Of a stretch of DNA of 64,000 bases, positions 1 to 64,000 are shown piece after piece. Location of the stretch: assembly GCA_031177685.1 (NCBI GenBank), contig JAPSGI010000010.1, forward strand, positions 62,001 through 126,000, written 5' to 3'. The stretch is from Solirubrobacteraceae bacterium (GTDB lineage: Bacteria; Actinomycetota; Thermoleophilia; Solirubrobacterales; Solirubrobacteraceae). Made by a program: the position numbers and the translations under genes. The notes beneath the pieces are model-generated. The model saw only the letters and a program-made list of their open reading frames with translations, was not told the DNA's origin and did no database searches. The number at the start of each line of letters is the position of its first letter. Within the stretch, counting starts at the first letter, position 1.

Positions 1-516
1 GGCTTCACGCGCCTGACGGCGTCCAAGCCGACCATCGCGGCGATCTCCGGCTACTGCCTGGCCGGCGGCCTCGAGCTGGCCCTGTGGTGCGACCTGCGCG
101 TGGTCACGCAGACGGCCCGGCTCGGCTTCCCCGAGCGCCGCTGGGGCGTCCCGCTGATCGACGGGGGCACGCAGCGCCTGCCGCGCATCGTCGGGCTCGG
201 CCGCGGCCTGGACCTGATCCTCTCCGGGCGCGTCGTGGAGGCGGACGAGGCGCTGCAGATCGGTCTGGTCACCGAGATCGTGCCGGACGGGCAGCACCTG
301 GAGCGCGCGCTGGAGATGGCCGAGGGGTTGGCCGCGGTGCCCCAGGAGACCATGCTGGCCGACCGCCGCGCGGCCATCGAGGGGTTCGGCCTCCCGCTGG
401 CGGCCGGGCTCGCTGTCGAGGCCCAGGCCGGCCTGGCCACGCTCCAGGTCGCGCAGGCGGGCGCGGCCCGCTTCGCCGCCGGCGAAGGGCGCGGGGGCTC
501 GGGCGCGGGGATATAG
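1..516 (+). CDS. Enoyl-CoA hydratase/isomerase (crotonase), 3' part
   Basis: This is the C-terminal part of a crotonase-fold protein; the reading frame is open at the left edge, so the N-terminus lies outside the window. The visible protein has the family core ISGYCLAGGLELAL, which forms the oxyanion-hole region, followed by FPERRWGVPLIDGGTQRLPR and the usual GLVTEIVPD segment. Members hydrate or isomerise acyl-CoA thioesters in fatty-acid and related degradation; the exact substrate cannot be read from the sequence. It lies 31 bases before a fatty acyl reductase in the same direction, which suggests joint use in acyl-CoA metabolism. Confidence 0.9.
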   Translation, partial: GFTRLTASKPTIAAISGYCLAGGLELALWCDLRVVTQTARLGFPERRWGVPLIDGGTQRLPRIVGLGRGLDLILSGRVVEADEALQIGLVTEIVPDGQHLERALEMAEGLAAVPQETMLADRRAAIEGFGLPLAAGLAVEAQAGLATLQVAQAGAARFAAGEGRGGSGAGI

Positions 517-547
517 GCTTGCGCCAATCGGCAGCGAGGGAGAGCAC

Positions 548-2530
548 ATGACCTATTTCGTGACCGGCGCGACCGGCTTCATCGGCCGCAACCTGGTGGA
601 GACGCTGCTGGCCAACCGCGAGGGCCAGATCCACGTCCTCGTGCGCGAGGGGTCGATGGAGCGCCTGCAGGAGCTGATCGACCGCTGGGGAGAGCCGGGC
701 CGGATCGTCCCGGTTCTCGGCGATCTCACGCAGCCGCGCCTGGGCGTCTCCGACGAGAAGGTCGCCGACCTGAAGGGCAACGTCGGCCACTTCTTCCACC
801 TCGCCGCGGTGTACGACATGGCCGCGGACGCCGAGGCCAACATGACCCTGAACGTCGGCGGCACGCGCAACGCGGTCGACCTCGCCAACGCCATCGAGCC
901 GGGAACCTTCCACCACGTCTCCTCGGTCGCCGCCGCCGGCAAGCACAAGGGCCTGTTCCGCGAGGACATGTTCGACGAGGGCCAGAAGCTCGACCACCCG
1001 TACTTCAAGACGAAGTTCGAGTCCGAGAAGCTCGTGCGCGAGCTGGTGAAGTCGCCGTGGCGCGTGTACCGCCCCGCCATCGTCGTGGGCCACTCGCAGA
1101 CCGGCGAGATGGACAAGATCGACGGCCCGTACTACTTCTTCAAGGTCATCCAGCGCCTGCGCCACTTCGTCCCCGAGTGGATGCCGCTGATCGGGCCGGA
1201 GCTGGGCTACACGAACATCGTCCCCGTCGACTACGTCGCCCAGGCGATGGACCACATCGCCCACCAGGACGGCCTCGACGGCCAGGCCTTCCACCTGACG
1301 AACCCGCGCCGCCAGCGCGTCGGCGAGAGCATCAACGCCTTCGCCAAGGCGGCCCACGCGCCGCAGCTGGCGATGCGCATCGACTCGCGCATCATCCAGG
1401 CGCTGCCCACCGGCGCGATCGGCATGGCGATGAAGCTCCCCGCGTTCAAGAACGTGCGCCGCGCGGTGCTGGCCGACTACGGCATCCCGGACGACGTGCT
1501 GGACAACCTCGCGCTGACCGCCGAGTTCGACACGCGCGACACCGAGCGCGCACTGGCGGGCTCGGGCATCGAGGTCCCGCCGCTGGAGGACTACGCCGAT
1601 CGCCTGTGGGACTACTGGGAGCGCAACCTCGACCCCGACCTGTTCAAGGACCGCTCCTTCGAGGGCGCGGTGAACGGCAAGACGGTCGTGATCACCGGGG
1701 CGTCGTCGGGCATCGGAAAGGCGGCGGCGCACCGGATCGCCGCGGCCGGCGGGATCCCGCTGCTCGTCGCGCGCTCGATGGACAAGCTGCAGGAGACCAA
1801 GAAGGAGATCGAGGACCGCGGCGGGACCGCGTACGCGTACTCGGCCGACCTCTCGGACATGGAGGCGATCGACCGCGTGGTGGAGGAGATGCTCGCCGAG
1901 CATCCCGCGATCGACATGCTGGTCAACAACGCCGGGCGCTCCATCCGGCGCTCCGTCGCGCTGTCGCTGGATCGCTTCCACGACTTCGAGCGCACCATGC
2001 AGCTGAACTACTTCGGCGCGATCAAGATGGTGATGGCGCTGTTCCCGCACATGCGCGAGCGGCGCTTCGGCCACATCGTGAACGTCTCGTCGATCGGCGC
2101 GCAGACCAACCCGCCGCGCTTCTCGGCCTACGTCGCGTCGAAGTCGGCGCTGGACGCGTGGACGCGCGTGGTGGCCTCGGAGATGGTGGGCGACGGCATC
2201 ACGTTCACCACGATCCACATGCCGCTGGTCAAGACGCCGATGATCGCGCCGACCAAGATCTACGACTCCTTCCCCACGATCACGCCCGACGAGGCGGCCG
2301 ACCTGATCTGCGAGGCGATCCGGGCCAAGCCCAAGACGATCAACACGCGCCTGGGGACGTTCGGCGAGGTGGCCTACGCGCTGGCGCCCAAGGCGGTCGA
2401 CCAGATCCTGCACATGGCCTACAAGGTCTTCCCGGACTCCGCGGCCGCCAAGGGGAAGAAGGATCCCGACGAGAAGGCGTCCACGGAGCAGGTGGCGCTC
2501 GCGCACCTCATGCGCGGCGTGCATTGGTAG
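548..2530 (+). CDS. Two-domain fatty acyl-CoA reductase (AcrA1-like SDR fusion)
   Basis: The 660-residue protein holds two Rossmann domains. Residues 1-360 form an extended SDR of the male-sterility/NAD-binding-4 type with GATGFIG at 7-13 and a YFKTK active-site motif near 157. From about residue 376 a classical SDR follows with TGASSGIG near 383, NNAG near 459 and YVASK near 527. The length and domain order match mycobacterial AcrA1 (Rv3391 type), which reduces fatty acyl-CoA toward aldehyde or alcohol; the product here is inferred. The ATG is preceded by GAGGGAGAG, a good ribosome site, and a TAGGCT -10-like hexamer sits at 514-519. The 3' end overlaps the next gene by 7 bases. Confidence 0.88.
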   Translation: MTYFVTGATGFIGRNLVETLLANREGQIHVLVREGSMERLQELIDRWGEPGRIVPVLGDLTQPRLGVSDEKVADLKGNVGHFFHLAAVYDMAADAEANMTLNVGGTRNAVDLANAIEPGTFHHVSSVAAAGKHKGLFREDMFDEGQKLDHPYFKTKFESEKLVRELVKSPWRVYRPAIVVGHSQTGEMDKIDGPYYFFKVIQRLRHFVPEWMPLIGPELGYTNIVPVDYVAQAMDHIAHQDGLDGQAFHLTNPRRQRVGESINAFAKAAHAPQLAMRIDSRIIQALPTGAIGMAMKLPAFKNVRRAVLADYGIPDDVLDNLALTAEFDTRDTERALAGSGIEVPPLEDYADRLWDYWERNLDPDLFKDRSFEGAVNGKTVVITGASSGIGKAAAHRIAAAGGIPLLVARSMDKLQETKKEIEDRGGTAYAYSADLSDMEAIDRVVEEMLAEHPAIDMLVNNAGRSIRRSVALSLDRFHDFERTMQLNYFGAIKMVMALFPHMRERRFGHIVNVSSIGAQTNPPRFSAYVASKSALDAWTRVVASEMVGDGITFTTIHMPLVKTPMIAPTKIYDSFPTITPDEAADLICEAIRAKPKTINTRLGTFGEVAYALAPKAVDQILHMAYKVFPDSAAAKGKKDPDEKASTEQVALAHLMRGVHW

Positions 2531-3438
2531 CGCTTCTCCTCGTCCTCCTGCTGGCGGCGTGCGGCGGTGGGGACGAGGGGCCGGACCGCGCGAGCCTGCT
2601 GCTCGACTTCACGCCCAATGCCGTGCACGCGGGCATCTACGCCTCGCAGGCCGGGGACCCGGAGCTCCGGCTGCAGATACGGGCGCCCGGCTCCTCCACC
2701 GACTCGGTGAAGCTGCTGTCCGCCGGCCGGACGGACTTCGCCGTGCTGGACATCCACGACCTCGGGCTGGCGCGCGAGAAGGGCGCGGACCTGGTCGGCG
2801 TCTTCCCGCTGGTGCAGCGCCCGCTGGCCGCGGTGATCGCGCGCCCGGGCATCCGCTCGCCGCGCGACCTGGAGGGCCGGCACGTCGGCGTGACCGGACT
2901 GCCCAGCGACGTGGCGGTCCTGCGCTCGGTCGTGCGCGGCGCGGGCGGCGACCCCGACCGCGTGCGCACCGTGACGATCGGCTTCAACGCCGTGTCCGCG
3001 CTGCTGACGGGGCGCGTGGACGCCGCGACCGCGTTCTGGAACGCCGAGGGCGTGGCGCTGCGCCGGCGCCGTCCGGGGTTCCGCGCGTTCCGGGTGGACG
3101 ACTACGGCGCGCCGCGCTACCCCGAACTGGTCGTCTGCGCCACCCGCCGGACGGTGCGCGAGCGCCCCGAGCTGGTGGACGCGCTGCGCGACACGCTGCG
3201 CCGCGGCTACGACGACGCCGCCCGCCGGCCCGCCCGCGCGCTCGATCGGCTGCACGCGGCTGTCCCCGGCCTGGACGCCGACCTGATGCGCGCCGAGCTC
3301 GCCGCGCTGCGGCCGGCCCTGCGCCCGGTCGGGCGGCTGGACCCGGCGATCCTGCGCGCGTGGGCGCGCTGGGACGTGCGCTTCGGGATCCTGGAGCGCC
3401 CGCCCGACGTGGCGCGGGCGTTCGACCTGGCGCGCTAG
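2524..3438 (+). CDS. NMT1/THI5-type ABC transporter substrate-binding lipoprotein
   Basis: The 304-residue protein starts with a short hydrophobic signal ending in a lipobox (LAAC, Cys at about residue 13), so it should be a membrane-anchored lipoprotein. The following LLLDFTPNAVHAGIYASQ segment is typical of the NMT1/THI5-like binding proteins used in uptake of thiamine precursors and similar small molecules. No permease or ATPase gene is adjacent, so it is an orphan and its ligand is unknown. The start is placed at a TTG at 2524 because no other in-frame start exists close by; it overlaps the upstream stop. Its own stop interlocks with the convergent gene through CTAG at 3435-3438. Confidence 0.85.
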   Translation: MVALLLVLLLAACGGGDEGPDRASLLLDFTPNAVHAGIYASQAGDPELRLQIRAPGSSTDSVKLLSAGRTDFAVLDIHDLGLAREKGADLVGVFPLVQRPLAAVIARPGIRSPRDLEGRHVGVTGLPSDVAVLRSVVRGAGGDPDRVRTVTIGFNAVSALLTGRVDAATAFWNAEGVALRRRRPGFRAFRVDDYGAPRYPELVVCATRRTVRERPELVDALRDTLRRGYDDAARRPARALDRLHAAVPGLDADLMRAELAALRPALRPVGRLDPAILRAWARWDVRFGILERPPDVARAFDLAR

Positions 3439-4148
3439 CCGGGGCGCAGCGTCCAGCGCAGCGTCTCCCAGGGCGCCGTGGCCAGGGCGGCGCGCAGCTC
3501 GCTCTGGTCCTCGCAGCGGCGGTCCAGGCGCCGGCCCTCGACCGTCACCTCGACGACGTCCTCGGCGAACGGCCACGGCTCGACCGAGACGTGGTCGCCG
3601 GTAGGCGTGATCGCGAGCCCGCGCTCGACCTCGATCGTCGCGGGCAGCTTGTCCATGCACAGGGCGAGCGAGAACCAGTCCCAGGCGGCGATGAGCCGCT
3701 GGTTGCGCTCGGCCTGGGCCTCCGTGACGTCCAGCGAGGCGATCAGGGTGCGCTGCAGTTCCCGCTGCGTCTCGAGGTATTCCGCCACACCCGGCTGGCC
3801 GGCGCGCCGCTCGAACAGCATCGCGCCGTGCATCGACACGAGCAGGCCGGCCCAGCGCGACTGCGCCAGCGCCAGCCACGGCGCCCAGGACCACTGGTCC
3901 AGGTGGACTTCCAGCGGCATCTCCATGAACGAGCGCGGCCACCCGGTGTCGGGATTGAGGCCGGGATCCGCGTCCCACCGCGCCATCCCCACGTCGTGCT
4001 GCGCCGCCGCCAGGACCACCGCGTCCCGCGGCCACGGCGCCGGGAACAGCCCGTTCCCCCACGCCCGCGCCAGCTGCCCCGACAGCCACGCGTGCGCGGG
4101 CTGCCCGATGCACAGCACGGCCTCGCCCCCGAGCTCGCGCAGGACCAT
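3435..4148 (-). CDS. DUF3891 family protein
   Basis: The 237-residue protein resembles the DUF3891 family, whose function is not established. Recognisable parts are AVLCIGQPAHAWLSGQLA near the N-terminus, HDVGMARWD near 51 and HPxTGW-like NPDTGWPRSF after it; the H-D arrangement recalls HD-type metal hydrolases, but I would not assign an activity. The ATG shares its A with the TGA stop of the RES-domain gene upstream (4148), so it is probably co-transcribed with the toxin-antitoxin pair. The stop overlaps the convergent lipoprotein gene by the four bases CTAG. Confidence 0.75.
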   Translation of the reverse strand: MVLRELGGEAVLCIGQPAHAWLSGQLARAWGNGLFPAPWPRDAVVLAAAQHDVGMARWDADPGLNPDTGWPRSFMEMPLEVHLDQWSWAPWLALAQSRWAGLLVSMHGAMLFERRAGQPGVAEYLETQRELQRTLIASLDVTEAQAERNQRLIAAWDWFSLALCMDKLPATIEVERGLAITPTGDHVSVEPWPFAEDVVEVTVEGRRLDRRCEDQSELRAALATAPWETLRWTLRPG

Positions 4149-4786
4149 CAGATCTCCAGATCGACGTCAGCGTCCAGGCAGGCCTGACGAACCAGGTCGA
4201 GCCCCGGGTCGACGTCAAGCGCGACGGGGTGGTCCAGCACCGCTAGGGACGCAGCTCGCACACGGTTCTCCCACAGGATCATCGCGCGTGCGGAGTCGTT
4301 TTGGCGCGACGTCCAGACGATCCCGTGGGGCCTTGGCTTGGACCCCCACAAGGCGCGAGCCCAGGTAGCCGTATAGGGAAACTCGGACTCCTCGGTGTCG
4401 ATCACGTTCTGCCGCGTGAGACCGAGCCGCTGCAGCCCCGCGCCGTGGAGCCGTGCCAGCCGCAGCTCGTCCTCGCACCGAAGCGTCACGATGCGGTGGC
4501 CTTCGACCTGCGCGCGGTACAGGCGCCTGCGACGACCAGATCGCAAGGCACTGACGCCTCGCAACAAGCCCTCAGCGAGAGCGGTCTCCGCGTCCGCCGC
4601 CCCATAGAGCGTCGGTACGACTCGTCCAGCGACGTAGATGGGCCTGAACCGGCCGGGGCTGTCCGTCGGATTGAAGTCGAGGGGTCCCCCCCGGGAGTCG
4701 TAGACGCGCACGATCTCACGGCCCGGCTCCCAAGCCTCCATCAAAGGACTGAGGTCGCCCGCCGGCGGAACCGCTGGCCCGCTCAT
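4148..4786 (-). CDS. RES-domain toxin of a RES/Xre toxin-antitoxin pair
   Basis: The 212-residue protein carries a RES-like domain: an early Arg in IVRVYDSRGGP, GRFRPIYVA, the TLYGAADAETALAEGLL helix with its Glu, and GIVWTSRQNDSARA with the Ser toward the C-terminus. RES toxins (ParT, MbcT) act on NAD+, either by phosphorolysis or by ADP-ribosyl transfer; activity here is inferred from the fold. It starts on the base after the stop codon of a gene whose product ends like an Xre/MbcA antitoxin, the usual antitoxin-first order. At 212 residues it is a little longer than typical RES toxins. Codon third positions look less GC-rich than in neighbouring genes, which fits transfer. Confidence 0.82.
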   Translation of the reverse strand: MSGPAVPPAGDLSPLMEAWEPGREIVRVYDSRGGPLDFNPTDSPGRFRPIYVAGRVVPTLYGAADAETALAEGLLRGVSALRSGRRRRLYRAQVEGHRIVTLRCEDELRLARLHGAGLQRLGLTRQNVIDTEESEFPYTATWARALWGSKPRPHGIVWTSRQNDSARAMILWENRVRAASLAVLDHPVALDVDPGLDLVRQACLDADVDLEI

Positions 4787-5413
4787 CTACAGGGGCGACG
4801 GAGCGCTCAGCTGACGAGCGGCTTCGACTATCTCCTCGGGCGCTTCGTCGAGCAAGTCGACCGGACGGCGCCCATCCAGCCAGCCGTTCTCGGCCGTCCA
4901 CCACAGCGCCACCTCCCAATCGCTCATCCTGTCCCGTGGAAGCTCGGCGAGCACGCGCTTGACGACGGGCCTCGTTTCTCCCACGTCGTCGAACTGGAAT
5001 TCGGGATACAGAATCTGACCTCGGTAGTCGACCCCGAAGAGACGGGCCTCCTTCCGCCAGCGAGCCGCCAGGGCATGTCGGTTCTTCGCCTTCGAGCGCT
5101 CCTCGGCGACCTGCTCGCCGGTCAGGGCGCCAAACTCCTGCAGGAGCTCGGTCCGCGCCTGAGCGTTCCGGCGAGCCTGACGCACGGCTGCATCGGAGGG
5201 GAACGCGAGGCTCGGCATCAGGTCGTCGATGACCGTCTCGAGCCGCTCCTGTGTCAGGTTCGACACCGCCGCCTGCAGTTGCTCGAGGACTCGCAGCAGC
5301 CTGGCGCTGAGCCTCCTTGCTTCCTCGTCACTCAGGCCTTTGAGAGCCTCGCGGAGCTCGTCGAGCTCGTCAGGCGCGAGCGTGAGTTCCGTAATCTCAG
5401 CCGTCGCACTCAT
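4787..5413 (-). CDS. Xre/MbcA-type antitoxin partner of the RES toxin
   Basis: The 208-residue protein has a Glu/Leu-rich helical N-terminus (about 1-90, probable coiled coil), a middle segment LTGEQVAEERSKAKNRHALA followed by FGVDYRGQILYPEFQFDD, and a C-terminal WLDGRRPVDLLDEAPEEIVEAA. The last part matches the toxin-binding domain of Xre/ParS/MbcA antitoxins, where the C-terminal tail closes the RES active site. It is longer than MbcA-like antitoxins because of the N-terminal helical extension. The gene directly precedes the toxin with no spacer. A good promoter (TCGAAA - 17 nt - TAAAAT) lies 10 bases before the ATG. Confidence 0.75.
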   Translation of the reverse strand: MSATAEITELTLAPDELDELREALKGLSDEEARRLSARLLRVLEQLQAAVSNLTQERLETVIDDLMPSLAFPSDAAVRQARRNAQARTELLQEFGALTGEQVAEERSKAKNRHALAARWRKEARLFGVDYRGQILYPEFQFDDVGETRPVVKRVLAELPRDRMSDWEVALWWTAENGWLDGRRPVDLLDEAPEEIVEAARQLSAPSPL

Positions 5414-5423
5414 TTAGCTCACG

Positions 5424-5452
5424 ATTTTACCAGTCCCGCGATCAGATTTCGA
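5424..5452 (-). promoter_or_regulatory. Promoter of the RES/Xre toxin-antitoxin operon
   Basis: Read on the minus strand, TCGAAA (5452-5447) is followed after 17 bases by TAAAAT (5429-5424), a close match to a housekeeping promoter. Only 10 bases separate the -10 box from the ATG at 5413, so the transcript would have almost no leader. The -35 box lies inside the 3' end of the HD-domain gene. Confidence 0.55.
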
Positions 5453-6260
5453 AGACCTCGATCAGGCGCTTCTCGTGCTCGGCGTCGATGCGCGCGATGA
5501 CCTCGATCTGGTCCTCCAGCCCGCTGCCGCGCAGCTTCGTGGCCAGGAGCTCGTCGACCTGGAAGATCCCCGCGGAGTTCGACATGAGGATCTCCACCCG
5601 GACCGCCTTCTCGCGGCCGGCGGAGATCTTGACCTCCTCGATCGCGTAGGCCGACAGCGAGTGGATGTTCTGGTGGCCGGCCTCGAAGGGCACGCGCGAG
5701 CGTCCGCTGGCCATGTCCAGCGCGTCGGCGACGCGCACGATCGACGCCTCGACCGTGAAGGGGTCGCCGCGGCGGCGGTGCCCGATGATCGCGTGCAGCG
5801 CCTCGGCCACGGCGACCGAGCGCTCGGGCTCCTCGTAGACGCTTGACAGCAGCTGCGGGAGCTTGTCGGCGGCCAGGAACAGCGAGAACGCCTCGTGGTC
5901 CGTGCGGTGCGCCTGCATCCCCACGTCGTGCAGCATCGCCGCGGCGGCGATCACCACCTCGGCGTCGCGGTCCGCCATCCCGTGGTCGGCCACCATCACC
6001 GGCGTAACCCCGCGCCGGAACAGCAGGCGCGCCAGCCGCAGCGCGATGTTCACCACGATGCGCACGTGAACCCAGGAGTGGTCGGACATGTGCAGGCGCT
6101 CGGCGTTGAGGCCCTGCATGTGCCACCACGCCTTGAGCTGGTCGTCCGCGTTGGCCGCCGCCAGCAGCTTCTCCAGCCGCCGGTTGCCGCGAGTCGGCGC
6201 GTCCACGCGGACCTCGGCCAGCGCCTCGCGGAGGCCTTCGGCTGCGTCGCGCGCGCTCAT
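5442..6260 (-). CDS. HD-domain phosphohydrolase
   Basis: The 272-residue protein is an HD-superfamily hydrolase: HSWVHVRIVVN near 65 supplies a first His, MLHDVGMQAHRTDHE near 120 gives the HD pair, and later His and Asp residues occur in HAIIGHRRRG and RVADALDMASG. These residues normally hold one or two metal ions for phosphodiester or nucleotide hydrolysis. The start at 6260 is chosen because ATGA overlaps the stop of the Ppx/GppA gene by 4 bases, an ordinary operon arrangement; the longer upstream reading frame is antisense-like. The pairing with an exopolyphosphatase suggests a role in ppGpp or polyphosphate turnover, but that is inference. Confidence 0.8.
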   Translation of the reverse strand: MSARDAAEGLREALAEVRVDAPTRGNRRLEKLLAAANADDQLKAWWHMQGLNAERLHMSDHSWVHVRIVVNIALRLARLLFRRGVTPVMVADHGMADRDAEVVIAAAAMLHDVGMQAHRTDHEAFSLFLAADKLPQLLSSVYEEPERSVAVAEALHAIIGHRRRGDPFTVEASIVRVADALDMASGRSRVPFEAGHQNIHSLSAYAIEEVKISAGREKAVRVEILMSNSAGIFQVDELLATKLRGSGLEDQIEVIARIDAEHEKRLIEVFEI

Positions 6261-7162
6261 GCGTCGGCGGGCATCGTATCCGCGGCATCGGCCGCCGCCA
6301 GCTCCAGGATCACGCCCTCGCGCAGGCCGCCGCAGCCCACCTGCAGCGGGCAGCCGAGGCGCTCGCAGATCGCGTCGAGGACGAGCAGGCCCGCGGGCAG
6401 GAGCCGCACGCGCTCGGGGTCGAGGTCGAAGCGGCTGGCCACCTCGGCGACCGGCGTCGCCGCGAGGACGCGGACGCCGCGCTCCAGCGTCTCGCGCTCC
6501 AGCCGCCCGCCGACCAGGCGCCGCAGCGACGTCGCGGACCCGCCGACCGCGACGGCCAGCGCGGGCGGAGCGACCTCCAGTCCGGCGAAGGCGGCCGCCG
6601 CCTGCTCGCGCACCGCGTGCAGCTCGGCGGCGGCGGGCGGGTCGGAGCTCAGGTACGCGTCGGCCAGCAGGCCCGAACCGACGCGAAACGAGGCCGACCA
6701 GTGCACGCCGTCGCGCACGGTGCCCAGCGCGATCTCCGAGGAGCCGCCGCCCACGTCCGCCACGGCCACTTCCCCCTCCACCGGATGCCCGAGCGTCCGG
6801 GTCGCGCCGAGGAAGGCCAGCCGCGCCTCCTCCTCCCCGTCCAGCACGTCGACCTCCACGCCGGCGCGCCGCGCCACCGCCGCACACAGCTCGGGACCGT
6901 TGACGGCGCGGCGGATCGCGGCGGTCGCCACCGTGCGCAGGTGCTGCGCCCCCAGCTCACGCGCCAGCCGTGCCTGCTCGGCGACGACCTCCGCCACCTC
7001 CTCGACGCTGACCGCGCCGATCCGCCCGTCGCGGCGCAGTCCACGACCGAGCCGCGTGAACACCCGGCGCGCCGTCACCTCCCGCAGCACCCCGTCGCCG
7101 GGCTCGGCCACGAGCAGGCGGGTCGTGTTCGACCCGATGTCGATGCACGCGTAGAGGGGCAC
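6257..7162 (-). CDS. Ppx/GppA family exopolyphosphatase / pppGpp phosphatase
   Basis: The 301-residue protein shows the ASKHA-fold signature of Ppx/GppA enzymes: CIDIGSNTTRLLV at residues 5-17, a VATAAIRRAVNG segment and the second phosphate-binding loop DVGGGSSE near 130. These enzymes remove phosphate from polyphosphate or from the guanosine 5'-triphosphate of pppGpp. I chose the GTG at 7162, five residues before the first phosphate loop, because the longer start at 7234 would run into the divergent ABC gene. It is co-transcribed with the HD gene downstream, which may replace the C-terminal HD domain present in long Ppx proteins. Confidence 0.88.
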   Translation of the reverse strand: MPLYACIDIGSNTTRLLVAEPGDGVLREVTARRVFTRLGRGLRRDGRIGAVSVEEVAEVVAEQARLARELGAQHLRTVATAAIRRAVNGPELCAAVARRAGVEVDVLDGEEEARLAFLGATRTLGHPVEGEVAVADVGGGSSEIALGTVRDGVHWSASFRVGSGLLADAYLSSDPPAAAELHAVREQAAAAFAGLEVAPPALAVAVGGSATSLRRLVGGRLERETLERGVRVLAATPVAEVASRFDLDPERVRLLPAGLLVLDAICERLGCPLQVGCGGLREGVILELAAADAADTMPADA

Positions 7163-7199
7163 GGGAGGTGGACGGGCAGCTTGGCATGATGGGCACCGC

Positions 7200-8060
7200 A
7201 TGAGCGTGGCGATAGAGGTTCGCGGGCTGGCCAAGCGCTACGGGGACGTCGAGGCGGTGCGGGGCATCGACTTCGTCGTGGCCCGCGGCGAGGTGTTCGG
7301 GCTGCTCGGGCCCAACGGCGCGGGCAAGACGACGACCGTCGAGATCCTCGAGGGCCACCGCGAGCGGACGGCGGGCGAGGTGTCGGTGCTGGGGCACGAC
7401 CCGCAGCGGCGCGAGCGCGCGCTGCGCGAGCGCGTCGGGATCGTCCTGCAAAGCTGCGGGATGTATCGCCACGTGACCGTGCGCGAGGCCGTGGCGCACT
7501 GGGCCGGCTTCTACCCCCACCCGCGTGACGTGGACGAGGTGCTGGACCTGGCCGGGCTGAGTGAGCAGGCCGGCGTGCGCACCGGACGGCTGTCCGGGGG
7601 GCAGCTGCGGCGGCTTGACTTCGCGCTGGCGCTCGTCGGCGATCCCGAGCTGATCTTCCTCGACGAGCCGACCACGGGGTTCGACCCGGCGGCGCGCCGC
7701 CAGGCGTGGGACACCGTCCGCTCCCTGCGCGACCTCGGCAAGACCGTCCTGCTCACCACGCATTACCTCGACGAGGCGCAGGCGCTCGCCGACCGCGTGG
7801 CGATCGTGCAGGACGGCCGCATCCTGGCCCAGGGCGCGCCCGGCGACCTGGGCGCCGGCTCCACGCGCTACCGCGTGGCCTGGCGCGACGCCGAGGGCGA
7901 GGCCCACGAGCGGGTCACCGACGACCCGACCGGCCTGCTGCACGAGCTGACGACCGACGCCCTGGCCCGCGGCGAGCGGCTGGAGGAGCTCTCGGTCACG
8001 CGGCCCACGCTGGAGGACGTCTACCTCGAGCTGACGGCGGGAGGCGACGCGCGTGCATGA
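7200..8060 (+). CDS. ABC-2 type transporter, ATP-binding protein
   Basis: The 286-residue protein is a complete ABC ATPase with Walker A GPNGAGKTT near residues 37-45, signature LSGGQLRR near 133, Walker B LIFLDEPTTGFDP near 151 and the H-loop LLTTHYLDEA. The C-terminal extension after 215 is as in drug or lipid exporters of the DrrA/NatA group. It overlaps the permease gene by 8 bases, so the two form one exporter of unknown substrate. Only 37 bases separate it from the divergent Ppx gene. Confidence 0.92.
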   Translation: MSVAIEVRGLAKRYGDVEAVRGIDFVVARGEVFGLLGPNGAGKTTTVEILEGHRERTAGEVSVLGHDPQRRERALRERVGIVLQSCGMYRHVTVREAVAHWAGFYPHPRDVDEVLDLAGLSEQAGVRTGRLSGGQLRRLDFALALVGDPELIFLDEPTTGFDPAARRQAWDTVRSLRDLGKTVLLTTHYLDEAQALADRVAIVQDGRILAQGAPGDLGAGSTRYRVAWRDAEGEAHERVTDDPTGLLHELTTDALARGERLEELSVTRPTLEDVYLELTAGGDARA

Positions 8061-8799
8061 CGTCGCGCTGAGCTGGCGCCAGTACCGCCTCGAGCGCCGC
8101 ATGTTCTGGCGCAACCCGAGCGCCGCGTTCTTCAACTTCCTCTTCCCGCTGATCCTGCTCGCGCTGTTCGGTGCCGTGTTCGCGGGCGACCAGGAGGCGC
8201 TGGACGTGATCGTGCCCGGCATCGCGGGGATGGCCGTGATGGCGACGACGTTCACCGCGCTGGCCTGGAACATGACCTTCCTGCGCGAGCAGGGCGTGCT
8301 CAAGCGCATGCGCGGCACGCCGTTGCCGCCGGCCGTCTACCTGTCGGGCATCGCACTCAGCGCGCTTACCAACGCCGTGCTGCAGCTGGCGCTGGTGATC
8401 GCGGCCGGGCGCGCCTTCTTCGGCACGGGCTGGCCCCAGGACTGGGCGGCGCTGGCGGTCTTCACCGCCGCGGGCGTGGTGTGCTTCGCCGCGCTGGGCG
8501 TCGCGCTGTCGCACGCGATCCCCAACTTCGACTCGGCCGGCGCCTACATCAACGCGGTGTTCCTGCCGGTGATTCTCATCTCGGGCGTCTTCTACGACGT
8601 GGCCGAGGCGCCCGGCTTCATCAAGGACATCGCCGAGGCGCTCCCGCTCAAGCACGTCATCGACGGGCTGTCGGGCGCGCTGATCACCGGTCGCGGCGTC
8701 GCCGACAACTGGGAGGCGCTGGCCGTGATCGGCCTGTGGGCAACCGCGGGGATCGTGCTGGCGGTGCGCGGCTTCAGCTGGGAGTCCCGGCGCCGCTGA
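8053..8799 (+). CDS. ABC-2 type transporter permease
   Basis: The 248-residue protein has about six hydrophobic segments, starting with FNFLFPLILLALFGAVFAG near residue 30 and ending with a helix near 230, and is the ABC-2 membrane partner of the ATPase encoded just before it. The GTG start lies inside the end of the ATPase gene, which implies translational coupling. Together they should export a drug, lipid or similar compound; the substrate cannot be told. Confidence 0.9.
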   Translation: MHDVALSWRQYRLERRMFWRNPSAAFFNFLFPLILLALFGAVFAGDQEALDVIVPGIAGMAVMATTFTALAWNMTFLREQGVLKRMRGTPLPPAVYLSGIALSALTNAVLQLALVIAAGRAFFGTGWPQDWAALAVFTAAGVVCFAALGVALSHAIPNFDSAGAYINAVFLPVILISGVFYDVAEAPGFIKDIAEALPLKHVIDGLSGALITGRGVADNWEALAVIGLWATAGIVLAVRGFSWESRRR

Positions 8800-8801
8800 C
8801 G

Positions 8802-9392
8802 TCAGCGCACGACGAACGCCGGCGGCGGGTCGCCGGCGATCTCGATCGGCACGTCGTGCAGCGACGAGGCCTCCCAGTCCTCGCGCAGCAGCCCGAACGC
8901 GACGACGTCGTGGATGCCGCCGGGATGGCGGTGGTAGCGGCGCAGCACGCCCTCGCGCACGAACCCCAGGCGCTCCAGCGCGGCCTGCGAGCGCGGGTGG
9001 CCCGTGCTCGTGTACGCGGTCAGGCGCTCCAGCCCCAGCCGGCGGAAGGCCAGCGCGGCCAGCGCCGCCTTGCTCTCGCGATTGGCTCCCGTCCCCCAGT
9101 GGGCGCGGCCGAACCACGTGCCGATCGTGGCGCGCCGGTCGCGGCCCGCGAGCTCCGACAGCCCGGTGTTGCCGATCGGGCCGTGCTCGGGGTGCACCAC
9201 GACGAACTCGAGCAGCTCGCCGGCCGCGCGCCGGGCGGGCGCGCCGGCCACCCACTCCGCCGCCTGCTCGGGGCGCTCGTAGCTCCAGGCGAAGAAGCGC
9301 GTCACCTCCGGATCGCGCGCGAGCTCGAACAGCGCGGGCGCGTCGTCCGGGCCGGCGTAGCGCAGCGTCAGCGTCGGCCCGCGTAGCTCCAC
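8802..9392 (-). CDS. GNAT family N-acetyltransferase (RimJ/RimL-like)
   Basis: The 196-residue protein begins LRGPTLTLRYAGPDDAPAL and contains IGNTGLSELAGRDRRATIGTW and the acetyl-CoA-binding stretch around GTGANRESKAALAALAF, followed by STGHPRSQAALERLGF. This is the RimJ/RimL branch of GNAT acetyltransferases, which acetylate protein N-termini or small molecules. The GTG at 9392 was chosen because the family normally starts directly before LRGPTL, and the longer start would overlap the divergent phosphoesterase gene. The substrate is unknown. Confidence 0.85.
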   Translation of the reverse strand: MELRGPTLTLRYAGPDDAPALFELARDPEVTRFFAWSYERPEQAAEWVAGAPARRAAGELLEFVVVHPEHGPIGNTGLSELAGRDRRATIGTWFGRAHWGTGANRESKAALAALAFRRLGLERLTAYTSTGHPRSQAALERLGFVREGVLRRYHRHPGGIHDVVAFGLLREDWEASSLHDVPIEIAGDPPPAFVVR

Positions 9393-9411
9393 GATCGGCG
9401 ATGCTACCGCC

Positions 9412-10095
9412 GTGCCGGCGGCCCTCCTGTACGACGTCCACGGGAACCTGCCGGCGCTGGAGGCGGTGCTCGCCGACGCGCGCTCCGCCGGCGCCGGCAC
9501 GTTCGTCCTGGGCGGCGACTACGCGCTGTTCGGGCCGTGGCCGGCCGAGACCGTCGCCCGCCTGCGCGAGCTGGACCCGGCGAGCTGGATCCGCGGCAAC
9601 GGCGAGCGCTGGACGGCCGCGCCCGGCGAGGCGCCCGGCGACGCGGTGGTCCAGGGCGCGATCGCCGCCTGCCGCGCCGCCCTGGGCGAGGCGACCGTGG
9701 CGGAGCTGGCCGACCTGCCCTTCGAGCACACCGCGCCGACGGCGCGCTACGTGCACGGCTCGCCCGTGTCCGACGTGCGCTCGTTCGCGCCCCAACCGGG
9801 CGCGGACGACGCCGAGCTGCTGGAGGGCGTCGGCGAGCGCCGGCTGGTGTTCGGGCACACGCACCTGCCGTTCTGCCGCGAGGCGCGCGGCATCGAGCTG
9901 GTCAACCCCGGCAGCGTGGGGATGCCGTTCGACAGCGACCCGCGCGCCGCCTACGCGCTGGCGCACGAGGACGGACGGGTCGAGCACCGCCGCGTCGCCT
10001 ACGACCACGAGGCGGCGGCGGCGGCCGTCGCCGAGCGCTTCGACGGCACCTGGACGGCCACCGTCGCGCGCCGGATCCGCGCGGCGCGGTTCTGA
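9412..10095 (+). CDS. Metallophosphoesterase (YfcE/MJ0936-like)
   Basis: The 227-residue protein has the calcineurin-like metal ligands in order: YDVHGN (8-13), GGDYALFG, RGNGERW, and the late FGHTHLPF with NPGSVGMPFD. This is the compact single-domain type that hydrolyses phosphodiesters; the natural substrate is not known. GATGCT, a -10-like hexamer, ends 6 bases before the GTG start, predicting a leaderless transcript that is divergent from the acetyltransferase gene. Confidence 0.88.
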   Translation: MPAALLYDVHGNLPALEAVLADARSAGAGTFVLGGDYALFGPWPAETVARLRELDPASWIRGNGERWTAAPGEAPGDAVVQGAIAACRAALGEATVAELADLPFEHTAPTARYVHGSPVSDVRSFAPQPGADDAELLEGVGERRLVFGHTHLPFCREARGIELVNPGSVGMPFDSDPRAAYALAHEDGRVEHRRVAYDHEAAAAAVAERFDGTWTATVARRIRAARF

Positions 10096-10173
10096 TTCGC
10101 GCCCGGGACCGGGAAGAGCCGCGATAGCCTTGTCGCGCCGACCCGGGTTTCGTTATGCGGTGCGCGGCGCACT

Positions 10174-11043
10174 ATGGCTAGTGACGATGACCGACCCCGC
10201 AGGCCGGCTCGCATGAGCGGCTCCCCAGACGTTCGCCTCACGCTGCCCAACCTTCCGGAGAACGTCGCGCTCGTACGGCAGGCGCTCACCGGGCTCGCGG
10301 GCACCATCGGCATCGACGAGAGCCTGCTCTCCGACATGAAGACCGCGGTCAGCGAGGCGTGCAACAACGTCGTCCTGCACGCGTACGAGAACCCGGGGAC
10401 GGGCCCCCTGGAGGTCTACTTCTGCCCTTCCGCGGACGAGGTGCACGTCGTGGTCTCCGACCAGGGGTCGGGGATCCAGCCACGGCCCCCGGAGCGCGAC
10501 GCGGCGATGCAGGGCGTCGGCCTGTCGCTGATCCAGGCGCTGACCCAGTCGGTCGAGTTCGTGGGCGGGCTCGGCGAGGGGACCGAGGTGCGCATGTCGT
10601 TTCGCCCGGAGTCCCCGCTGGACGTCCCGGCGCGCTCGGGCAACGGCGAGGTCCCCGACGTAACGCCGCCCACGGCCGACACGGTGGTGTCGGCCTCCGA
10701 TCCGCTGGTGGCGCCCGCGCTGAGCAGCGTGATCGCCGTCCTCGCGGCCCGCTCCGGCTTCTCGGTCGAGCGGTTGTCGGACGCCCAGCTGGTGACCGAC
10801 GCGATCGCCGCGCACGCCTCGGGGGCATTCGTGGGGTCCCGCGTGCACGCGGGCATCGACTCTGCCGAGCACCGCCTGGAGCTGCGCGTCGGCCCCCTCG
10901 TGGAGGGCGGCAGCCAGACGCTCGTCGCCTCCTCGGCCGTGGGCGGGCTGGGCCCGGTGATCGAGCGCCTGACCGACGACGTGGCGACCGAGGAGCGCGA
11001 GAGCTACGAGGAGCTGCGCCTCGTGATCGCCGACGCGCGCTGA
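10174..11043 (+). CDS. RsbW-type ATP-binding regulator (anti-sigma kinase-like)
   Basis: The 289-residue protein carries an HATPase_c_2 domain at about 15-145: the N-box SEACNNVVLHAY, VSDQGSGIQP and a late GVGLSLIQAL. Such proteins (RsbW, SpoIIAB) bind a sigma factor and phosphorylate a STAS partner. The second half (about 160-289) looks like a decayed copy of the same fold, with LELRVGPL where the G-boxes should be; this is unusual for RsbW, which is only about 150 residues. An alternative start is the ATG at 10213. It lies before a Crp/Fnr gene, and candidate partners (STAS, PP2C, SigB-type sigma) occur elsewhere in the window. Confidence 0.8.
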   Translation: MASDDDRPRRPARMSGSPDVRLTLPNLPENVALVRQALTGLAGTIGIDESLLSDMKTAVSEACNNVVLHAYENPGTGPLEVYFCPSADEVHVVVSDQGSGIQPRPPERDAAMQGVGLSLIQALTQSVEFVGGLGEGTEVRMSFRPESPLDVPARSGNGEVPDVTPPTADTVVSASDPLVAPALSSVIAVLAARSGFSVERLSDAQLVTDAIAAHASGAFVGSRVHAGIDSAEHRLELRVGPLVEGGSQTLVASSAVGGLGPVIERLTDDVATEERESYEELRLVIADAR

Positions 11044-11050
11044 GCGCGGC

Positions 11051-11076
11051 GCTTCGCGGCGGCGCCCGGCGGGTAT
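11051..11076 (+). promoter_or_regulatory. SigB/SigF-type promoter before the Crp/Fnr gene
   Basis: GCTT (11051-11054), 16 bases and GGGTAT (11071-11076) match the G(T/C)TN-N14-17-GGGTAY pattern. The GTG start follows 11 bases after the -10 element. Confidence 0.45.
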
Positions 11077-11087
11077 GCCGCCGGTGA

Positions 11088-11831
11088 GTGACGATCGACC
11101 GAAAGCTCGTCCGGGTCCTCAGCGCAGACCCGGACCTCGGCGCCAAGCTCGACGACGAGACCCTCGCCGTAGCGGAGCGCTACGCGGTTGCCGAGGCGAC
11201 GCGCCTGGAGGCCGGCCCCTGGAATCCCGCCGACGCGTCCGCCGGCGGGCCGGGCGACCTCGGCCTGCTGGTTCTGAGCGGGCTGCTCAAGCGCCGCATC
11301 GACGTGGCGAACAGCTCGTGCGCCGAGCTGCTGGGACAGGGCGACGTCCTGCGACCCTGGCAGGAGGACGCGGGCTGGGACGGGTCCGAGGTCACCGCCG
11401 AATGGGAGGTCCTGGAGCCGTCGTGGCTGGCGGTGCTGGACCGGCGCTTCGCCGTCACCGCCTGCCGCTGGCCCGAGCTCATGGACGTGTTGATGGGGCG
11501 CAGCGTGCGCCGCTCGCGCACGCTGGCCTTCCACATGGCGCTCTCCCATCTGACGCGGGTCGACGTGCGGCTGCTGGCGCTGTTCTGGCATCTGGCCGAC
11601 CGTTGGGGCCGCGTCTCGCCCGACGGCGTGGTGGTACCGCTGCGCCTCACCCACCAGACGCTGGCGTCGCTGGTGGGCGCCCAGCGCCCGTCGGTGACCA
11701 CCGCGCTGGGCGGTCTGGCGGACGCCGAGCGCGTCACGCGCCGGCCGGACGGTGCATGGCTGCTGCACGGCGAGGCGCCCATCGACCTGCCCACCTCGCG
11801 CGGCGCCCCCGGCCTCGCGCACTCACGCTGA
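11088..11831 (+). CDS. Crp/Fnr family transcriptional regulator
   Basis: The 247-residue protein has a divergent cyclic-nucleotide-binding beta-roll in the first half and a winged helix near 195-225, TLASLVGAQRPSVTTALGGLADA, which matches the Crp recognition helix. The usual cAMP-contact residues are not evident, so the ligand is unknown, and no Fnr cysteine cluster is present. The C-terminus ends with a short unstructured tail. A GGGTAT stress-type -10 element lies 11 bases before the GTG start, suggesting that it belongs to the stress regulon. Confidence 0.85.
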   Translation: MTIDRKLVRVLSADPDLGAKLDDETLAVAERYAVAEATRLEAGPWNPADASAGGPGDLGLLVLSGLLKRRIDVANSSCAELLGQGDVLRPWQEDAGWDGSEVTAEWEVLEPSWLAVLDRRFAVTACRWPELMDVLMGRSVRRSRTLAFHMALSHLTRVDVRLLALFWHLADRWGRVSPDGVVVPLRLTHQTLASLVGAQRPSVTTALGGLADAERVTRRPDGAWLLHGEAPIDLPTSRGAPGLAHSR

Positions 11832-11878
11832 CGAGGCCCTTCCGGATGCGTCGTGACGCGCGCTAGGCTACGCGCGCG

Positions 11879-12526
11879 ATGGAGCACAAGCCGGCTCAGA
11901 CGTTCGACGGGATGTCGCGCGCCGACGTGCTGCGGGCCTCGCCACCGATGTTCGAACGGGCGTGGCTGGACAAGCTCTCGCGCGTCCACCACACGGTCCC
12001 GCTGTTCATCTTCCTGCCGGCGATCACGGTCCTGCTGGTCGTCGCGTTCCGCCGCATGGACCTGCCCTGGGTCGCCACGTGGTTCGCCGCCGGCTGGCTG
12101 CTGTGGACGCTGACCGAGTACTGGATGCACCGCCTGGTCTTCCACTTCGAGCCGGAGGTGGGGCTGGGCGCGCGGCTGCACTGGATCATCCACGGCGTCC
12201 ACCACGACCATCCCAACGACCCGATGCGCCTGGTCATGCCGCCGTCGGTCAGCGTGCCGCTGGCGGCGCTGTTCCTGGCCGCCTTCGTGCTGGTGGCCGG
12301 CACGCCCACCGCATACGGCATCGGGGCCGGCTTCCTCTCGGGTTACCTGGTGTACGACATGCTGCACTTCCACCTGCACCACCACGTGCCCCGCTCGCGG
12401 CTCGGGCGCTGGCTGCGCGAGCTGCACATGCGCCACCACTTCCAGGACGACACGCGCGGGTTCGGCATCTCCGCGCCGTTCTGGGATCACGTCTTCCGCA
12501 CGGTCCCGCGCCCGCGCCGCAGCTGA
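11879..12526 (+). CDS. Sterol desaturase/fatty acid hydroxylase family membrane protein
   Basis: The 215-residue protein has several hydrophobic helices and the conserved His clusters of the di-iron hydroxylase superfamily: EYWMHRLVFH near 80, HGVHHDHP near 103, HFHLHHHVP near 165 and HMRHHF near 183. The pattern is closest to fatty acid 2-hydroxylases, which hydroxylate lipid acyl chains in the membrane; the exact substrate is inferred. TAGGCT lies 9 bases before the ATG, so the transcript may be leaderless. It is followed by a 42-codon ORF in the same direction. Confidence 0.88.
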   Translation: MEHKPAQTFDGMSRADVLRASPPMFERAWLDKLSRVHHTVPLFIFLPAITVLLVVAFRRMDLPWVATWFAAGWLLWTLTEYWMHRLVFHFEPEVGLGARLHWIIHGVHHDHPNDPMRLVMPPSVSVPLAALFLAAFVLVAGTPTAYGIGAGFLSGYLVYDMLHFHLHHHVPRSRLGRWLRELHMRHHFQDDTRGFGISAPFWDHVFRTVPRPRRS

Positions 12527-12571
12527 GCGGCGGCGTTTTCCGCGCGCCGGGCGGGGTAGGAAGCGCCCATC

Positions 12572-12700
12572 ATGCAGGGGGCTCTCCTCGCGGTCCTGTA
12601 TCCGCTGCGCTGGCTGGCCTATCACCTCGGCGAGGCGGAGCCGCCCGCGCCGAGCCCGGCCTCGCTGCAGCTGCCCGTCACGCGGCGCGACGTGGCCTAG
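12572..12700 (+). CDS. Micro-ORF, 42 residues, unknown
   Basis: This small ORF begins [19 protein letters not shown], a hydrophobic or amphipathic segment with one Arg and one His, and continues with a Pro-rich stretch ending TRRDVA. AGGAAG stands about 9 bases before the ATG. The stop codon interlocks with the stop of the convergent Rieske-FAD gene through the shared tetranucleotide CTAG, the same arrangement seen for six other convergent pairs in the window, which is the main reason to think it is real. No family is recognised; a membrane-associated peptide is possible. Confidence 0.45.
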
Positions 12701-14223
12701 CCGGACGGCGGCTCGCGGCGCTCCAGCGGCCGCGTCGCCGGGCCCTGGAGCACGGTGCCGTCAGGCGCGAAGCGCGATCCGTGGCAGGGGCAGTCCCACG
12801 ACGCCTCCGCCGGGTTCCACTCCACGATGCAGCCCACGTGCGTGCAGCGCGCCGACACCGCGTGGACGGCGCCGTCCTCGCCGCGCGACAGCGCGATCTG
12901 CCGCCCCCCGGAAGAGACGACGCGGCCCTCGCCGGGGCCCAATGGCGCGGAGGCCGAGCCGCGCCGGCGCACGCGGTCGGCGAAGAAGTGCAGGCCGGCG
13001 TCGGCGTTGTGCTTGAGCAGCTCCGACATCCCGGTGGTGGCCTGCCGCAGGCGCTGGGGGTCGTAGGCGCGCGACCACCGGTGCTCGCGCCCGCCCACCG
13101 CGTCGCGCAGCATCTCGGCGGCCGCCGCCGCCTGCGCGAAGCCCCACTTGCGGTAGCCGGTGGCGGTCAGCAGCCGCTCGCTGAACGGCCACAGCCGCCC
13201 CACCGACGGCAGCCCGTCGGCGGGCATGTTGTCCTGGGTCGACCAGCGGTAGCGCGCCTCGCCCGCCCCCAGCTCGTCGCGGCCGAAGGCGACCAGCTCG
13301 CGGTAGCGCGCCACCGTGTCGCCGCCCTGGCCCACCTTGTGGCTCTGGCCCCCCACCAGCAGCAGCTCGCGCCCGTCCGCGCCGCGCTGGCCGCGGATGG
13401 AGTGGCTTGGGCTCTCCGTCGAGATGAACATCGCCTCGGCCGTGTAGGCGCCGGGCTCCATCGCCACCACGTACGAGCGCTCGGGGTGCATGCGCACCCA
13501 CCACAGGCCGCGGTCCAGCAGGGGGATGTGCGTGGCCACGACGACCTGCGCGGCCTCCAGCTCCCCGCCCTGTGCGCGCACGCGGACCGGCCGTCCGTCG
13601 TCCACCGACATGACCGGCGAGCGTTCCCAGATCCGGACGCCGCGGCGCTCCAGCAGCGCCGCGATCCCGAGGACGAAGCGCCGCGGGTGGAACTCGGCCT
13701 GGTCGCGGAAGCGCACCGCGCCGGCCACCGCGTAGGGCAGCGGCACGTCCGTCGTGAAGTCGGCGGGCAGCCCCAGCCGCGCCGCCACCTGCGCCTCCTC
13801 GCGCGCGCTCGACGTGTCCTCGCCCGCCGGCGCGTAGGTGTAGTTGTCGCGCCGGCGCAGGTCGCACTCGATGCCGTAGCGCTCCGCGAGGTCGACGATC
13901 GTCGCCAGGCCGGCCTCGTTGGCCTCGCCGTGCAGGCGCGCGACCTCCTCGCCGTGGCTGCGCGCCAGCTGCGCGTACTGGAGCGAGTGCAGCGAGGTGA
14001 CCTTGGCCGTGCTGTGACCCGTCACGCCGCCGCCGACGCGCCCCGCGTCGACCACGGCCACGTCAACCCCGGCGTCGCTGAGGAACAGCGCCGCGAGCAT
14101 GCCGGTGATGCCGGCGCCGACGACCGCCACCTCGGCGGCGTGACGCCCGCGCAGCGGGTCGCGGGACGGCGCGGGCGCGGTCGCGGTCCAGAGCGAGACC
14201 GGCTCGCCGGGCAGGTCGGGCAC
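12697..14223 (-). CDS. FAD-dependent oxidoreductase with C-terminal Rieske domain
   Basis: The 508-residue protein combines a DAO-type FAD domain ([19 protein letters not shown] near 34-52) with a C-terminal Rieske [2Fe-2S] domain whose ligands are CTHVGC and CPCHGS near 455-475. This architecture is known from bacterial oxidoreductases annotated as YhfW-like; the reaction is not established. The Rieske centre should pass electrons to or from the flavin. The GTG at 14223 follows TACGGT by 6 bases. The gene is divergent from a CrtI-like oxidoreductase with a mirror-image promoter element. Confidence 0.88.
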
Positions 14224-14229
14224 GGACCG

Positions 14230-14296
14230 ACCGTACCCGCGGCGCGGCGCCGGAAACCGTCGCGCGCGCTTGCGCCGGCGGCTGGCCGGGTACGGT
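14230..14296. promoter_or_regulatory. Mirror-image leaderless promoters between two oxidoreductase genes
   Basis: ACCGTACCC (14230-14238) and its inverse GGGTACGGT (14288-14296) flank the 49-base centre of this divergent region. Each copy places TACGGT 6 or 7 bases before the GTG start of its own gene, so each copy can serve as a -10 element of a leaderless transcript. The preceding GGG also makes each a GGGTAC element of SigB type. The two genes are probably controlled alike. Confidence 0.5.
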
Positions 14297-14303
14297 CCCG
14301 GCC

Positions 14304-15875
14304 GTGGCCGACGCCGTCGTGATCGGAAGCGGCCCCAACGGCCTCGTGGCCGCCAACGCGCTGGCCGACGCCGGCTGGGACGTCGTCGTGCTGGAGGCGG
14401 CCTCGTCGCCCGGCGGCGCGGTGCGCACGGAGGAGCTCACCGAGCCGGGCTTCCGCCACGACGTGTTCAGCGCCTTCTATCCGCTCGGCGCGGGGTCGCC
14501 GCGCATCCGCGACCTGCACCTCGAGGACCACGGACTGCGCTGGCTGCGCTCCGAGGTCGTGGTGGCCAACCCGCTGGAGGACGGGCGCTGCGCGTCGATC
14601 GGCATGGACCTCGACGCGACGGCCGCGTCGCTGGACGCCTTCGCTCCCGGCGACGGCGACGCCTGGCGGCGCCTGTACGCGCGCTGGGAGCGGCTGGGCG
14701 GCCATCTCGTGGACGCGCTGATGCGCCCGTTCCCGCCGGTCCTGCCGGTCCTGCGGCTGGCGCGGCTCCTGGGCCCCGCGAACCTGCCGCGCTTCGCGCG
14801 CTTCGGCATTCTGTCCGCGCGGCGCCTGGCCGAGGAGGAGTTCGCCGGCGACGGCGGCGCACTGCTGCTCGCCGGCAACGCCCTGCACTCCGACCTGGCG
14901 CCCGAGTCGGCCGGCGGCGCGCTGTACGGCTGGCTGCTGTGCGGACTGGCCCAGCAGGTGGGCTTCCCCGCGCCCGAGGGGGGCGCCGGGCGCCTGACCG
15001 GCGCGCTCGTGGCACGCCTGGCCAGAGGTGGCGGTGAGGTCCGCTGCGACGCGCGGGTGGTGCGCGTGGAGGTGCGCGGCGGCCGCGCGGTCGGCGTGCG
15101 CACCGCGGGCGGCGAGCACGTACCGGCGGCGCGTGCGGTGATTGCGGACACCGGGCTGCCGGCGCTCTACACCGAGCTGCTGCCGCGCGGCGCCGTCCCG
15201 GACGCCGTGCTGTCCGACGTGCGGCGCTTCGACTACGACGCGGGCGTCGTCAAGGTCGACTGGGCGCTGGACGCGCCGATCCCCTGGCGCGCCGAGGAGG
15301 CGCGGCGCGCGTGCACGATCCACCTCGCGCAGAGCATGGACACGCTCACCCACAGCCTGGCCCAGATCGCCACGGGCGAGCTGCCCGACCGCCCCTTCCT
15401 GGTCATGGGCCAATACGCCAGCTTCGACGCGACGCGGGCGCCGGCGGGGTGCGAGACCGCGTGGGCCTACGCCCACGTACCCGAGGGCCACCCGTGGGAC
15501 GGCGCGGAGGGAGAGGCGTTCGCCGACCGCCTGGAGGAGGAGGTCGAGCGCCGCGCGCCGGGCTTCCGCGAGCTCGTACGCGCCCGCCACGTGCTGACGC
15601 CCCCACTCATGGAGGCGCGCAACCCCAACCTCGTCGGCGGAGCGCTCAACGGCGGCACGGCGCAGCTGCACCAGCAGCTGCTGCTGCGCCCCCTTCCGAG
15701 CCTGGGCCGGCCCGAGACGGCGGTCGCCGGCCTCTACCTGGGCTCGGCCTCCGCGCACCCGGGCGGCGGCGTGCACGGCGGCCCGGGCTGGAACGCGGCG
15801 CGCGCCGCGCTGCTGCACGACCGGCTCAGACCGCGCTGGCCGCGTTCTCGCGGCGGAACGCCCGCTCCTCGCTGA
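14304..15875 (+). CDS. Phytoene-desaturase-like FAD oxidoreductase
   Basis: The 523-residue protein begins with the dinucleotide-binding motif [20 protein letters not shown] and [15 protein letters not shown], typical of the CrtI/PYROXD2 group, and ends with the family's [20 protein letters not shown] segment. These enzymes desaturate or isomerise carotenoids or related lipids, but the PYROXD2-like branch is of unknown substrate, and no carotenoid gene is adjacent. The start is a GTG 7 bases after TACGGT. The last 50 bases overlap the convergent SRPBCC gene. Confidence 0.87.
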
Positions 15876-16293
15876 GCCGGCGCAGGCGGCGCAGCGACTC
15901 GTCGTTGCGGGCGCGCAGCAGGCGCTGGGAGAGCGGATTGGCCATCAGCGGCTTGCTGACCGGGTCGCCGGGGCCCTCGATCATCGTGATGTGCGTGCCG
16001 GTGCCCTCGGGGCGCAGGACGAGCTCCACCCGCGCGGTGCCCAGCGGCCGCGCCTTGGCCTTGAGCACCAGCCGGCGCGGCGGGTCGAGCTCCTCGACGC
16101 GCGTGTGGTCGGACAGCGTGAACGGCCGCACGCCGACGCTGTGGTGGAAGCGGCTGCCCGGCGACGGCCACTCGGGGTCCACGGCGCGGATGTGGCTGGA
16201 GCCGACCACCCAGTGCCCGTAGGCGTCGGGGTCCATGAGGACGTCCCAGACGTCCTGGGGCGAGGCGCTGGTCGCGATCTCCGTACGGGCCAC
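15826..16293 (-). CDS. SRPBCC family protein (polyketide cyclase/START-like)
   Basis: The 155-residue protein starts ARTEIATSASPQDVWDVLMDPDAYGHWV, the hallmark N-terminus of SRPBCC proteins, and folds as a hydrophobic-ligand cavity. The ligand is unknown. The C-terminal 17 codons overlap the 3' end of the convergent oxidoreductase gene. It follows the cupin gene with a 2-base gap, so the two are probably one operon. Confidence 0.85.
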   Translation of the reverse strand: MARTEIATSASPQDVWDVLMDPDAYGHWVVGSSHIRAVDPEWPSPGSRFHHSVGVRPFTLSDHTRVEELDPPRRLVLKAKARPLGTARVELVLRPEGTGTHITMIEGPGDPVSKPLMANPLSQRLLRARNDESLRRLRRLSEERAFRRENAASAV

Positions 16294-16295
16294 GG

Positions 16296-16706
16296 CTACT
16301 CGACCGGCTTTCGCTCGCGCTCGCCGCTCGGCTGGACGGGCGCCTCGTAGCGGGTGACCACGTCGGTGCCCGCGTACACCGCGGCGAAGCGCAGGACGCC
16401 GTCGCCGGCGTTGCGCACCTCGTGGGGAACCTCGCGCGGCACCAGCGCCAGGCCGCCCGCCGCAACCAGCGCGGGCTGCTCGTCCACCACCACCTCGGCC
16501 TCGCCCTCGACCACCACCACGAGCTCCTCGGCCGAGTCCGTGTGGCGGGGCAGCCGCGCGCCGGGATCGACCTCCAGCAGCGAGCAGCCCGACTCGCGCG
16601 TGCCGTCGGAGGGCCCGAGCCCCGAGCCCGAGCGCCAGCGCGCGCCGTCGTCGCCCTCGATCCAGGCGTCGGCCAGCTCGACGGTGTGAAAGCCCACGGC
16701 GGTCAT
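16296..16706 (-). CDS. Cupin domain protein
   Basis: The 136-residue protein is a single small cupin: LPRHTDSAEELVVVVEGEAEVVVDEQ supplies the first motif with His and Glu, and LVPREVPHEVRNAGDGVLRF the second with His. Such proteins bind a metal and may act as enzymes or sensors; no substrate can be named. The ATG at 16706 gives a normal length, while the much longer frame upstream is antisense to the SDR gene. Confidence 0.82.
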   Translation of the reverse strand: MTAVGFHTVELADAWIEGDDGARWRSGSGLGPSDGTRESGCSLLEVDPGARLPRHTDSAEELVVVVEGEAEVVVDEQPALVAAGGLALVPREVPHEVRNAGDGVLRFAAVYAGTDVVTRYEAPVQPSGERERKPVE

Positions 16707-16714
16707 GGGCCGTG

Positions 16715-16738
16715 GTTGCCCCGCGGAGGCGTGGGTAA
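16715..16738 (+). promoter_or_regulatory. SigB/SigF-type promoter before the SDR/hydrolase operon
   Basis: GTTG (16715-16718), 14 bases and GGGTAA (16733-16738) fit the stress promoter pattern. The ATG at 16749 follows 10 bases later, so the mRNA would be almost leaderless. Confidence 0.55.
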
Positions 16739-16748
16739 AACGCCGCCC

Positions 16749-17609
16749 ATGAGCGACGAAGAGCGCGCGTTCCCCCCGCAGCAGCAGGAACGGCCGGGCG
16801 CGACGGCCGAGATGACGCCCGAGCCCCACGACGAGATGCGCGGCTACGAGGGCAGCGGCAAGCTGGCCGGACGCGCGGCCCTGGTCACCGGCGGCGACTC
16901 GGGGATCGGCCGCGCGGTGGCGATCGCCTTCGCCAAGGAGGGGGCCGACGTGTCGATCGCCTACCTGTCCGAGGACGACGACGCGCGCCACACCGCGAGC
17001 CTGATCGAGGCCGCCGGGCGCCGCGCGCACACCGTGGCCGCCGATTTGTCCCGCGAGGAGAACTGCCGCCGCGCCGTCGCGGAGACCGTCGAGGCGTTCG
17101 GCAAGCTCGACGTGCTGGCCAACAACATCGCCTACCAGGCCCCCACGGACGACTTCATGGAGATCTCCTCCGAGCAGTGGGAGCGCACGTTCGCGACGAA
17201 CGTCCACTCGTTCTTCTGGACGACGAAGGCCGCGCTGGAGCACCTCCCCGACGGCGCGGCGATCGTCAACACCAGCTCGATCAACGGCCTGCGCGGCCAC
17301 AAGTCGCTGATCGACTACTCCGCCACCAAGGGCGCGATCAACGCCTTCACCTACGCGCTCGCGCAGGCGCTGGCCCCGCGGCGCATCCGCGTCAACGCCG
17401 TCGCGCCGGGACCCGTGTGGACGCCGCTCATCCCCTCGACGTTCCCCGCGGACAAGGTCGAGCAGTTCGGGGCCAACACGCCGATGGGGCGCGCGGCCCA
17501 GCCCGACGAGATCGCGCCGTCCTACGTCTTCTTCGCCTCCGCGCAGCTGTCGAGCTACTACTCCGGCGAGGTCCTGGCGCCCATCGGCGGCGAGACGCTG
17601 CCGGGCTGA
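16749..17609 (+). CDS. SDR oxidoreductase (general-stress YdaD/YhxC-like)
   Basis: The 286-residue protein has an N-terminal Pro/Gly-rich extension of about 38 residues, then a classical SDR: TGGDSGIG near 47, NNIA near 122, TSSI near 177 and the catalytic YSATK near 191. The layout with the extension matches the YdaD/YhxC/GSP39 group of NAD(P)-dependent dehydrogenases, several of which are general stress proteins in Bacillus. The start at 16749 follows a GGGTAA promoter element. It shares TGATG with the next gene, so the two are co-translated. Confidence 0.87.
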   Translation: MSDEERAFPPQQQERPGATAEMTPEPHDEMRGYEGSGKLAGRAALVTGGDSGIGRAVAIAFAKEGADVSIAYLSEDDDARHTASLIEAAGRRAHTVAADLSREENCRRAVAETVEAFGKLDVLANNIAYQAPTDDFMEISSEQWERTFATNVHSFFWTTKAALEHLPDGAAIVNTSSINGLRGHKSLIDYSATKGAINAFTYALAQALAPRRIRVNAVAPGPVWTPLIPSTFPADKVEQFGANTPMGRAAQPDEIAPSYVFFASAQLSSYYSGEVLAPIGGETLPG

Positions 17610-18418
17610 TGCGCCTGCACGTCCAGGAGAGCGGCCCGCCGGACGGCCCGCCGCTGCTGCTGGTCCACGGCTGGCCGCAGGACGGCTCCGCCTGGCGCGA
17701 CGTGGTCGCGCGCCTGGACGGCCGCTTCCGCTGCCTGGTGCCCGACCTGCGCGGGCACGGCCGCTCGCCCGCCCCGCGCGAGGGCTACGAGAAGGAGCGC
17801 CTGGCCGACGACGTGCTCGAGCTGCTCGACGATCGCGGCCTGGACCGGGTCCTGTACGCCGGCCACGACTGGGGCGGCTGGATCGGCTTCCTGCTCGGCA
17901 TCCGCACGCCGCACCGGCTGACCGGGCTGCTCGCGCTGTCGGTGGGCCATCCGTGGCCGTCGCGCCGCGACCGGCTCAACCCGCTGCGCCTCGCGGCGCT
18001 GGCCTACCAGCTGCCGCTGGCCACGCCGCTGCTCGGCCGGGCCCTCACCGAGACGGGCGCGGTGCGCGGTGCCCTCGTGCCGCCCCACGCGCGCATGGGC
18101 GCGGTCCCCGGCCACGTCACCGAGGCGATGTACCGCACGTTCCTGCTGCGCGAGCTGCCCGGCCTGGCCACCGGGCGCTACGCCGACGCGCGCTTGACCG
18201 TGCCCACGCGCCTGGTGGTCGGCGAGCGCGATCCCGTGATGCGCGCCGCAGACCTGCGCGGATACGAGGCCCACGCGGAACACATGACCGTGGAGCGCAT
18301 CCCCGGCGCGGGCCACTTCTTGCCCGAAGAGCGGCCGGAGCTGATCGCGGAGCGGATCGCGCGGCTGGCAGGGGTGGGTAACGAAAGCGTCCCCTCAGGA
18401 AGCTTTCGTGCGGGCTAG
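17609..18418 (+). CDS. Alpha/beta hydrolase (epoxide hydrolase/dehalogenase-like)
   Basis: The 269-residue protein has LLVHGWPQDG (oxyanion loop), DLRGHGRS, the nucleophile elbow GHDWGG with Asp near residue 92 and a late GAGHFLPEE His. An Asp nucleophile rather than Ser places it with epoxide hydrolases and haloalkane dehalogenases. The substrate is not known. Its ATG shares an A with the stop of the SDR gene, so it is part of the stress-promoter operon. Its 3' end contains a hairpin and shares CTAG with the convergent gene. Confidence 0.85.
   Translation: MRLHVQESGPPDGPPLLLVHGWPQDGSAWRDVVARLDGRFRCLVPDLRGHGRSPAPREGYEKERLADDVLELLDDRGLDRVLYAGHDWGGWIGFLLGIRTPHRLTGLLALSVGHPWPSRRDRLNPLRLAALAYQLPLATPLLGRALTETGAVRGALVPPHARMGAVPGHVTEAMYRTFLLRELPGLATGRYADARLTVPTRLVVGERDPVMRAADLRGYEAHAEHMTVERIPGAGHFLPEERPELIAERIARLAGVGNESVPSGSFRAG
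18381..18409. terminator. Hairpin at the junction of two convergent genes
   Basis: ACGAAAGC (18381-18388) pairs perfectly with GCTTTCGT (18402-18409) over a 13-base loop. It lies in the last codons of the hydrolase gene, just before the CTAG where the two convergent genes meet, and could stop transcripts from both sides. There is no U-run. Confidence 0.4.
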
Positions 18419-18882
18419 GCGGGATCGCGGCGGTTCTCGGCGGCCTTGTAGGCGATCTGGAGGAAGTCCGAGACCCCGGCCATGGCGTTCATGGCCATGA
18501 CCAGGCGCGTGACGCGGGGCGCGTAGAGCAGCCCGAGCGTGAAGCCCGCGGCGATCCACTGCGCGAGGCAGAACGGGCACAGGACGAGCTCGCCGACCGC
18601 GCGCCTGAACATGCCGCCGCGGGCCGGGCGCTCCTGTTCCTCGTCCGGCCCGGTCCGCTCCACCTCGGTGAACGGCGCGCGCACCGCGCTGGTCACCTTC
18701 TCCTTGGCCACCAGGCGCGCGAGCTTCTGGGTGGCGAGGCCGCCCAGGACCACGTCGCCCGCCCGCACCCGCGACGGCAGGCGGCCCTGGCGCCTCGCCG
18801 CAGCGGTTCCGACGGAGAACAGCGTGGCGAAAGTCGCGATCACCACGCCGTACTCGACCTGCTGCTTGTCCTCCGCCTCCAT
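18415..18882 (-). CDS. DUF1360 family membrane protein
   Basis: The 155-residue protein matches the DUF1360 family: hydrophobic helices near 10-28 and 115-135, the central ARLVAKEKVTSAVRAPF segment and LCPFCLAQWIAAGF near 103-116, where the CPFC motif is conserved. Function is unknown; a Bacillus relative is a spore or stress membrane protein. It follows the eRF1-like gene with a 2-base gap and so should share its GGGTAG promoter. Confidence 0.82.
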   Translation of the reverse strand: MEAEDKQQVEYGVVIATFATLFSVGTAAARRQGRLPSRVRAGDVVLGGLATQKLARLVAKEKVTSAVRAPFTEVERTGPDEEQERPARGGMFRRAVGELVLCPFCLAQWIAAGFTLGLLYAPRVTRLVMAMNAMAGVSDFLQIAYKAAENRRDPA

Positions 18883-18884
18883 CG

Positions 18885-20024
18885 TCAGAAGCGCAGCACG
18901 GCCGCGACGCCGCCGTGGGCCGCGATCTCGTCGCCGTGATCGCGCACGGCCAGCGGCTCGGCGGACTGCAGGACGGCGGCCTCGATGGCGTCCTCGAGGA
19001 CGTTCGCGCGCCGGTCCACCGGCGTGCCGTCGACCGGACACTCGGCGGCTTTCGTGCCCAGCCAGCCGCAGCGCGGGCACGACACGCCCGGCGCCGTGTC
19101 GCCGTCGCGGAACAGCAGCACCTCGACGCGGCGCTCGTTGAGCGCGGTCAGGACCGCGTCGAGCCCCGCGGCCGCCCGGCCCCCGCCGAGCCCGCCGTTC
19201 AGGCGCGCGAGCGCCGCGCCCTCGCGCCCGCGGTCGTGCTCGTCCAGCAGCGGCTTGACCGCGCGCACGACGTCGTCGTGGCCGGCGTGCTCGACGTCCA
19301 GGTCGACGCGGCCGCACAGCGTCCCGCGCAGGTACGGGTGCAGGTGGTGCTCGAACGCCGGGAACAGCTCGGCCGCCGCCCCCACGACGAGGCGGTCGAA
19401 CGGCGCGCGCTTCCAGGCGCGGAAGAGGGCGTGCGCCACGTTGCGCAGGTGGTCCTCGACCTCCTTCTCGATGCCGCGCTGGTAGCGCGCCTGCGACCAG
19501 CCGCCCTGGTCGTGCTGGCCATGGACGTCGTCGTCGAGCGCCGCGACCTCCTGCAGCGACTCGCGCCCGCCGCGCAGGATGCGGCCGTGGCGGCGATTGA
19601 CCAGGACGACGCACACCCGCTCGCGGGTGCCGAGCCGGGCGAGCGGCTCGACCCAGGGCGTGTCGTCGATCACCGCCTCGGAGGCCACGGGCCGTGGGAG
19701 GCGCAGCGCCTCGAACAGCCCGGCCGGACCGCACGCGAACAGCGCGAGCGAACCGGCCTGGCGCGCGGAGAAGTCGCGCTCGAAGAACTGCCGCGCGCGC
19801 TCGACGTCCTCGCGCAGCGCGACCTGCTCGTCGTGCTCGGAGCCGTTCTCGCGCGCCTGGCGCGCGGCGTCGTCGAGCAGCGACGTGATCGCGCTGGCCC
19901 GCGCGGGCGGTGTGGCGAAGTCGGAGGGGTCGAGGTTGAGGTAGAGCGAGAGAACCTTGCCGCGCTCCGGGCGCAGCCCCGAGAGGCGGCGCAGCGCGGC
20001 GCTGTCGAGGTCGTCGATGCGCAT
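18885..20024 (-). CDS. Vms1/Ankzf1-like, eRF1-family protein (baeRF type)
   Basis: The 379-residue protein resembles bacterial members of the archaeo-eukaryotic release-factor family: an N-terminal alpha/beta part with LSLYLNLDPS, then a VLVNRRHGRILRGG strand, the conserved QGGWSQARYQRGIEKEVEDHL near 175 and a C-terminal zinc ribbon (CPRCGW ... CPVDG). Eukaryotic Vms1 releases peptides from stalled 60S subunits; a similar role on bacterial ribosomes is inferred, not shown. GTTG-N16-GGGTAG lies 9 bases before the ATG, so it probably belongs to the stress regulon. It is followed by the DUF1360 gene. Confidence 0.8.
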   Translation of the reverse strand: MRIDDLDSAALRRLSGLRPERGKVLSLYLNLDPSDFATPPARASAITSLLDDAARQARENGSEHDEQVALREDVERARQFFERDFSARQAGSLALFACGPAGLFEALRLPRPVASEAVIDDTPWVEPLARLGTRERVCVVLVNRRHGRILRGGRESLQEVAALDDDVHGQHDQGGWSQARYQRGIEKEVEDHLRNVAHALFRAWKRAPFDRLVVGAAAELFPAFEHHLHPYLRGTLCGRVDLDVEHAGHDDVVRAVKPLLDEHDRGREGAALARLNGGLGGGRAAAGLDAVLTALNERRVEVLLFRDGDTAPGVSCPRCGWLGTKAAECPVDGTPVDRRANVLEDAIEAAVLQSAEPLAVRDHGDEIAAHGGVAAVLRF

Positions 20025-20033
20025 GGAAGGTCC

Positions 20034-20059
20034 CTACCCTTCCGCGGCCCGGCTCCAAC
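20034..20059 (-). promoter_or_regulatory. SigB/SigF-type promoter before the eRF1-like gene
   Basis: On the minus strand GTTG (20059-20056), 16 bases and GGGTAG (20039-20034) fit the stress pattern. The ATG lies 9 bases downstream of the -10 element. Confidence 0.6.
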
Positions 20060-20113
20060 GCTCCCCCGCCGTTTCGCGCGCCTCGGGCAGGGATAGAGGG
20101 GTCAAATCAGGAC

Positions 20114-20144
20114 CTTGTGACTATGTACAAGATCTGACGCAGAT
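20114..20144. promoter_or_regulatory. AT-rich leader with two adjacent inverted repeats
   Basis: CTTGT-8-ACAAG (20114-20131) is directly followed by ATCTG-ACG-CAGAT (20132-20144). The whole stretch 20101-20180 is far more AT-rich than its surroundings. It precedes the small zinc-ribbon gene and could hold operators for an unknown regulator. Confidence 0.4.
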
Positions 20145-20154
20145 TTTCGGAAAT

Positions 20155-20412
20155 ATGGTCGATCAGTACAGTGAGGGAATGACGGTCGAGGGAGGCGTCA
20201 CGGTCGTACGGCTGCGCTGCAGCCGGTGCGGCGCGGAGTCCTACGCGACCGCTTTGATCGCGGGCGCTCCCTGCCCGGACTGCCACGGCGAGCGCCAGGC
20301 GCTGGAGACGCTCGCGGACCGTCGCAGCGGCGAGGAGCGTCGCGGCCCATCGCGTCTGCAGCGCGTGTGGGATTACGACCCGCGCTCCTGGTTCGACCGC
20401 CGCCAGGCCTGA
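20155..20412 (+). CDS. Small zinc-ribbon protein
   Basis: The 85-residue protein has a CSRCG ... CPDCH pair near 28 and 44 that should bind one zinc ion, followed by a charged tail with RRSGEERRGP and DYDPRSWFDRR. No specific family is recognised. The start is uncertain: ATG at 20155 is used, and ATG at 20179 is an alternative. It lies 22 bases before ligD in the same direction, but ligD has its own -10-like hexamer. Confidence 0.6.
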   Translation: MVDQYSEGMTVEGGVTVVRLRCSRCGAESYATALIAGAPCPDCHGERQALETLADRRSGEERRGPSRLQRVWDYDPRSWFDRRQA

Positions 20413-20434
20413 CCGGCCCGCGATACTCAAGCTC

Positions 20435-22705
20435 ATGGCCAAGGGCCGGCTGAGCGATTACGAGCGCAAGCGGGACCTCGCCGCCACGCCGGAGCCCGGC
20501 GCCGGCGAGGCGGCCGCACCGTCCGAGCGTCCCCGCTTCGCGATCCAGGAGCACCACGCGCGCCGGCTGCACTGGGACCTGCGGCTGGAGCGCGACGGCG
20601 TCCTGGCCTCGTGGGCGATCCCCAACGGCATCCCCGAGGACCCGGCGGAGAACCGCAAGGCGGTGCGCACCGAGGACCATCCACTGGAGTACCTGGAGTT
20701 CGAAGGCGAGATCCCGGCCGGGCAGTACGGCGCCGGGACGATGTCGGTCTGGGATCGCGGCACCTACGAGTGCGAGAAGTTCCGCGACGACGAGGTGATG
20801 GTCGTCTTCCACGGCGAGCGCGTGCGCGGCCGCTACGTGCTGTTCCGCGCGGGCCGCGACCCCAAGGACTGGATGATCCACCGGATGGACCCGCCCGATC
20901 CGGGGCGCGAGCCGATGCCCGAGCGGGTCGCCCCGATGCTGGCGCGCCTCGGCGAGCTGCCCGCGCGCGAGGCGGGCTGGGGCTTCGAGGTCAAGTGGGA
21001 CGGCGTGCGCGCGATCGCCTTCGCCGAGCCGGGCCGGCTGCGGCTGCAGAGCCGCAACCTCAACGACATCACCGCGCGCTACCCGGAACTGCGCGGCCTC
21101 ACCGAGCAGCTCGGCGCGCGCACCGCGATCCTGGACGGCGAAGTCGTCGCCTTCGGTCCCGACGGGCGGCCCGACTTCGGGCGCCTGCAGCAGCGCATGC
21201 ACGTCACGTCGGACTCGCGGGTCAAGCGGCTCGCCTCCTCGATTCCGGTCGTCTACGTGATCTTCGACCTGCTGTACCTGGAGGGCCGCTCGCTGATGGC
21301 GCTGCCCTACGCGGAGCGGCGCGCGCGGTTGGAGGCGCTGGAGCTGGCCGGCCCGGCGTGGCAGGTGCCGGCGTACGCGCGCGATCACGGGCAGGCGCTG
21401 CTGGACGCGACGCTCGAGCAGGGGCTCGAGGGGATCGTGGCCAAGCGGCTGGACTGCCCGTACGAGCCGGGGCGCCGCAGCACGGGCTGGGTCAAGGTCA
21501 AGAACGTCCAGCGCGAGACGTTCACGATCGGGGGCTGGGTTCCCGGCGAGGGGCGCCGGCGCGACCGCGTCGGCGCGCTGCTGGTGGGCGAGCGCGACGA
21601 CGACGGGCGGCTGCGCTACGTCGGCAGGGTCGGCACGGGGTTCACGGAGAAGACGCTCGCGGACCTCTCCCAGCGCCTCGCGCCGCTGGAGCGGCGGGGC
21701 AGCCCGTTCGAGTCCGGGCCCAAGCCCCCGAAGGAGGCCGTGTTCGCCGACCCGGTCCTGCGCGCCGACGTGGAGTTCCGCGAGCGCACCCGGACGCGCA
21801 CGCTGCGCGCCCCGTCCTTCAAGGGCCTGCGCGACGACCGCACGGTCAAGCAGTCCAACCGCGAGAAGGTCCTCTACCCGCAGGCCGGCTTCACCAAGGG
21901 CGAGGTGATCGACTACTACGCGGCGATCGCGCCCTTCATGGTCCCCCACCTCGCGGGGCGCCCGGTGACGCTCAAGCGCTACCCCAACGGCGTGGAGGAC
22001 AAGTTCTTCTACGAGAAGCAGTGCCCCTCGCACCGGCCCGACTGGGTCCGCATCGCGTCGATCCAGGGCAGCGGCAAGACGATCGACTTCTGCGTGGTGG
22101 ACGACGACGCCACGCTGCTGTGGCTCGCCAACCTGGCGGCGCTGGAGCTGCACACCTCGCTCTCGCGCGCCGAGGCGATCGGGTCGCCCACCATGCTCGT
22201 GTTCGACCTCGACCCGGGGCCGGGCATGGGGATCCTGAACTGCGCGGAGGTCGGGCTGTGGGTGCGCGACGCCTTCGCCTCCCTGAACCTGCGCACCTTC
22301 GCCAAGACGTCCGGCAGCAAGGGGCTGCACGTCCAGGTGCCGCTCAACTCGGACGCGACCTACGAGCGCACCAAGCCCTTCGCGCGCACCGTCGCCGAGC
22401 TGCTGGAGAAGCACGCGGGCCAGCGGGTGGTCTCGCGGATGACCAAGCGGCTGCGCGAGGGGCGCATCCTCGTGGACTGGAGCCAGAACGACGAGCACAA
22501 GACGACCGTGTGCGCCTACTCGCTGCGCGCCCGCGAGCGGCCGACCGTCTCCACCCCGGTCACCTGGGAGGAGGTCGAGGCGGCGCTCGACGCGGGCGAC
22601 GAGAGCGCGCTGCGCTTCGAGGCGCCGGCCGTGATCGAGCGCGTGCGCGAGCGCGGGGACCTGCTCGCGGAGTCCCTGTCGCTGCGCCAGGAGCTGCCGG
22701 GCTAG
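20435..22705 (+). CDS. ligD: ATP-dependent DNA ligase LigD (PE-LIG-POL)
   Basis: The 756-residue protein has the three LigD domains in the order phosphoesterase (about 30-160, HHARRLHWDLRLERDG and EFEGEIPAGQYGAG), ligase (about 165-440, nucleophilic Lys in EVKWDGVRAI near 187) and primase-polymerase (about 465-750, VLYPQAGFTKGEVIDYY and the metal-binding LVFDLDPGPG near 589). This order is that of Pseudomonas LigD, whereas mycobacterial LigD is POL-PE-LIG. It repairs double-strand breaks by end joining with Ku; no ku gene is seen in the window. GATACT ends 7 bases before the ATG, so the transcript may be leaderless. Confidence 0.95.
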   Translation: MAKGRLSDYERKRDLAATPEPGAGEAAAPSERPRFAIQEHHARRLHWDLRLERDGVLASWAIPNGIPEDPAENRKAVRTEDHPLEYLEFEGEIPAGQYGAGTMSVWDRGTYECEKFRDDEVMVVFHGERVRGRYVLFRAGRDPKDWMIHRMDPPDPGREPMPERVAPMLARLGELPAREAGWGFEVKWDGVRAIAFAEPGRLRLQSRNLNDITARYPELRGLTEQLGARTAILDGEVVAFGPDGRPDFGRLQQRMHVTSDSRVKRLASSIPVVYVIFDLLYLEGRSLMALPYAERRARLEALELAGPAWQVPAYARDHGQALLDATLEQGLEGIVAKRLDCPYEPGRRSTGWVKVKNVQRETFTIGGWVPGEGRRRDRVGALLVGERDDDGRLRYVGRVGTGFTEKTLADLSQRLAPLERRGSPFESGPKPPKEAVFADPVLRADVEFRERTRTRTLRAPSFKGLRDDRTVKQSNREKVLYPQAGFTKGEVIDYYAAIAPFMVPHLAGRPVTLKRYPNGVEDKFFYEKQCPSHRPDWVRIASIQGSGKTIDFCVVDDDATLLWLANLAALELHTSLSRAEAIGSPTMLVFDLDPGPGMGILNCAEVGLWVRDAFASLNLRTFAKTSGSKGLHVQVPLNSDATYERTKPFARTVAELLEKHAGQRVVSRMTKRLREGRILVDWSQNDEHKTTVCAYSLRARERPTVSTPVTWEEVEAALDAGDESALRFEAPAVIERVRERGDLLAESLSLRQELPG

Positions 22706-23757
22706 ACGCCGCCGCGCGCGCCGACGCCGGTCAGGACCTCGCGCGAGCGCAGCGGTCCGCCGGCGCCGCTCTCCAGCGGCGGCGTGGGCAGGCCGGCGCC
22801 CTCGCGCAGGCCGGCCATCAGGTCCAGGAGCGCCTCTCCGGAGTCGCGTCGCGGCTTCCAGCCCAGCTCGCGCCGGGCGCGGCTCGTGTCCATCACCGGG
22901 ACGCCGAGTGCGAGGTCGAGCCAGCCCGGCGGCGTGGGCTGCAGGCGCAGGCGCCATGTCACGTCCGCGGCGGCGCGCAGGACGCCGGCGGGGCACGGAA
23001 CGGTTCGCGCGCCGAGCACGCGTGCGAGCTCGGCCGGGTCGAGGACCGGGTCGGCCGCCACGTTGAAGGCGCCGCGCGCGTCCCCGACGACCGCCAGGCG
23101 GTAGGCCTGCGCGACGTCGTCGGTGTGCACGGCCTGGAAGCGCAGCCGCGGCACGTCCGGGATCACCGGGATGAGGCCGCGCCGCACCAGCGGGGAGGGC
23201 AGGAAGGGCCCGGCGAAGTAGCGGCGCACCTCGGCGCCGGCCTCGCGCTTGAACTTCAAACCGGGCCGCAGGCGCACCACGCGCACCTCGGGGTGCTCGA
23301 CCTCGAAGCGGTCGAGCGTGCGCTCCACCTCGGCCTTGTCGCGCGCGTAGAACGAGGTCCGCACGCCGTCCGTGGGCCACGACTCGTCGACGGCGCGGTC
23401 CTTGGGCCCGGGCGAGTAGGCGCCGACCGAGGACGCGTAGACCAGCGCGGGCACGCCGGCGTCGGCGACGGCGCGAAACACGCGCGCGCTCCCGCCGACG
23501 TTGATGCCGTAGGTCGCGGCTCGATCGCGCGAGGGCTGGATGACCCACCCCAGATGCACTACGGCGTCCGCGCCGCGCAGGATCGGGACGAGGTCCGACG
23601 ACGTGACGTCGGCGGAGGCCCAGGTCACCTTCGGCCATGCGCGGTCGGGGACGCGGCGCGCGACGCCCACGATCTCCTCGACGCCGGAATCCTTGCCCAG
23701 CGCCCGAAGCAGGCTGGTGCCCGCGTTTCCGGTCGCCCCGATCACCACCACGCGCAT
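22702..23757 (-). CDS. NAD-dependent epimerase/dehydratase (extended SDR)
   Basis: The 351-residue protein has the extended-SDR motif VVVIGATGNAGTSLLRAL at the N-terminus, DAVVHLGW, the SSVGAY strand and a YARDK catalytic Tyr/Lys pair near 138. It may reduce or epimerise a sugar nucleotide or similar compound, but no substrate follows from the sequence. The stop interlocks with ligD through CTAG. A textbook GTTT-N15-GGGTAG promoter lies 9 bases before the ATG. Confidence 0.85.
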   Translation of the reverse strand: MRVVVIGATGNAGTSLLRALGKDSGVEEIVGVARRVPDRAWPKVTWASADVTSSDLVPILRGADAVVHLGWVIQPSRDRAATYGINVGGSARVFRAVADAGVPALVYASSVGAYSPGPKDRAVDESWPTDGVRTSFYARDKAEVERTLDRFEVEHPEVRVVRLRPGLKFKREAGAEVRRYFAGPFLPSPLVRRGLIPVIPDVPRLRFQAVHTDDVAQAYRLAVVGDARGAFNVAADPVLDPAELARVLGARTVPCPAGVLRAAADVTWRLRLQPTPPGWLDLALGVPVMDTSRARRELGWKPRRDSGEALLDLMAGLREGAGLPTPPLESGAGGPLRSREVLTGVGARGGV

Positions 23758-23766
23758 GGAGGGCTG

Positions 23767-23791
23767 CTACCCCCGCACGCTGCGGGCAAAC
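23767..23791 (-). promoter_or_regulatory. SigB/SigF-type promoter (best match in window)
   Basis: On the minus strand GTTT (23791-23788), exactly 15 bases and GGGTAG (23772-23767) match the SigB/SigF consensus. The start codon of the epimerase gene follows 9 bases later. Confidence 0.65.
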
Positions 23792-23806
23792 GATCGAAAG
23801 CCGGCA

Positions 23807-23831
23807 GTTTGGAAGCGGCTCATCGGAGGTA
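23807..23831 (+). promoter_or_regulatory. Possible self-regulated promoter of the SigB-type gene
   Basis: GTTT (23807-23810), 15 bases and GAGGTA (23826-23831) resemble the SigB promoter, with one imperfect -10 base. It would give a leader of about 120 bases before the sigma gene at 23959. SigB/SigF genes often autoregulate. The match is weak. Confidence 0.3.
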
Positions 23832-23958
23832 AGTTCGTATTCAGAGATTCCGGTTGCAACCGGATGCCTCGGCCAACGAACGTGGGCACGCGCTCGCCGG
23901 AAGCACCGGTGTCCGCGCGGACCATCGGGTCCCAGGAAAACCTACTTTCGGAGACAAG

Positions 23959-24741
23959 ATGTCCGCCCTTTCGCCCGCCCCGTTGGCCCCCACCGTCGCG
24001 GCTCCTCGTCGTCCGCTCGACGAAGCGATGGAGTTCCGCCGCTACCGCGAGACCGGCGACACCACGGTCCGCGACGGGCTGATCGAGCGCGCACTGCCGC
24101 TCGCCCACCAGGTGGCGCGGCGCTACCACCGCAGCGGCGAGCCGTTCGACGACCTGCTGCAGGTGGCGCGGCTGGGCCTCTGCAAGGCGGTGGAGCGCTT
24201 CGACCCCGAGCGCGGCGTGGCGTTCTCGACGTACGCGGTGCCCACCATGGTCGGCGAGATCAAGCGCCACTTTCGCGACACCGGCTGGGCGATCCACGTT
24301 CCGCGCAGCCTCCAGGAGCGCGTGCTGAAGGTCGAGCAGGCGAGCAAGTCCCTCTCGTCGCGACTCGGCCGCGCGCCCACCGTGCCCGAGCTGGCCGCAG
24401 CCACGGAGCTCGACGTGGAGGAGACCCTGGAGGCGCTGGAGGCCTCCTCGGCCTACGAGACGCGCTCGCTGGACGCGCCGGCGCCCGCCGACGACCAGGA
24501 CGGCCGCTCGTATGCGGAGACCATCGGCGGCGAGGACGGCGCCTACGAGCTGGTGGACGACCGCGGCGCGGTGGCCCAGGCGATGCGCACGCTGCCGCTG
24601 CGCGAGCGGCGCATCCTGCACATGCGCTTCATGCAGGACATGACGCAGTCGGAGATCGCCGAGCGCATCGGCGTCTCCCAGATGCAGATCTCCCGTCTCC
24701 TGCGCCGCTCGCTGAACAAGCTGCGCGAGGAGGCCGGCTAG
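23959..24741 (+). CDS. SigB/SigF-type RNA polymerase sigma factor
   Basis: The 260-residue protein is a group 3 sigma-70: region 2 DLLQVARLGLCKAVERFDPERGVAFSTYAVPTMVGEIKRHFRD (positions about 65-110), region 3 around ERVLKVEQASKSLSSRLGRAPTVPELA, and region 4 LPLRERRILHMRF ... TQSEIAERIGVSQMQISRLLRR. Length and lack of region 1.1 are typical of SigB/SigF stress factors. The ATG at 23959 is preceded by GGAG at the right distance. It should read the GGGTA-type promoters seen across the window. Anti-sigma and antagonist candidates are encoded at 10174, 29323 and 46441, but none adjacent. Confidence 0.9.
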   Translation: MSALSPAPLAPTVAAPRRPLDEAMEFRRYRETGDTTVRDGLIERALPLAHQVARRYHRSGEPFDDLLQVARLGLCKAVERFDPERGVAFSTYAVPTMVGEIKRHFRDTGWAIHVPRSLQERVLKVEQASKSLSSRLGRAPTVPELAAATELDVEETLEALEASSAYETRSLDAPAPADDQDGRSYAETIGGEDGAYELVDDRGAVAQAMRTLPLRERRILHMRFMQDMTQSEIAERIGVSQMQISRLLRRSLNKLREEAG

Positions 24742-24914
24742 CTCTCGTCCCCGGCCGCGCCCGGGTTGCCCGTGGCGCGGCGCTCCTCGCCCTCGCGCGG
24801 CTCTCCCTCGCGCTCCGCGTCCTCGCCCGCACTCTCGCGTGCGGAGTCCCGAGCGTCCGACCCGCCTCCCTCGTTGGGGGCGGGCCGACGCTCGAAGTCC
24901 TCGGATTCCGGCAA
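24738..24914 (-). CDS. Small acidic hydrophilic protein, 58 residues
   Basis: Starting with TTG at 24914, the frame encodes a highly charged, Gly/Glu/Arg-rich peptide beginning MPESEDFERRPAPNEGG and ending GNPGAAGDES. It lacks hydrophobic residues and should be disordered. It begins 1 base after the CsbD stop codon, and its stop interlocks through CTAG with the sigma-factor stop. This operon position and the shared CTAG pattern support it; composition resembles stress-induced hydrophilins. It was not previously obvious because it lacks an ATG start. Confidence 0.5.
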   Translation of the reverse strand: MPESEDFERRPAPNEGGGSDARDSARESAGEDAEREGEPREGEERRATGNPGAAGDES

Positions 24915-24915
24915 C

Positions 24916-25104
24916 CTAGGTCCGGCGCTCGAGGTTCGCGACCTCGTCGGCCTTGTCGTCGGCGCGGGCCTCCGCCTTCGCGAGGTCGTCCTTCGCCTCG
25001 CCCTTGCGCTCCTCCTTGACGCCTTCGCGGCGCAGGGAGGGATCGTCGGCGACGTCGCCCGCCGCCTGCTTGGCCTTGCCTGTGATCTTGTCGATGATGC
25101 TCAT
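24916..25104 (-). CDS. CsbD family stress protein
   Basis: The 62-residue protein starts MSIIDKITGKAKQAAGDVADD and is rich in Lys, Ala, Glu and Asp, as CsbD proteins are. Bacillus CsbD is a SigB-dependent general stress protein of unknown biochemical function. The GGGTAG element 9 bases before the ATG fits this regulation. The small acidic ORF follows directly. Confidence 0.88.
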   Translation of the reverse strand: MSIIDKITGKAKQAAGDVADDPSLRREGVKEERKGEAKDDLAKAEARADDKADEVANLERRT

Positions 25105-25113
25105 GACCGGGGC

Positions 25114-25139
25114 CTACCCGACGCCGCCCACGTCTAAGC
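25114..25139 (-). promoter_or_regulatory. SigB/SigF-type promoter before the CsbD gene
   Basis: On the minus strand GCTT (25139-25136), 16 bases and GGGTAG (25119-25114) precede the CsbD ATG by 9 bases. Confidence 0.5.
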
Positions 25140-25167
25140 GGACCCCCGGCGGGGAAGACGGACGGCC

Positions 25168-26190
25168 GTGCCGAGGCTGAGGCGATCGGACTGCGCGGCG
25201 CCGGGGATCCGGCGGCGCCGGCGCGGGCGCGGGTTCGAGTTCCTCGATCCCGACGGCGCGCGCGTGGACGACCCCGACACGCTGGAGCGCATCCGCGAGC
25301 TGGCGATCCCGCCCGCGTGGAAGGACGTGTGGATCTGCCTCGACCCGCTCGGCCACCTCCAGGCGACCGGGATCGACGCCGCCGGGCGCAAGCAGTACCG
25401 CTACCACGACGCCTGGCGCACGCGGCGCGACCGCGAGAAGTTCGAGTCGATGATCGACTTCGGCCGCGCGCTGCCGGCGCTGCGCCGCCGGGTGCGCCGC
25501 GACCTGCGCGCCGACGACGAGCTGACCCGCCGCCGCGTGCTGGCCTGCGCGACGCGGCTGCTGGACCTCGGGTTCTTCCGCATCGGCTCCGAGGACTACG
25601 CGGCGAGCAACGACTCCTACGGCCTGGCGACGCTGCTCAAGCGCCACGTCACGGTCAACGGCGGCGAGGTCGTCTTCGACTATCCGGCCAAGTCGGGGCA
25701 GCGGCGAATCCAGGCGATCGCCGACGACGACGTGCGCGCGATCGTCGCGGCGCTCAAGCGCCGGCGCGGCGGCGGGCCCGAGCTGCTGGCCTACCGCGAC
25801 GGCGGCCGTCGCTGGGTGGACGTGCGCTCCGACGACGTCAACGAGTACGTCAAGGACGTCACCGCGCACGACTTCAGCGCGAAGGACTTCCGCACCTGGA
25901 ACGCCACGGTGCTCGCCGCCGTCGCGGTCGCGTCGGACCCGCGCGAGCCGACCTCCAAGACGGCGCACAAGCGCATCGTCGCCGCCGCGGTCAAGACCGT
26001 CGCGGCCTACCTCGGCAACACGCCGGCGGTGGCGCGCGCGTCCTACATCGACCCGCGCGTGTTCGACCGCCTGCGCTCCGGCTGGACGATCGCGGAGACG
26101 CTCGACGCGGTGGGCGACCCCGACCTCGGCGACCCGCGCACGCGCCAGCGCCTGGAGGCGGCCGTCCTGGACCTCCTCGAAGGCGAGTAG
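25168..26190 (+). CDS. DNA topoisomerase IB (poxvirus-like)
   Basis: The 340-residue protein is a bacterial type IB topoisomerase: IPPAWKDVWICLDPLGHLQATGID (about 48-71), RKQYRYHDAWR, GFFRIGSEDYAASNDSYGL with catalytic Arg, KDFRTWNATV and the active-site Tyr in ARASYIDPRV near 293. Such enzymes relax supercoils through a 3'-phosphotyrosine bond. Together with LigD and UdgX it adds a DNA-maintenance theme to this stress block. The GTG start follows a short leader divergent from CsbD. Confidence 0.93.
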   Translation: MPRLRRSDCAAPGIRRRRRGRGFEFLDPDGARVDDPDTLERIRELAIPPAWKDVWICLDPLGHLQATGIDAAGRKQYRYHDAWRTRRDREKFESMIDFGRALPALRRRVRRDLRADDELTRRRVLACATRLLDLGFFRIGSEDYAASNDSYGLATLLKRHVTVNGGEVVFDYPAKSGQRRIQAIADDDVRAIVAALKRRRGGGPELLAYRDGGRRWVDVRSDDVNEYVKDVTAHDFSAKDFRTWNATVLAAVAVASDPREPTSKTAHKRIVAAAVKTVAAYLGNTPAVARASYIDPRVFDRLRSGWTIAETLDAVGDPDLGDPRTRQRLEAAVLDLLEGE

Positions 26191-26204
26191 CCCGCGCTGT
26201 ACGC

Positions 26205-26210
26205 GGGTAT
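26205..26210 (+). promoter_or_regulatory. GGGTAT stress-type -10 element before the DUF892 gene
   Basis: GGGTAT lies 37 bases before the ATG at 26247; a partial -35 (GTAG) stands 14 bases upstream. The -35 part is weak. Confidence 0.4.
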
Positions 26211-26246
26211 GCGCGCCACCGACAACGAAAGAGGGGCACGAGAGAA

Positions 26247-26930
26247 ATGGCAGAAGAGCAGACGGCGCGCGACGCCAAGCTGGTGCAGTACCTCACCGAG
26301 GCGTACACCACCGAGAAGCAGCTCGAGACGGCGCTGCAGGCGCACATCGGGATGACGTCCCGCGCGCCGCTGAAGAAGCGCCAGCAGGAGCACCTGCGCG
26401 AGACCAAGCGTCACGCGCGCGAGGTCGAAAAGCGCATCAAGAAGCTGGGCGGCCAGGCGAGCACGCTCAACGAGATCGCCACCGAGGCGACCAAGCGCGC
26501 GAGCTCGCTCGCCGGCAAGGCGATGGCCGCGGCGCAGGGACCGCTGCACGCGGTGCGCGGCACCGGCGCGGCGGAGATCCAGCTCAAGAACGCCCGCACG
26601 GACCTGCAGTCCGAGGCCGAGGAGATCGCGCACTACACGATCATCGAGACGCTGGCCGAGGCGGTGGGCGACCGCGAGACGGCGCAGATGGCGAGGTCGA
26701 TCCGCCGCGAGGAGGAGCGCATGGCGAAGTTCCTCGAGCGCCAGATCCCGGTGCTGACGAAGGCGGTCGTCACGGAGGAGATCCCGGCGGCCGAGCGCAA
26801 CGGCGGCGCGCGCCGGCGCAACTCGCGCTCGCGCACGCGGGCGCGCACCGCGGCACGCTCCGGCGCCTCTCGCCCCGGCGGCTCGCGCTCGAGCGCGTCG
26901 CGCCGACGGACCGCCGGCAAGTCGAAGTGA
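26247..26930 (+). CDS. DUF892/YciF-like protein with histone-like tail
   Basis: Residues 1-185 form a helical domain of the DUF892/YciF type: LVQYLTEAYTTEKQLETALQAH, the HLRETKRHAREVEKRIKKLGG segment and AEEIAHYTIIETLAEAVGD, with Glu/His residues that could form a ferritin-like metal site. From about 188 a strongly basic Arg/Ser/Ala tail of some 40 residues resembles histone H1. The fusion suggests a DNA-associated stress ferritin, comparable in idea to Dps, but this is inference. The ATG at 26247 was chosen by domain start; GGGTAT lies upstream. Confidence 0.8.
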   Translation: MAEEQTARDAKLVQYLTEAYTTEKQLETALQAHIGMTSRAPLKKRQQEHLRETKRHAREVEKRIKKLGGQASTLNEIATEATKRASSLAGKAMAAAQGPLHAVRGTGAAEIQLKNARTDLQSEAEEIAHYTIIETLAEAVGDRETAQMARSIRREEERMAKFLERQIPVLTKAVVTEEIPAAERNGGARRRNSRSRTRARTAARSGASRPGGSRSSASRRRTAGKSK

Positions 26931-26943
26931 CGGCGGAAGCGCC

Positions 26944-27183
26944 CTAGGGGCGTTCCGCCGGGTCGACCGAGGGCGTGTAGGAGGCGTCCTCGGTCGTCGG
27001 CACGCCGCGCTTCTCCAGGCGCCGGCCCTCCACCGTGCGACGCCCGGTCAGGCCGGCCCAGGCGAACGGCGCGACGAGCAGCACGACCGCGACCGGGATG
27101 CCGATGAACGGCGTCGCGCCCATCAGGCCCACCAGGAGCGCCAAGCCCGCGATCGCGAGGAAGACGCCGACGGCGACGTGCAC
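26944..27183 (-). CDS. Small two-helix membrane protein
   Basis: The 79-residue protein has two hydrophobic helices at about 3-22 and 27-46, linked by a short GATP turn, followed by a charged tail (GRRTVEGRRLEKRG). No family name is recognised, although similar small proteins are common in actinobacteria. It begins 1 base after the stop of the Pro-rich small gene, so both form an operon with a GGGTAG promoter. Confidence 0.7.
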   Translation of the reverse strand: MHVAVGVFLAIAGLALLVGLMGATPFIGIPVAVVLLVAPFAWAGLTGRRTVEGRRLEKRGVPTTEDASYTPSVDPAERP

Positions 27184-27184
27184 G

Positions 27185-27421
27185 TCAGCCCTCCTCGCCC
27201 GGGATCTCCGGGCCCTTGGGGTCGGTGGCCGGGACGTCGGGCCCCACGGGGCCGGGCTCGTCCGCGGGCTGCGGCTCGGGCATCTCGGGACCCTGCGGGA
27301 CCGACGGGTCCTCCGATGGCGGCCCCTCGGGCACGGACGGCCCCGTCGGCGGGTCCGGCATCGGCTGGTCGGGCGAGGCGGGCTCCGGGACCTCCAGGAG
27401 CGGCGTGTGCATTGGGCTCAT
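27185..27421 (-). CDS. Pro/Glu-rich small protein
   Basis: The 78-residue protein consists mostly of Pro, Glu, Asp and Gly in irregular PEP/GPxxP units, with no hydrophobic segment, and should be disordered and acidic. Function is unknown. A GTTG-N15-GGGTAG promoter lies 9 bases before the ATG at 27421; a second in-frame ATG at 27412 is possible. It heads a two-gene operon with the small membrane protein and is divergent from the PP2C phosphatase gene. Confidence 0.6.
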   Translation of the reverse strand: MSPMHTPLLEVPEPASPDQPMPDPPTGPSVPEGPPSEDPSVPQGPEMPEPQPADEPGPVGPDVPATDPKGPEIPGEEG

Positions 27422-27430
27422 GCCGGCGAT

Positions 27431-27455
27431 CTACCCGTGCGGGAGGACCGGCAAC
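27431..27455 (-). promoter_or_regulatory. SigB/SigF-type promoter before the Pro-rich gene
   Basis: On the minus strand GTTG (27455-27452), 15 bases and GGGTAG (27436-27431) precede the start by 9 bases. Confidence 0.6.
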
Positions 27456-27478
27456 CGCACCGCTCTAGGATCTGTCGC

Positions 27479-29326
27479 ATGGGGCCGGGACGCCGGAACG
27501 GGTGGATGGTCCTCTGCGCCGCGGTCGCGACCGCGGTGGCGGTGGTGGACGCGCTCGTCGGCGGCGCGCTCGCGCTGATCGCGCTGCTCAGCGCCGGCCC
27601 GCTGCTCGGCTCGACCCGCCTCGGCCCGGGGCGCACGGCGGCGCTCGCGGCGTACGCGGTGCTGCTCGGCGCGGGGCTCGGGCTGCCCGAGGACGACTTC
27701 GCCTCCGGCGACCACGTCATACGCGTGGCGATCCTCGGCGCGCTCTGCGGCGTCGCGGTGTGGGCGGCCTATCTCGGAGACCGCCTGCGCAGCTCGCGCG
27801 ACCAGCTCAGAGCGATCCTGGAGAACGTGGCCGACGGCGTGGTCGCGCAGGACCGCTCGGGAGGGCTCGTGTTCGCCAACCAGGCGGCCGTTCGCGCCGT
27901 GAGCGACGCGGTCGCCGGCCGCTTCGAGGTCCGCGACGAGGACGGACGGCCGCTGGATCCCGACGAGCTCCCCGCCCGCCGCGCGCTGTCCGGCGAGGAG
28001 CCCGAGCCGACCGTCGTGCGCTTCCGCGAGCACGACACCGGCGAGGAGCGCTGGTCGCTCGTCAAGGCGACTCCGCTGCGCGACGAGGCCGGCGAGGTGG
28101 ACATGGCGATCTCGGTCATGCAGGACCTCACCGACCGCATCCGCGCCCAGCGCGCGGAGCGCTTTCTGTCCGAGAGCAGCAAGCTGCTGTCCACCTCGCT
28201 GGACTACGGGACCACGCTGCGCCGCGTGGCCGAGCTGGCCGTGCGCGAGATGGCCGATTGGTGCGGCGTCGACGTGGTGGACGAGAACGGGCAGCTCGAC
28301 CGCGTCGCGGTGGCGGGCGCCGATGCGCCCGGCGACGCCGCGCCGCCCGAGTGGCGCAGGCCGTCGGACGACGCCTACGGCGTGCTGCGCAGCGGCAGGT
28401 CGTCGCTCGGGCCCGGCGCGACGATGGCGGTCCCGATGGTGGCCCGCGGCCGCCCGGTCGGGGTGCTGTCGTTCGTCGCCTCCGGTCCGCGGCGCTACGA
28501 CTCCGAGGACCTCCTGCTGGCCGAGGAGCTCGCGCGGCGCGCGGCGATCGCGGTCGACAACGCGCGCCTGTTCGGCGAGCGCGCCTACATCGCGCGCGCG
28601 CTGCAGGAGAGCCTCCTGCCCCCCGCGCTTCCCGAGATGCCGGGCGTCGACGTGGCGGCGCGCTTTCGCGCCGCCGGGCAGGGCAACGAGGTCGGCGGCG
28701 ACTTCTACGACCTGTTCGACACCGGGCACCCCGACCGGTGGGCCGTCGTGATCGGGGACGTGTGCGGCAAGGGCGCGCCGGCCGCGGCGATCACCGCACT
28801 CGCCCGCTACACGCTGCGCGCGGCCGCGATGCGGGGGTTGCGGCCCAGCGCCGTGCTGCACGTCCTCAACGACGCGATGGTGCGCCAGCGCCGCGACGAG
28901 GAGTTCTGCACCGTGGCCTTCGGCCGCCTGGACCGCAACGGTGCCGGCGCGCGGCTGACCGTGGCCAGCGGCGGGCACCCGCTCCCCTTCGTGATCCGCG
29001 CGGACGGTCGCGTGCAGAGCGCGGGCGCTCCCGGCACGCTGCTCGGCGTGACGGCGGACCCCGCGCTGGCCGACGCGTCGGTCGATCTGGACCCCGGGGA
29101 CGCCGTCGTCCTCTACACCGACGGCGTCACCGACGCGCGCGCCCCGGCGCGCGTGCTCACGCAGGCCGACCTCGCCGACGTGCTGCGCGGATGCAAGGGA
29201 CTCGACGCGGCGGCGATCGCCGAGCGCCTGGAGCGGGCCGCCACCGCTTCCAACGGGGATCCGCGGGCTCCGGTCGAGCCGCGCGACGACGTGGCGATCC
29301 TGGTGCTGCGCGTGCTCGGTGGCTAG
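27479..29326 (+). CDS. RsbU/SpoIIE-type PP2C phosphatase with PAS and GAF domains
   Basis: The 615-residue protein has two or three membrane helices (about 8-100), a PAS domain (about 108-220), a GAF domain (about 228-375) and a SpoIIE-type PP2C phosphatase (about 385-610) with GNEVGGDFYDLF near 402, IGDVCGKGAPAA near 424 and LYTDGVTDA. Such proteins dephosphorylate a STAS antagonist and thereby free a SigB-type sigma factor. The STAS gene converges on it, sharing CTAG. TAGGAT lies 7 bases before the ATG, so it may be leaderless. The signal sensed by PAS/GAF is unknown. Confidence 0.9.
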   Translation: MGPGRRNGWMVLCAAVATAVAVVDALVGGALALIALLSAGPLLGSTRLGPGRTAALAAYAVLLGAGLGLPEDDFASGDHVIRVAILGALCGVAVWAAYLGDRLRSSRDQLRAILENVADGVVAQDRSGGLVFANQAAVRAVSDAVAGRFEVRDEDGRPLDPDELPARRALSGEEPEPTVVRFREHDTGEERWSLVKATPLRDEAGEVDMAISVMQDLTDRIRAQRAERFLSESSKLLSTSLDYGTTLRRVAELAVREMADWCGVDVVDENGQLDRVAVAGADAPGDAAPPEWRRPSDDAYGVLRSGRSSLGPGATMAVPMVARGRPVGVLSFVASGPRRYDSEDLLLAEELARRAAIAVDNARLFGERAYIARALQESLLPPALPEMPGVDVAARFRAAGQGNEVGGDFYDLFDTGHPDRWAVVIGDVCGKGAPAAAITALARYTLRAAAMRGLRPSAVLHVLNDAMVRQRRDEEFCTVAFGRLDRNGAGARLTVASGGHPLPFVIRADGRVQSAGAPGTLLGVTADPALADASVDLDPGDAVVLYTDGVTDARAPARVLTQADLADVLRGCKGLDAAAIAERLERAATASNGDPRAPVEPRDDVAILVLRVLGG

Positions 29327-29655
29327 GCCACCGCGCCGGGGTGGTCGATCAGCTCCAGGCGCTCGTCCAGCCGCGTCACGCTGAAGATCCGGTCCACCGC
29401 CTCGGGGCCGCGCACGATGCACAGCCGCCGCCCCGCCTCGCGCGCGCGCTGGTCGGCGCTGACCACCGTGCGCAGGCCCGTGGAGTCCATGAACTCCAGC
29501 TCGCGCAGGTCGATCAGGAGGACCGGCGGAGACGCCTCCTCGACGCGGCCCAGCGCCTCCTCGAGGACGGGGGCGCTGGAGATGTCCAGTTCACCGCGCA
29601 GAGCCACGCGCGTCTGGCCGTCGGTCTGCTCCGTGTCCAGTTCCAGCAGCGCCAT
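29323..29655 (-). CDS. STAS-domain anti-sigma factor antagonist (RsbV-like)
   Basis: The 110-residue protein is a single STAS domain: VALRGELDISSAPVLEEAL and LIDLRELEFMDSTGLRTVVSADQ, where the Ser of DSTGL near 57 is the usual phosphorylation site. In partner switching the unphosphorylated form binds the RsbW-type kinase and frees the sigma factor. The PP2C phosphatase gene converges on it and the stop codons overlap in CTAG, so the two are physically linked but on opposite strands. Confidence 0.9.
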   Translation of the reverse strand: MALLELDTEQTDGQTRVALRGELDISSAPVLEEALGRVEEASPPVLLIDLRELEFMDSTGLRTVVSADQRAREAGRRLCIVRGPEAVDRIFSVTRLDERLELIDHPGAVA

Positions 29656-29696
29656 CGCCGTCGCGGACGATAGCGGTCCTCCGCGGCGCGCGCCGA

Positions 29697-30371
29697 TCAG
29701 CCCTCGACGCCCGTCTCCTCGTGCGTTGCGCCGACCGGCTTGGACTCGGGCGACCCACGGGCGCGCAGGTACACGGCGAGGATCGCCATCGAGCCGACGG
29801 CGAGGAACTCCGACTGCCAGTTCTGCAGCGTGCGGTTCCAGAAGTCCGAGGTTCCCAGGTACTCGAGGAACGAGACGGTGCCCTCGTGGTGGACCAGCTT
29901 GTCGGCGTTGTAGGCCACGCGCCCCGTGATGGCCTGCGCGCCCCAGCTGGCCAGCCAGATCCCGCACATGACCAGCAGCAGCGACCACGAGTACAGCCAG
30001 GTGCGCAGGCCGCCGGCGGCGGCCCAGCGCGGCGAGCGGTCGTCGGCGTGGCCGTGGACCCGCTGCGCGCGGTCGCTCTCGCGACCCGCCTTGTGCATCT
30101 CCTTGGACTCGGGCGAGCCGCGCTGCAGCAGCCAGATCGTCCCAAGGATGAACAGCGTGAACTGGAGGTACTCGGACTGCCAGTTCTCCATCACGTCCAC
30201 GCCGAAGTCCGAGGACGTGACGTAGCGCCACAGCGACACCGTTCCCTCCTGGTGCTCGACCGCGCGGACGTTGAAGTCGGCGTGCCCGACGAAGGCCTGC
30301 CCGACCAGCGTGCCGAGGAAGAGCGTCCCGAAGCCCAGCGAGAGGCCGTTGTCCTTGAGGAACTTCCTCAC
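29697..30371 (-). CDS. DUF6766-type membrane protein with internal duplication
   Basis: The 224-residue protein is built from two related halves, about 1-95 and 120-215. Each has a hydrophobic helix, an EGTVS(L/F) turn, a TSDF segment, NWQSE followed by a second helix and a closing RGSPESK. Thus four membrane helices are expected. I connect it with the DUF6766 group, of unknown function. Its ATG overlaps the stop of a 27-residue peptide gene by ATGA, which itself is coupled to a lipoprotein gene upstream. Confidence 0.78.
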   Translation of the reverse strand: MRKFLKDNGLSLGFGTLFLGTLVGQAFVGHADFNVRAVEHQEGTVSLWRYVTSSDFGVDVMENWQSEYLQFTLFILGTIWLLQRGSPESKEMHKAGRESDRAQRVHGHADDRSPRWAAAGGLRTWLYSWSLLLVMCGIWLASWGAQAITGRVAYNADKLVHHEGTVSFLEYLGTSDFWNRTLQNWQSEFLAVGSMAILAVYLRARGSPESKPVGATHEETGVEG

Positions 30372-30451
30372 TGGCTCAGCAGCCCGATCGCGACGAAGTA
30401 CGCGATGCCGGTCACGATCGCGAGCAGGTAGGCCACGAACATCGCGCGCAT
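30368..30451 (-). CDS. 27-residue single-helix membrane peptide
   Basis: The short ORF encodes MRAMFVAYLLAIVTGIAYF followed by VAIGLLSQ, which is one hydrophobic helix. Its ATG shares an A with the TGA of the lipoprotein gene (30451), and its TGA overlaps the ATG of the DUF6766 gene (ATGA). Such tight coupling on both sides makes it likely to be translated. A small subunit or regulator of the DUF6766 membrane protein is a reasonable guess. Confidence 0.6.
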   Translation of the reverse strand: MRAMFVAYLLAIVTGIAYFVAIGLLSQ

Positions 30452-30840
30452 CAGTCCTCCAGTTCGCACTCCGCCGGGCCGGACGGCATCGGGCGGCAAC
30501 CCGCCGCCGACACCTTCCACCCGCCGGACCGGCGATCGACGTAGGCGGTCTCGCCGCCCCGAAACGACACCGCGGCGTTGGTCTCGAAGACCTCGACCCC
30601 GGCCACCTGACCGCCGGCGAGGTCCAGCTGGACGACCGCGCGCTCGCAGGGCAGCTTCTCCGTTCGCTCCAGCGCGTCCACGGTGGGCGGCGCGAGCCGC
30701 TCGCAGGCCGCGCCCCCGTCGCGGTCCCGCACGCCCGCGTAGAAGCCGAGCGCCGCCTCGCGCGCGTCCTCGCGGTCGTCGGAGACGCCGCATCCCGACA
30801 GCGCGACGAGACCCGTTAGCGCGATCGCTGCGAGCCGCAT
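30451..30840 (-). CDS. Small lipoprotein
   Basis: The 129-residue protein starts MRLAAIALTGLVALSGCG, a lipoprotein signal with lipobox LSGC. The mature part has Cys residues in ACERLAP, LPCERAVV, AGCRP and ECELED and no recognised domain. The ATG at 30840 is preferred to an upstream TTG because it gives a normal signal peptide. GATACT lies 11 bases before it. The gene heads a coupled operon with the 27-residue peptide and DUF6766 gene. Confidence 0.7.
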   Translation of the reverse strand: MRLAAIALTGLVALSGCGVSDDREDAREAALGFYAGVRDRDGGAACERLAPPTVDALERTEKLPCERAVVQLDLAGGQVAGVEVFETNAAVSFRGGETAYVDRRSGGWKVSAAGCRPMPSGPAECELED

Positions 30841-30882
30841 CGAACGCAATGAGTATCGGGCGCGGCGGACGCGACGCCGCGC

Positions 30883-31116
30883 TCAGGCGCGATCCGCCAC
30901 GCCGGTCACGCCGGCGGTCTCCGCGCAGTGCGCGCAGCAGAACATGCGGCCGTCGGACTCCATCCCGTGCCCGACGATCCGGCAGCCGCAGTGCTCGCAG
31001 GTGGGCGCGAGCGCGTGGATCGCGCACTCGAAGGAGTCGAACACGTGCGTCTCGCCTCCCACGGTGATCTCCATCGTCTTGTCGTATTCGTTGCCGCACA
31101 CCGAGCACTGCGCCAT
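30883..31116 (-). CDS. Small Cys-rich metal-binding protein
   Basis: The 77-residue protein holds about nine Cys residues: CSVCG at the start, a single Cys in FDSFECAIHAL, CEHCGC near 45 and FCCAHC near 63, with several His. The pattern fits two metal centres and recalls TRASH or bacterial metallothionein-like proteins, but I cannot name a function. The ATG at 31116 follows GGGAG at good distance. A GGGTAG element lies about 33 bases upstream. Confidence 0.75.
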   Translation of the reverse strand: MAQCSVCGNEYDKTMEITVGGETHVFDSFECAIHALAPTCEHCGCRIVGHGMESDGRMFCCAHCAETAGVTGVADRA

Positions 31117-31171
31117 GGCCGCTCCCTTCGGTTCGCTCACGCGGCATCTACCCCCGCCCCCCGGGCGCCAA

Positions 31172-31825
31172 TCAGCGCACGTCGTGCGGCTGCGGGCCCA
31201 GCGTGCGGTGCCCGTCGGGACGCTCGCCGGGCGCGCGCACGGACACGGCGGGGCGCGGCGCGCCCGCGGGCTCCACCACGCCGAGGCCCTCCACGAGCAC
31301 GAAGAAGGCGCGCGCGTACGGGTTTCCGGCCGTGCGCCGGCGCAGCTCGTCCCAGTCCACCTGCTCGCGCAGCGAGCGCGCGGTCTGCAGCAGCGGCTCG
31401 TAGTCCAGCGCGTGCTCGCCCAGCGCGCACAGCTTGGTCACCAGCGCGTCCTCGAGCGACATCACGCGCATCTCCACGGCGGCGACCTCGAGCTTCTCGC
31501 CGCGCGCGAGCACCTCGTCGTCGATCTCCAGCCCCGAGGGTTCGAAGATGAGGTCGACCAGCACGTCGCCGTCCCACGCCTTGTACAGCCACCCCTCCGG
31601 TGGGCGCTCCGGACGCATGCCCGCGCCCGCGAGCGCGTCCAGCGCCGCATCGGCGTCCTGGCGGCGCACGATCAGGTCGAGGTCGTGGACGGTCTCCTTG
31701 CCGCCGCGCGCCCAGAAGGCCAGGCTGCCGCCCAGCAGGAACGGGATGCCCGCGTCACGCAGGGTGGCCGCCGCCCGGCGCAGGGTCTCCTCGATGGGAC
31801 CGAAGCGGTTCGCATCGCTCGGCAT
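31172..31825 (-). CDS. Nucleotidyltransferase-fold protein
   Basis: The 217-residue protein has the minimal nucleotidyltransferase signature FLLGGSLAFWARGG near 30-43 followed by HDLDLIV with the metal-binding Asp pair and VDLIFEP with a third Asp. This resembles the AbiEii/MNT-like group, some of which are toxins or kinases acting on small substrates. No antitoxin gene is adjacent. GGGTAG stands 9 bases before the ATG, without a good -35 box. Confidence 0.75.
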   Translation of the reverse strand: MPSDANRFGPIEETLRRAAATLRDAGIPFLLGGSLAFWARGGKETVHDLDLIVRRQDADAALDALAGAGMRPERPPEGWLYKAWDGDVLVDLIFEPSGLEIDDEVLARGEKLEVAAVEMRVMSLEDALVTKLCALGEHALDYEPLLQTARSLREQVDWDELRRRTAGNPYARAFFVLVEGLGVVEPAGAPRPAVSVRAPGERPDGHRTLGPQPHDVR

Positions 31826-31834
31826 GGCGATTGC

Positions 31835-31840
31835 CTACCC
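31835..31840 (-). promoter_or_regulatory. GGGTAG stress-type -10 element
   Basis: GGGTAG on the minus strand ends 9 bases before the ATG of the nucleotidyltransferase gene. A clear -35 box was not found. Confidence 0.35.
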
Positions 31841-31884
31841 GGCCCGGCGGTTTCCGATGCTCGGCGCCGGGGCAGCAGAACTCC

Positions 31885-32649
31885 GTGGCGTACAGCCCCG
31901 AAGACCGGCCCGTGCGCGTCGCCGCCGCAGGCGACCTGCACTGCCGCCCCGCGCAGCGCGAGGCGGTCAGGGCCGCCTTCGCCGCCATCGCGCCCGACGT
32001 GGACGCGATCCTGCTCGCCGGCGACCTGACGACGCACGGGGAGCCCGACCAGGCGGCGATCCTCGCCGACGCCTGCCGCGACCTCGACGTGCCGGTGGTC
32101 ACCGTCCTGGGCAACCACGACTGGCACGTCGGCCGCCGCGACGAGCTCGTGGAGGTGTTGCGCGACGCCGGGATCGTGGTGCTCGACCCCGGCGCGGTGG
32201 TCCTGGAGATCGCCGCCCGCGAGGTGGGCGTCGTCGGCGCCAAGGGGTTCGTCGGCGGCTTCCCGGGCTCGCACCTGCCCGACTTCGGCGAGCCGCTGCT
32301 GCGCGAGGTGTACGCCGCCGCGGGGCGCGAGGTCGAGGCGCTGGAGCGCGGGCTGTGCGAGGTCGCGACGTGCCCGGTGCGGATCGTCCTGCTCCACTAC
32401 GCGCCGATCCTCGACACGATCGCCAGCGAGCGGCCCGAGATCTGGGCCTTCTTGGGAACCGACCGGCTGGCCGCGCCGATCGCCGAGCACGAGCCGCATC
32501 TCGTCTTGCACGGGCACGCCCACGCCGGGGCCTTCGAGGGCTCGATCGGGGACGTGCCGGTGTTCAACGTGTCGATCCCCGTGATGGGGCGCGACTTCGC
32601 GGTCTTCGAGCTGGCCGGGGCGAGCGCCGCGACCGCCGCGGTGCACTAG
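31885..32649 (+). CDS. Metallophosphoesterase
   Basis: The 254-residue protein has the calcineurin-like ligands GDLHCRP near 20, LAGDLTTHG near 47, LGNHDWHVG near 78 and the closing HGHAHAG near 208, with an additional LLHYAP His. It is a phosphodiesterase of unknown substrate. The GTG start gives a normal N-terminus ahead of the first beta strand. Its stop lies 1 base from the stop of the convergent HxlR gene. Confidence 0.87.
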   Translation: MAYSPEDRPVRVAAAGDLHCRPAQREAVRAAFAAIAPDVDAILLAGDLTTHGEPDQAAILADACRDLDVPVVTVLGNHDWHVGRRDELVEVLRDAGIVVLDPGAVVLEIAAREVGVVGAKGFVGGFPGSHLPDFGEPLLREVYAAAGREVEALERGLCEVATCPVRIVLLHYAPILDTIASERPEIWAFLGTDRLAAPIAEHEPHLVLHGHAHAGAFEGSIGDVPVFNVSIPVMGRDFAVFELAGASAATAAVH

Positions 32650-32650
32650 G

Positions 32651-33115
32651 TCAGGCGGTGGGAGCGAGCCGCCCGGGGCCCGGCTCGGAGCGCATGGTTT
32701 GCGCCTCGATCTCCTCGCCGCAGTGCGAGCACACGTAATGGGGCCGGGTCTCGTGGCCGCAGGCCTCGTGCACCAGCACGGTCGGCGGGCCGGCGTCCCC
32801 GCAGCGGTGGCGGTCACCCCACTGCATCAGCGCGACGAGCACCGGATACAGGTCGCGCCCCTTGTCGGTCAGCCGGTACTCGTAGCGCGGCGGACGCTGG
32901 CGGTAGGGCCGGCGGTCGAGGATCCCCTCCTCCACGAGCCGGTTGAGGCGGTCGGCCAGGATGTTGCGCGCGATGCCCAGCCCACGCTGCATGTCCTCGA
33001 AGCGGCGCTGGCCCTGGAAGGCCTCGCGCAGGATGACGAACGTCCAGCGCTCGCCGAGAACCGCCACCGTGCGCGCGATCGAGCACGGCTGGTCGTGCAA
33101 CGCGCTGTGCCTCAT
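32651..33115 (-). CDS. HxlR family transcriptional regulator
   Basis: The 154-residue protein is a winged-helix HxlR regulator: CSIARTVAVLGERWTFVILREAF near 10-32, RRFEDMQRGLGIARNILADRLNRLVEEGIL, and a wing YRQRPPRYEYRLTDKG. A C-terminal HEACGHE ... CSHCG cluster may bind zinc. The first Cys is the residue used for redox or aldehyde sensing in some HxlR proteins. It is divergent from a crotonase gene, its probable target. TACCGT lies 6 bases before its ATG with TTGAAA 15 bases further up. Confidence 0.87.
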   Translation of the reverse strand: MRHSALHDQPCSIARTVAVLGERWTFVILREAFQGQRRFEDMQRGLGIARNILADRLNRLVEEGILDRRPYRQRPPRYEYRLTDKGRDLYPVLVALMQWGDRHRCGDAGPPTVLVHEACGHETRPHYVCSHCGEEIEAQTMRSEPGPGRLAPTA

Positions 33116-33168
33116 GGGTCTACGGTACCGCGGCCAGTTGCCTTTCAAAACGATTGCGGGAGGCCCCC

Positions 33169-33939
33169 ATGCCCAAGGTCCGTTGCGAGCGCGAGGGCGA
33201 CGTCGCCGTCGTCACGCTCGCCGATCCGCCCCTGAACCTGTTCGGCCGCGACTTGCTGGCCGACATGCACGCGGCCCTGGACGAGGCGGCCGCCTCGGCC
33301 GCCCGCGCGCTCGTGGTGCGCGCCGAGGGCAACGTGTTCACGGGTGGGGCCGACGTGAAGATGTTCGAGGGCCTGACCGGCGCGCAGGTGCGCGAGGAGC
33401 TCAACCTGATCGCGATCCCGCACAAGCTGGAGGCGATGCCGATCCCCACGCTGGCGGTCGTCCACGCCCTCTGCCTCACCGCGGGCTTCGAGCTCGCACT
33501 GGGCTGCGACCTGATCTGGGCGGCCGAGTCGGCGCAGTTCGGCCTGGTCGAGGCGGTCGTGGGCGTGACGCCGTTCATGGGCGGCACGCAGCGGGTGGCC
33601 GAGCGCGCCGGCCCCGCCCGCGCGCGCGAGCTGGTGATGACCGGCGGCCTGTACCCCGCCGCGCGGATGGCGGAGTGGGGCGTGATCAACCGCGTCGTGC
33701 CGGACGGCGAGCTGGAGGAGAAGGCGATGCGCTTCGCCGCGCGGCTGGCCGCCGGGCCCACGCGCGCGCACGCCGCGACCAAGCGCATGGTGCGAGCGTT
33801 CCTGGAGGGCGGCGTGCCCGGCGCGGATGCCGCCATGAACGACGTGGCCGCCGAGGTCGTGGAGACCGAGGACTTCAAGGGCGGTGTGCGCTCGTTCCTG
33901 GCGGACGGGCCGGGCAAGGCGACGTTCGCCGGCCGCTGA
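33169..33939 (+). CDS. Enoyl-CoA hydratase/isomerase (crotonase)
   Basis: The 256-residue protein is a complete crotonase: VVTLADPPLNLFGRDLL at the N-terminus, the oxyanion-hole loops NVFTGGADVKMF near 60 and CLTAGFELALGCDL near 105, and GVTPFMGGTQRVAER with the following helix. GCDLIWAAESAQFGLVEAVVG contains the usual active-site region, although one of the two hydratase Glu residues is hard to place. The substrate is unknown. The ATG at 33169 follows GGGAGG. Divergent position suggests control by the HxlR regulator. Confidence 0.88.
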   Translation: MPKVRCEREGDVAVVTLADPPLNLFGRDLLADMHAALDEAAASAARALVVRAEGNVFTGGADVKMFEGLTGAQVREELNLIAIPHKLEAMPIPTLAVVHALCLTAGFELALGCDLIWAAESAQFGLVEAVVGVTPFMGGTQRVAERAGPARARELVMTGGLYPAARMAEWGVINRVVPDGELEEKAMRFAARLAAGPTRAHAATKRMVRAFLEGGVPGADAAMNDVAAEVVETEDFKGGVRSFLADGPGKATFAGR

Positions 33940-33949
33940 CCGCGGGTAG
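33924..33949 (+). promoter_or_regulatory. SigB/SigF-type promoter before the CBS gene
   Basis: GTTC (33924-33927), 16 bases and GGGTAG (33944-33949) match the stress pattern. The ATG with its own AGGAGG site follows 29 bases later. Confidence 0.5.
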
Positions 33950-33978
33950 CCGATCTGTTGAGCGAGCAGGAGGCAGAC

Positions 33979-34398
33979 ATGGCACAGACCGTGAACGAGG
34001 TCATGACCGGCGACCCGCGCACCGTCGCTCCCGAGGACACGATCGCCGAGGCCGCGCGCGCCATGCGCGAAGCCGACGCGGGCGACGTGCTGGTGGTCGA
34101 CCAGGGCCGCCTCAGCGGCATCGTGACGGACCGCGACATCGCGATCCGCGCCGTGGCGGAGGGTCGCGACCCGCAGAGCACCCCGGTGTCCGAGGTGTGT
34201 ACGACGGACCTGCGGACCCTGACGCCCGACCAGAGCGTGGACGACGCGATCCGCCTGATGCGCGAGCACAACGTGCGACGCATCCCCGTCGTGCAGGACG
34301 GCCGTCCGGCCGGGATCGTGTCGCTGGGGGACCTGGCCATGGAGCGCGACGAGCGCTCGGCGCTGGCCGAGATCTCGGCGGCGCCGCCGGACCGCTAG
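33979..34398 (+). CDS. Two-CBS-domain protein (HRP1-like)
   Basis: The 139-residue protein consists of two CBS domains, VNEVMTGDPRTVAPEDTIAEAARAM and VSEVCTTDLRTLTPDQSVDDAIRLM, each closed by a GIV(T/S) segment. It resembles mycobacterial hypoxic response protein 1, a stress protein of uncertain ligand, and should bind an adenosine nucleotide. AGGAGG precedes the ATG at 33979. The stop overlaps the convergent udgX gene by CTAG. A GGGTAG promoter fits stress control. Confidence 0.88.
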   Translation: MAQTVNEVMTGDPRTVAPEDTIAEAARAMREADAGDVLVVDQGRLSGIVTDRDIAIRAVAEGRDPQSTPVSEVCTTDLRTLTPDQSVDDAIRLMREHNVRRIPVVQDGRPAGIVSLGDLAMERDERSALAEISAAPPDR

Positions 34399-35015
34399 CC
34401 CATCGCCTCTACCACCACGCGCAGGTCCTGCGCGAACGCCTCGCGCTCCGCTTGGCGTTCGCGCTCGTCCGGCGCGCGCAGGATCGCCGAGGGATGGATG
34501 GTCGCCGAGACGATCGGCGCCAGTTCGGACTCCACGAGCGTCCCGCGCTCGCGCGTCACCCGGAACGATCGCCCCAGCAGCGCCTGCGCCGCGGTCGCGC
34601 CCAGGCAGACCAGCGCCTGCGGCCGCACGACCTCCAGCTCGGCCTGCAGCCAGGGCAGGCAGGCGCGGATCTCGGCGGCGTCGGGCTTCTGGTGGATGCG
34701 CCGCTTCCCGCGCGCCTTGTACTTGAAGTGCTTGACGGTGTTGGTGATGTAGACCTCGTCGCGCGCGAGCCCCGCCGCCTCCATCCCGCGGGCCAGCTCG
34801 CGCCCGGCCGGCCCCACGAACGGATGGCCCTCGCGGTCCTCGCGGTCGCCCGGCTGCTCCCCGACGATGATCACGCGCGCCTTCGCGGGTCCCTCGCCGA
34901 ACACGGTCTGCGTCGTGCCCTCCCACAGCGGACATGCCTTGCACACCGCCGCCGCCTCGCGCAGCTTGGGCAGCGTCGGCGCCTCGGGGACCAGCACGGC
35001 GGCGGTCTCGGTCAT
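34395..35015 (-). CDS. UdgX-type uracil-DNA glycosylase
   Basis: The 206-residue protein is a family 4-like uracil-DNA glycosylase with four early Cys ligands (CKACP near 24, with two further Cys) for an iron-sulfur cluster, GEQPGDREDREGHPFVGPAG as motif 1 and IHPSAILR as the late motif. It carries the inserted loop KARGKRRIHQKP, where the His forms a covalent bond to DNA in mycobacterial UdgX. This identifies it as UdgX rather than UdgA. The start at 35015 follows GAGGGAGG. It adds to the DNA repair genes of the region. Confidence 0.87.
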   Translation of the reverse strand: MTETAAVLVPEAPTLPKLREAAAVCKACPLWEGTTQTVFGEGPAKARVIIVGEQPGDREDREGHPFVGPAGRELARGMEAAGLARDEVYITNTVKHFKYKARGKRRIHQKPDAAEIRACLPWLQAELEVVRPQALVCLGATAAQALLGRSFRVTRERGTLVESELAPIVSATIHPSAILRAPDERERQAEREAFAQDLRVVVEAMG

Positions 35016-35085
35016 GCCTCCCTCTTTCCCGTCGGGCGCCACTTCCGATCATGTCTCGCCCCGACCTGGGTACGTAGGAGCCGAG

Positions 35086-35979
35086 ATGAACTGGTGGGGT
35101 GTCCTCAAGCGCACCGTGCGCGAGTTTCGCGACGACGACCTCACCGACCTCGCGGCCGCGCTCACCTACTACGGCGTGCTGTCGCTGTTCCCGGCGCTGA
35201 TCTTCCTCGTCTCGATCCTCGGCCTGGTCGGCCAGAGCGCGACCCAGCCGCTGCTGGACAACCTCTCGGAGCTGGCGCCCGGGCCGGCCAACGACATCGT
35301 CTCCGGCGCGGTGCGCCAGATCGCGGCCAACCAGGGCGCCGCGGGCTTCGTGTTCGTCCTCGGCCTGGCGGTCGCGCTGTGGACGGCGTCCAACTACGTC
35401 GGCGCGTTCTTCCGCGCCTCCAACCGCATCTACGAGGTGGAGGAGGGCCGCCCGTTCTGGAAGCTGCGCCCGATCCAGATCGCGATCACGCTCGTGATGA
35501 TCCTGCTGCTGGCGCTGTGCGCGATCGCCGTCGTGCTGACCGGTCCGCTGGCCCGCGAGGTGGGCGACGTGATCGGCGCCGGCGACGCGGCCGTCACCGC
35601 CTGGGACGTCGCCAAGTGGCCGGTCATCGCCCTCGTGGTCGTAACGATGTTCGCGATCCTCTACTGGGCGGCGCCCAACGTGAAGCAGCCCGGCTTCCGC
35701 TGGATCACCCCGGGCGGCCTGCTCGCGCTCGTCCTGTGGGTCGCGGCATCCGCGGGCTTCGCGCTGTACGTCGCGAACTTCGGCTCCTACAACAAGACCT
35801 ACGGCTCGCTGGCCGGCGTCGTCGTGTTCCTGATCTGGCTGTGGATCACCAACCTGGCGATCCTGCTGGGGGCCGAGCTCAACGCGGAGGTGGAGCGGGG
35901 CCGGCAACTGGCGGCTGGGGTGCCGGAGCGCGAGACGCTGGCGATGGAGCCCCGAGACGCGCCGAAGCGGAAGGACTGA
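35086..35979 (+). CDS. YihY/BrkB family membrane protein
   Basis: The 297-residue protein has about six membrane helices and the family's N-terminal DDDLTDLAAALTYYGVLSLFPALIFLVSILG, then GPLAREVG, LYWAAPNVKQPGFRWITPGG and SYNKTYGSLAGVVVFLIWLWITN. YihY/BrkB proteins are inner-membrane proteins of unclear function. TAGGAG precedes the ATG. The last 101 bases overlap the convergent membrane gene. Confidence 0.9.
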   Translation: MNWWGVLKRTVREFRDDDLTDLAAALTYYGVLSLFPALIFLVSILGLVGQSATQPLLDNLSELAPGPANDIVSGAVRQIAANQGAAGFVFVLGLAVALWTASNYVGAFFRASNRIYEVEEGRPFWKLRPIQIAITLVMILLLALCAIAVVLTGPLAREVGDVIGAGDAAVTAWDVAKWPVIALVVVTMFAILYWAAPNVKQPGFRWITPGGLLALVLWVAASAGFALYVANFGSYNKTYGSLAGVVVFLIWLWITNLAILLGAELNAEVERGRQLAAGVPERETLAMEPRDAPKRKD

Positions 35980-36988
35980 CCCGCTCCAGCGCGCGCTCGC
36001 CCCGCGACATCGCGCGGATCGTGATCAGCAGCAGCACGTCCACGCCCAGGCCGAACACCGCGGTGAACTGCGACTCGGCGAACGCGAACACCTGCGTGAC
36101 GAAGATCGAGACGAGCAGGGCGCGGTCGAAGCGCCGGTAGGCCGCCGGGCGGTCGCGGCGCCCCAGCTTCCACACCCCGGCCAGCACGAGCGCCGCGGCC
36201 ACGCCGGACGAGGACAGGCCGGCCACGTGCACGAACGTGAAGTCCTCCCCGGGGCGGGCGATGAACGCGACGATCTGCCCCAGCGAGAGCAGCGCCCATC
36301 CCGTGAACACCCAGCCGACGAAGCGCGCGAAGCGCGGGCGACGGATCAGCCCGAAGTACCAGTCGCGCAGGGCGGTCGCGCGCCGCTGCAGCCACATGGG
36401 CTCCGGCTCGGGCACCGCCTCGAGCTCGCGCAGCATGCGCCGCATGGGCTCTACCATCGGATGGGACTGGTCCGCGCGCTCCAGCAGCTCCAGCGCGCGG
36501 CGCTTCTCGCGCACGTCGAGGTCGTGGCGCGCCGCGTCCATCGTGATGTCGACGGCGTTGACCAGATACTCGTGCGCGGTGAAGCCGCGCCGGCGCTGCA
36601 TCGCGCGCGTGATCAGGAACAGCGCGATGAAGACGATGTAGATGAGCGCGGCGGCCGGCTTGTAGAAGTAGTCGTTGTCCGAGGTGATGAACTTCCCCAG
36701 CTCGTCGATGAAGAAGCCGAAGCCCACGCCGCCGACGATGGCGGCGGGGATGCGCAGCGAGCGCCCCAAAAACGAGATCAGCACGAGCAGGGCGACGAGC
36801 ATGAACAGCCCGCCCCACAGCAGGTGGGCGATGTGCAGCTTCCCGCCGCCCAGCTGCGGGTAGTTCGTCGCCCACAGCTGCAGGCGGATGATCAGGATCA
36901 TCCCCACCGCGCTGACCAGGAACGTGTCCTGCAGCTCGCCGATGTCCACGTTGCGGACCGGCTGCAGCCGCTGACGCAGGCGCTTCAC
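35879..36988 (-). CDS. Multi-pass membrane protein, unknown
   Basis: The 369-residue protein has about seven hydrophobic helices, for example HLLWGGLFMLVALLVLISFL near 55-75 and FGFFIDELGKFITSDNDYFYKP near 92-113, a soluble helical middle (about 140-200) and a Pro/Ala-rich tail that overlaps the YihY gene. No family name is recognised. GTG at 36988 is taken as start; it lies 10 bases after the RpoD-like sigma gene, so both may be one operon. The 101-base overlap at the 3' end is larger than usual. Confidence 0.75.
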   Translation of the reverse strand: MKRLRQRLQPVRNVDIGELQDTFLVSAVGMILIIRLQLWATNYPQLGGGKLHIAHLLWGGLFMLVALLVLISFLGRSLRIPAAIVGGVGFGFFIDELGKFITSDNDYFYKPAAALIYIVFIALFLITRAMQRRRGFTAHEYLVNAVDITMDAARHDLDVREKRRALELLERADQSHPMVEPMRRMLRELEAVPEPEPMWLQRRATALRDWYFGLIRRPRFARFVGWVFTGWALLSLGQIVAFIARPGEDFTFVHVAGLSSSGVAAALVLAGVWKLGRRDRPAAYRRFDRALLVSIFVTQVFAFAESQFTAVFGLGVDVLLLITIRAMSRGERALERVSPSASARLGAPSPASRAPAPQPPVAGPAPPPR

Positions 36989-36998
36989 GCGCGGCAAG

Positions 36999-38051
36999 CT
37001 ACGCCGCGTCGGCCAGCGCGGCAAGCTCGCGGCGCCGCGCGAGGTGCTCCAGCGCGCGGCGCTCGACCTCGCGGACCGTCTCCGGCGCGATGCCCAGGCG
37101 GGCGCCGGTCTGCGAGAGCGGCAGCGGCTCGGCGTCGCCGTTGAGGCCGAAGCGCAGCTTGATCACCTCACGCTCGCGGTCGGGCAGCTCCTCGACCGTG
37201 CGGCGGACCAGGTCCTCGCGCAGCGTGACCTCGACCTCCTCCTCCACGCCCGGCGTGTCCGCGGGCAGCAGGTCGCCCAGCGCCGTCTCCTGCGTCTCGC
37301 CGACCGGGCGGTCGAGGCTGGTCACGGTGCGCGCCACGTCGCGCATCTCGGCGACCTGGGCCAGCGGCACGTCGGCGGCCTGCGCCACCTCCTCGTCGGT
37401 CGGGTCGCGCCCGAGCTCCGCCGCCAGCTTGCGCTCGGCCGTGGCGATGCGCCGCTCGCGCTGGGCCACGTTGACCGGCAGGCGGATGGTCCGCCCGCGG
37501 TCGGCCAGGCCGCGCTGGATGGCCTGGCGGATCCACAGCGTCGCGTAGGTGGAGAAGCGAAAGCCCTTGCGCCAGTCGAACTTCTCCGCCGCGCGGATGA
37601 GCCCGAGCACGCCCTCCTGGATGAGGTCGAGCAGGCACAGCTCCCCCACGCCCTGGTAGCGGCGTGCGAGCGAGACGACGAGGCGCAGGTTCGAGTTGAC
37701 CAGGCGGTCCTTGGCCTCCAGGTCGCCGCGCTCGATGCGCTGGGCGAGCTCGATCTCCTCCTCGGGCGTCAGCAGCTCGTGGCGGCCCGCCTCGTTGAGG
37801 AACAGCGACAGCGCGTCGGTGGTCTGCGAGGCGAGCTCCGCGTTGGTGTACGTGGCGGCGGGCGGCGCGTCCGCGCGCGCGCAGTCGTCGCGCACCTCGA
37901 CGCCCTGCGCGTCCAGGCGCTCCTCGACCTCCTCCACCTCGTCGGTGGAGAGCTCCAGCCGGCGCGCGACCTCGTCGAGCTCGGACACCTCCACGCATCC
38001 GCGCTCCTCGCCCCGCTCGAGCAGGGCCGCTATTTCGTCGTCTCGTGTCAC
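36999..38051 (-). CDS. RpoD-like (group 2) RNA polymerase sigma factor
   Basis: The 350-residue protein has a short acidic region 1 (about 1-70), region 1.2 [22 protein letters not shown], region 2 with [36 protein letters not shown], region 3 with [16 protein letters not shown] and region 4 with [15 protein letters not shown] ending in a clear helix-turn-helix. It is close to primary sigma factors but short, and therefore is probably a group 2 factor. GGGTAA lies 9 bases before the GTG start, which may place it under the SigB-type factor. The membrane gene follows after 10 bases. Confidence 0.9.
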
Positions 38052-38060
38052 CCAGCTCGC

Positions 38061-38066
38061 TTACCC
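38061..38066 (-). promoter_or_regulatory. GGGTAA stress-type -10 element before the RpoD-like gene
   Basis: GGGTAA on the minus strand ends 9 bases before the GTG at 38051. The only -35 candidate, GTAT, is too close at 12 bases. Confidence 0.35.
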
Positions 38067-38070
38067 GCTC
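38065..38070 (-). other. No separate feature; spacer between SDR stop and sigma promoter
   Basis: The 30 bases 38052-38081 between the SDR gene and the RpoD-like gene hold only the GGGTAA element already listed. I see no terminator hairpin here. Confidence 0.2.
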
Positions 38071-38081
38071 GGCGACCGATA

Positions 38082-38855
38082 CTAGCCTCCGCCCAGCGCC
38101 TGGTTGGCCTGCGCGGCCATGAGCAGCAGGCCGCCGTCCACCACGACCGACTCGCCGGTCATGTAGCCCGCGCCGTCCGAGGCGAGGAAGGCGATCACCT
38201 CGCCGATCTCCGCGGCGTGCCCCGGGCGCCCGGCCGGGATGCCCGGGCGCTCGAGCTCGTGCGGGTCGACGTTCTCGTTGCCGGTCATCTTCGTGGCGAT
38301 CTCGCCGGGCGCCACGGAGTTCACGCGGATGCCGTGCTCGGCCAGCTCCAGCGCCATGACCTTGGTGAGCAGCCCGAGGCCGCCCTTGGCCGCGCAGTAG
38401 GCCGACGAAGTGGCCAGCGGGACGTGCTCGTGGACCGACGTAACGTTCACGATGCTGCCGCCGCCGCCCTGGCGCACCATGAGTCGGGCGGCCGCCTGCG
38501 CGCACAGGAAGGCGCCGGTGAGGTCGATGTTCAGCGTGCGCTGCCAGGTCTCGAGGTCGAGCTCCAGGAACGGCGTGCTGTGACCGGCGCCCGCGTTGTT
38601 GACGAACAGCTCCAGCCCGCCCAGCTCCTCGGCGAGCGCCTCGACGACCGGAGGTCCGTCCTGCGGCACCTGCAGGTCCAGCGGCCGCGATGCCGCGCGC
38701 CGGCCCAGCGCCTCCACCTCCGCGGTGGCCTCCCGCACTCCCTCCTCGCTCTCGTGCCAGGTGAACCCGACGTCCCATCCCGCGCGTGCGAGCGCCACCA
38801 CGGCCGCCTTGCCGATCCCCGAGTTGCCGCCGGTGAGCACCGCACGCCTGGCCAC
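38082..38855 (-). CDS. SDR oxidoreductase (glucose 1-dehydrogenase-like)
   Basis: The 257-residue protein is a classical SDR: VLTGGNSGIGKAAV at 6-19, NNAGAGHS near 90, VTSVHEH near 140 and the catalytic YCAAK near 155. VVVDGGLLL marks the C-terminus. It resembles glucose/ribitol-type dehydrogenases, with no certain substrate. GGGTAG stands 9 bases before the GTG start, which fits general stress SDRs. Confidence 0.87.
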   Translation of the reverse strand: MARRAVLTGGNSGIGKAAVVALARAGWDVGFTWHESEEGVREATAEVEALGRRAASRPLDLQVPQDGPPVVEALAEELGGLELFVNNAGAGHSTPFLELDLETWQRTLNIDLTGAFLCAQAAARLMVRQGGGGSIVNVTSVHEHVPLATSSAYCAAKGGLGLLTKVMALELAEHGIRVNSVAPGEIATKMTGNENVDPHELERPGIPAGRPGHAAEIGEVIAFLASDGAGYMTGESVVVDGGLLLMAAQANQALGGG

Positions 38856-38864
38856 GGCACAGCT

Positions 38865-38870
38865 CTACCC
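38865..38870 (-). promoter_or_regulatory. GGGTAG stress-type -10 element before the SDR gene
   Basis: GGGTAG on the minus strand (38870-38865) ends 9 bases before the GTG at 38855. TTGACC lies only 8 bases further up, and no G(T/C)TN box is at the right distance. Confidence 0.35.
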
Positions 38871-39007
38871 GCATTGGGGGTCAAGGTTGCGCAGCTTTGT
38901 GCCGAAACCGTAGACATGGCCGTGGCCGACGCCGTCGTCCCCGCCCGCGACTTGCCATCCGAGCCTCGCGAGGCGAGCGGGATCACGATGCGCTCGTCCT
39001 GGCCTAC

Positions 39008-41782
39008 GTGGAGCGCGAGGGCGGCCGGGACGCCGTCGACGCCGTGGTCGCGCGCGCCGGCATGACGGGACGCGAGGCGCAGCTGCGCGACGAGAACTGC
39101 TGGTTCGCCGACTCCACCCGGGTGCGCCTGTTCGAGGCGGCGGCCGGCGTGCTCGGCGACCGGGCCGTGGCGCGCCACATCGGCGAGGCCGCGCTGGACC
39201 TGCAGGTCGGCGGCCCGCTCAAGCTCGCGCTGCGCGCGCTGGGCTCGCCGCGGACGATCTACTCGAACGTCCCGCGGATCAACGCGAAGTTCAACGTCGT
39301 CCACCGCATGGACCTCCTGTCGCTGGAGGCCAACCGCGCGCGGATCCGCAACGTCCCGCTGCACTCGAACCCGTGGAGCCCCGTGGACTGCGACTACAAC
39401 CTCGGCCTGCTCTCCGCGGCCCCCGGGCTGTTTGGCGCCGCGCCCGCCCGTGTCCGCCACCCCGTGTGCATCGGGCAGGGCGCGGACGAGTGCGTCTACG
39501 AGGTCGAGTGGACGCGCGGCGACGGGGGGCGCACCGTCGCGGCCTCGTCGCTCGCCGGGCTCGGAGCGATCGCCGCGGCGGGCGTGGCGGCTCCGGCGCT
39601 GCTGCCCGCGGTCGCCGCGGCGGCCGGCGCGGTCGCCGCGGCCTGCGCGACCAAGCTCGTACGCGCGCGCCGCCGCCGCTGGCGGGCGCTGCGCGCGCAG
39701 GCCGACCAGGAGGCCGAGGCCGCCGAGCGCCTGAACGCCTCGCTGCAGGACCTCGTCGCAGGCCTGGACCTCGACGAGGTGCTCGCGAAGATCACGCACA
39801 ACGCACAGGCCGCGGTGGGCGGGACCGAGTTCGCGGTGCTCGTGCACGAGGGCGGCTCGATGCGCTGCCGCTCGTCGTCCGGCCTGCCGATCGACGCCGT
39901 GGCCGCGCTGGAGCGCTGGGCCGACCGCACGGCCGGCGTGCTGCAGGCGCCGATGGTGCTGGAGGACGTGGCCGAGGTCCCGGAGCTGGCCCCGCTGTCC
40001 GACAGCCGCGACCTGCCGCTGCGCTCGGCGTGCGCGGCGCCGCTGACCTTCCGCGACCGCCGCCTGGGCGCGCTGGTCGCGCTCGCCGGCGGGGAGGGCG
40101 GGTTCCTGCCGCGCGACGTGGAGCTGCTGCAGTCCTACGCCGCCCAGGCGGCGATCGCCCTGACCAACGCGCGCCTGTACGCGGCCCAGGAGGCGCGCGC
40201 CAGCCGCGACTCGCTCACCGGGCTGCTCAACCACCGCGAGTTCCACGAGACGATCGCGCGCGAGCTCGAGCGCTGCCGGCGCTACGGCGGCCGCGTTGCG
40301 GTGGCGCTGTTCGACCTCGACGACTTCAAGCTGGTCAACGACACCGGCGGGCACGCGGCCGGCGACCGGGTCTTGTGCGACTTCGCCGGGGCGCTCAAGC
40401 GCGCGGCGCGCGCGTCGGACCTGGCCTTCCGCGTGGGCGGCGACGAGTTCGCGCTCGTGCTGCCCGAGGCCGAGGCGGGCGCGGCCGCCGCCGCGGCGGC
40501 CCGCGTGGAGGTCGAGGCGCACGGCATCGACCGGCGCGTGCGCGTCTCGTGGGGCGTCGCCTCGTGGCCGGACGCCGGCCCCACCAAAGACGCCCTGCTC
40601 GCGCGCGCCGACGACAACCTCTACGCGGCCAAGCGGGCCGGCCCCGGCCAGCTGATCCGCGAGACGCGCCCGGCGTCGCGGCCGTCGCGCCCCTCCACCC
40701 AGCGCGCCCGGCTCGCCCTGGCCAGCCGGATCTCGGCGCGCCTGGCGCCGGTCAGCGACCCCGTCGACATCGCGCGCACGGCGGTCGAGGAGCTGCACGC
40801 GAGCTCCCACTGGATCGTCGTGGCGATCCTGCGCGTCGACGCGGACGGCATGCTGCGCCCGGTCGCGGGAGCCGGCGAGCAGCTCGACCGGATGTCGGGC
40901 GACTTTTGGGCGTGGGAGCAGCCGCTGGCGCGCGGCGTCAACGGGCGCACGGCGCGCACGGGCGAGCCGACGCTGGTGGGCGACACGCTGCGCGATCCCG
41001 ACTTCCTGGGCACGGACGCGCCGGTGCCGTCGCGCTCCGAGCTCTCCCTGCCCATCCGCGTGGCGGGCGAGGTGTGGGGCGTCCTGAACATCGAGGCGAG
41101 CGAGCCGCACGCGTTCGGGCCCGACGACCTGCTGTTCGGCGACACCATCGCCGCGGCCATCGGGGCGGCGCTGCACCGCAGCCGCCTGTTCGCGGAGCTG
41201 GAGGCGACGTTCATGCGCACGCTGGCCGTCCTCTCCGATGCGCTGGAGGCCAAGGACGCCTACACGGCCGCACACGCCCGCGACGTCGCCGACCTCGCGG
41301 AGGCCGTCGGGACCTCGCTGAGCATGGGCACCGACGCGCTGCGCACGCTGCGCTACGGCGCGCTGCTGCACGACGTGGGCAAGATCGCCATCTCCACCGA
41401 GGTCCTGCGCAAGCCCGCCGTCCTGAACGGCGCGGAGTTCGAGGAGATCAAGCTGCACACCGTGATCGGGGCGCAGATGCTCGAGCGCATCCCCTTCTTC
41501 GCCGAGGTCCACCCCCTCGTGCGCTCGGCGCACGAGCACTGGGACGGCGGCGGGTACCCCGACGCGCTGGCGGGCGAGTCGATCCCGCTCGGCGCGCGCA
41601 TCATCTGCGCCTGCGACGCGTGGCACGCGATGACGACCGACCGCCCGTACCGGCGCGCGCTCGCACGCGAGACCGCGCTGGACGAGCTGCGCCGGCACGC
41701 GGGGACGCAGTTCGATCCCGACGTCGTCGACGCTCTGCTCTCCGTGCTCGGCGAGGCCCCGGCGCGGGCCGCCGTCTCCTAG
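39008..41782 (+). CDS. GGDEF/HD-GYP cyclic-di-GMP protein with sensor and GAF domains
   Basis: From the GTG at 39008 the protein has 924 residues: an N-terminal ligand-binding-like domain (to about 165) ending in GADECVYEVEW as in V4R/heme-NO-like sensors, a hydrophobic hairpin (about 180-220), a GAF domain (about 240-390), GGDEF with VGGDEFALVLPE near 476, a second GAF (about 565-715) and HD-GYP with LLHDVGKIA near 785 and EHWDGGGYPD. It may both make and break cyclic di-GMP. The start is uncertain: in-frame codons upstream have poor third-position GC, while another frame from ATG 38916 looks coding, so a frameshift near 38975-38990 is possible. Confidence 0.85.
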   Translation: MEREGGRDAVDAVVARAGMTGREAQLRDENCWFADSTRVRLFEAAAGVLGDRAVARHIGEAALDLQVGGPLKLALRALGSPRTIYSNVPRINAKFNVVHRMDLLSLEANRARIRNVPLHSNPWSPVDCDYNLGLLSAAPGLFGAAPARVRHPVCIGQGADECVYEVEWTRGDGGRTVAASSLAGLGAIAAAGVAAPALLPAVAAAAGAVAAACATKLVRARRRRWRALRAQADQEAEAAERLNASLQDLVAGLDLDEVLAKITHNAQAAVGGTEFAVLVHEGGSMRCRSSSGLPIDAVAALERWADRTAGVLQAPMVLEDVAEVPELAPLSDSRDLPLRSACAAPLTFRDRRLGALVALAGGEGGFLPRDVELLQSYAAQAAIALTNARLYAAQEARASRDSLTGLLNHREFHETIARELERCRRYGGRVAVALFDLDDFKLVNDTGGHAAGDRVLCDFAGALKRAARASDLAFRVGGDEFALVLPEAEAGAAAAAAARVEVEAHGIDRRVRVSWGVASWPDAGPTKDALLARADDNLYAAKRAGPGQLIRETRPASRPSRPSTQRARLALASRISARLAPVSDPVDIARTAVEELHASSHWIVVAILRVDADGMLRPVAGAGEQLDRMSGDFWAWEQPLARGVNGRTARTGEPTLVGDTLRDPDFLGTDAPVPSRSELSLPIRVAGEVWGVLNIEASEPHAFGPDDLLFGDTIAAAIGAALHRSRLFAELEATFMRTLAVLSDALEAKDAYTAAHARDVADLAEAVGTSLSMGTDALRTLRYGALLHDVGKIAISTEVLRKPAVLNGAEFEEIKLHTVIGAQMLERIPFFAEVHPLVRSAHEHWDGGGYPDALAGESIPLGARIICACDAWHAMTTDRPYRRALARETALDELRRHAGTQFDPDVVDALLSVLGEAPARAAVS

Positions 41783-41801
41783 CCGGGTATCGTCGCCGTC
41801 C

Positions 41802-42971
41802 GTGGTGGACGAGATCGCCAGCCGGGCGCGCGAGGCGGGTCGCCTCGCGATCGACACCGAGTTCATGTCCGAGCGCCGCTATCAGGCGATGCTCTGCCTT
41901 GCCCAGATCGCGGTGCCCGACGCGTCCGCCCCGGACGGCGTGCGCACGGAGGTCCTCGATCCACTGGAGGACGATCCCCCCGACCCGGCGCCGCTGGCCG
42001 CCGTGCTGGCCGACCCGGCGGTCGAGGTCATCGTCCACGCCGGCCGCCAGGACGTGGCGATCCTGCGGCGCACCTGGAGTACCGAGGTCACGAACGTCTT
42101 CGACACGCAGGTGGCCGCGGGCTTCGTCGGCCTGGGGACGCAGGAGAGCTACAAGGCGCTCGTGCGCCGCGTGCTGAAGGTGGAGCTGCCGGGTGGCGAG
42201 GCGTACACGAACTGGGACCGCCGGCCGCTGACCGACCAGCAGATCGAGTACGCGCGGGCCGACGCCGCCCACCTCCTGGAGCTGGGCGGCGAGCTGGCGG
42301 CGCGGCTGGACCAGGCCGGGCGCGCCGCGTGGGCGCGCGAGGAGTCGCGCACGCTGGAGAGCGCCAGCGACGAGCGCGACCTCGACACCGCCTACCGCAA
42401 GCTGCCGAAGGTCGACCGGCTGCGCGCGAGGGCGCGCGCGGTGGCCCGCGAGCTGGTGGACTGGCGCGACGCGACGGCGCGCCGGGAGGACCGCAGCGTC
42501 AGCTCGATCGTCCCCGACCACGTGCTGGTCGAGCTGGCGCGGCGACGGCCGGCGTCGCGGGGGGAGCTGGCGGAGATCCGCGGGCTGCCAGAGGCGACGC
42601 TGCACCGCCGCTCGCGCGAGCTGCTGGCGGCGATCGAGCGCGGCGGCGAGCGCGAGCCGCCGCCGGCCGGCGAATCGGGACCGCCGCCGGACCCGCGCAG
42701 CGCTCCGGCGGTCGCGCTGGCCTCGGCGCTGGTTCGCCACCGCTCCTTCGAGACCGGGGTCGCGGCGCAGCTCATCGCCACCCAGCCCGAACTGACCCGC
42801 CTGGTCGACGACGTCCGCCGCGAGCGCGTTTCCCCCAGCGGGGAGGGCGGTGCGCGCGTGCTCACGGGCTGGCGGCGCGAGCTCGTCGGCGCGGAGCTGC
42901 TGGATCTCCTCGCCGGCCGCGTGTCGCTGTCCGTGGACGGCGACGGCCGGCTCGCCGTGGTGCGCCGCTGA
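41802..42971 (+). CDS. rnd: Ribonuclease D
   Basis: The 389-residue protein has the DEDDy exonuclease motifs IDTEFMSER near 17, VIVHAGRQDVAILRR near 75 with Asp, and IEYARADAAHLLEL near 150 with Tyr and Asp, followed by an HRDC domain (about 205-285) with HVLVELARRRPASRGELAEI. RNase D trims tRNA and other stable RNA 3' ends. TATCGT ends 8 bases before the GTG start. The stop shares its A with the ATG of the TetR gene. Confidence 0.92.
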   Translation: MVDEIASRAREAGRLAIDTEFMSERRYQAMLCLAQIAVPDASAPDGVRTEVLDPLEDDPPDPAPLAAVLADPAVEVIVHAGRQDVAILRRTWSTEVTNVFDTQVAAGFVGLGTQESYKALVRRVLKVELPGGEAYTNWDRRPLTDQQIEYARADAAHLLELGGELAARLDQAGRAAWAREESRTLESASDERDLDTAYRKLPKVDRLRARARAVARELVDWRDATARREDRSVSSIVPDHVLVELARRRPASRGELAEIRGLPEATLHRRSRELLAAIERGGEREPPPAGESGPPPDPRSAPAVALASALVRHRSFETGVAAQLIATQPELTRLVDDVRRERVSPSGEGGARVLTGWRRELVGAELLDLLAGRVSLSVDGDGRLAVVRR

Positions 42972-43597
42972 TGGCGCGGCCCCCCGCGCCCGAGGTCTCC
43001 GGCGAGCGGCGCGAAGAGCTGCTCGCGGTGGGGCTGCGCCTGTTCTCCGACAAGCCCTACGACGAGCTGCTGCTCGACGACATCGCCGGCGAGGCCGGCG
43101 TGGCGAAGGGCCTCATCTACTACTACTTCGGCAGCAAGCGCGGCTACTACGTCGCGATCGTGCAGGAGGCGGCGCGCGAGCTGCGCGGGCGCCTGGACCC
43201 CGACCCCTCCGCGGTGCCCGCCGAGCGGCTGCGCCGGTCGCTGGACGCCTACTTGGTCTACGTCGAGGAGCACTCCGCGGGTTACCGCACGCTGCTGGGC
43301 GGCGGCATCGGCAGCGACCCGGAGGTCCTGGCGATCCGCGACGCCGAGCGCGACTTCGTCGGCTCGCTGATCCTCGAAGGGCTCGGCGTGGCGCTTCCAC
43401 CCCGCCCTGCCCTGCGCGCCGCGCTGGAGGGCTGGCTGAGCTTCGTCGAGGGCGTGTCGCTGGACTGGCTGGTGCGGCGCGACATCGCGCGCGAAGGCGT
43501 CCGCGACATGCTCATGACCGCGCTGGCAGGCGCGCTCGCGGCCGCCCGGACCGTCGATCCCGAGCTCGACGTCGATCCCCAGTCGGTCGCGCCGTAG
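42971..43597 (+). CDS. TetR family transcriptional regulator
   Basis: The 208-residue protein has a TetR N-terminal helix-turn-helix: REELLAVGLRLFSDKPYDELLLDDIAGEAGVAKGLIYYYFGSKRGY in outline, with the recognition helix near 40-48. The C-terminal ligand domain contains YVEEHSAGYRTLLGGGIGSDPEV, as in many actinobacterial TetR proteins. The ligand and target are unknown. It is translationally coupled to the RNase D gene by TGATG. Confidence 0.9.
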   Translation: MARPPAPEVSGERREELLAVGLRLFSDKPYDELLLDDIAGEAGVAKGLIYYYFGSKRGYYVAIVQEAARELRGRLDPDPSAVPAERLRRSLDAYLVYVEEHSAGYRTLLGGGIGSDPEVLAIRDAERDFVGSLILEGLGVALPPRPALRAALEGWLSFVEGVSLDWLVRRDIAREGVRDMLMTALAGALAAARTVDPELDVDPQSVAP

Positions 43598-43609
43598 CGC
43601 CGCCCGCGG

Positions 43610-43636
43610 GTTTGCCCGCGCGCTGCGGGCGGGTAG
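43610..43636 (+). promoter_or_regulatory. SigB/SigF-type promoter before the esterase gene
   Basis: GTTT (43610-43613), 17 bases and GGGTAG (43631-43636) precede the GTG at 43647 by 10 bases. The spacer is one base longer than average. Confidence 0.5.
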
Positions 43637-43646
43637 CGCATCCTGC

Positions 43647-44618
43647 GTGCGAGCAGGGGCTTGGGCGATCGCCGTCGCGGCGGGCCTGGCGTGGCCGGCC
43701 GCGGCGGCCGCGCAGGCGCCCGTCCTGCCCCTCCCCGTCCCCCTGCTGCCGCCGGGCGCCGAGCCGTCCCCGGGATCGCCGGCGCCCTCGCCGCCCCCGC
43801 CGGCGCCCGCCCGCGAAGGCTGCCGCGGCGCGTGGATCGAGTCGAGCGGGCGGCCCGGCCCGGGCGTCTCGACGACGGCGCTGGGCCGCGCGCCCGCGGC
43901 GTACGAGGTGGGCCGCCCGGCCGGCCGCTTCCGCGGCCGAACGCCCCTCGGCGTGATGCTGCTGGTCCACGGCGGCGGCTGGTACATCGTCGGCCCCGGC
44001 ACGCTCTCCACCGAGCGCGGCGAGGCGCGCCGCTGGCGCCGGCGCGGCTGGCTCACCGTCAACCTCGACTACGCGCCGTGCGCGGACAGCTTCGCCGGCG
44101 TCCTGTGGTTCCATGACCGCGTGCGCCGGCGCTACGGAAAGCGGGTCCCGCTGTGCGCCAGCGGCGCGTCGGCCGGCGGGCATCTCGCGCTGATGCTGGC
44201 GGCGCACCGGCCGGCGCTGGACTGCGTCGTGGCGCGCGGCGCGCCCACCGACCTGCGGACGATCGCCCGCCGGGCAGCGGCCTCGGGCAGCCGCGACGGG
44301 TCGCGCGCCGTGGCGCAGATGGGCGCCGCGGCGTTCGGGGCGCAGCGGCTGGGCGAGATGAGCCCCGTGGCACACGCCGCGCGGCTGCGCGCGCGGCTGC
44401 TGCTGGCGACGGGCCGGCGCGACGACGTGATCCCGCTCGCGCAGGCCGCCGAGCTGCGCCGCGCCGTGCTGCGGCAGCGTTCGCGCGCGCCGGTGCGCTC
44501 GCTGGTGCTCGCGCCGGGGCGGGTCCCCTGGATCCACGGCGCGGTGTCGCGTGGCGCGCTGGCCCGCTTCCACGCCGCCGAGCGGCGCCTGGTGGCGCCG
44601 CTGCTCAGACGATCGTGA
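43647..44618 (+). CDS. Secreted alpha/beta-hydrolase (esterase/lipase)
   Basis: The 323-residue protein begins with a signal peptide (AWAIAVAAGLAWPAAAAAQA) and a Pro-rich linker to about residue 55. The catalytic domain has the oxyanion motif LLVHGGGWYIVGPG near 104, the nucleophile elbow GASAGGHLAL near 171, and a late acid/His pair in TGRRDDVIPL and WIHGAV. This is the HSL/carboxylesterase group. The substrate is unknown. A GTTT-N17-GGGTAG promoter lies directly upstream. Confidence 0.83.
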   Translation: MRAGAWAIAVAAGLAWPAAAAAQAPVLPLPVPLLPPGAEPSPGSPAPSPPPPAPAREGCRGAWIESSGRPGPGVSTTALGRAPAAYEVGRPAGRFRGRTPLGVMLLVHGGGWYIVGPGTLSTERGEARRWRRRGWLTVNLDYAPCADSFAGVLWFHDRVRRRYGKRVPLCASGASAGGHLALMLAAHRPALDCVVARGAPTDLRTIARRAAASGSRDGSRAVAQMGAAAFGAQRLGEMSPVAHAARLRARLLLATGRRDDVIPLAQAAELRRAVLRQRSRAPVRSLVLAPGRVPWIHGAVSRGALARFHAAERRLVAPLLRRS

Positions 44619-44883
44619 CGACGAGCACGCCGTCGCGGCGCTCGCGGATGACCCGCGCGGGAACGGTGGAGGCGTCGGTCACCGCGCCGTCGGCGCTCAG
44701 CGCCACCCCGACCTGCTCGCCGACGCGCGCCGTGATGGTCGCGCCGGTCGGCGCGGCCGCCGGATCGCCGCTGTGCGCGGTCGCCTCTGCCGCCGTGCCC
44801 GTGAGCGCGGCCGCCGCCATGAGGGCTACGACCACCCGCCGCACCGTCCCTGTGCCTTCGTGCACGTGCATCCCCACGTTCAT
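44605..44883 (-). CDS. Small secreted protein, unknown
   Basis: The 92-residue protein has a signal peptide after a short N-terminus (RRVVVALMAAAALTGTAAEATA), so the mature part of about 55 residues should be outside the cell. The mature sequence is Thr/Val-rich with repeated beta-strand-like segments (ATITARVGEQVGVALS) and no Cys. No family is recognised. The start may also be the ATG at 44871. The 3' end overlaps the convergent esterase gene by 14 bases. Confidence 0.6.
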   Translation of the reverse strand: MNVGMHVHEGTGTVRRVVVALMAAAALTGTAAEATAHSGDPAAAPTGATITARVGEQVGVALSADGAVTDASTVPARVIRERRDGVLVVTIV

Positions 44884-44969
44884 CGTTTCGGGGCACCCCT
44901 GCCCAGATCCTGCGTTCGCAGGAGGTTAGGTGAGGATCGCGCCTTCCACAAGGCACTAGAGTCCGGCGC

Positions 44970-45332
44970 ATGGAGCGCACGGGAGGGGCCCGGTTCGGCG
45001 CGGCGGCCTTCTGGATCGTCGCCGGCACGATGCATTTCGTGATCCCGCGCCAGTACGAGGCAATCGTTCCGCCGTCGCTGGAGCGCTGGAAGTCCGAGGT
45101 GGTCGTCGCCAGCGGCGTCGCGGAACTGGCGGGCGGGATCGCCGTGCTGCCGGAGGGCACGCGCCGCGGGGCGCGCTGGTGGCTGCTGGCCACGCTGCTG
45201 GCCGTCTATCCCGCGAACGTCCAGATGGCGCTGCACCCGGAGCGCTACCCGCGCATCCCCCGCGCCGCCCTGTGGGCCCGCCTGCCGGTGCAGGGCCTGT
45301 TCGCCTGGCTCACCTGGCGCGGGACGCGCTGA
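44970..45332 (+). CDS. DoxX-like membrane protein
   Basis: The 120-residue protein has about four hydrophobic helices and the DoxX-type pattern FWIVAGTMHFVIPRQYEAIVPPSL, ASGVAELAGGIAVLPEGTR and a Pro-rich loop HPERYPRIPR. DoxX-like proteins are membrane proteins of uncertain redox or transport function. TAGAGT ends 7 bases before the ATG, so the transcript may be leaderless. The 3' end overlaps the DsbA-like gene by 23 bases. Confidence 0.82.
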   Translation: MERTGGARFGAAAFWIVAGTMHFVIPRQYEAIVPPSLERWKSEVVVASGVAELAGGIAVLPEGTRRGARWWLLATLLAVYPANVQMALHPERYPRIPRAALWARLPVQGLFAWLTWRGTR

Positions 45333-45891
45333 GCGCCGCGCCGGCGTCCTGCAGCCGGTCGTCGCCCCAGAACAGCTCCTCGCCGACCGCCACCGTTGGG
45401 ATGCCCGTGACGTCGCGCGCCAGCGCCTCCTCGGTGTTGGCGCGCAGGCGCTCCTTGACGTCGGGGCGCTCGATCCCGGTGCGCACCGCCTCCGGGTCCA
45501 GGCCGGCCGAGGCCGCCACGTCCGCCAGCTCCTCGGGGTCGCGCAGCGGGCGCGCCTGCGCGAAGTGCGCGTCGTACATCGCGAGGGTGAAGTCCTTCAG
45601 GCGTCCGTGCTCCTGGGCCACCAGCGCGGCGCGCGGCGGGTTGAGCGAGTAGGTCTGCGCCGGCCAGCCCTCCGGCCAGCGCACCGGCGGCAGCCCGCGG
45701 TCGGCGGCCAAGCGCTCGACCTCCTCCATCCGCGGCTCGCGGCCGGGACGCAGGGACCACGGCACCCGCTCGGTCGCGCGCAGCACCCAGCCGAAGGCGA
45801 TCGGCGTCCACTCCACGCCGGGGACCAGCTCGTCCACGCGGTGGGCGGCCAGGTAGGCGTAGGGCGAGGAGAGGTCGTAGTAGAAGCGCAT
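45310..45891 (-). CDS. DsbA-family / HCCA-isomerase-like protein
   Basis: The 193-residue protein starts MRFYYDLSSPYAYLAAHRVDEL, the N-terminus of the DsbA-like/2-hydroxychromene-2-carboxylate isomerase group, with SPYAY in place of the CxxC redox site. GIPTVAVGEELFWGDDRL forms the cis-Pro loop and C-terminus. It is therefore probably a glutathione- or thiol-dependent isomerase rather than an oxidase. Its ATG shares an A with the stop of the preceding gene. Confidence 0.85.
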   Translation of the reverse strand: MRFYYDLSSPYAYLAAHRVDELVPGVEWTPIAFGWVLRATERVPWSLRPGREPRMEEVERLAADRGLPPVRWPEGWPAQTYSLNPPRAALVAQEHGRLKDFTLAMYDAHFAQARPLRDPEELADVAASAGLDPEAVRTGIERPDVKERLRANTEEALARDVTGIPTVAVGEELFWGDDRLQDAGAALSASRAR

Positions 45892-46430
45892 CAGCGCTGG
45901 CGCAGCGCCCACCACGCGACGAGCGCGTGACGGCCGCCCGAGCGGCGCAGCAGCGCCAGCCCGAGATGCGCGCCCGGGGCGACCTCGACCAGCTCGTCGC
46001 GGATCAGCGACATGCCCGTCCAGCGGTTGCTCGGGACGGCGGCGTAGTCGATCACGAGCACGTCGTGCCCGGGGGCCAGCACGCTGGGCTCCACGCGCGT
46101 GTGGAAGCCGAACGCTGAGATCCGGCCGCCGAGCAGCAGGTTCTCGCCCCGGCCGGCGCCCGCGTCGAAGCGCTTGCCCGACCAGGGCAGCCAGCGCGCG
46201 GCGAGCGCAGCGGCGGCGCGGTCGAGGGCGGGGTGCACCGCGAAGGCGACGAAGCGACCCTCGGCGGCGCCGTCGATCCCCGCGGAGGGCCGGCCGGACG
46301 CGAAGAGCTCGCGCAGGTCGGCCAGCGCGCCGGCGCGGTCGTGGCGCGCGCGCTGGTTGAGGTCGCCCATCCGCGCCCATGCCTCGTCGCGCCGCTGGGA
46401 GTCGCTCGCTGGAGCGGCGACGGTCGCCAT
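45891..46430 (-). CDS. Conserved hypothetical protein
   Basis: The 179-residue protein is Ala/Arg-rich with mixed alpha/beta pattern. Notable stretches are RWLPWSGKRFDAGAGRGENLLLGG near 85-108, DVLVIDYAAVPSNRW near 125 and LIRDELVEVAPGAHLGLALLRR. The combination of a GxNLLLGG core and a later IRDEL...PG(A)xLG recalls small lipocalin-like or DUF4334-like barrels, but I do not assign it. No signal peptide or membrane helix is present. It precedes the DsbA-like gene with TGATG coupling and follows the MEDS/HATPase gene by 10 bases. Confidence 0.65.
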   Translation of the reverse strand: MATVAAPASDSQRRDEAWARMGDLNQRARHDRAGALADLRELFASGRPSAGIDGAAEGRFVAFAVHPALDRAAAALAARWLPWSGKRFDAGAGRGENLLLGGRISAFGFHTRVEPSVLAPGHDVLVIDYAAVPSNRWTGMSLIRDELVEVAPGAHLGLALLRRSGGRHALVAWWALRQR

Positions 46431-46440
46431 GGCCCAAAGG

Positions 46441-47406
46441 CTAGCGGGCGATGCGAAAGCGCACGACCGTACCGCCGGCCCGCGGGCGGACCTCCACGAG
46501 GTCGCACAGCTGGTGCACGATCCACAGGCCGCGACCGTCCAGGGCGTCCAGCGTGGGGCGCCGGCGTCCGGCCAGCGGATCGTGGATGCGGCCGCGGTCG
46601 CGCACCTCGCCGACGACGGCGCCGCCGTCGCGCCACACCGCGAAGTCGCCGCGCCCCCCGCCGTGCAGGACGCTGTTGGTCGCGGCCTCGCTGGCCGCCA
46701 GCACGAGGTCCGCCTCGCGCTCGGGGGGCAGCCCGACGATCGCCGCGTGGTGCGCGACCAGCGCGCGGACCGCGGCGATGTCGTCGCGGCCGAAGCTCAT
46801 CCGCTCGGGCTCCACCGGCGGGTCGGGCAGGTCCTCGTCGTAGAGATCGAGCGCCGCGAGCGGATCGACGTAGGTGTCGCTGGGAACCCGCCGCCCGCCC
46901 TCCCACATGAAGGGATGGGTCCGCCAGGCCTCGGCGATCGCGTCCTCGCCCAGCGTCGTCACGTCGTAGGGGCACAGCAGCGTCCAGGGCGGGTTGGCGT
47001 CGAACGCGAGGTTCAGCAGCGCCTCGTGGCGCCGGCACTCCACCATCTCGTCGGCCGTTCGCGCCGCCCAGACGGGCTCGCCCACGCCGCGGACCGGGCG
47101 TCCCTGCGCGGTGTGCTCGTCCACGAAGTCCCGCCAGGCCGGGATGATGCGGCCCGGGTTGCGCCCCAGCTCCTCCATGTTCGCGAACAGCACCCGCGCG
47201 GCGTCCCCGTTCAGCGCGCGCTGCAGCTTCGCCGACCGGCGCGCCGGGACGGCCACGAGCACCGCCTCGCCGGCCTCGACGCCCTCGCGGACGAACGGGG
47301 CGACCTCCTCCACGAACCCGACGTCGCCCGCGTACAGCAGCGCGTCGTGCGCGAAGCCCTCCGCATGCGCGCAGGGAGCAGCGGACCGTTCCTCCGTCGA
47401 GCTCAT
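46441..47406 (-). CDS. MEDS-domain sensor with RsbW-type ATPase domain
   Basis: The 321-residue protein combines an N-terminal MEDS domain (about 15-175; HDALLYAGDVGFVEEVAPFVREGVEAGEAVLVAV, and LCPYDVTTL) with a C-terminal HATPase_c_2 domain (about 195-321; LAASEAATNSVLHGGG as N-box, RDRGRIHDPL and GRGLWIVHQL). MEDS domains occur in DcmR-like sensors, and the ATPase domain in anti-sigma kinases. It may thus link a small-molecule signal to sigma-factor control, which is inference. The ATG at 47406 is preferred to a GTG at 47424. Confidence 0.83.
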   Translation of the reverse strand: MSSTEERSAAPCAHAEGFAHDALLYAGDVGFVEEVAPFVREGVEAGEAVLVAVPARRSAKLQRALNGDAARVLFANMEELGRNPGRIIPAWRDFVDEHTAQGRPVRGVGEPVWAARTADEMVECRRHEALLNLAFDANPPWTLLCPYDVTTLGEDAIAEAWRTHPFMWEGGRRVPSDTYVDPLAALDLYDEDLPDPPVEPERMSFGRDDIAAVRALVAHHAAIVGLPPEREADLVLAASEAATNSVLHGGGRGDFAVWRDGGAVVGEVRDRGRIHDPLAGRRRPTLDALDGRGLWIVHQLCDLVEVRPRAGGTVVRFRIAR

Positions 47407-47482
47407 CCCAGAGTTTTCGCGCACCCGGGCAAATGTACCCTCGAACGCACCTTAGGCAACGGAAATGTGCACGAAATCACAT

Positions 47483-47534
47483 GCGGTTCTCGGCGGGCCT
47501 CCGGAACCGCAACGGCCCGCCTGAAGCGGGCCGT
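47483..47534. terminator. Two consecutive hairpins in the longest intergenic gap
   Basis: GCGGTTC/GAACCGC (47483-47489 with 47504-47510) is followed by ACGGCCCGC-CTGAA-GCGGGCCGT (47512-47534), a perfect 9-bp stem with a 5-base loop. They lie in the 235-base gap 47407-47641, downstream of the VOC gene and upstream of the MEDS gene. A terminator without U-run is the simplest reading; a small RNA is possible. Confidence 0.5.
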
Positions 47535-47641
47535 GGGCTGCGGCCGGGGAGCGACCACGGACTCGGCTGCCAACCGTACGTCAAGGATGTTACGCTCAGC
47601 CGTGTTGCGTGACAGCACGCGTGCGTGAAACTTCCGTTGCC

Positions 47642-48031
47642 TCAGGACTCGCCGTGCCGGGGCGCGTAGCGATGGTGGAGCATGAGGGCGTTGCCGTCAG
47701 GGTCGGTGAAGAAGGCCATGTGGCAGACGCCGGTGTCGAAGGTGTCGCCTGAGAAGGTCAGGCCGCGCGCCTCGAGGTCCGCGCGGGCGGCCGCGACGTC
47801 GTCGACGTGCAGCGCGACGGGGTTGCGGTTGACCTCGTAGCCCAGGCCCATGCGCTCGGAGTCGTAGAGGCTCAGCGTCAGGTTGCCCGTCTCGAACTCG
47901 GCGTAGTTGCGCTCGGGCATGTAGACGGAGCGCGGGAGGCCGAGGGTCTCGCCGTAGAACGCGACTGATGCGTCGAGGTCCTTGGTGGGCACGGAGACGA
48001 AGTCCACGCCGGTGATGAGATCGGTGGTCAT
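47642..48031 (-). CDS. VOC family protein (glyoxalase-like)
   Basis: The 129-residue protein has the vicinal-oxygen-chelate pattern: GVDFVSVPTKDLDASVAFYGETLGLP at 8-33, PVALHVDDVAAARADLEARG near 75 and MAFFTDPDGNALMLHHRY near 108, with metal-type His and Glu positions only partly kept. Substrate and reaction are unknown. It overlaps the upstream NTF2-like gene by 4 bases (ATGA). Confidence 0.87.
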   Translation of the reverse strand: MTTDLITGVDFVSVPTKDLDASVAFYGETLGLPRSVYMPERNYAEFETGNLTLSLYDSERMGLGYEVNRNPVALHVDDVAAARADLEARGLTFSGDTFDTGVCHMAFFTDPDGNALMLHHRYAPRHGES

Positions 48032-48435
48032 GGCGGCAGTCTGCCAAGGCCCGCCGCCGCGAGGGCGTGGTCGTGCTTCCAGAAGAAGCGGGCCTCGGCG
48101 AGCTTTCCGGCCTGCACGCGAAAGGCCGCGGACTGGTCCATGACGGCCTCCACGCCGCTGGCTCGGCCCGTGACCTCCCACCGGAAGCGCGCCACCACCC
48201 AGTCGCCCCCGTCGAGGATCTCCTCCATCACTATGCGATGGTCGGTCCAGTCCTCCTGCAGTCGCTCGAACTCGCGGAGGCTCTCGTCGCGGCCCACGAA
48301 CGGGCCGCCTTCGGGCCAGCCCTCTGGAGCGTACGTCACGACCTGCGGGTCCATGACTTCGCCGAAGCGCCCCATGTCGCCCTGCTCGAACGCGTCGAAC
48401 CCCTTCCGCACGACCTCGACGTTCTCCCGCGACAT
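48028..48435 (-). CDS. SnoaL/NTF2-like protein
   Basis: The 135-residue protein starts MSRENVEVVRKGFDAFEQGDMGRFGEVMDP and has the cone-shaped NTF2-like fold pattern with EGGPFVGRDESLREFERL and later strands. Members bind hydrophobic ligands or act as ketosteroid isomerase-like enzymes; the ligand here is unknown. GATACT lies 9 bases before the ATG. Its N-terminus is nearly identical to that of the gene at 49719-50144, which marks them as paralogues. Confidence 0.82.
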   Translation of the reverse strand: MSRENVEVVRKGFDAFEQGDMGRFGEVMDPQVVTYAPEGWPEGGPFVGRDESLREFERLQEDWTDHRIVMEEILDGGDWVVARFRWEVTGRASGVEAVMDQSAAFRVQAGKLAEARFFWKHDHALAAAGLGRLPP

Positions 48436-48468
48436 CGCCGCGCGAGTATCTCACTACTCTCACCGCCC

Positions 48469-48927
48469 ATGGCCTACACGACCGCCGAAGCGCAGCAGGA
48501 GCTGCTCGACGCCCTCGCCGGGGCGATCGAGCACGCCGGGCGCGCGCTCGCCGCGCTGGGCGCCGCATACGAGGCGCTCGACGAGCGCAACGCGGACCGG
48601 CTCGAGGCCGAGCTGTTCGGACCGGTCCAGCTGGCCTACGGCCGCGCGAAGCGCACGCACGCGCAGTTCGCCGAGCGCCACGGGCTGCCGGGCCGCAGCT
48701 TCGAGTCCCCCTCCCCCGGCGTCCCCTCGACCGGCGCGAGGGGATTCATCGAGAGTGCGGTCACCGCGGCCGCCGCCGCGGACGCCGCGCTCGCCGCGCT
48801 GCAGGACTCGCTGCTGCCGGCGGAGGTCGGGGACGTGGAGCTGCGGGCCGGAATCACCGAGGTGCGCGAGCGCCTCGCCGACGTGCGGCGCAGCGCCCGC
48901 GAGCTCGAGCGAACCCGCGGGCGCTGA
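48469..48927 (+). CDS. Helical protein, unknown
   Basis: The 152-residue protein is Ala/Glu/Arg-rich and predicted to be almost all helix, with long amphipathic stretches at about 5-70 and 85-150 separated by a Pro/Ser/Gly loop (SFESPSPGVPSTGARG). It could form a helical hairpin or four-helix bundle. No family is recognised. TACTCT ends 8 bases before the ATG, so it shares a short divergent region with the NTF2-like gene. Confidence 0.65.
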   Translation: MAYTTAEAQQELLDALAGAIEHAGRALAALGAAYEALDERNADRLEAELFGPVQLAYGRAKRTHAQFAERHGLPGRSFESPSPGVPSTGARGFIESAVTAAAAADAALAALQDSLLPAEVGDVELRAGITEVRERLADVRRSARELERTRGR

Positions 48928-48930
48928 GCG

Positions 48931-49692
48931 TCAGGCCTGCGCGTAGCGCAGCGAGCCGGGCGTCGTGAGCGTCTCCCCCGTCTCCAGCAGCGTCTTGAGG
49001 CCGGAGAGGATCATCGGCCACCCGCCGTAGAGCTCGGCGTTCGCGTCCTCGGGAAGCTCGTCGTGCGTCACGGTCAGCCGGCACGAGTCGCCGACCGGCT
49101 CGATCTCCCAGGTGACTCGCGAGGTCCCCGCCCGGTCGACCTCCTCGCTCCAGAGCGCATGGAAGCTCTGGACGAGCCGGCGGGGCGGGTCCACCTCGAG
49201 GTTCTCGCCCTCCGAGATCGGCCCGCCGGCGGCCGGATGGACCGCCTCGTAGCGCGAGCCCGGCGACCAGTCCGAGACCACGCCCACGCCGAAGTTGTAC
49301 TTGCGGCGCAGCTCGCTGTCGGTGATCGCCTCCCACAGGCGCTCCGGGGTCGTCTTGATGTAGATCTCGAACACCTTCTCCATCGTCCTGTCCTCCAGTC
49401 GGCGCTTGAGGCCGCTGAGCGTCGCGGCCCAGGGCTCGGCGTACTTGCTCACCCACCGGTCGTGGACGAGCCGGATCGGGACGGGGTTCAGGAAGTGGTG
49501 CTTCGCGCGGCCGCGCCGCCTGGTCACCACGAGGTTGGCCTCCTCGAGCACCCGCAGGTGCTTCATCACGCCGAAGCGCGTCATCGGCAGCCGTGCCTCC
49601 AGCGCGCTGAGCGTCTGGCCGTCTTCGCGAAACAGCTCGTCGAGCAGGCTCCGGCGGGTCGGATCGGCAAGGGCCCTGAAGACCTCGTCCAT
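48931..49692 (-). CDS. ArsR-type repressor fused to SRPBCC (AHSA1) domain
   Basis: The 253-residue protein joins an ArsR winged helix (about 1-95; MDEVFRALADPTRRSLLDEL, MTRFGVMKHLRVLEEANLV) to an AHSA1-type SRPBCC domain (about 105-250; EKVFEIYIKTTPERLWEAITD, GPISEGENLEVDPPRRLVQSF). Elsewhere these are commonly two adjacent genes, regulator and ligand-binding protein, so this is a natural fusion in which the SRPBCC domain may sense the ligand. A perfect 7-2-7 palindrome just upstream of the ATG is a likely operator. The preceding NTF2-like gene lies in the same direction. Confidence 0.87.
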   Translation of the reverse strand: MDEVFRALADPTRRSLLDELFREDGQTLSALEARLPMTRFGVMKHLRVLEEANLVVTRRRGRAKHHFLNPVPIRLVHDRWVSKYAEPWAATLSGLKRRLEDRTMEKVFEIYIKTTPERLWEAITDSELRRKYNFGVGVVSDWSPGSRYEAVHPAAGGPISEGENLEVDPPRRLVQSFHALWSEEVDRAGTSRVTWEIEPVGDSCRLTVTHDELPEDANAELYGGWPMILSGLKTLLETGETLTTPGSLRYAQA

Positions 49693-49706
49693 CCGCCCGA
49701 CGATAG

Positions 49707-49722
49707 GTGACCAAGTGGTCAC
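49707..49722. promoter_or_regulatory. Palindromic operator before the ArsR-SRPBCC gene
   Basis: GTGACCA-AG-TGGTCAC (49707-49722) is a perfect 7-2-7 inverted repeat, and a third half-site GTGACC follows at 49730-49735. It lies 14 bases before the ATG of the ArsR fusion and covers the stop codon of the NTF2-like gene. It is the right size for an ArsR dimer. Confidence 0.6.
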
Positions 49723-50144
49723 ATGTCAAGTGACCGCAGACCGGCGGCCTCGAAGGCCTCGTCTTTCGTCGCGTACATGTCCAGGCGGGCCACCTTGCCG
49801 TCCTTCACCGTCCAGACGTGGACCACGTCGAAGTCGACTTCGATGCCGGTGTGCCGCCCGCGCCCGCCGAAGCGGAAGGGAACGACGACGCGGTCGCCGG
49901 CGTCGATGAACTCCGCCGGCTCGACCTTCATCTGCTCGAACGCCTCCAGCGGCGCCATGACGATCTGCGCCACGCCGTTGCGGCCTCGCATCTCGCGCGT
50001 CTCGGGCAGCACGCCGGCCGGTTTGAGGACGCAGTCGGGGTGCCACATCTCCTCGAGGTCGCGCGGATCGAGCTCGCCTACCCGGTAGGTCTCCTTCAGC
50101 CGCGCGTAGTTTCGCCGCACGAGTTCGACGTTCTCCCGCGACAT
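49719..50144 (-). CDS. SnoaL/NTF2-like protein
   Basis: The 141-residue protein begins MSRENVELVRRNYARLKETYRVGELDP and has WHPDCVLKPAG, a GRNGVAQI loop and late strands (DFDVVHVWTVKDGKVARLDMY), as in SnoaL-like folds. It is a paralogue of 48028-48435. Ligand unknown. A full promoter TTGACC-N17-GATACT lies 9 bases before the ATG, so the transcript is predicted to be leaderless. The stop codon lies inside the palindromic operator of the next gene. Confidence 0.83.
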   Translation of the reverse strand: MSRENVELVRRNYARLKETYRVGELDPRDLEEMWHPDCVLKPAGVLPETREMRGRNGVAQIVMAPLEAFEQMKVEPAEFIDAGDRVVVPFRFGGRGRHTGIEVDFDVVHVWTVKDGKVARLDMYATKDEAFEAAGLRSLDM

Positions 50145-50153
50145 CGTGCGCCG

Positions 50154-50182
50154 AGTATCCGCCCGGCGACCGGAGGGGTCAA
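50154..50182 (-). promoter_or_regulatory. Housekeeping promoter with leaderless start (best match)
   Basis: On the minus strand TTGACC (50182-50177), exactly 17 bases and GATACT (50159-50154) precede the ATG at 50144 by 9 bases. This is the clearest sigma-70 promoter in the window and sets transcription start at or near the A of ATG. Confidence 0.65.
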
Positions 50183-50216
50183 CCCGCCGGGCCGCCGAGG
50201 CGCGGTTACAACCGGG

Positions 50217-50245
50217 TGGACCTCCGCGCCGCCGCGCCGGATACT
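50217..50245 (+). promoter_or_regulatory. Housekeeping promoter with leaderless start
   Basis: TGGACC (50217-50222), 17 bases and GATACT (50240-50245) precede the ATG at 50254 by 8 bases. It lies back to back with the promoter at 50154-50182. Confidence 0.6.
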
Positions 50246-50253
50246 GCCCAGGC

Positions 50254-50739
50254 ATGTCGCGAGACAACGCGGTCCCGGCTCCGGGCCTGACGCCCGTTCA
50301 GGGCGACGAGCTCGCCTTCATGCGGAGCAGGTACCGGCTCTGGAACGAGGGCGGGACGGACGCGATGATCCGGGAGGTCTGGCACCGGGACATCACCTAC
50401 CACGACCCGCCGGACTTCCCCGACGCGACCACGAAGCACGGGGCGGCCGCCGTCGCCGATCACCTCAACGCGCGGCTCGAGGCGGTACCTGGCGCGACCT
50501 TCGAGCTGGACCGCGCATGGTGGGCCCGCGAGGGGGAGCTCGTCCTGAACGAACTCTCGCTGCACATCGGCGGCCAGGCCAGCGGCGTGCAGCTCGACGT
50601 CGCGATCTTCCACCTCATCCGGTTCGACGAGGGCCTGCGCGCAATCGAGTTGCGCGAGTACACGCGCATCGAGCAAGCCCTGGAGGCGGTGCGCGCGGAG
50701 CCGGCTCGCCGGCGAAGCTCTTCCAGCGCGCCGCCGTAG
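50254..50739 (+). CDS. SnoaL-like polyketide cyclase family protein
   Basis: The 161-residue protein has an NTF2-like fold with MRSRYRLWNEGGTDAMIREVWHRDITYHDPPDFPDA near 25-60 and a late HLIRFDEGLRAIELREYT segment. It is more distant from the two paralogues on the other strand, but again of SnoaL type. Ligand unknown. A TGGACC-N17-GATACT promoter lies 8 bases before the ATG. The CopG antitoxin gene follows with its own promoter. Confidence 0.8.
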   Translation: MSRDNAVPAPGLTPVQGDELAFMRSRYRLWNEGGTDAMIREVWHRDITYHDPPDFPDATTKHGAAAVADHLNARLEAVPGATFELDRAWWAREGELVLNELSLHIGGQASGVQLDVAIFHLIRFDEGLRAIELREYTRIEQALEAVRAEPARRRSSSSAPP

Positions 50740-50756
50740 ACGGTATGCTGGCATAC
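50721..50756 (+). promoter_or_regulatory. Promoter and operator of the CopG/VapC module
   Basis: TTCCAG (50721-50726), 17 bases and TATGCT (50744-50749) form a promoter. The -10 box lies inside the perfect palindrome GTATGC-TG-GCATAC (50743-50756), which ends one base before the ATG at 50757. Antitoxin binding would block transcription directly. Confidence 0.6.
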
Positions 50757-50984
50757 ATGCAGCGGACGACCGTGAAGATCCCGGATGCCCTCGACGCCCG
50801 CCTGCGCCACGAGGCACAGCGCCGGGGGATGACGATCTCCCAGGTCACGCGCGAGGCGCTCGAGCTCTACCTCGGGGCGACATCCGGACGGCGCCGCCTT
50901 GCCGCCGCCAGGGCCGGCCGCAGCGGCAGGACCGACGTGTCGCAGCGCATCGAGGACATCCTCGCCGCCGAGGTCGGGCGATAG
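50757..50984 (+). CDS. CopG/RHH antitoxin of a VapBC-type pair
   Basis: The 75-residue protein begins MQRTTVKIPDALDARLRHEAQRRGMTISQVTREALELYL, the ribbon-helix-helix pattern of CopG/VapB antitoxins, and ends with a basic then acidic tail that would bind the toxin. The start at 50757 is preferred over ATG 50745 because the palindromic operator ends immediately before it. The PIN-domain gene follows after 11 bases. Confidence 0.82.
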   Translation: MQRTTVKIPDALDARLRHEAQRRGMTISQVTREALELYLGATSGRRRLAAARAGRSGRTDVSQRIEDILAAEVGR

Positions 50985-50995
50985 CCGGCCTCCTG

Positions 50996-51409
50996 GTGGA
51001 CGCAGGCCCACTCTACGCCTACGTCGACGCCGACGATGCGCATCACCACGCGTCCCTCGAGCTGCTCGAACGACACCCGGGACCGCTGATCGTCCCGCTG
51101 CTCGTCGTCACGGAGGTCACGTACCTCCTGGCGACGCGGCTGGGCGCGGAGCCGGAGGTGCGCTTCCTCGGCGACCTCGCCGCCGGCGCGTTCTCCGTCG
51201 ATTGCGCCCCGGCGGGAGACTGGCTGCGCATCGCGGAGCTCGTTTCGGCCTACCGCGACCTCCCGCTCGGCACGGTGGACGCGTCGATCGTCGCGGCCTC
51301 CGAGCGCCTCGGCGTCACGGAGATCGCCACCACCGACCGGCGCCACTTCGGAGTCGTGCGACCACGGCACGCGGAGGCGTTCGCGCTCTTGCCGGGAGCA
51401 GTGGCATAG
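50996..51409 (+). CDS. PIN-domain toxin (VapC-like)
   Basis: The 137-residue protein has the PIN-domain acidic residues: Asp in VDAGPLYAYVD at the start, Glu in VVTEVTYLLATR near 40, Asp in TVDASIVAASERLG near 98 and Asp in IATTDRRHFGVV near 116. PIN toxins cut tRNA or rRNA with a metal ion. The annotated GTG at 50996 lies just in front of the first Asp, so the real start may be a few codons further up, where no usual start codon is found. It pairs with the RHH gene upstream. Confidence 0.83.
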   Translation: MDAGPLYAYVDADDAHHHASLELLERHPGPLIVPLLVVTEVTYLLATRLGAEPEVRFLGDLAAGAFSVDCAPAGDWLRIAELVSAYRDLPLGTVDASIVAASERLGVTEIATTDRRHFGVVRPRHAEAFALLPGAVA

Positions 51410-51416
51410 ATATGGT
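51389..51416 (+). promoter_or_regulatory. Promoter of the RHH/MazF module
   Basis: TTGCCG (51389-51394), 16 bases and TATGGT (51411-51416) lie before the ATG at 51428. A second -10 candidate, TATAAA (51416-51421), ends 6 bases before the ATG. The stretch is strikingly AT-rich for this window. Confidence 0.45.
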
Positions 51417-51427
51417 ATAAAAGTGGC

Positions 51428-51664
51428 ATGGCGCGTGTGAGGGTCAGCACGACGGTTGACGAGCAGCTGCTCGAAGAGGCGCGCCGCAGGCGTTCGGAGC
51501 TGGCCGACTCCGCGCTCATCGACGAGGCGCTCGCGGCCCTGCTCGCCCGCAGTCGCGCCGTCGAGATCGAGGCGGCGTACGCGGCATACGACCGCGCCCC
51601 ACTCGAGACGGATGACGAGTGGGGAGACCTCGCGTCATTTCGTACGGCGGCCGGCTCGTCGTGA
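51428..51664 (+). CDS. RHH/MazE-like antitoxin
   Basis: The 78-residue protein starts [21 protein letters not shown], a ribbon-helix-helix-like strand and helix, followed by [14 protein letters not shown] and an acidic tail with [10 protein letters not shown]. This layout is common for antitoxins encoded before MazF toxins in actinobacteria. The toxin GTG overlaps its stop by 4 bases (GTGA). Confidence 0.8.
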
Positions 51665-51990
51665 CCGCACTTCCGGCGCGCGGAGAGGTCTGGTGGTGCG
51701 AGGTCGCCGACGCCGGACGGCGGCCGGTGGTCGTGCTGTCCAGAGACGCAGCCATCCCCCGCCTTCGACGAACCCTGGTCGGCCCGTGTACGACGACGAT
51801 CCGCCACCTCCCGAGCGAGGTGCTGCTCGAGCCGGGCGAGGACCCGATTCCGCTGACCGCGGTCGTCAACCTGGACTCCGTCGAGAGCGTGTCGCTCGGA
51901 AGGCTCGTCGAGCGCCTCGGCCGCCTCAGCGACGAGCGGATGCGCCAGATCTGCGGAGCCCTCCGGGTTGCCGTGTCCTGCGAAGCCTGA
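51661..51990 (+). CDS. MazF/PemK-type endoribonuclease toxin
   Basis: The 109-residue protein has the MazF signature [23 protein letters not shown] near 6-28, [19 protein letters not shown] near 42-60 and [27 protein letters not shown] near 70-95. MazF enzymes cut mRNA or tRNA at short sequences. The Arg and Thr/Ser of the active site are in place, so it appears intact. A shorter MazF remnant occurs at 57982-58170. Confidence 0.88.
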
Positions 51991-51995
51991 GCCTG

Positions 51996-52631
51996 GTGTC
52001 AGACACGCGTGCTCACCCCCACCTACCGCCCGGACGCGAGCCCGGCGCGCAGAGCGTGCGCACGGCGCGCGAGCTGCGCAGATCGCTGTGGGTGGCCCCG
52101 CTGGCCGGAGTGCTCTCGGCAGTCCTGCTGACCGCAGCCGGCCTCGCGGCCGGCATGCCGATCTTCCTGCCCTTCGCTCTCGTGCTGCTGGTCGTGCTCG
52201 TCGTCGTTCCCGTCCGGAGGCGGCGCCGGCGGACGGCCGGGAGGGCGAAGCACTTCGCGCTCGCGACCGGGGGTATCGAGGCGGCGCGCGGCGAGAACGT
52301 CACGGCCCGACTCGAGCTGCTCTCGCCCGAGGAGGTGAAGGGAGCGCTCCGGATCGGCCTCGTCTGCACCTGCCGGCACGACGTCCTCGAGACGAGTGGT
52401 GGGGACAGCAATACGAGCCACCGTGTCACCAAGGAGGCGACGGCCTACGAGCACTGGCACGAGGCGAGCGCATCGGAGCGCCTGCAGAGCCATACGTTCG
52501 AGATCCCGCCCGACGGCCCGTTCTCCCACGAGGGCACCTGCCTGTCCTTCGCGTGGTCCGTGCGGGCGCAGGAGAGGCGGTCGGGACGCAGCGATCCGTT
52601 CCTGTCGGAGCCGATCTGGGTTTCGCCATGA
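51996..52631 (+). CDS. Membrane-anchored arrestin-like protein
   Basis: The 211-residue protein has two adjacent hydrophobic helices (about 29-70; VLSAVLLTAAGLAAGMPIFLPF) with a basic RRRRRR stop-transfer, followed by a beta-sandwich domain (about 85-211) with GGIEAARGENVTARLELL and FEIPPDGPFSHEGTCLSFAWSVRA. This is reminiscent of arrestin/Spo0M-like folds. Function unknown. Its stop overlaps the start of the next arrestin-like gene by 4 bases (ATGA), so the two form an operon. The GTG start lies 5 bases after the MazF gene. Confidence 0.68.
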   Translation: MSDTRAHPHLPPGREPGAQSVRTARELRRSLWVAPLAGVLSAVLLTAAGLAAGMPIFLPFALVLLVVLVVVPVRRRRRRTAGRAKHFALATGGIEAARGENVTARLELLSPEEVKGALRIGLVCTCRHDVLETSGGDSNTSHRVTKEATAYEHWHEASASERLQSHTFEIPPDGPFSHEGTCLSFAWSVRAQERRSGRSDPFLSEPIWVSP

Positions 52632-53170
52632 CCGAGCTCGCCCTGGAGCTCGACGGCGGGCCGCGCTGGCATCCGGGCGAGGCCTTGTCGGGCAGGGTGA
52701 TCGTCACCGAGGGCGGCAAGTCGCGCAGCCTCCGCGTATCCCTCGCGTTCGTCAACCAGACGAGCGACTACCGCGAGCCGTCGGTCGTGATCGCAAGCGC
52801 ACCGCTCCATGAGGGCGAGCTCGTCGCCGGCACGCGGTTGCCGTTCCGGCTGGCGATCCCGCCCGATGCGCCGCCGCCCCACATGGCGCCGTGGGGGCGG
52901 CTCTTCTGGGAGGTCGATGCGCAGTCCGATCAGTTCGGGCCGGACGCGCATGCGCGGCAGGAGGTCCTGATCGCCGCCGACGGCGTGCCGCTGCCGAGCG
53001 GACCGCCGTCGGACCCCGCCCCCACCCCGCCGCCGCCGCCGGGAATCACGACCGTGATCCCCCCGGTCGGAGCCGAGCCGCAGAACCCGGGCTGGTACCC
53101 GGACCCCTGGCTGCGGTGGCGGCTTCGCTACTGGGACGGCGCGCGCTGGACGGCCGACGTCCTGAACTGA
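52628..53170 (+). CDS. Arrestin-like (Spo0M-type) protein with C-terminal DUF2510 motif
   Basis: The 180-residue protein starts with a beta-sandwich (about 1-120; RWHPGEALSGRVIV, LPFRLAIPPDAPPPHMAPWGRLFWEV) of the Spo0M/arrestin type, then a Pro-rich linker of about 30 residues and the C-terminal PGWYPDPWLRWRLRYWDGARWT, a DUF2510 motif usually found as a small membrane- or surface-linked module. It is coupled to the membrane arrestin-like gene. Both functions are unknown; a scaffold or trafficking role would be speculation. Confidence 0.75.
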   Translation: MTELALELDGGPRWHPGEALSGRVIVTEGGKSRSLRVSLAFVNQTSDYREPSVVIASAPLHEGELVAGTRLPFRLAIPPDAPPPHMAPWGRLFWEVDAQSDQFGPDAHARQEVLIAADGVPLPSGPPSDPAPTPPPPPGITTVIPPVGAEPQNPGWYPDPWLRWRLRYWDGARWTADVLN

Positions 53171-53194
53171 GCGCTCGCGGCAAGCCTGACGCCC

Positions 53195-53833
53195 TCAGCG
53201 GACCACGCCCTTCCCCGACTGGCGCAGAGCGGTGAAGTGGCAGTAGGTGTCCTCGAGGTCGAGGGCGATCGAGGCCATCGTCTTCGTGGTACCGCTGCCG
53301 ATCTCCGCCACGTCGAACTCCATCCCATTCGGGAGGTTGATGCGGACGCGGTGCTCGGCCCCCGTCGCCGGGCTGCGGATCGGACGGGCCGTGGACTCGA
53401 GCACGCCGGGCATCACGATGCGCGCGCTTCTGCGCTCGATGTCCGCGTCGAACTCGATGCGCTCGAAGAGCGGTGGGTGAACGGTGCTCGACATCGTCGT
53501 GTAGACCCACCAGTGGGTCGCGCCCTCGTCGGTCTCGCCACCGTAGAGGACGGTCGCAAGAGCGTCTCGTTGCGCACCGTCCGCCCGCTCGTCGATGACG
53601 GCCTGACACTCACCGTTGCCCTCGTAGATCGGTCCCGGCCAGGCGTAGAGCAGGGCGGCGCCGAGGCCGTCGAGCGTTACGTCGCCGAAGTGGCCCTTGT
53701 CGATGCGAACGGCCGCGAACCCGCGGCAGTGGCCGAGTGTGGGCTGCCGTGCCTCGAACTGGCACGGACAGCCGTAGTCGCAGTTGCAATTGCTGACCTC
53801 GACTCCTTCGATGTACCAGTCAACCTGTGCCAT
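53195..53833 (-). CDS. DUF1326 domain protein
   Basis: The 212-residue protein has the N-terminal DUF1326 motif VEVSNCNCDYGCPCQFEARQPTLGHCRG with a Cys cluster (CxCxxxCPC near 13-22) and the family's VLYGGETDEGATHWWVYTTM segment near 100. The metal or partner bound by the Cys cluster is not known. GAGGAGGAC precedes the ATG at 53833. It follows a paralogue with a 10-base gap; elsewhere DUF1326 genes stand with DUF2182 membrane genes, which are absent here. Confidence 0.82.
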   Translation of the reverse strand: MAQVDWYIEGVEVSNCNCDYGCPCQFEARQPTLGHCRGFAAVRIDKGHFGDVTLDGLGAALLYAWPGPIYEGNGECQAVIDERADGAQRDALATVLYGGETDEGATHWWVYTTMSSTVHPPLFERIEFDADIERRSARIVMPGVLESTARPIRSPATGAEHRVRINLPNGMEFDVAEIGSGTTKTMASIALDLEDTYCHFTALRQSGKGVVR

Positions 53834-53843
53834 CGCGTCCTCC

Positions 53844-54434
53844 TCAGCCCTTGAGCTCGAAGGGGCCCGTCCAGAACCCGGAGCCATCGAGGTCGTACTG
53901 CACGCCCGGCACGTTCGCCTTGACCTTGGTCGACCGCCCCGCGGTGACGGCCGGGAGCGTGTAGTGCGCGTTGGTCACCTGGATCTCCGCCGTGCCGTCG
54001 ACGTTCTTGAGCGTGCTGCCCGCGCCCTCCGCCGTGTCTCCGGCCGTGAAGGAGATCTCTCCGCCGGTGGCGCTGTACTCGATCGGCGCCGTGAACACAC
54101 CCTTCATGTCGCCGATCAGCGCGGCCACGTTGGCGGCATCGCCTCCGAGCTCCCCACCGTAGATCTTGGTCAGAGCGGCCCGCTGCTCCTCGCTCGCCTT
54201 CTCGTCCAGGACCAGCGCAGCCGTGAAGTTCCCGCCGGTCCACACGCCATCGAAGGTCGCAATCAACACCGCCCGCGTGCCCGAGAGGTCGAGGCCGTCC
54301 AGCTCGCCCTCCTGGATGTCGAAGCAGATCACGGACTTGCACGTCCCGCCGGTCGGCTCCTGGCCGAAGGCGCACGGGCATGGCGTGTTGCAGCTGCAGA
54401 AGTCGGTGCTGCGGCCCGCAAGTCGATAGCTCAT
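53844..54434 (-). CDS. DUF1326 domain protein (paralogue)
   Basis: The 196-residue protein starts MSYRLAGRSTDFCSCNTPCPCAF, with the same CxCxxxCPC arrangement as its downstream paralogue, followed by LDLSGTRAVLIATFDGVWTGGN and KIYGGELGGDAAN. GGAGGAGGG precedes the ATG at 54434. The two genes form an operon. Function unknown. Confidence 0.82.
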   Translation of the reverse strand: MSYRLAGRSTDFCSCNTPCPCAFGQEPTGGTCKSVICFDIQEGELDGLDLSGTRAVLIATFDGVWTGGNFTAALVLDEKASEEQRAALTKIYGGELGGDAANVAALIGDMKGVFTAPIEYSATGGEISFTAGDTAEGAGSTLKNVDGTAEIQVTNAHYTLPAVTAGRSTKVKANVPGVQYDLDGSGFWTGPFELKG

Positions 54435-54593
54435 GACTGTCCCTCCTCCCGGCAGTGCGCGATGAACGCAGCGTTCCACCATCGGCCCGGGCTGCCTAGT
54501 TCTAGTTTCGAACCAGCCGATCGACCGCGCAAACGCCATGGGGGCGGGTAGGCGATACTGGCGCCCACGCGGCGGCCACCGGGCGCGAGACCT
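54435..54593. other. Divergent intergenic region, 159 bases
   Basis: The gap between the DUF1326 operon and the PIG-V-like gene holds CTAG-TT-CTAG-like steps near 54497-54510 and a GGGTAG followed by GATACT near 54546-54558, which could act as -10 elements for the PIG-V gene. No gene is seen. The stretch is more AT-rich than its surroundings. Confidence 0.35.
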
Positions 54594-55778
54594 GTGTCTT
54601 CCGAGGATCGAGAAACCCACCCAACGCGGGGACGCGGGTTGCAGACCGCCCGGCTCGGGCCGGCTCTCGCGCGCCTCCGGGGCACCGTCGAGATCCCGCT
54701 GTTCGTGTTCGGTCTCACGATGGTTGCACTGTGGCTGGTGGCCGCGGAGCGCGGACACGCGTTTCTCGACGACGTGACGTGGATCCACTGGGACGCCGGC
54801 CACTATCTGAAGATCGCGGTCGACGGTTACGAGTTGGACACGTGCCCTCCCGAGGACCCGAAGCCCGGGCTGTGCGGAAACACCGCGTGGTTCCCGCTGT
54901 ACCCGTGGCTCGTGGGTGCGCTGTACCACCTCGGCCTTCCACTGGGGTCCACCGCGATTGTGATCTCGAACCTGTTCGTAGTCGGAGAGCTGATCTTGGT
55001 CTGGCTCCTGTTCGACCGGCGCGCGACACCCGCGGCGATCTCCGCGCTCGTCTTCGTGGCATTCATCCCGGGCGCGATCTACCACCACGCGCCGTTCCCG
55101 ATGTCGGTTCTCGGGTTCTTCATCCTGCTGTGCCTGTACCTCTGCAAGCGAGAACGCCTGGCATGGGCGGGCGTAGCGGGGGCCGCCGCCGCTGCGTCGT
55201 ATCCGATCGGAACCCTGGTGGTGCCCGCCCTCGCCGTCTGGGTCTGGCTCGTTTACCGCGCGCTCTCGGTACGCGAGAAGCTGCGCCGGACGTTCCAAAC
55301 CGCAGGTCTTGCCGCGCTGGGGCCGGTCTGCGTGGTCGTGGCGCAATGGGCGCAGACCGGATACCTCGACGGTTTCTGGATAGTTCAGGAGCGCTACGAC
55401 TCCAGCATCGCGTCACCGTTCACGAAGTACTGGAACAACCTGGAGTCCCTGTTCCATCATCCGCGTCAGATGGGCGCGGTGATCGCGGTCCAGACCGTGT
55501 TCGTGGGACTGGTGGTCGTTGCGTGCGTCGTCGCCTTCGTCCTGCGCCGGGGATGGCTGTCGCCCGTCGACACGCTCGCGGTCCTGATCGTCCTGCCCAT
55601 GTGGATCGTCCCGCTGACCCAGCGCAACCAGAGCATCTGGCGGGCGGAGGCGGCACTGGTCGCGCTCGCGCTCTTGTTGCGCTATCTCCCGATCCGACTG
55701 CAGGTGGCGCTGGTCTCTGTTGCGGTGACCCTGGGGCTCCTGCTCCCCGCATACTTCTTCTCGAATTTGCTGGTGTAG
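54594..55778 (+). CDS. PIG-V-like mannosyltransferase-family membrane protein
   Basis: The 394-residue protein has about ten membrane helices. An early luminal loop holds IHWDAGHYLKIAVDGYE and NTAWFPLYPWLV, which match the catalytic loop region of PIG-V-type GT-C mannosyltransferases. It may transfer a lipid-linked sugar, acceptor unknown. Third codon positions are visibly less GC-rich than in most neighbours, suggesting that it arrived by transfer together with the surrounding genes. The start is a GTG at 54594. Confidence 0.78.
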   Translation: MSSEDRETHPTRGRGLQTARLGPALARLRGTVEIPLFVFGLTMVALWLVAAERGHAFLDDVTWIHWDAGHYLKIAVDGYELDTCPPEDPKPGLCGNTAWFPLYPWLVGALYHLGLPLGSTAIVISNLFVVGELILVWLLFDRRATPAAISALVFVAFIPGAIYHHAPFPMSVLGFFILLCLYLCKRERLAWAGVAGAAAAASYPIGTLVVPALAVWVWLVYRALSVREKLRRTFQTAGLAALGPVCVVVAQWAQTGYLDGFWIVQERYDSSIASPFTKYWNNLESLFHHPRQMGAVIAVQTVFVGLVVVACVVAFVLRRGWLSPVDTLAVLIVLPMWIVPLTQRNQSIWRAEAALVALALLLRYLPIRLQVALVSVAVTLGLLLPAYFFSNLLV

Positions 55779-55853
55779 CTGGACCCCCGGCCGCAGTGGG
55801 TCGCGGCTCGACCTTCCGCCCCGCACCTGGCATGCTCTTCTCGGCGGGAATTA

Positions 55854-57929
55854 ATGGCCGGCGGGAGGACATCGGGTCGGGCCGGCAGGCTGGCGACGCT
55901 GGGGGTCGCGGTCTGCACCGTCGTGGTGCTCGCGTTCGGCGCTGCGCCCGGCCATGCGGCGACGTACTACGTGAGTCCGAGCGGGTCGGACGCCAACGAC
56001 GGGACGCTGCCCACCCGCGCCTGGCGCAACGTCGGCAAGGTCAACCGCGCGGTCCTGCAAGCCGGCGACACCGTGCTCTTCCAGGGCAGCGCCACGTTCG
56101 CCGACGCCACGCTGATGCCGGACGAGTCCGGCACCGCGTCGCAGCCGATCGTCTTCGGCTCCTACGGGGCGGGCCGCGCGGTGCTGACCGGCGGCGTCTG
56201 GTTCGACGGGACGCACTACGTGACCTTCCGCTCGCTCGCGCTGCGGGGCGCGTCGTCGCAGGGGATCAACGCGACCGGCCATGGCATCTCGGTGCTCGAC
56301 TGCGACATCGCCGGGAGGAGCATCGGCATCAACGTCAAGGGATCGAGCTGGGTCATCGAGGGCAACCGGGTGGTCGAGACCGGCGACTCGGGGCTGATCA
56401 TGCAGGGCACCGGCCACGTGGTGCGCGCCAACCAGATCGAGGACACCGGGCTGGATGCGGCGATCCCCTACGGCAAGCACGGTATCTACCTGAAGTCGGC
56501 CGACACCCGGGTCGTGGGCAACCGGATCTCCGGGTTCGCGGCCAACGGCGTCTCGGCGCGGATGCACGACAGCGTGATCGAGGGCAACGTCATCGAGGAC
56601 GGGCCGATCGCCATCGCGTGGTTCCAGAACGACCCGGTCGCCGGGAGCAGCTCGTGGCGCTGGAACACGATCTCCAACACCACGTCCGCCGGGATCTACA
56701 TCTCGCCCAGCGACTCCGCAGGGCCGACGGTCGAGCGGTTCGCCATCGAGGGCAACACGCTGTCGCGGCGCTCCGGCGTGTTCATGAACCTGCGCAACCC
56801 GCCGGAGAACAACACGACGCGCGCCAACCTGTTCGTGGGCGGGACGCTGGACGAGATGTCCGCGGGGATCGGCGATCCGCTGCCCGAGCCGCCGCCGCCC
56901 CCGCCCCCGCCGGACGTTCTGGACGGCGGCAACCGTGGCCCGACCGCCGCCTTCGACTACGCGCCGGCGCAGCCGCAGGCGGGCCAGGCCGTGACGTTCA
57001 CCTCGCGCTCGGAGGACGCCGACGGGCGGATCGTCGCCGAGGCGTGGGATCTCGACGACGACGGGGCATTCGACGACGCGACGGGCGGGCAGGCCCAGCA
57101 CGCGTTCGCGAGCGCGGGCACCTACCGCGTCCGTCTGCAGGTGACCGACGACGACGGCGCGACCGCGACCGTGCACGACGACGTGGTCGTGAGCGCGGCC
57201 AGCTCCGGCGGCGGAGGCGGGGAAACCGGCGGCGGTGGAGAGACGGGCGGCGGTGAGACCGGCGGCGGGGAAACCGGCGGTGGTGGCGAGACCGGTGGCG
57301 AGACCGGCGGCGGTGAGACCGGCGGCGGCGGAGAAACCGGCGGCGAGACCGGCGGCGGGGAAACCGGCGGCGGCGACGGGGAAACCGGCGGCGGCGGCGG
57401 GGAAACCGGCGGCGGCGGCGGGGAAGCCGGCGGCGGCGGCGGGGAAGCCGGCGGCGGTGGCGAGACCAGCGGTGGTGATGAGACCGGTGGTGGCGAGACG
57501 GGTAGCGGCGCTGAGACGGGCGGCGGCAAGGGCGGCGCTGGCGGCCCCCGCTCCGCCGACGCGCCGGAGCGAACCGGCAGCGCTGGCGCCGGCAGCGGTT
57601 CACCGAAGCGCACCACGCGACTCGAGACGGCGGCCTTCTCCGTCCTCTCCGTCCGCGCGGTCCGCGGTGGCCGCGTCGCGATCCTGCTGTCCGTCCGCGA
57701 CCCCGGCCGGGTCGTCGCCACGCTCGCCGTGCGCGGCCGGCAGGTGGCGCGCGGCCGTGCGACCGCCACGGGTCCCGGCCGGGTCAGGATCCTCCTGCTC
57801 CCGACGGCGGCGGTTCGCCGCGCGCTGAACCGCCGCCTGCCCGTCCGGCTGGTCGCCCGGATCGCCTATCTGAGCGGCGGCCGCGTCGTGGCGCGCCGGT
57901 CGCTGCCGGTCGCGGCGCGCCTCCGCTGA
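55854..57929 (+). CDS. Secreted right-handed beta-helix protein with PKD domain and Gly/Glu/Thr repeat
   Basis: The 691-residue protein has a signal peptide (VCTVVVLAFGAAPGHA), then the start motif ATYYVSPSGSDANDGTLPTRAWRNVGKV typical of parallel beta-helix (pectate-lyase-like) proteins, and helix turns to about 345. A Pro-rich linker leads to a PKD domain (about 363-450; DLDDDGAFDDATG, YRVRLQVTDDDG). Residues about 452-560 are GGGET-type repeats, followed by a basic beta-rich C-terminal domain of about 110 residues. A polysaccharide lyase or adhesin is likely; no catalytic residues can be named. Confidence 0.82.
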   Translation: MAGGRTSGRAGRLATLGVAVCTVVVLAFGAAPGHAATYYVSPSGSDANDGTLPTRAWRNVGKVNRAVLQAGDTVLFQGSATFADATLMPDESGTASQPIVFGSYGAGRAVLTGGVWFDGTHYVTFRSLALRGASSQGINATGHGISVLDCDIAGRSIGINVKGSSWVIEGNRVVETGDSGLIMQGTGHVVRANQIEDTGLDAAIPYGKHGIYLKSADTRVVGNRISGFAANGVSARMHDSVIEGNVIEDGPIAIAWFQNDPVAGSSSWRWNTISNTTSAGIYISPSDSAGPTVERFAIEGNTLSRRSGVFMNLRNPPENNTTRANLFVGGTLDEMSAGIGDPLPEPPPPPPPPDVLDGGNRGPTAAFDYAPAQPQAGQAVTFTSRSEDADGRIVAEAWDLDDDGAFDDATGGQAQHAFASAGTYRVRLQVTDDDGATATVHDDVVVSAASSGGGGGETGGGGETGGGETGGGETGGGGETGGETGGGETGGGGETGGETGGGETGGGDGETGGGGGETGGGGGEAGGGGGEAGGGGETSGGDETGGGETGSGAETGGGKGGAGGPRSADAPERTGSAGAGSGSPKRTTRLETAAFSVLSVRAVRGGRVAILLSVRDPGRVVATLAVRGRQVARGRATATGPGRVRILLLPTAAVRRALNRRLPVRLVARIAYLSGGRVVARRSLPVAARLR
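57208..57540 (+). repeat. Tandem GGGET-coding repeat inside the beta-helix gene
   Basis: The DNA is a run of imperfect units of 15-18 bases, built from GGCGG, GAAACC/GAGACC and GGCGG, coding for GGGETGG-like steps. Repeat units drift to GGGEAGG toward the end. Such low-complexity linkers are prone to length change by slippage. Confidence 0.85.
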
Positions 57930-57981
57930 CCCTTCGGCGCCGACCGTTCCACGGAAGGAGCGGAGCCCACGGGGCCGTCCC

Positions 57982-58170
57982 TCAGCAGCCCATGGCGTCC
58001 CGGAGCGTTCGGCAGACCCGGGCCATCCGGGGAGCGGAGAGCGCGGTGACACGGCGGCGGAACATCGGGCGCGGAAGGGTGTGGAGGTTGTCGAAGTTGA
58101 CCACGCACTCGGTTGGCACGCCATCGTCGGCCGGTGTGAGCACCAGCTCCATCCGCGGCCGGTCGCCCAT
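57982..58170 (-). pseudogene. Remnant of a MazF-family toxin
   Basis: The last 45 or so codons read DDGVPTECVVNFDNLHTLPRP followed by a helix ending ARVCRTLRDAMGC, which is the C-terminal half of a MazF/PemK toxin. The N-terminal catalytic part with the GEVWW strand is missing; upstream codons are not MazF-like and the longer frame to 58401 runs antisense through the cupin gene. I therefore treat it as a decayed copy. No antitoxin gene is left upstream. Confidence 0.6.
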
Positions 58171-58257
58171 GGCGACCGGCGACCGGCGACCTGGGCACAC
58201 CAGGCGGTCAGGGCGATGCGTCGCGGCGCCCGTAGACGACCACGACATACTGGGACG

Positions 58258-58779
58258 GTGTCCGCCGACGCCGACCCGCTCGTGTGGCCCGACGGCTCGA
58301 TCTACAGGATCACGCATTCGAGCGCGGACACCGGCGGAGAGCTGCTTGAGATGGAGTGGGAACTTCCCGCCCACGGCTGGGCTCCCCAGCCCCACGTGCA
58401 CCCCCGACTGACCGAGGACTACCAGGTGCTCGAGGGCTCATTGGACGTCCTCGTCGGCGGCGAGTGGCGCACTCTGAGTGCAGGCGACGCCGCATCCGTG
58501 CCGCCGGGGACCGTTCATACGTTCCGAGTGGGAAGCAATCCCGTACGCGTTCGTAACGTGCACAGCCCGGCGCTCGACTTCGAGCCCTACGTCAGGAGGC
58601 TGTGCAGCGCTGCGAACCAGCGCGACCTGGGCGACCTGAGCGGTTTCCGCGCGCTTCTCTACATCGCCGTCCTCGTGCGCGAGTTCCCACTGCACTCACG
58701 AGCGCCGCGGCGGGTTGTGAACGCACTGGTGCCCGCGCTGGCAATCGTGGGCCGCCGGCTCGGGCTTCGGACCACTTGA
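58258..58779 (+). CDS. Cupin domain protein
   Basis: The 173-residue protein has a cupin core: QPHVHPRLTEDYQVLEGSLDVLVGG near 45-70 with His, His and Glu ligands, and VPPGTVHTFRVG near 83 with the second His. After the cupin, a helical C-terminal tail (about 105-173) ends in a hydrophobic segment near the membrane-like LVPALAIVG. Substrate unknown. The GTG start follows CATACT by 6 bases. Confidence 0.8.
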   Translation: MSADADPLVWPDGSIYRITHSSADTGGELLEMEWELPAHGWAPQPHVHPRLTEDYQVLEGSLDVLVGGEWRTLSAGDAASVPPGTVHTFRVGSNPVRVRNVHSPALDFEPYVRRLCSAANQRDLGDLSGFRALLYIAVLVREFPLHSRAPRRVVNALVPALAIVGRRLGLRTT

Positions 58780-58828
58780 CGATCCGCGGGCCAGTTGGCG
58801 CTCGCCGAGCGGCGAGCAATCATTGCCA

Positions 58829-59191
58829 TGGAGACGGTGGGAATCGAACCCACGTCCGCGGTCGCGTGAAAGGTGGCTTCTACGAGCGTAGCCGGCGCTC
58901 TGGTCTCGTCCCTCGGTTGCCGCGCCGGCGGGGTTCCGGGGGACCAGTCTCCTGAAGGTGTCCCCGGTTTGGCGGAGGCGGGCCGCGCCGGGTGAGCCTG
59001 CTGTCTGATCCCGGCGATCCACCCCGCAGGCGAAGGTGGGCCGAGACCTCGGGCTTAGCTAGTGACTAAGCGGCGAGGGCGTACTCGTGAGAGTCCGCAC
59101 TTATGTTTTCCCCGGGTGTTTTACGAGGCCTCCCGGGACCTCGGCTCGCGACCACCCCCACGGACAGACCACGTCGAAGCCTGTCGTCCCC
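58829..59191 (-). ncRNA. ssrA: tmRNA (one-piece)
   Basis: The 5' end GGGGACG (59191-59185) pairs with CGTCTCC (58836-58830) to form the acceptor stem, with one G-U pair and an A discriminator at 58829. The T-arm GTGGG-TTCGATT-CCCAC lies near the 3' end. The tag ORF is ADSHEYALAA followed by TAG (59098-59066). The CCA tail is not encoded: the genomic bases after the discriminator are TGG. tmRNA with SmpB rescues stalled ribosomes and marks the peptide for proteolysis. Confidence 0.95.
59066..59098 (-). other. tmRNA tag-peptide reading frame
   Basis: GCG at 59098-59096 is the probable resume codon, and the frame ends with TAG at 59068-59066. The encoded tag is ADSHEYALAA, whose YALAA end is the usual ClpXP degron. 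Confidence 0.9.
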
Positions 59192-59293
59192 GGGGGTGTA
59201 TGTCGACGTCCAGTCTAGCGCCGCCCCGCCCGGGCGCCCGGCGCGGGCTTAGGCGGCCTTCACGTTGCGCGGGAGACTCCCTCGGTGCGTCCG

Positions 59294-59494
59294 ATGCGAG
59301 CTTCCCGCCTACTCGCGACCCTCCTGACGATCCTGGGCGCCGGGCTGGTGTCCGGCTCGCTGGCGCAGGTCGCGGCCCTGGACGGGGACCTCGAGCGCGC
59401 AGCGCGCGAGCGCGACCCGATCGAGCGCGTCCGCTTCGTCTCGCAGCGCTGCCCCCATGAACGCGAAGCCCCGGCGGGATGGCGCGAGAGCTGA
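59294..59494 (+). CDS. Small secreted or membrane-anchored protein before a two-component system
   Basis: The 66-residue protein begins MRASRLLATLLTILGAGLV, which is a signal peptide or single membrane helix, followed by a short charged domain with one Cys (RFVSQRCPHERE). A GTG at 59285 is an alternative start. It ends 4 bases before the response regulator ATG, so it is probably the first gene of that operon. A small sensor-associated protein is possible; no family is recognised. Confidence 0.5.
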   Translation: MRASRLLATLLTILGAGLVSGSLAQVAALDGDLERAARERDPIERVRFVSQRCPHEREAPAGWRES

Positions 59495-59498
59495 GTCG

Positions 59499-60152
59499 AT
59501 GAGGGTCCTGGTCGCCGAGGACGAGCGACGGCTGGCCGACACGCTGGCGCGCGGGCTGCGCACCCAGGGCCTCGCCGTCGACGTGGCGCACGACGGCGAC
59601 GAGGCGCTCGGCAAGGCGCGCGTGTACCCCTACGACGTGGTGGTGTTGGACCGCGACATGCCGCGCGTGCACGGCGACGAGGTCTGCCGCGCGCTCAACG
59701 CCGAGCAGCCGCGCACCAAGGTCCTCATGCTCACCGCCGCCGCGTCGCTGGACGAGATGGTCGACGGCCTGGGCATCGGCGCCGACGACTACATGGGCAA
59801 GCCGTTCGTGTTCGCCGAGCTGGTCGCGCGCATCCAGGCGCTCGGCCGCCGCTCCGGCGACGCGCGCCCGGCGGTGCTGCGCCGCGCCGACCTCGTACTC
59901 GACCCCGGCGAGCGCACCGTCACGCGCGCCGGGCGCCCGGTCGCGCTCTCGCCCAAGGAGTTCGGCGTGCTCGAGGCGCTGCTGGCCGCCGAGCGCGCCG
60001 TGGTCAGCGCCGAGCAGCTGCTCGAGCGCGTGTGGGACGAGCACGCCGACCCCTTCACCAACAGCGTGCGCATGACGGTCGTGACGCTGCGCCGCAAGCT
60101 CGGCGACCCGCCCGTCGTGGAGACGGTGCGCGGCGCCGGGTACCGCATATGA
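59499..60152 (+). CDS. OmpR/PhoB-family response regulator
   Basis: The 217-residue protein has a receiver domain (about 1-115; VLVAEDERRLADTLARGL, phospho-acceptor Asp in VVVLDRDMPRVHGDE near 51, and GADDYMGKPF with Lys near 101) and a winged-helix output (about 125-217; LSPKEFGVLEALLA, TVVTLRRKLGD). The ATG at 59499 was chosen because the longer start runs into the preceding small gene. It overlaps the kinase gene by ATGA. Confidence 0.93.
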   Translation: MRVLVAEDERRLADTLARGLRTQGLAVDVAHDGDEALGKARVYPYDVVVLDRDMPRVHGDEVCRALNAEQPRTKVLMLTAAASLDEMVDGLGIGADDYMGKPFVFAELVARIQALGRRSGDARPAVLRRADLVLDPGERTVTRAGRPVALSPKEFGVLEALLAAERAVVSAEQLLERVWDEHADPFTNSVRMTVVTLRRKLGDPPVVETVRGAGYRI

Positions 60153-61246
60153 GGCTGCGGCTGACCGCGCTGTACGTCGCGCTGTTCGGCACCTCCGCCG
60201 CCCTGCTGCTGGCGGTCTCCTACTGGCTGATGGACCGCCACCTGCACCGCACGCTGCCGGGACCGCAGGCCGACGCCGCCGCGTCCGACGTCGCGCTGCA
60301 GTTCGCGCTCGCCTTCGCCGGGACCATGGTGCTCGCCGCGCTGGCCGGGTGGCTGCTGGCGGGGCGCGCCCTCGCGCCGCTGCTGCGCATGACCGAGACC
60401 GCGCGGCGCGTCTCCGGGGACCGGCTCGGCGAGCGCATGGCGCTGCAGGGCCCCGCCGACGAGGTGCGCCGCCTCGCCGAGACGGTGGACGACATGCTGG
60501 ACCGCCTGGAGGAGGCCTTCGAGGCGCAGCGGCGCTTCGTGGCCAATGCCAGCCACGAGCTGCGCACGCCGCTCACCGTGATCCGCACCGAGGCCGACGT
60601 GGCGCTGGCCGACGGCGCGGCCGACGCGGGACGCCTGCGCGAGATGGGACACGCCGTGATCGACGGGGTCGATCGCACCGAGGCCCTGCTCGACGGCCTC
60701 ATGACGCTCGCGCGCAGCCAGCGCGGGCTGCTGCACCGGGAGTCGCTGGACCTCGCGGACTGCGTACGCCCCGCCGTCTCGCAGGTCTCGCGTGAGGCGG
60801 GCGCGCGGTCGGTGGAGCTGCGCGTGGCCTGCGCCCCCGCGCCGGTGACCGGCGACCGCCGGCTGCTCGAGCGCCTGGCCGCCAACCTCCTGGAGAACGC
60901 CGTGCGCTACAACCGGCCCGGCGGGACCGTGTGGGTGCGCACGGAGGTCGAGGACGGCCGCTCCGTGCTGCAGGTGGAGAACACCGGTCCCCCGCTCGCG
61001 GAGACCGACGTCGGGCGGCTCGCCGAGCCGTTCGAGCGCCTCGGCCGCCACGCCGACGGGGGCGCGGGGCTCGGTCTCTCGATCGCCAGCTCGGTCGCGC
61101 GGGCGCACGAGGGCGAGCTGCGCCTGCAGGCGCGACCGGGCGGCGGGCTGGTGGCCCGCGCGGGCCTCGATGTGCCCGCGGCGGTGCGGACGCTCACACC
61201 GGTCGCGCGAACCAGCGCAGCGAGCCGGCGGCGCCGGCCAGCATGA
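60149..61246 (+). CDS. Sensor histidine kinase
   Basis: The 365-residue protein has two membrane helices (about 8-27 and 50-72), a HAMP domain, the H-box FVANASHELRTPLTVIRTEAD with His near 137, N-box NLLENAVRYN near 250 and G-boxes around GGAGLGLSIASSVARAHEG near 308. The periplasmic loop of only about 20 residues is too short for a large sensor domain. It phosphorylates the adjacent OmpR-type regulator. The last 53 bases overlap the convergent VWA gene. Confidence 0.93.
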   Translation: MRLRLTALYVALFGTSAALLLAVSYWLMDRHLHRTLPGPQADAAASDVALQFALAFAGTMVLAALAGWLLAGRALAPLLRMTETARRVSGDRLGERMALQGPADEVRRLAETVDDMLDRLEEAFEAQRRFVANASHELRTPLTVIRTEADVALADGAADAGRLREMGHAVIDGVDRTEALLDGLMTLARSQRGLLHRESLDLADCVRPAVSQVSREAGARSVELRVACAPAPVTGDRRLLERLAANLLENAVRYNRPGGTVWVRTEVEDGRSVLQVENTGPPLAETDVGRLAEPFERLGRHADGGAGLGLSIASSVARAHEGELRLQARPGGGLVARAGLDVPAAVRTLTPVARTSAASRRRRPA

Positions 61247-62138
61247 GCACCAGCGCGCCGGCGACCGCCGCGGCGGTCATCTCGCGCGACTCGTGGCGCG
61301 TCGCCACGCGCTCGGCCAGGTCGCGGTAGACCGCGTCGAGCTGGCCGGCGTCGTCCGCCGAGAAGGCACGCCCGCCCGAGACCTCCGCGATCCGTTCGAG
61401 CCCCGCGCGGTCGGGTGGGACCGGGACCAGGCGCTCACCCAGCTGGATGACGCCGCGCTCGGTGCCCAGGGCCACCGTGTAGACCGGGATCCCGAGCCTG
61501 CGCGCCTGCCGCGCCACGCCCACAGGATCGCGCCCGCGCGTCGGGCGCCCGTCGGAGAGCAGCACGATCGCGCCCGGCGTGCGGCGGACACCCGGGCGCG
61601 GCGGGCGGCGCAGCGTGCGCAGCGCCAGGTCGAGCGCGTCGCCCGTGGCCGTCGAGCCCTTCGCGCGCAGGAGGTCCAGGGCGCGGCGGACGGCCTCGCG
61701 ATCCTCGGTGGGCGGGCTGGCCAGCCGCGAGTGCGTGCTGAAGGCCACCACCCCCACGCGGATCCGGTCGGGCACGCCGTCCAGGAACTCCTCCCCCGCG
61801 TGGCGCGCCGCCTCCAGCCGCGTGGGCTCCACGTCGGTCGCGCGCATGGACGAGGACTCGTCGGTCACGAGCATCACGTTGGCCCGCTCGATCGGCACGG
61901 CGACGGTCACCTCGGGACGCGCCAGCGCGACCAGCAGCACGACCAGTGCGAGCCCGAACAGCACCATCGGCAAATGCCGCCGCCAGCCCGGCTGCGCTGG
62001 CGCCACCGCCGATCGCAGCGCCGGGGCCGCGAACGCCTCGGCGGCGCGCAGCCGCCGCGCGTGCGCGCGGGCGTACACGGCGGCGACCAGCGGCACGGCA
62101 AGCAGGCCGAGCAGGAACCACGGGGCGGCGAAGCTCAT
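61194..62138 (-). CDS. VWA-domain membrane protein (BatA-like)
   Basis: The 314-residue protein has hydrophobic helices near 5-22 and 56-76 and at the C-terminus, and between them a von Willebrand A domain with the MIDAS motif DESSSM near 93 and Thr in TATGD near 162. Such BatA-like proteins work with MoxR ATPases; a moxR gene lies close by at 63449 on the opposite strand. It overlaps the HtrA gene by 4 bases and the kinase gene by 53. Confidence 0.88.
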   Translation of the reverse strand: MSFAAPWFLLGLLAVPLVAAVYARAHARRLRAAEAFAAPALRSAVAPAQPGWRRHLPMVLFGLALVVLLVALARPEVTVAVPIERANVMLVTDESSSMRATDVEPTRLEAARHAGEEFLDGVPDRIRVGVVAFSTHSRLASPPTEDREAVRRALDLLRAKGSTATGDALDLALRTLRRPPRPGVRRTPGAIVLLSDGRPTRGRDPVGVARQARRLGIPVYTVALGTERGVIQLGERLVPVPPDRAGLERIAEVSGGRAFSADDAGQLDAVYRDLAERVATRHESREMTAAAVAGALVLMLAGAAGSLRWFARPV

Positions 62139-63337
62139 GGCGAGGCGGCCCGCTCGGGACGCGAGCCGAGCGTCACCTCGAGCGTCACGCGGCGACCGTC
62201 GCGCAGCACCTGCACGCGTACCCGCGAGCCCGGCTTGCGGTCGGCGATCGCGCCGGCGACGTCCGCGGGCGTGCGGACGCGCTCGCCGCCGACCGAGACG
62301 ACCACGTCGCCGGGCTGCACGCCGGCGTCGTCGGCGGGCCCGCCCGCGGGCACGTCGGCGACCAGCGCGCCGTCGCCCGTGGGGTTCTCGGTCGTGCTCA
62401 CGCCGAGGTAGGCGCGGCGCACGCGCCCGTCGCGGCGCAGCTTCGGGACCACCTCGCGGACCGTGTTCGACGGCACGGCGAAGCCGACGCCGACGTTGCC
62501 CTGCGCCCCCGCCGTGGCGATCTGCGAGTTGACGCCGATCACCTGGGCGCCGGCGTTGAGCAGCGGCCCGCCCGAGTTGCCCGGGTTGATCGGAGCGTCG
62601 GTCTGGATCACCTCGTCGATCGAGAAGCCGTTGGGCGCCTGGATCTCACGACCCGTGCTGGAGACGATCCCCGCCGTGGCCGTGCGGTCGAGCCCGAACG
62701 GGCTGCCGATCGCCACCGCGAGCTCGCCCACGCGCACGCGGTCGGAGTCGGCCAGAGGCAGGGCGTGCAGGCGCCCGGTCTTGCGGGGATCGACCCGCAC
62801 GACCGCCAGGTCGGAGGACGCGTCGGTCCCCACGACCTCGCCCTCCACGCGGCGCCCGCGCTCGCCGAAGCGCACCTCGACGCGGTCGGCGTCCGCGATG
62901 ACGTGCGCGTTGGTGACGATCGTGCCGTCCGCGTCGATGACGAAGCCCGTGCCCGACGCGGTGCGCCCGCCGTGCGGCACGCGCACCGACACGACGGCGC
63001 GGCTGGCCGCGCGGTAGACCGCGCTCACGCGCGCGTCCTTGCCCCCTCCCGCGCCGGCGGCGAGCGGCGGCGCCGCGGGCAGCGCCGGCGGATCGTCGCC
63101 CTCGGCCCCGCCGACCACGCCGAGCACCACCAGCAGCGCGGCGACGGCCGCGGCGGCCACCAGGCCCGTGGCCGCCGGGACGCGCCATCCGACCCAGCGC
63201 GGCGGCGGGGGCGGCGGGGGCGGCGGATCCTCCGGGGGCGGCGCCGGCGGGCCCTCGGGCAGCCGCGGTCCCAGCCACTCGTGGCCGGGCGAGTCCTGAG
63301 GATCGCTCCACAGTGGCTTGCGGCGCGGGGGCGTCAT
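62135..63337 (-). CDS. HtrA/DegP-like serine protease with PDZ domain
   Basis: The 400-residue protein has a Pro-rich cytoplasmic N-terminus (to about 45), one membrane helix (LVAAAAVAALLVVLGVVGG near 58-76), a trypsin-like domain with His in TNAHVIAD near 143, Asp in SSDLAVVRVD near 175 and Ser in NPGNSGGPLL near 252, and a C-terminal PDZ domain with GVQPGDVVVSV. It degrades misfolded or specific envelope proteins. TAGCTT lies 8 bases before the ATG, suggesting a leaderless transcript. A perfect palindrome lies in the divergent region. Confidence 0.92.
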   Translation of the reverse strand: MTPPRRKPLWSDPQDSPGHEWLGPRLPEGPPAPPPEDPPPPPPPPPRWVGWRVPAATGLVAAAAVAALLVVLGVVGGAEGDDPPALPAAPPLAAGAGGGKDARVSAVYRAASRAVVSVRVPHGGRTASGTGFVIDADGTIVTNAHVIADADRVEVRFGERGRRVEGEVVGTDASSDLAVVRVDPRKTGRLHALPLADSDRVRVGELAVAIGSPFGLDRTATAGIVSSTGREIQAPNGFSIDEVIQTDAPINPGNSGGPLLNAGAQVIGVNSQIATAGAQGNVGVGFAVPSNTVREVVPKLRRDGRVRRAYLGVSTTENPTGDGALVADVPAGGPADDAGVQPGDVVVSVGGERVRTPADVAGAIADRKPGSRVRVQVLRDGRRVTLEVTLGSRPERAASP

Positions 63338-63370
63338 GCCGGTCGAAGCTACGCATATCCACGTCAACTC

Positions 63371-63388
63371 CGGATAAGCGGGCTTATC
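63371..63388. promoter_or_regulatory. Perfect 8-2-8 palindrome between htrA-like and moxR-like genes
   Basis: GGATAAGC-GG-GCTTATCC (63371-63388) is a perfect inverted repeat in the 111-base divergent region. It is a plausible operator for a dimeric regulator controlling both sides. Confidence 0.5.
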
Positions 63389-63448
63389 CCCCGCTGACAT
63401 CCCGGCCTCTAGCCTCGGGACCTTCCTTCGACCTGCACAGGAGATGCG

Positions 63449-64000
<552 letters not shown>

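What the first reader, a model, noticed from the sequence alone, without database searches (positions are those of the whole stretch)
18885..20059. Vms1/eRF1-like ribosome factor under a stress-type promoter, in a window that also carries tmRNA
Seen: conserved GWSQARYQRGIEKEVEDH segment and C-terminal zinc ribbon, with GTTG-N16-GGGTAG 9 nt upstream and a coupled DUF1360 membrane gene. Known: Vms1 frees peptides from stalled large subunits in eukaryotes. Inference: an additional ribosome rescue or hibernation pathway, tied to the membrane by DUF1360, that acts under stress.
Basis: partly seen in the sequence, partly recalled or inferred. Interest (0 to 1): 0.52.

Follow-up and report, generated by a model that had tools for sequence, protein, structure and literature searches.

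The report
Stress-promoter Balon-like ribosome hibernation factor
A soil actinobacterium appears to make, under stress, a relative of the ribosome-parking protein Balon that keeps the outline of a release-factor loop but has a tryptophan where the peptide-cutting glutamine should be; it is a new member of a known kind of protein rather than a new rescue pathway.

Summary
The gene (18885-20024, minus strand, 379 aa) encodes a three-domain aeRF1-type protein of Pfam baeRF_family10. Its nearest solved relatives are ribosome hibernation factors: Msmeg1130 (Z 32.5) and Balon (Z 26.9), ahead of archaeal RF1 (Z 18.8). Vms1 is not the best model. The loop is GGWSQ: tryptophan sits where GGQ has its catalytic glutamine. 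GGQ and NIKS occur in 0 of 81 aligned family members. I favour a non-hydrolysing, A-site-blocking hibernation factor (0.6) over a peptide-releasing rescue factor (0.25).

The promoter is real. GGGTA ends 9-13 nt before the start codon in 28 of 77 distinct upstream regions, against 0.2% background, often with GTT further upstream. The spacing predicts a leaderless mRNA. The same geometry recurs before other genes in the window, which also encodes a SigB/F/G-type sigma factor.

The membrane link is not supported: DUF1360 lies 2 nt downstream here and about 0.4 kb downstream in the sister species, with no conserved linkage elsewhere. tmRNA is present, about 39 kb away.

Verdict: a new member of a known kind, with two points worth testing: the GGW loop and the conserved leaderless stress promoter.

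The parts
18885..20024 (-). baeRF_family10 / Balon-like protein, 379 aa: N domain about 1-121, middle (eRF1_2-like) domain about 123-256, Pelota-like C domain about 257-379
   Evidence: ORF; Pfam PF18854 71.6 bits over cut-off 27.1; profile match to Msmeg1130 over profile positions 5-380, E 1.3e-24; model pLDDT 87.9, Z 32.5 to 8v9l
19491..19505 (-). GGWSQ, residues 174-178, the loop that corresponds to GGQ of aeRF1; W176 aligns without a gap to the catalytic Gln
   Evidence: alignments; W in 71 of 81, Q178 in 74 of 81, GGQ in 0 of 81
19029..19079 (-). zinc-ribbon-like insert in the C domain, C316-x2-C319 ... C329-x2-D332
   Evidence: sequence and alignment; metal binding not shown
20034..20059 (-). 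SigB/SigF-type promoter-like element GTTG-N16-GGGTAG, 9 nt before the ATG, so a leaderless mRNA is expected
18415..18882 (-). DUF1360 gene, 155 aa, start codon 2 nt after the stop of the baeRF10 gene; linkage not conserved
   Evidence: Pfam PF07098 98.2 bits
23854..24741 (+). SigB/F/G-type sigma factor; candidate reader of the GGGTA promoters (context)
   Evidence: TIGR02980 287.8 bits, over cut-off 234.35; Sigma70 regions 2, 3 and 4
27035..29326 (+). GAF/PAS-SpoIIE phosphatase, RsbU-like stress regulator (context)
   Evidence: Pfam; RsbU likeness recalled

Best explanation
The protein is a general-stress-response ribosome hibernation factor that works like Balon. Step 1 (well supported by sequence, not shown by experiment): under stress a SigB/F-type sigma factor transcribes the gene from a promoter abutting its start codon, giving a leaderless mRNA. 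Step 2 (inferred from fold): the three-domain, tRNA-shaped protein enters the ribosomal A site without reading a codon, since no NIKS motif is present, possibly with EF-Tu as for Balon. Step 3 (inferred): its aeRF1-like GG loop reaches the peptidyl-transferase centre but carries Trp instead of the catalytic Gln, so it occupies or shields the centre without cutting the peptidyl-tRNA, and translation stops reversibly. DUF1360 is a lineage-specific operon neighbour and not part of the mechanism.
For: Best and full-length match among solved structures by profile is Msmeg1130 (E 1.3e-24, positions 5-380). By fold, the first six rows shown are Msmeg1130, Balon and Rv2629 entries (Z 32.5 to 25.3), ahead of aRF1 (Z 18.8); Foldseek also ranks Msmeg1130 first. 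GGQ in 0 of 81 and NIKS in 0 of 81; none of the 30 loops listed has GGQ. The Balon paper states that Balon, Msmeg1130 and Rv2629 lack both motifs and bind the A site, and that the two mycobacterial proteins slow in vitro translation 15-fold (PMC10901736; abstract, passages, sections). Promoter conservation. Promoter class around this locus: GGGTA lies 9-13 nt before a gene-like start at 11 of 41 sites in the window, against 0-7% for the 19 other orderings of the same bases. SigB/F/G sigma gene about 4 kb away.
Against: The loop still looks like an aeRF1 loop (GG, Ser, Gln at +2, RYxR), whereas Balon and Msmeg1130 have lost it; PMC6514570 (section 7) reads the Gln of family 10 as possibly catalytic. 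NCBIfam's three hibernation-factor equivalogs are not met (69.9, 50.2 and 31.4 bits against 480, 320 and 330). The HPF/RaiA gene of this genome is not beside it, and no GGGTA element was seen before HPF, although Balon genes are often next to RaiA. 49 of 77 upstream regions lack GGGTA at 9-13 nt, among them most of those outside the Solirubrobacterales. I found no expression or ribosome-binding data for any member of this clade.
Confidence: 0.6

Rival explanations
1. A codon-independent peptidyl hydrolase for ribosome rescue. Q178 of GGxSQ does the work of the GGQ glutamine, as proposed for aVLRF1, acVLRF1 and family 10, and frees nascent chains from stalled ribosomes under stress.
For: Q178 is present in 74 of 81 aligned members (one search pattern contained it, so biased upward). 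PMC6514570 section 7 says that aVLRF1 and acVLRF1 carry GGxSQ and that family 10 keeps a conserved Gln and could be active. Pfam acVLRF1 matches the middle domain at 41.9 bits, over its cut-off.
Against: Ungapped alignments put W176, not Q178, on the catalytic Gln; Aeropyrum aRF1 has GGQSQ, that is, both residues. Members occur with GGWSV, GGWSS, GGMSA, or with no loop at all, as expected if catalysis is not essential. NCBIfam acVLRF1 cut-off not met.
Confidence: 0.25
2. A Pelota/Dom34-like splitting or recycling factor: it enters stalled ribosomes with a GTPase and separates the subunits without hydrolysis.
For: Shared fold with Pelota/Dom34 (Z about 11-15); no catalytic Gln in either.
Against: Pelota and Dom34 rows stand far below Msmeg1130 and Balon in Z; no dedicated GTPase partner was identified.
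Confidence: 0.08
3. A membrane-coupled ribosome factor that works with DUF1360.
For: The two genes are 2 nt apart on one strand here, and DUF1360 is about 0.4 kb downstream in the congener (L045).
Against: DUF1360 is in the held flanks of 2 of 80 loci and is on other contigs or far away in the eight other surveyed genomes that have both genes.
Confidence: 0.04

Closest known systems
Msmeg1130 / Rv2629 / Balon (AOC03_06830) ribosome hibernation factors
   Same: Full-length three-domain fold (Z 32.5, 25.3 and 26.9); no GGQ, no NIKS; tied to stress
   Different: The window protein keeps GG, Ser and RYxR of the aeRF1 loop, with Trp at the Gln position, and a Cys3-Asp ribbon; it is far below NCBIfam's equivalog cut-offs
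Pfam baeRF_family10 (PF18854), described by Burroughs and Aravind (PMC6514570)
   Same: Member by curated score (71.6 against 27.1); has a Gln in the loop as they describe for family 10
   Different: The alignments here put Trp, not that Gln, on the catalytic position
Archaeal/eukaryotic RF1 (4af1, 3agk, 1dt9)
   Same: Domain order and loop context HxxGGxS...RYxR
   Different: No NIKS; Trp for the catalytic Gln
Vms1/ANKZF1 and acVLRF1
   Same: GGxSQ motif of acVLRF1; related middle domain (Pfam 41.9 bits)
   Different: Curated NCBIfam score not met; nearest solved relatives are Balon-type proteins

Membership tests
baeRF_family10 (PF18854) | score over Pfam gathering cut-off | tested here: met
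   71.6 bits against 27.1
Balon-type hibernation factor | full-length three-domain fold like Balon/Msmeg1130 | tested here: met
   Z 32.5 over 366 residues; profile match over positions 5-380
Balon-type hibernation factor | absence of GGQ and NIKS | tested here: met
   0 of 81 with either
Balon-type hibernation factor | score over NCBIfam equivalog cut-offs (NF052288, NF052289, NF052287) | tested here: not met
   69.9, 50.2 and 31.4 bits against 480, 320 and 330; so I say that it works like one, not that it is one of these three equivalogs
Balon-type hibernation factor | A-site binding, EF-Tu contact, inhibition of translation | not testable with these tools
   needs purified protein and ribosomes
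acVLRF1 / Vms1 | NCBIfam acVLRF1 cut-off (NF041024) | tested here: not met
   21.4 against 125 bits; the Pfam acVLRF1 domain cut-off is passed, 41.9 against 27.1
acVLRF1 / Vms1 | GGxSQ loop | tested here: met
   GGWSQ, residues 174-178
acVLRF1 / Vms1 | fold nearest to Vms1 | tested here: inconclusive
   no Vms1 entry in the 50 rows shown, which excludes nothing
class I release factor aRF1/eRF1 | GGQ and NIKS | tested here: not met
   TIGR03676 43.3 against 234.7 bits
SigB/SigF-type promoter | GTT-type -35, about 15-18 nt, GGGTA -10, conserved before orthologs | tested here: met
   the consensus itself is recalled
SigB/SigF-type promoter | transcription by that sigma factor | not testable with these tools
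   needs TSS mapping and a sigma deletion

The most novel reading that the evidence does not exclude
A third mode for the aeRF1 fold: a GGW plug factor that keeps the release-factor loop geometry, reaches into the peptidyl-transferase centre of translating ribosomes and holds the peptidyl-tRNA uncut with a tryptophan. Because its own mRNA is leaderless it could still be made by intact 70S ribosomes after normal initiation has been shut down, so that SigB-type stress directly loads a reversible pause onto ribosomes.
Probability: 0.25. Interest if true: 0.65.

Novelty: new member of a known kind. Interest (0 to 1): 0.42.

Why it matters
Balon showed that bacterial hibernation factors are not only HPF/RMF-like. 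Relatives with a release-factor-like loop have been read in print as possible peptide-releasing enzymes. A conserved Trp on the catalytic position in most members of this clade gives a clean, testable prediction (plug rather than scissors). The conserved leaderless stress promoter links such a factor to a general stress regulon in a little-studied actinobacterial class.

Tried and rejected
Vms1 as closest relative: rejected. DUF1360 as a conserved partner: rejected. A conserved gene neighbour in general: an all-against-all comparison of ORFs within 4 kb of the gene, in the window and 80 loci, gave lineage-restricted clusters apart from the cluster of antisense ORFs of the gene itself (first 25 clusters viewed); HPF was not sought there by name. 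Sigma-70 promoter and terminator scans of the gene region: none found. Literature searches for the combination: Balon; baeRF/VLRF1; DUF1360; one paper, a table row seen; leaderless with SigB, with hibernation, with general stress response, with Solirubrobacter; MSMEG_1130. None of the titles and abstract openings listed describes a Solirubrobacterales family-10 protein or a leaderless SigB-type promoter for a hibernation factor, but I read only the papers named in the report. The 'HP motif' of Balon was not compared, because the text I read did not let me place it.

Rows left out before counts: of 16 matches the profile A1 used 12, the window's own included (left out: one copy without the loop, two divergent ones and a fragment: L012, L014, L015, L017). 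One search kept 80 of 108 confirmed relatives, and one of its two search patterns contained the loop, so loop counts over all 80 are biased; the 40 that match the other pattern give GGWSQ 28 of 40. One search used 77 distinct upstream regions of 78 with at least 60 nt held. One search lists loops for 30 of the matches, and promoters for the 29 with 60 nt held; start codons there were chosen by a rule on distance to the VLS block.

Full report
What is there. The ORF at 18885-20024 on the minus strand (ATG, 379 aa) is a member of Pfam baeRF_family10 (71.6 bits, cut-off 27.1), with weaker matches to acVLRF1 and to baeRF families 3, 12 and 2. NCBIfam's hits include the MSMEG_1130, Rv2629 and AOC03_06830 (Balon) families of ribosome hibernation factors, all far below their equivalog cut-offs. 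It is the only baeRF_family10 match in its genome. Records of relatives are named Solirubrobacterales, Solirubrobacteraceae and Thermoleophilia, so the window most likely comes from class Thermoleophilia of the Actinomycetota; the window's own record is not named. In the same class 133 of 299 genomes drawn have a match to the profile.

Fold. A profile from 12 sequences (A1) matches Msmeg1130 best among solved structures, over nearly its whole length (E 1.3e-24), then archaeal RF1 (6.8e-17, 5.7e-15) and Rv2629 (1e-12). The AlphaFold2 model has mean pLDDT 87.9. VIA-align 2 gives Z 32.5 to 8v9l (Msmeg1130, 366 residues, rmsd 3.6), 26.9 to 8rd8 (Balon), 25.3 to 8v9k (Rv2629) and 18.8 to 4af1 (aRF1); Foldseek also ranks Msmeg1130 first. 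Domain orientation differs between free and bound factors, so the lower Z of eRF1 may partly reflect that. pLDDT falls to 56 in the block 171-180, that is, at the loop itself, so the model says nothing reliable about loop shape.

The loop. In aeRF1 the GGQ glutamine promotes peptide release. Here the ungapped alignments set HDQGGWSQARYQR against HKMGGQSQRRYER of one archaeal aRF1 (3agk) and against KQRKGGQSAQRFAR of another (4af1), so W176 sits on the catalytic Gln and Q178 lies two residues later. In the alignment of the window protein and 80 loci, W is at this position in 71 of 81 and Q178 in 74 of 81; GGQ and NIKS occur in 0 of 81. Because one search pattern contained the loop, the fairer subset is the 40 loci that match the other pattern: GGWSQ in 28 of 40, the rest GGYSQ, GGLSQ, GGWSS, GGWSV, GGMSA and others, one each. 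In the 30 loci, found by profile, GGWSQ is in 22 (the window's own copy included), GGLSQ in 3, GGRSQ in 2, and GGWSV, DGRSQ and DGRSE in 1 each. Gln is thus never on the catalytic position in these sets, and the +2 Gln is common but dispensable. Burroughs and Aravind (PMC6514570; abstract, passages and section 7) note a conserved Gln in family 10 and GGxSQ in aVLRF1/acVLRF1 and suggest possible activity. The alignments here point the other way, but only an assay decides. Balon, Msmeg1130 and Rv2629 lack both motifs and bind the A site (PMC10901736; abstract, passages and sections 8, 9, 10 and 25).

Zinc ribbon. The insert in the C domain reads CPRC...CPVD. Of 81 proteins, 51 were classed CxxC..CxxD (the class also accepts Asp or Glu at some positions, as in L045), 14 are Cys4, 14 have no Cys there and 2 fit none. 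It is variable, so unlikely to be central.

Promoter. GTTG-N16-GGGTAG at 20059-20034 ends 9 nt before the ATG. Across 77 distinct upstream regions GGGTA ends 9-13 nt before the start in 28, against 0.20% of random positions in the same loci; of the 37 with GGGTA at 3-26 nt, 14 have it at exactly 10 nt. Upstream of it GTT lies at 18-21 nt in 16 of 37; shuffling gives a mean of 1.3 (sd 1.1, highest count 6 in 2000 shuffles). In one search, 17 of 29 have it at 8-14 nt. Sequences are related and the counts are not independent. In the window 11 of 41 GGGTA sites lie 9-13 nt before a gene-like start; the 19 other orderings of these five bases give 0-7%, and the two highest of those, GGTAG and AGGGT, overlap GGGTAG-type sites. 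In the whole genome GTTT-N13-17-GGGTA occurs 21 times against 7 for the pattern read backwards; 4 of the 21 are in this window. Of the 21, 11 lie 9-14 nt before an ORF of at least 128 codons, 5 lie 21-55 nt before one, and 5 before none. The -10 to TSS distance of about 6-8 nt is recalled; with it these mRNAs have no or almost no leader. In M. tuberculosis 26% of genes with a primary TSS are leaderless, and such mRNAs gain share in starvation (PMC3898074, abstract only). A SigB/F/G-type sigma factor lies at 23854-24741 (TIGR02980 287.8 bits), a second elsewhere in the genome (280 bits), and a GAF-SpoIIE phosphatase at 27035-29326. That this sigma factor reads these promoters is inference.

DUF1360. 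It lies 2 nt after the stop and is the genome's only copy. Of 31 surveyed genomes 14 have the baeRF10-type protein and 14 have DUF1360; 10 have both, and the two are close only in G000 and its congener G001 (several of the others are on short contigs). In the 80 loci (flanks up to 8 kb, many shorter) DUF1360 appears in 2: L045, the congener, about 0.4 kb downstream, and L086, about 2.1 kb upstream. The membrane idea therefore rests on one genus.

tmRNA. Present at 58829-59191, as in nearly all bacteria (recalled); 39 kb away, so not evidence of a link. HPF is present in the genome about 20 kb beyond the window's end, with no GGGTA element before it.

Judgement. Most likely a Balon-like hibernation factor under general stress control (0.6). 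A peptide-releasing rescue role (0.25) cannot be excluded from sequence. The family and its fold are known; the Trp on the catalytic position and the leaderless stress promoter are the points that I did not find in the papers searched, and both can be tested directly.

Noticed in passing
window 11071+, 14238-, 14288+, 16733+, 23772-, 31840-, 38066-, 38870-, 41785+, 43631+, 47440-: GGGTA elements about 9-13 nt before gene-like starts: an island of apparent leaderless SigB-type genes (SDRs, epimerase, FAD-Rieske oxidoreductase, HRDC exonuclease, MEDS-HATPase, a sigma-70 family gene and others).
   Followed up: partly
window 46444-47427 (-): MEDS sensory domain fused to an RsbW-like HATPase, itself behind a GTT-N-GGGTA element; could be a feedback regulator of the sigma factor.
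   Followed up: no
L012 (G010), L055, L056, L091, L102: Orthologs that have lost or rewritten the GG loop while keeping the rest of the protein, some still with the GGGTA promoter.
   Followed up: partly
L009 and L016 (G017): Two diverged copies in one genome, both with GGGTA near the start.
   Followed up: no
window 20137-20412 (+): Small divergently transcribed zinc-ribbon-like protein between this gene and the next large ORF; no Pfam family over its cut-off.
   Followed up: no
window 26247-26930 (+): DUF892 (ferritin-like stress protein family, function recalled) close to the sigma factor and SpoIIE phosphatase.
   Followed up: no
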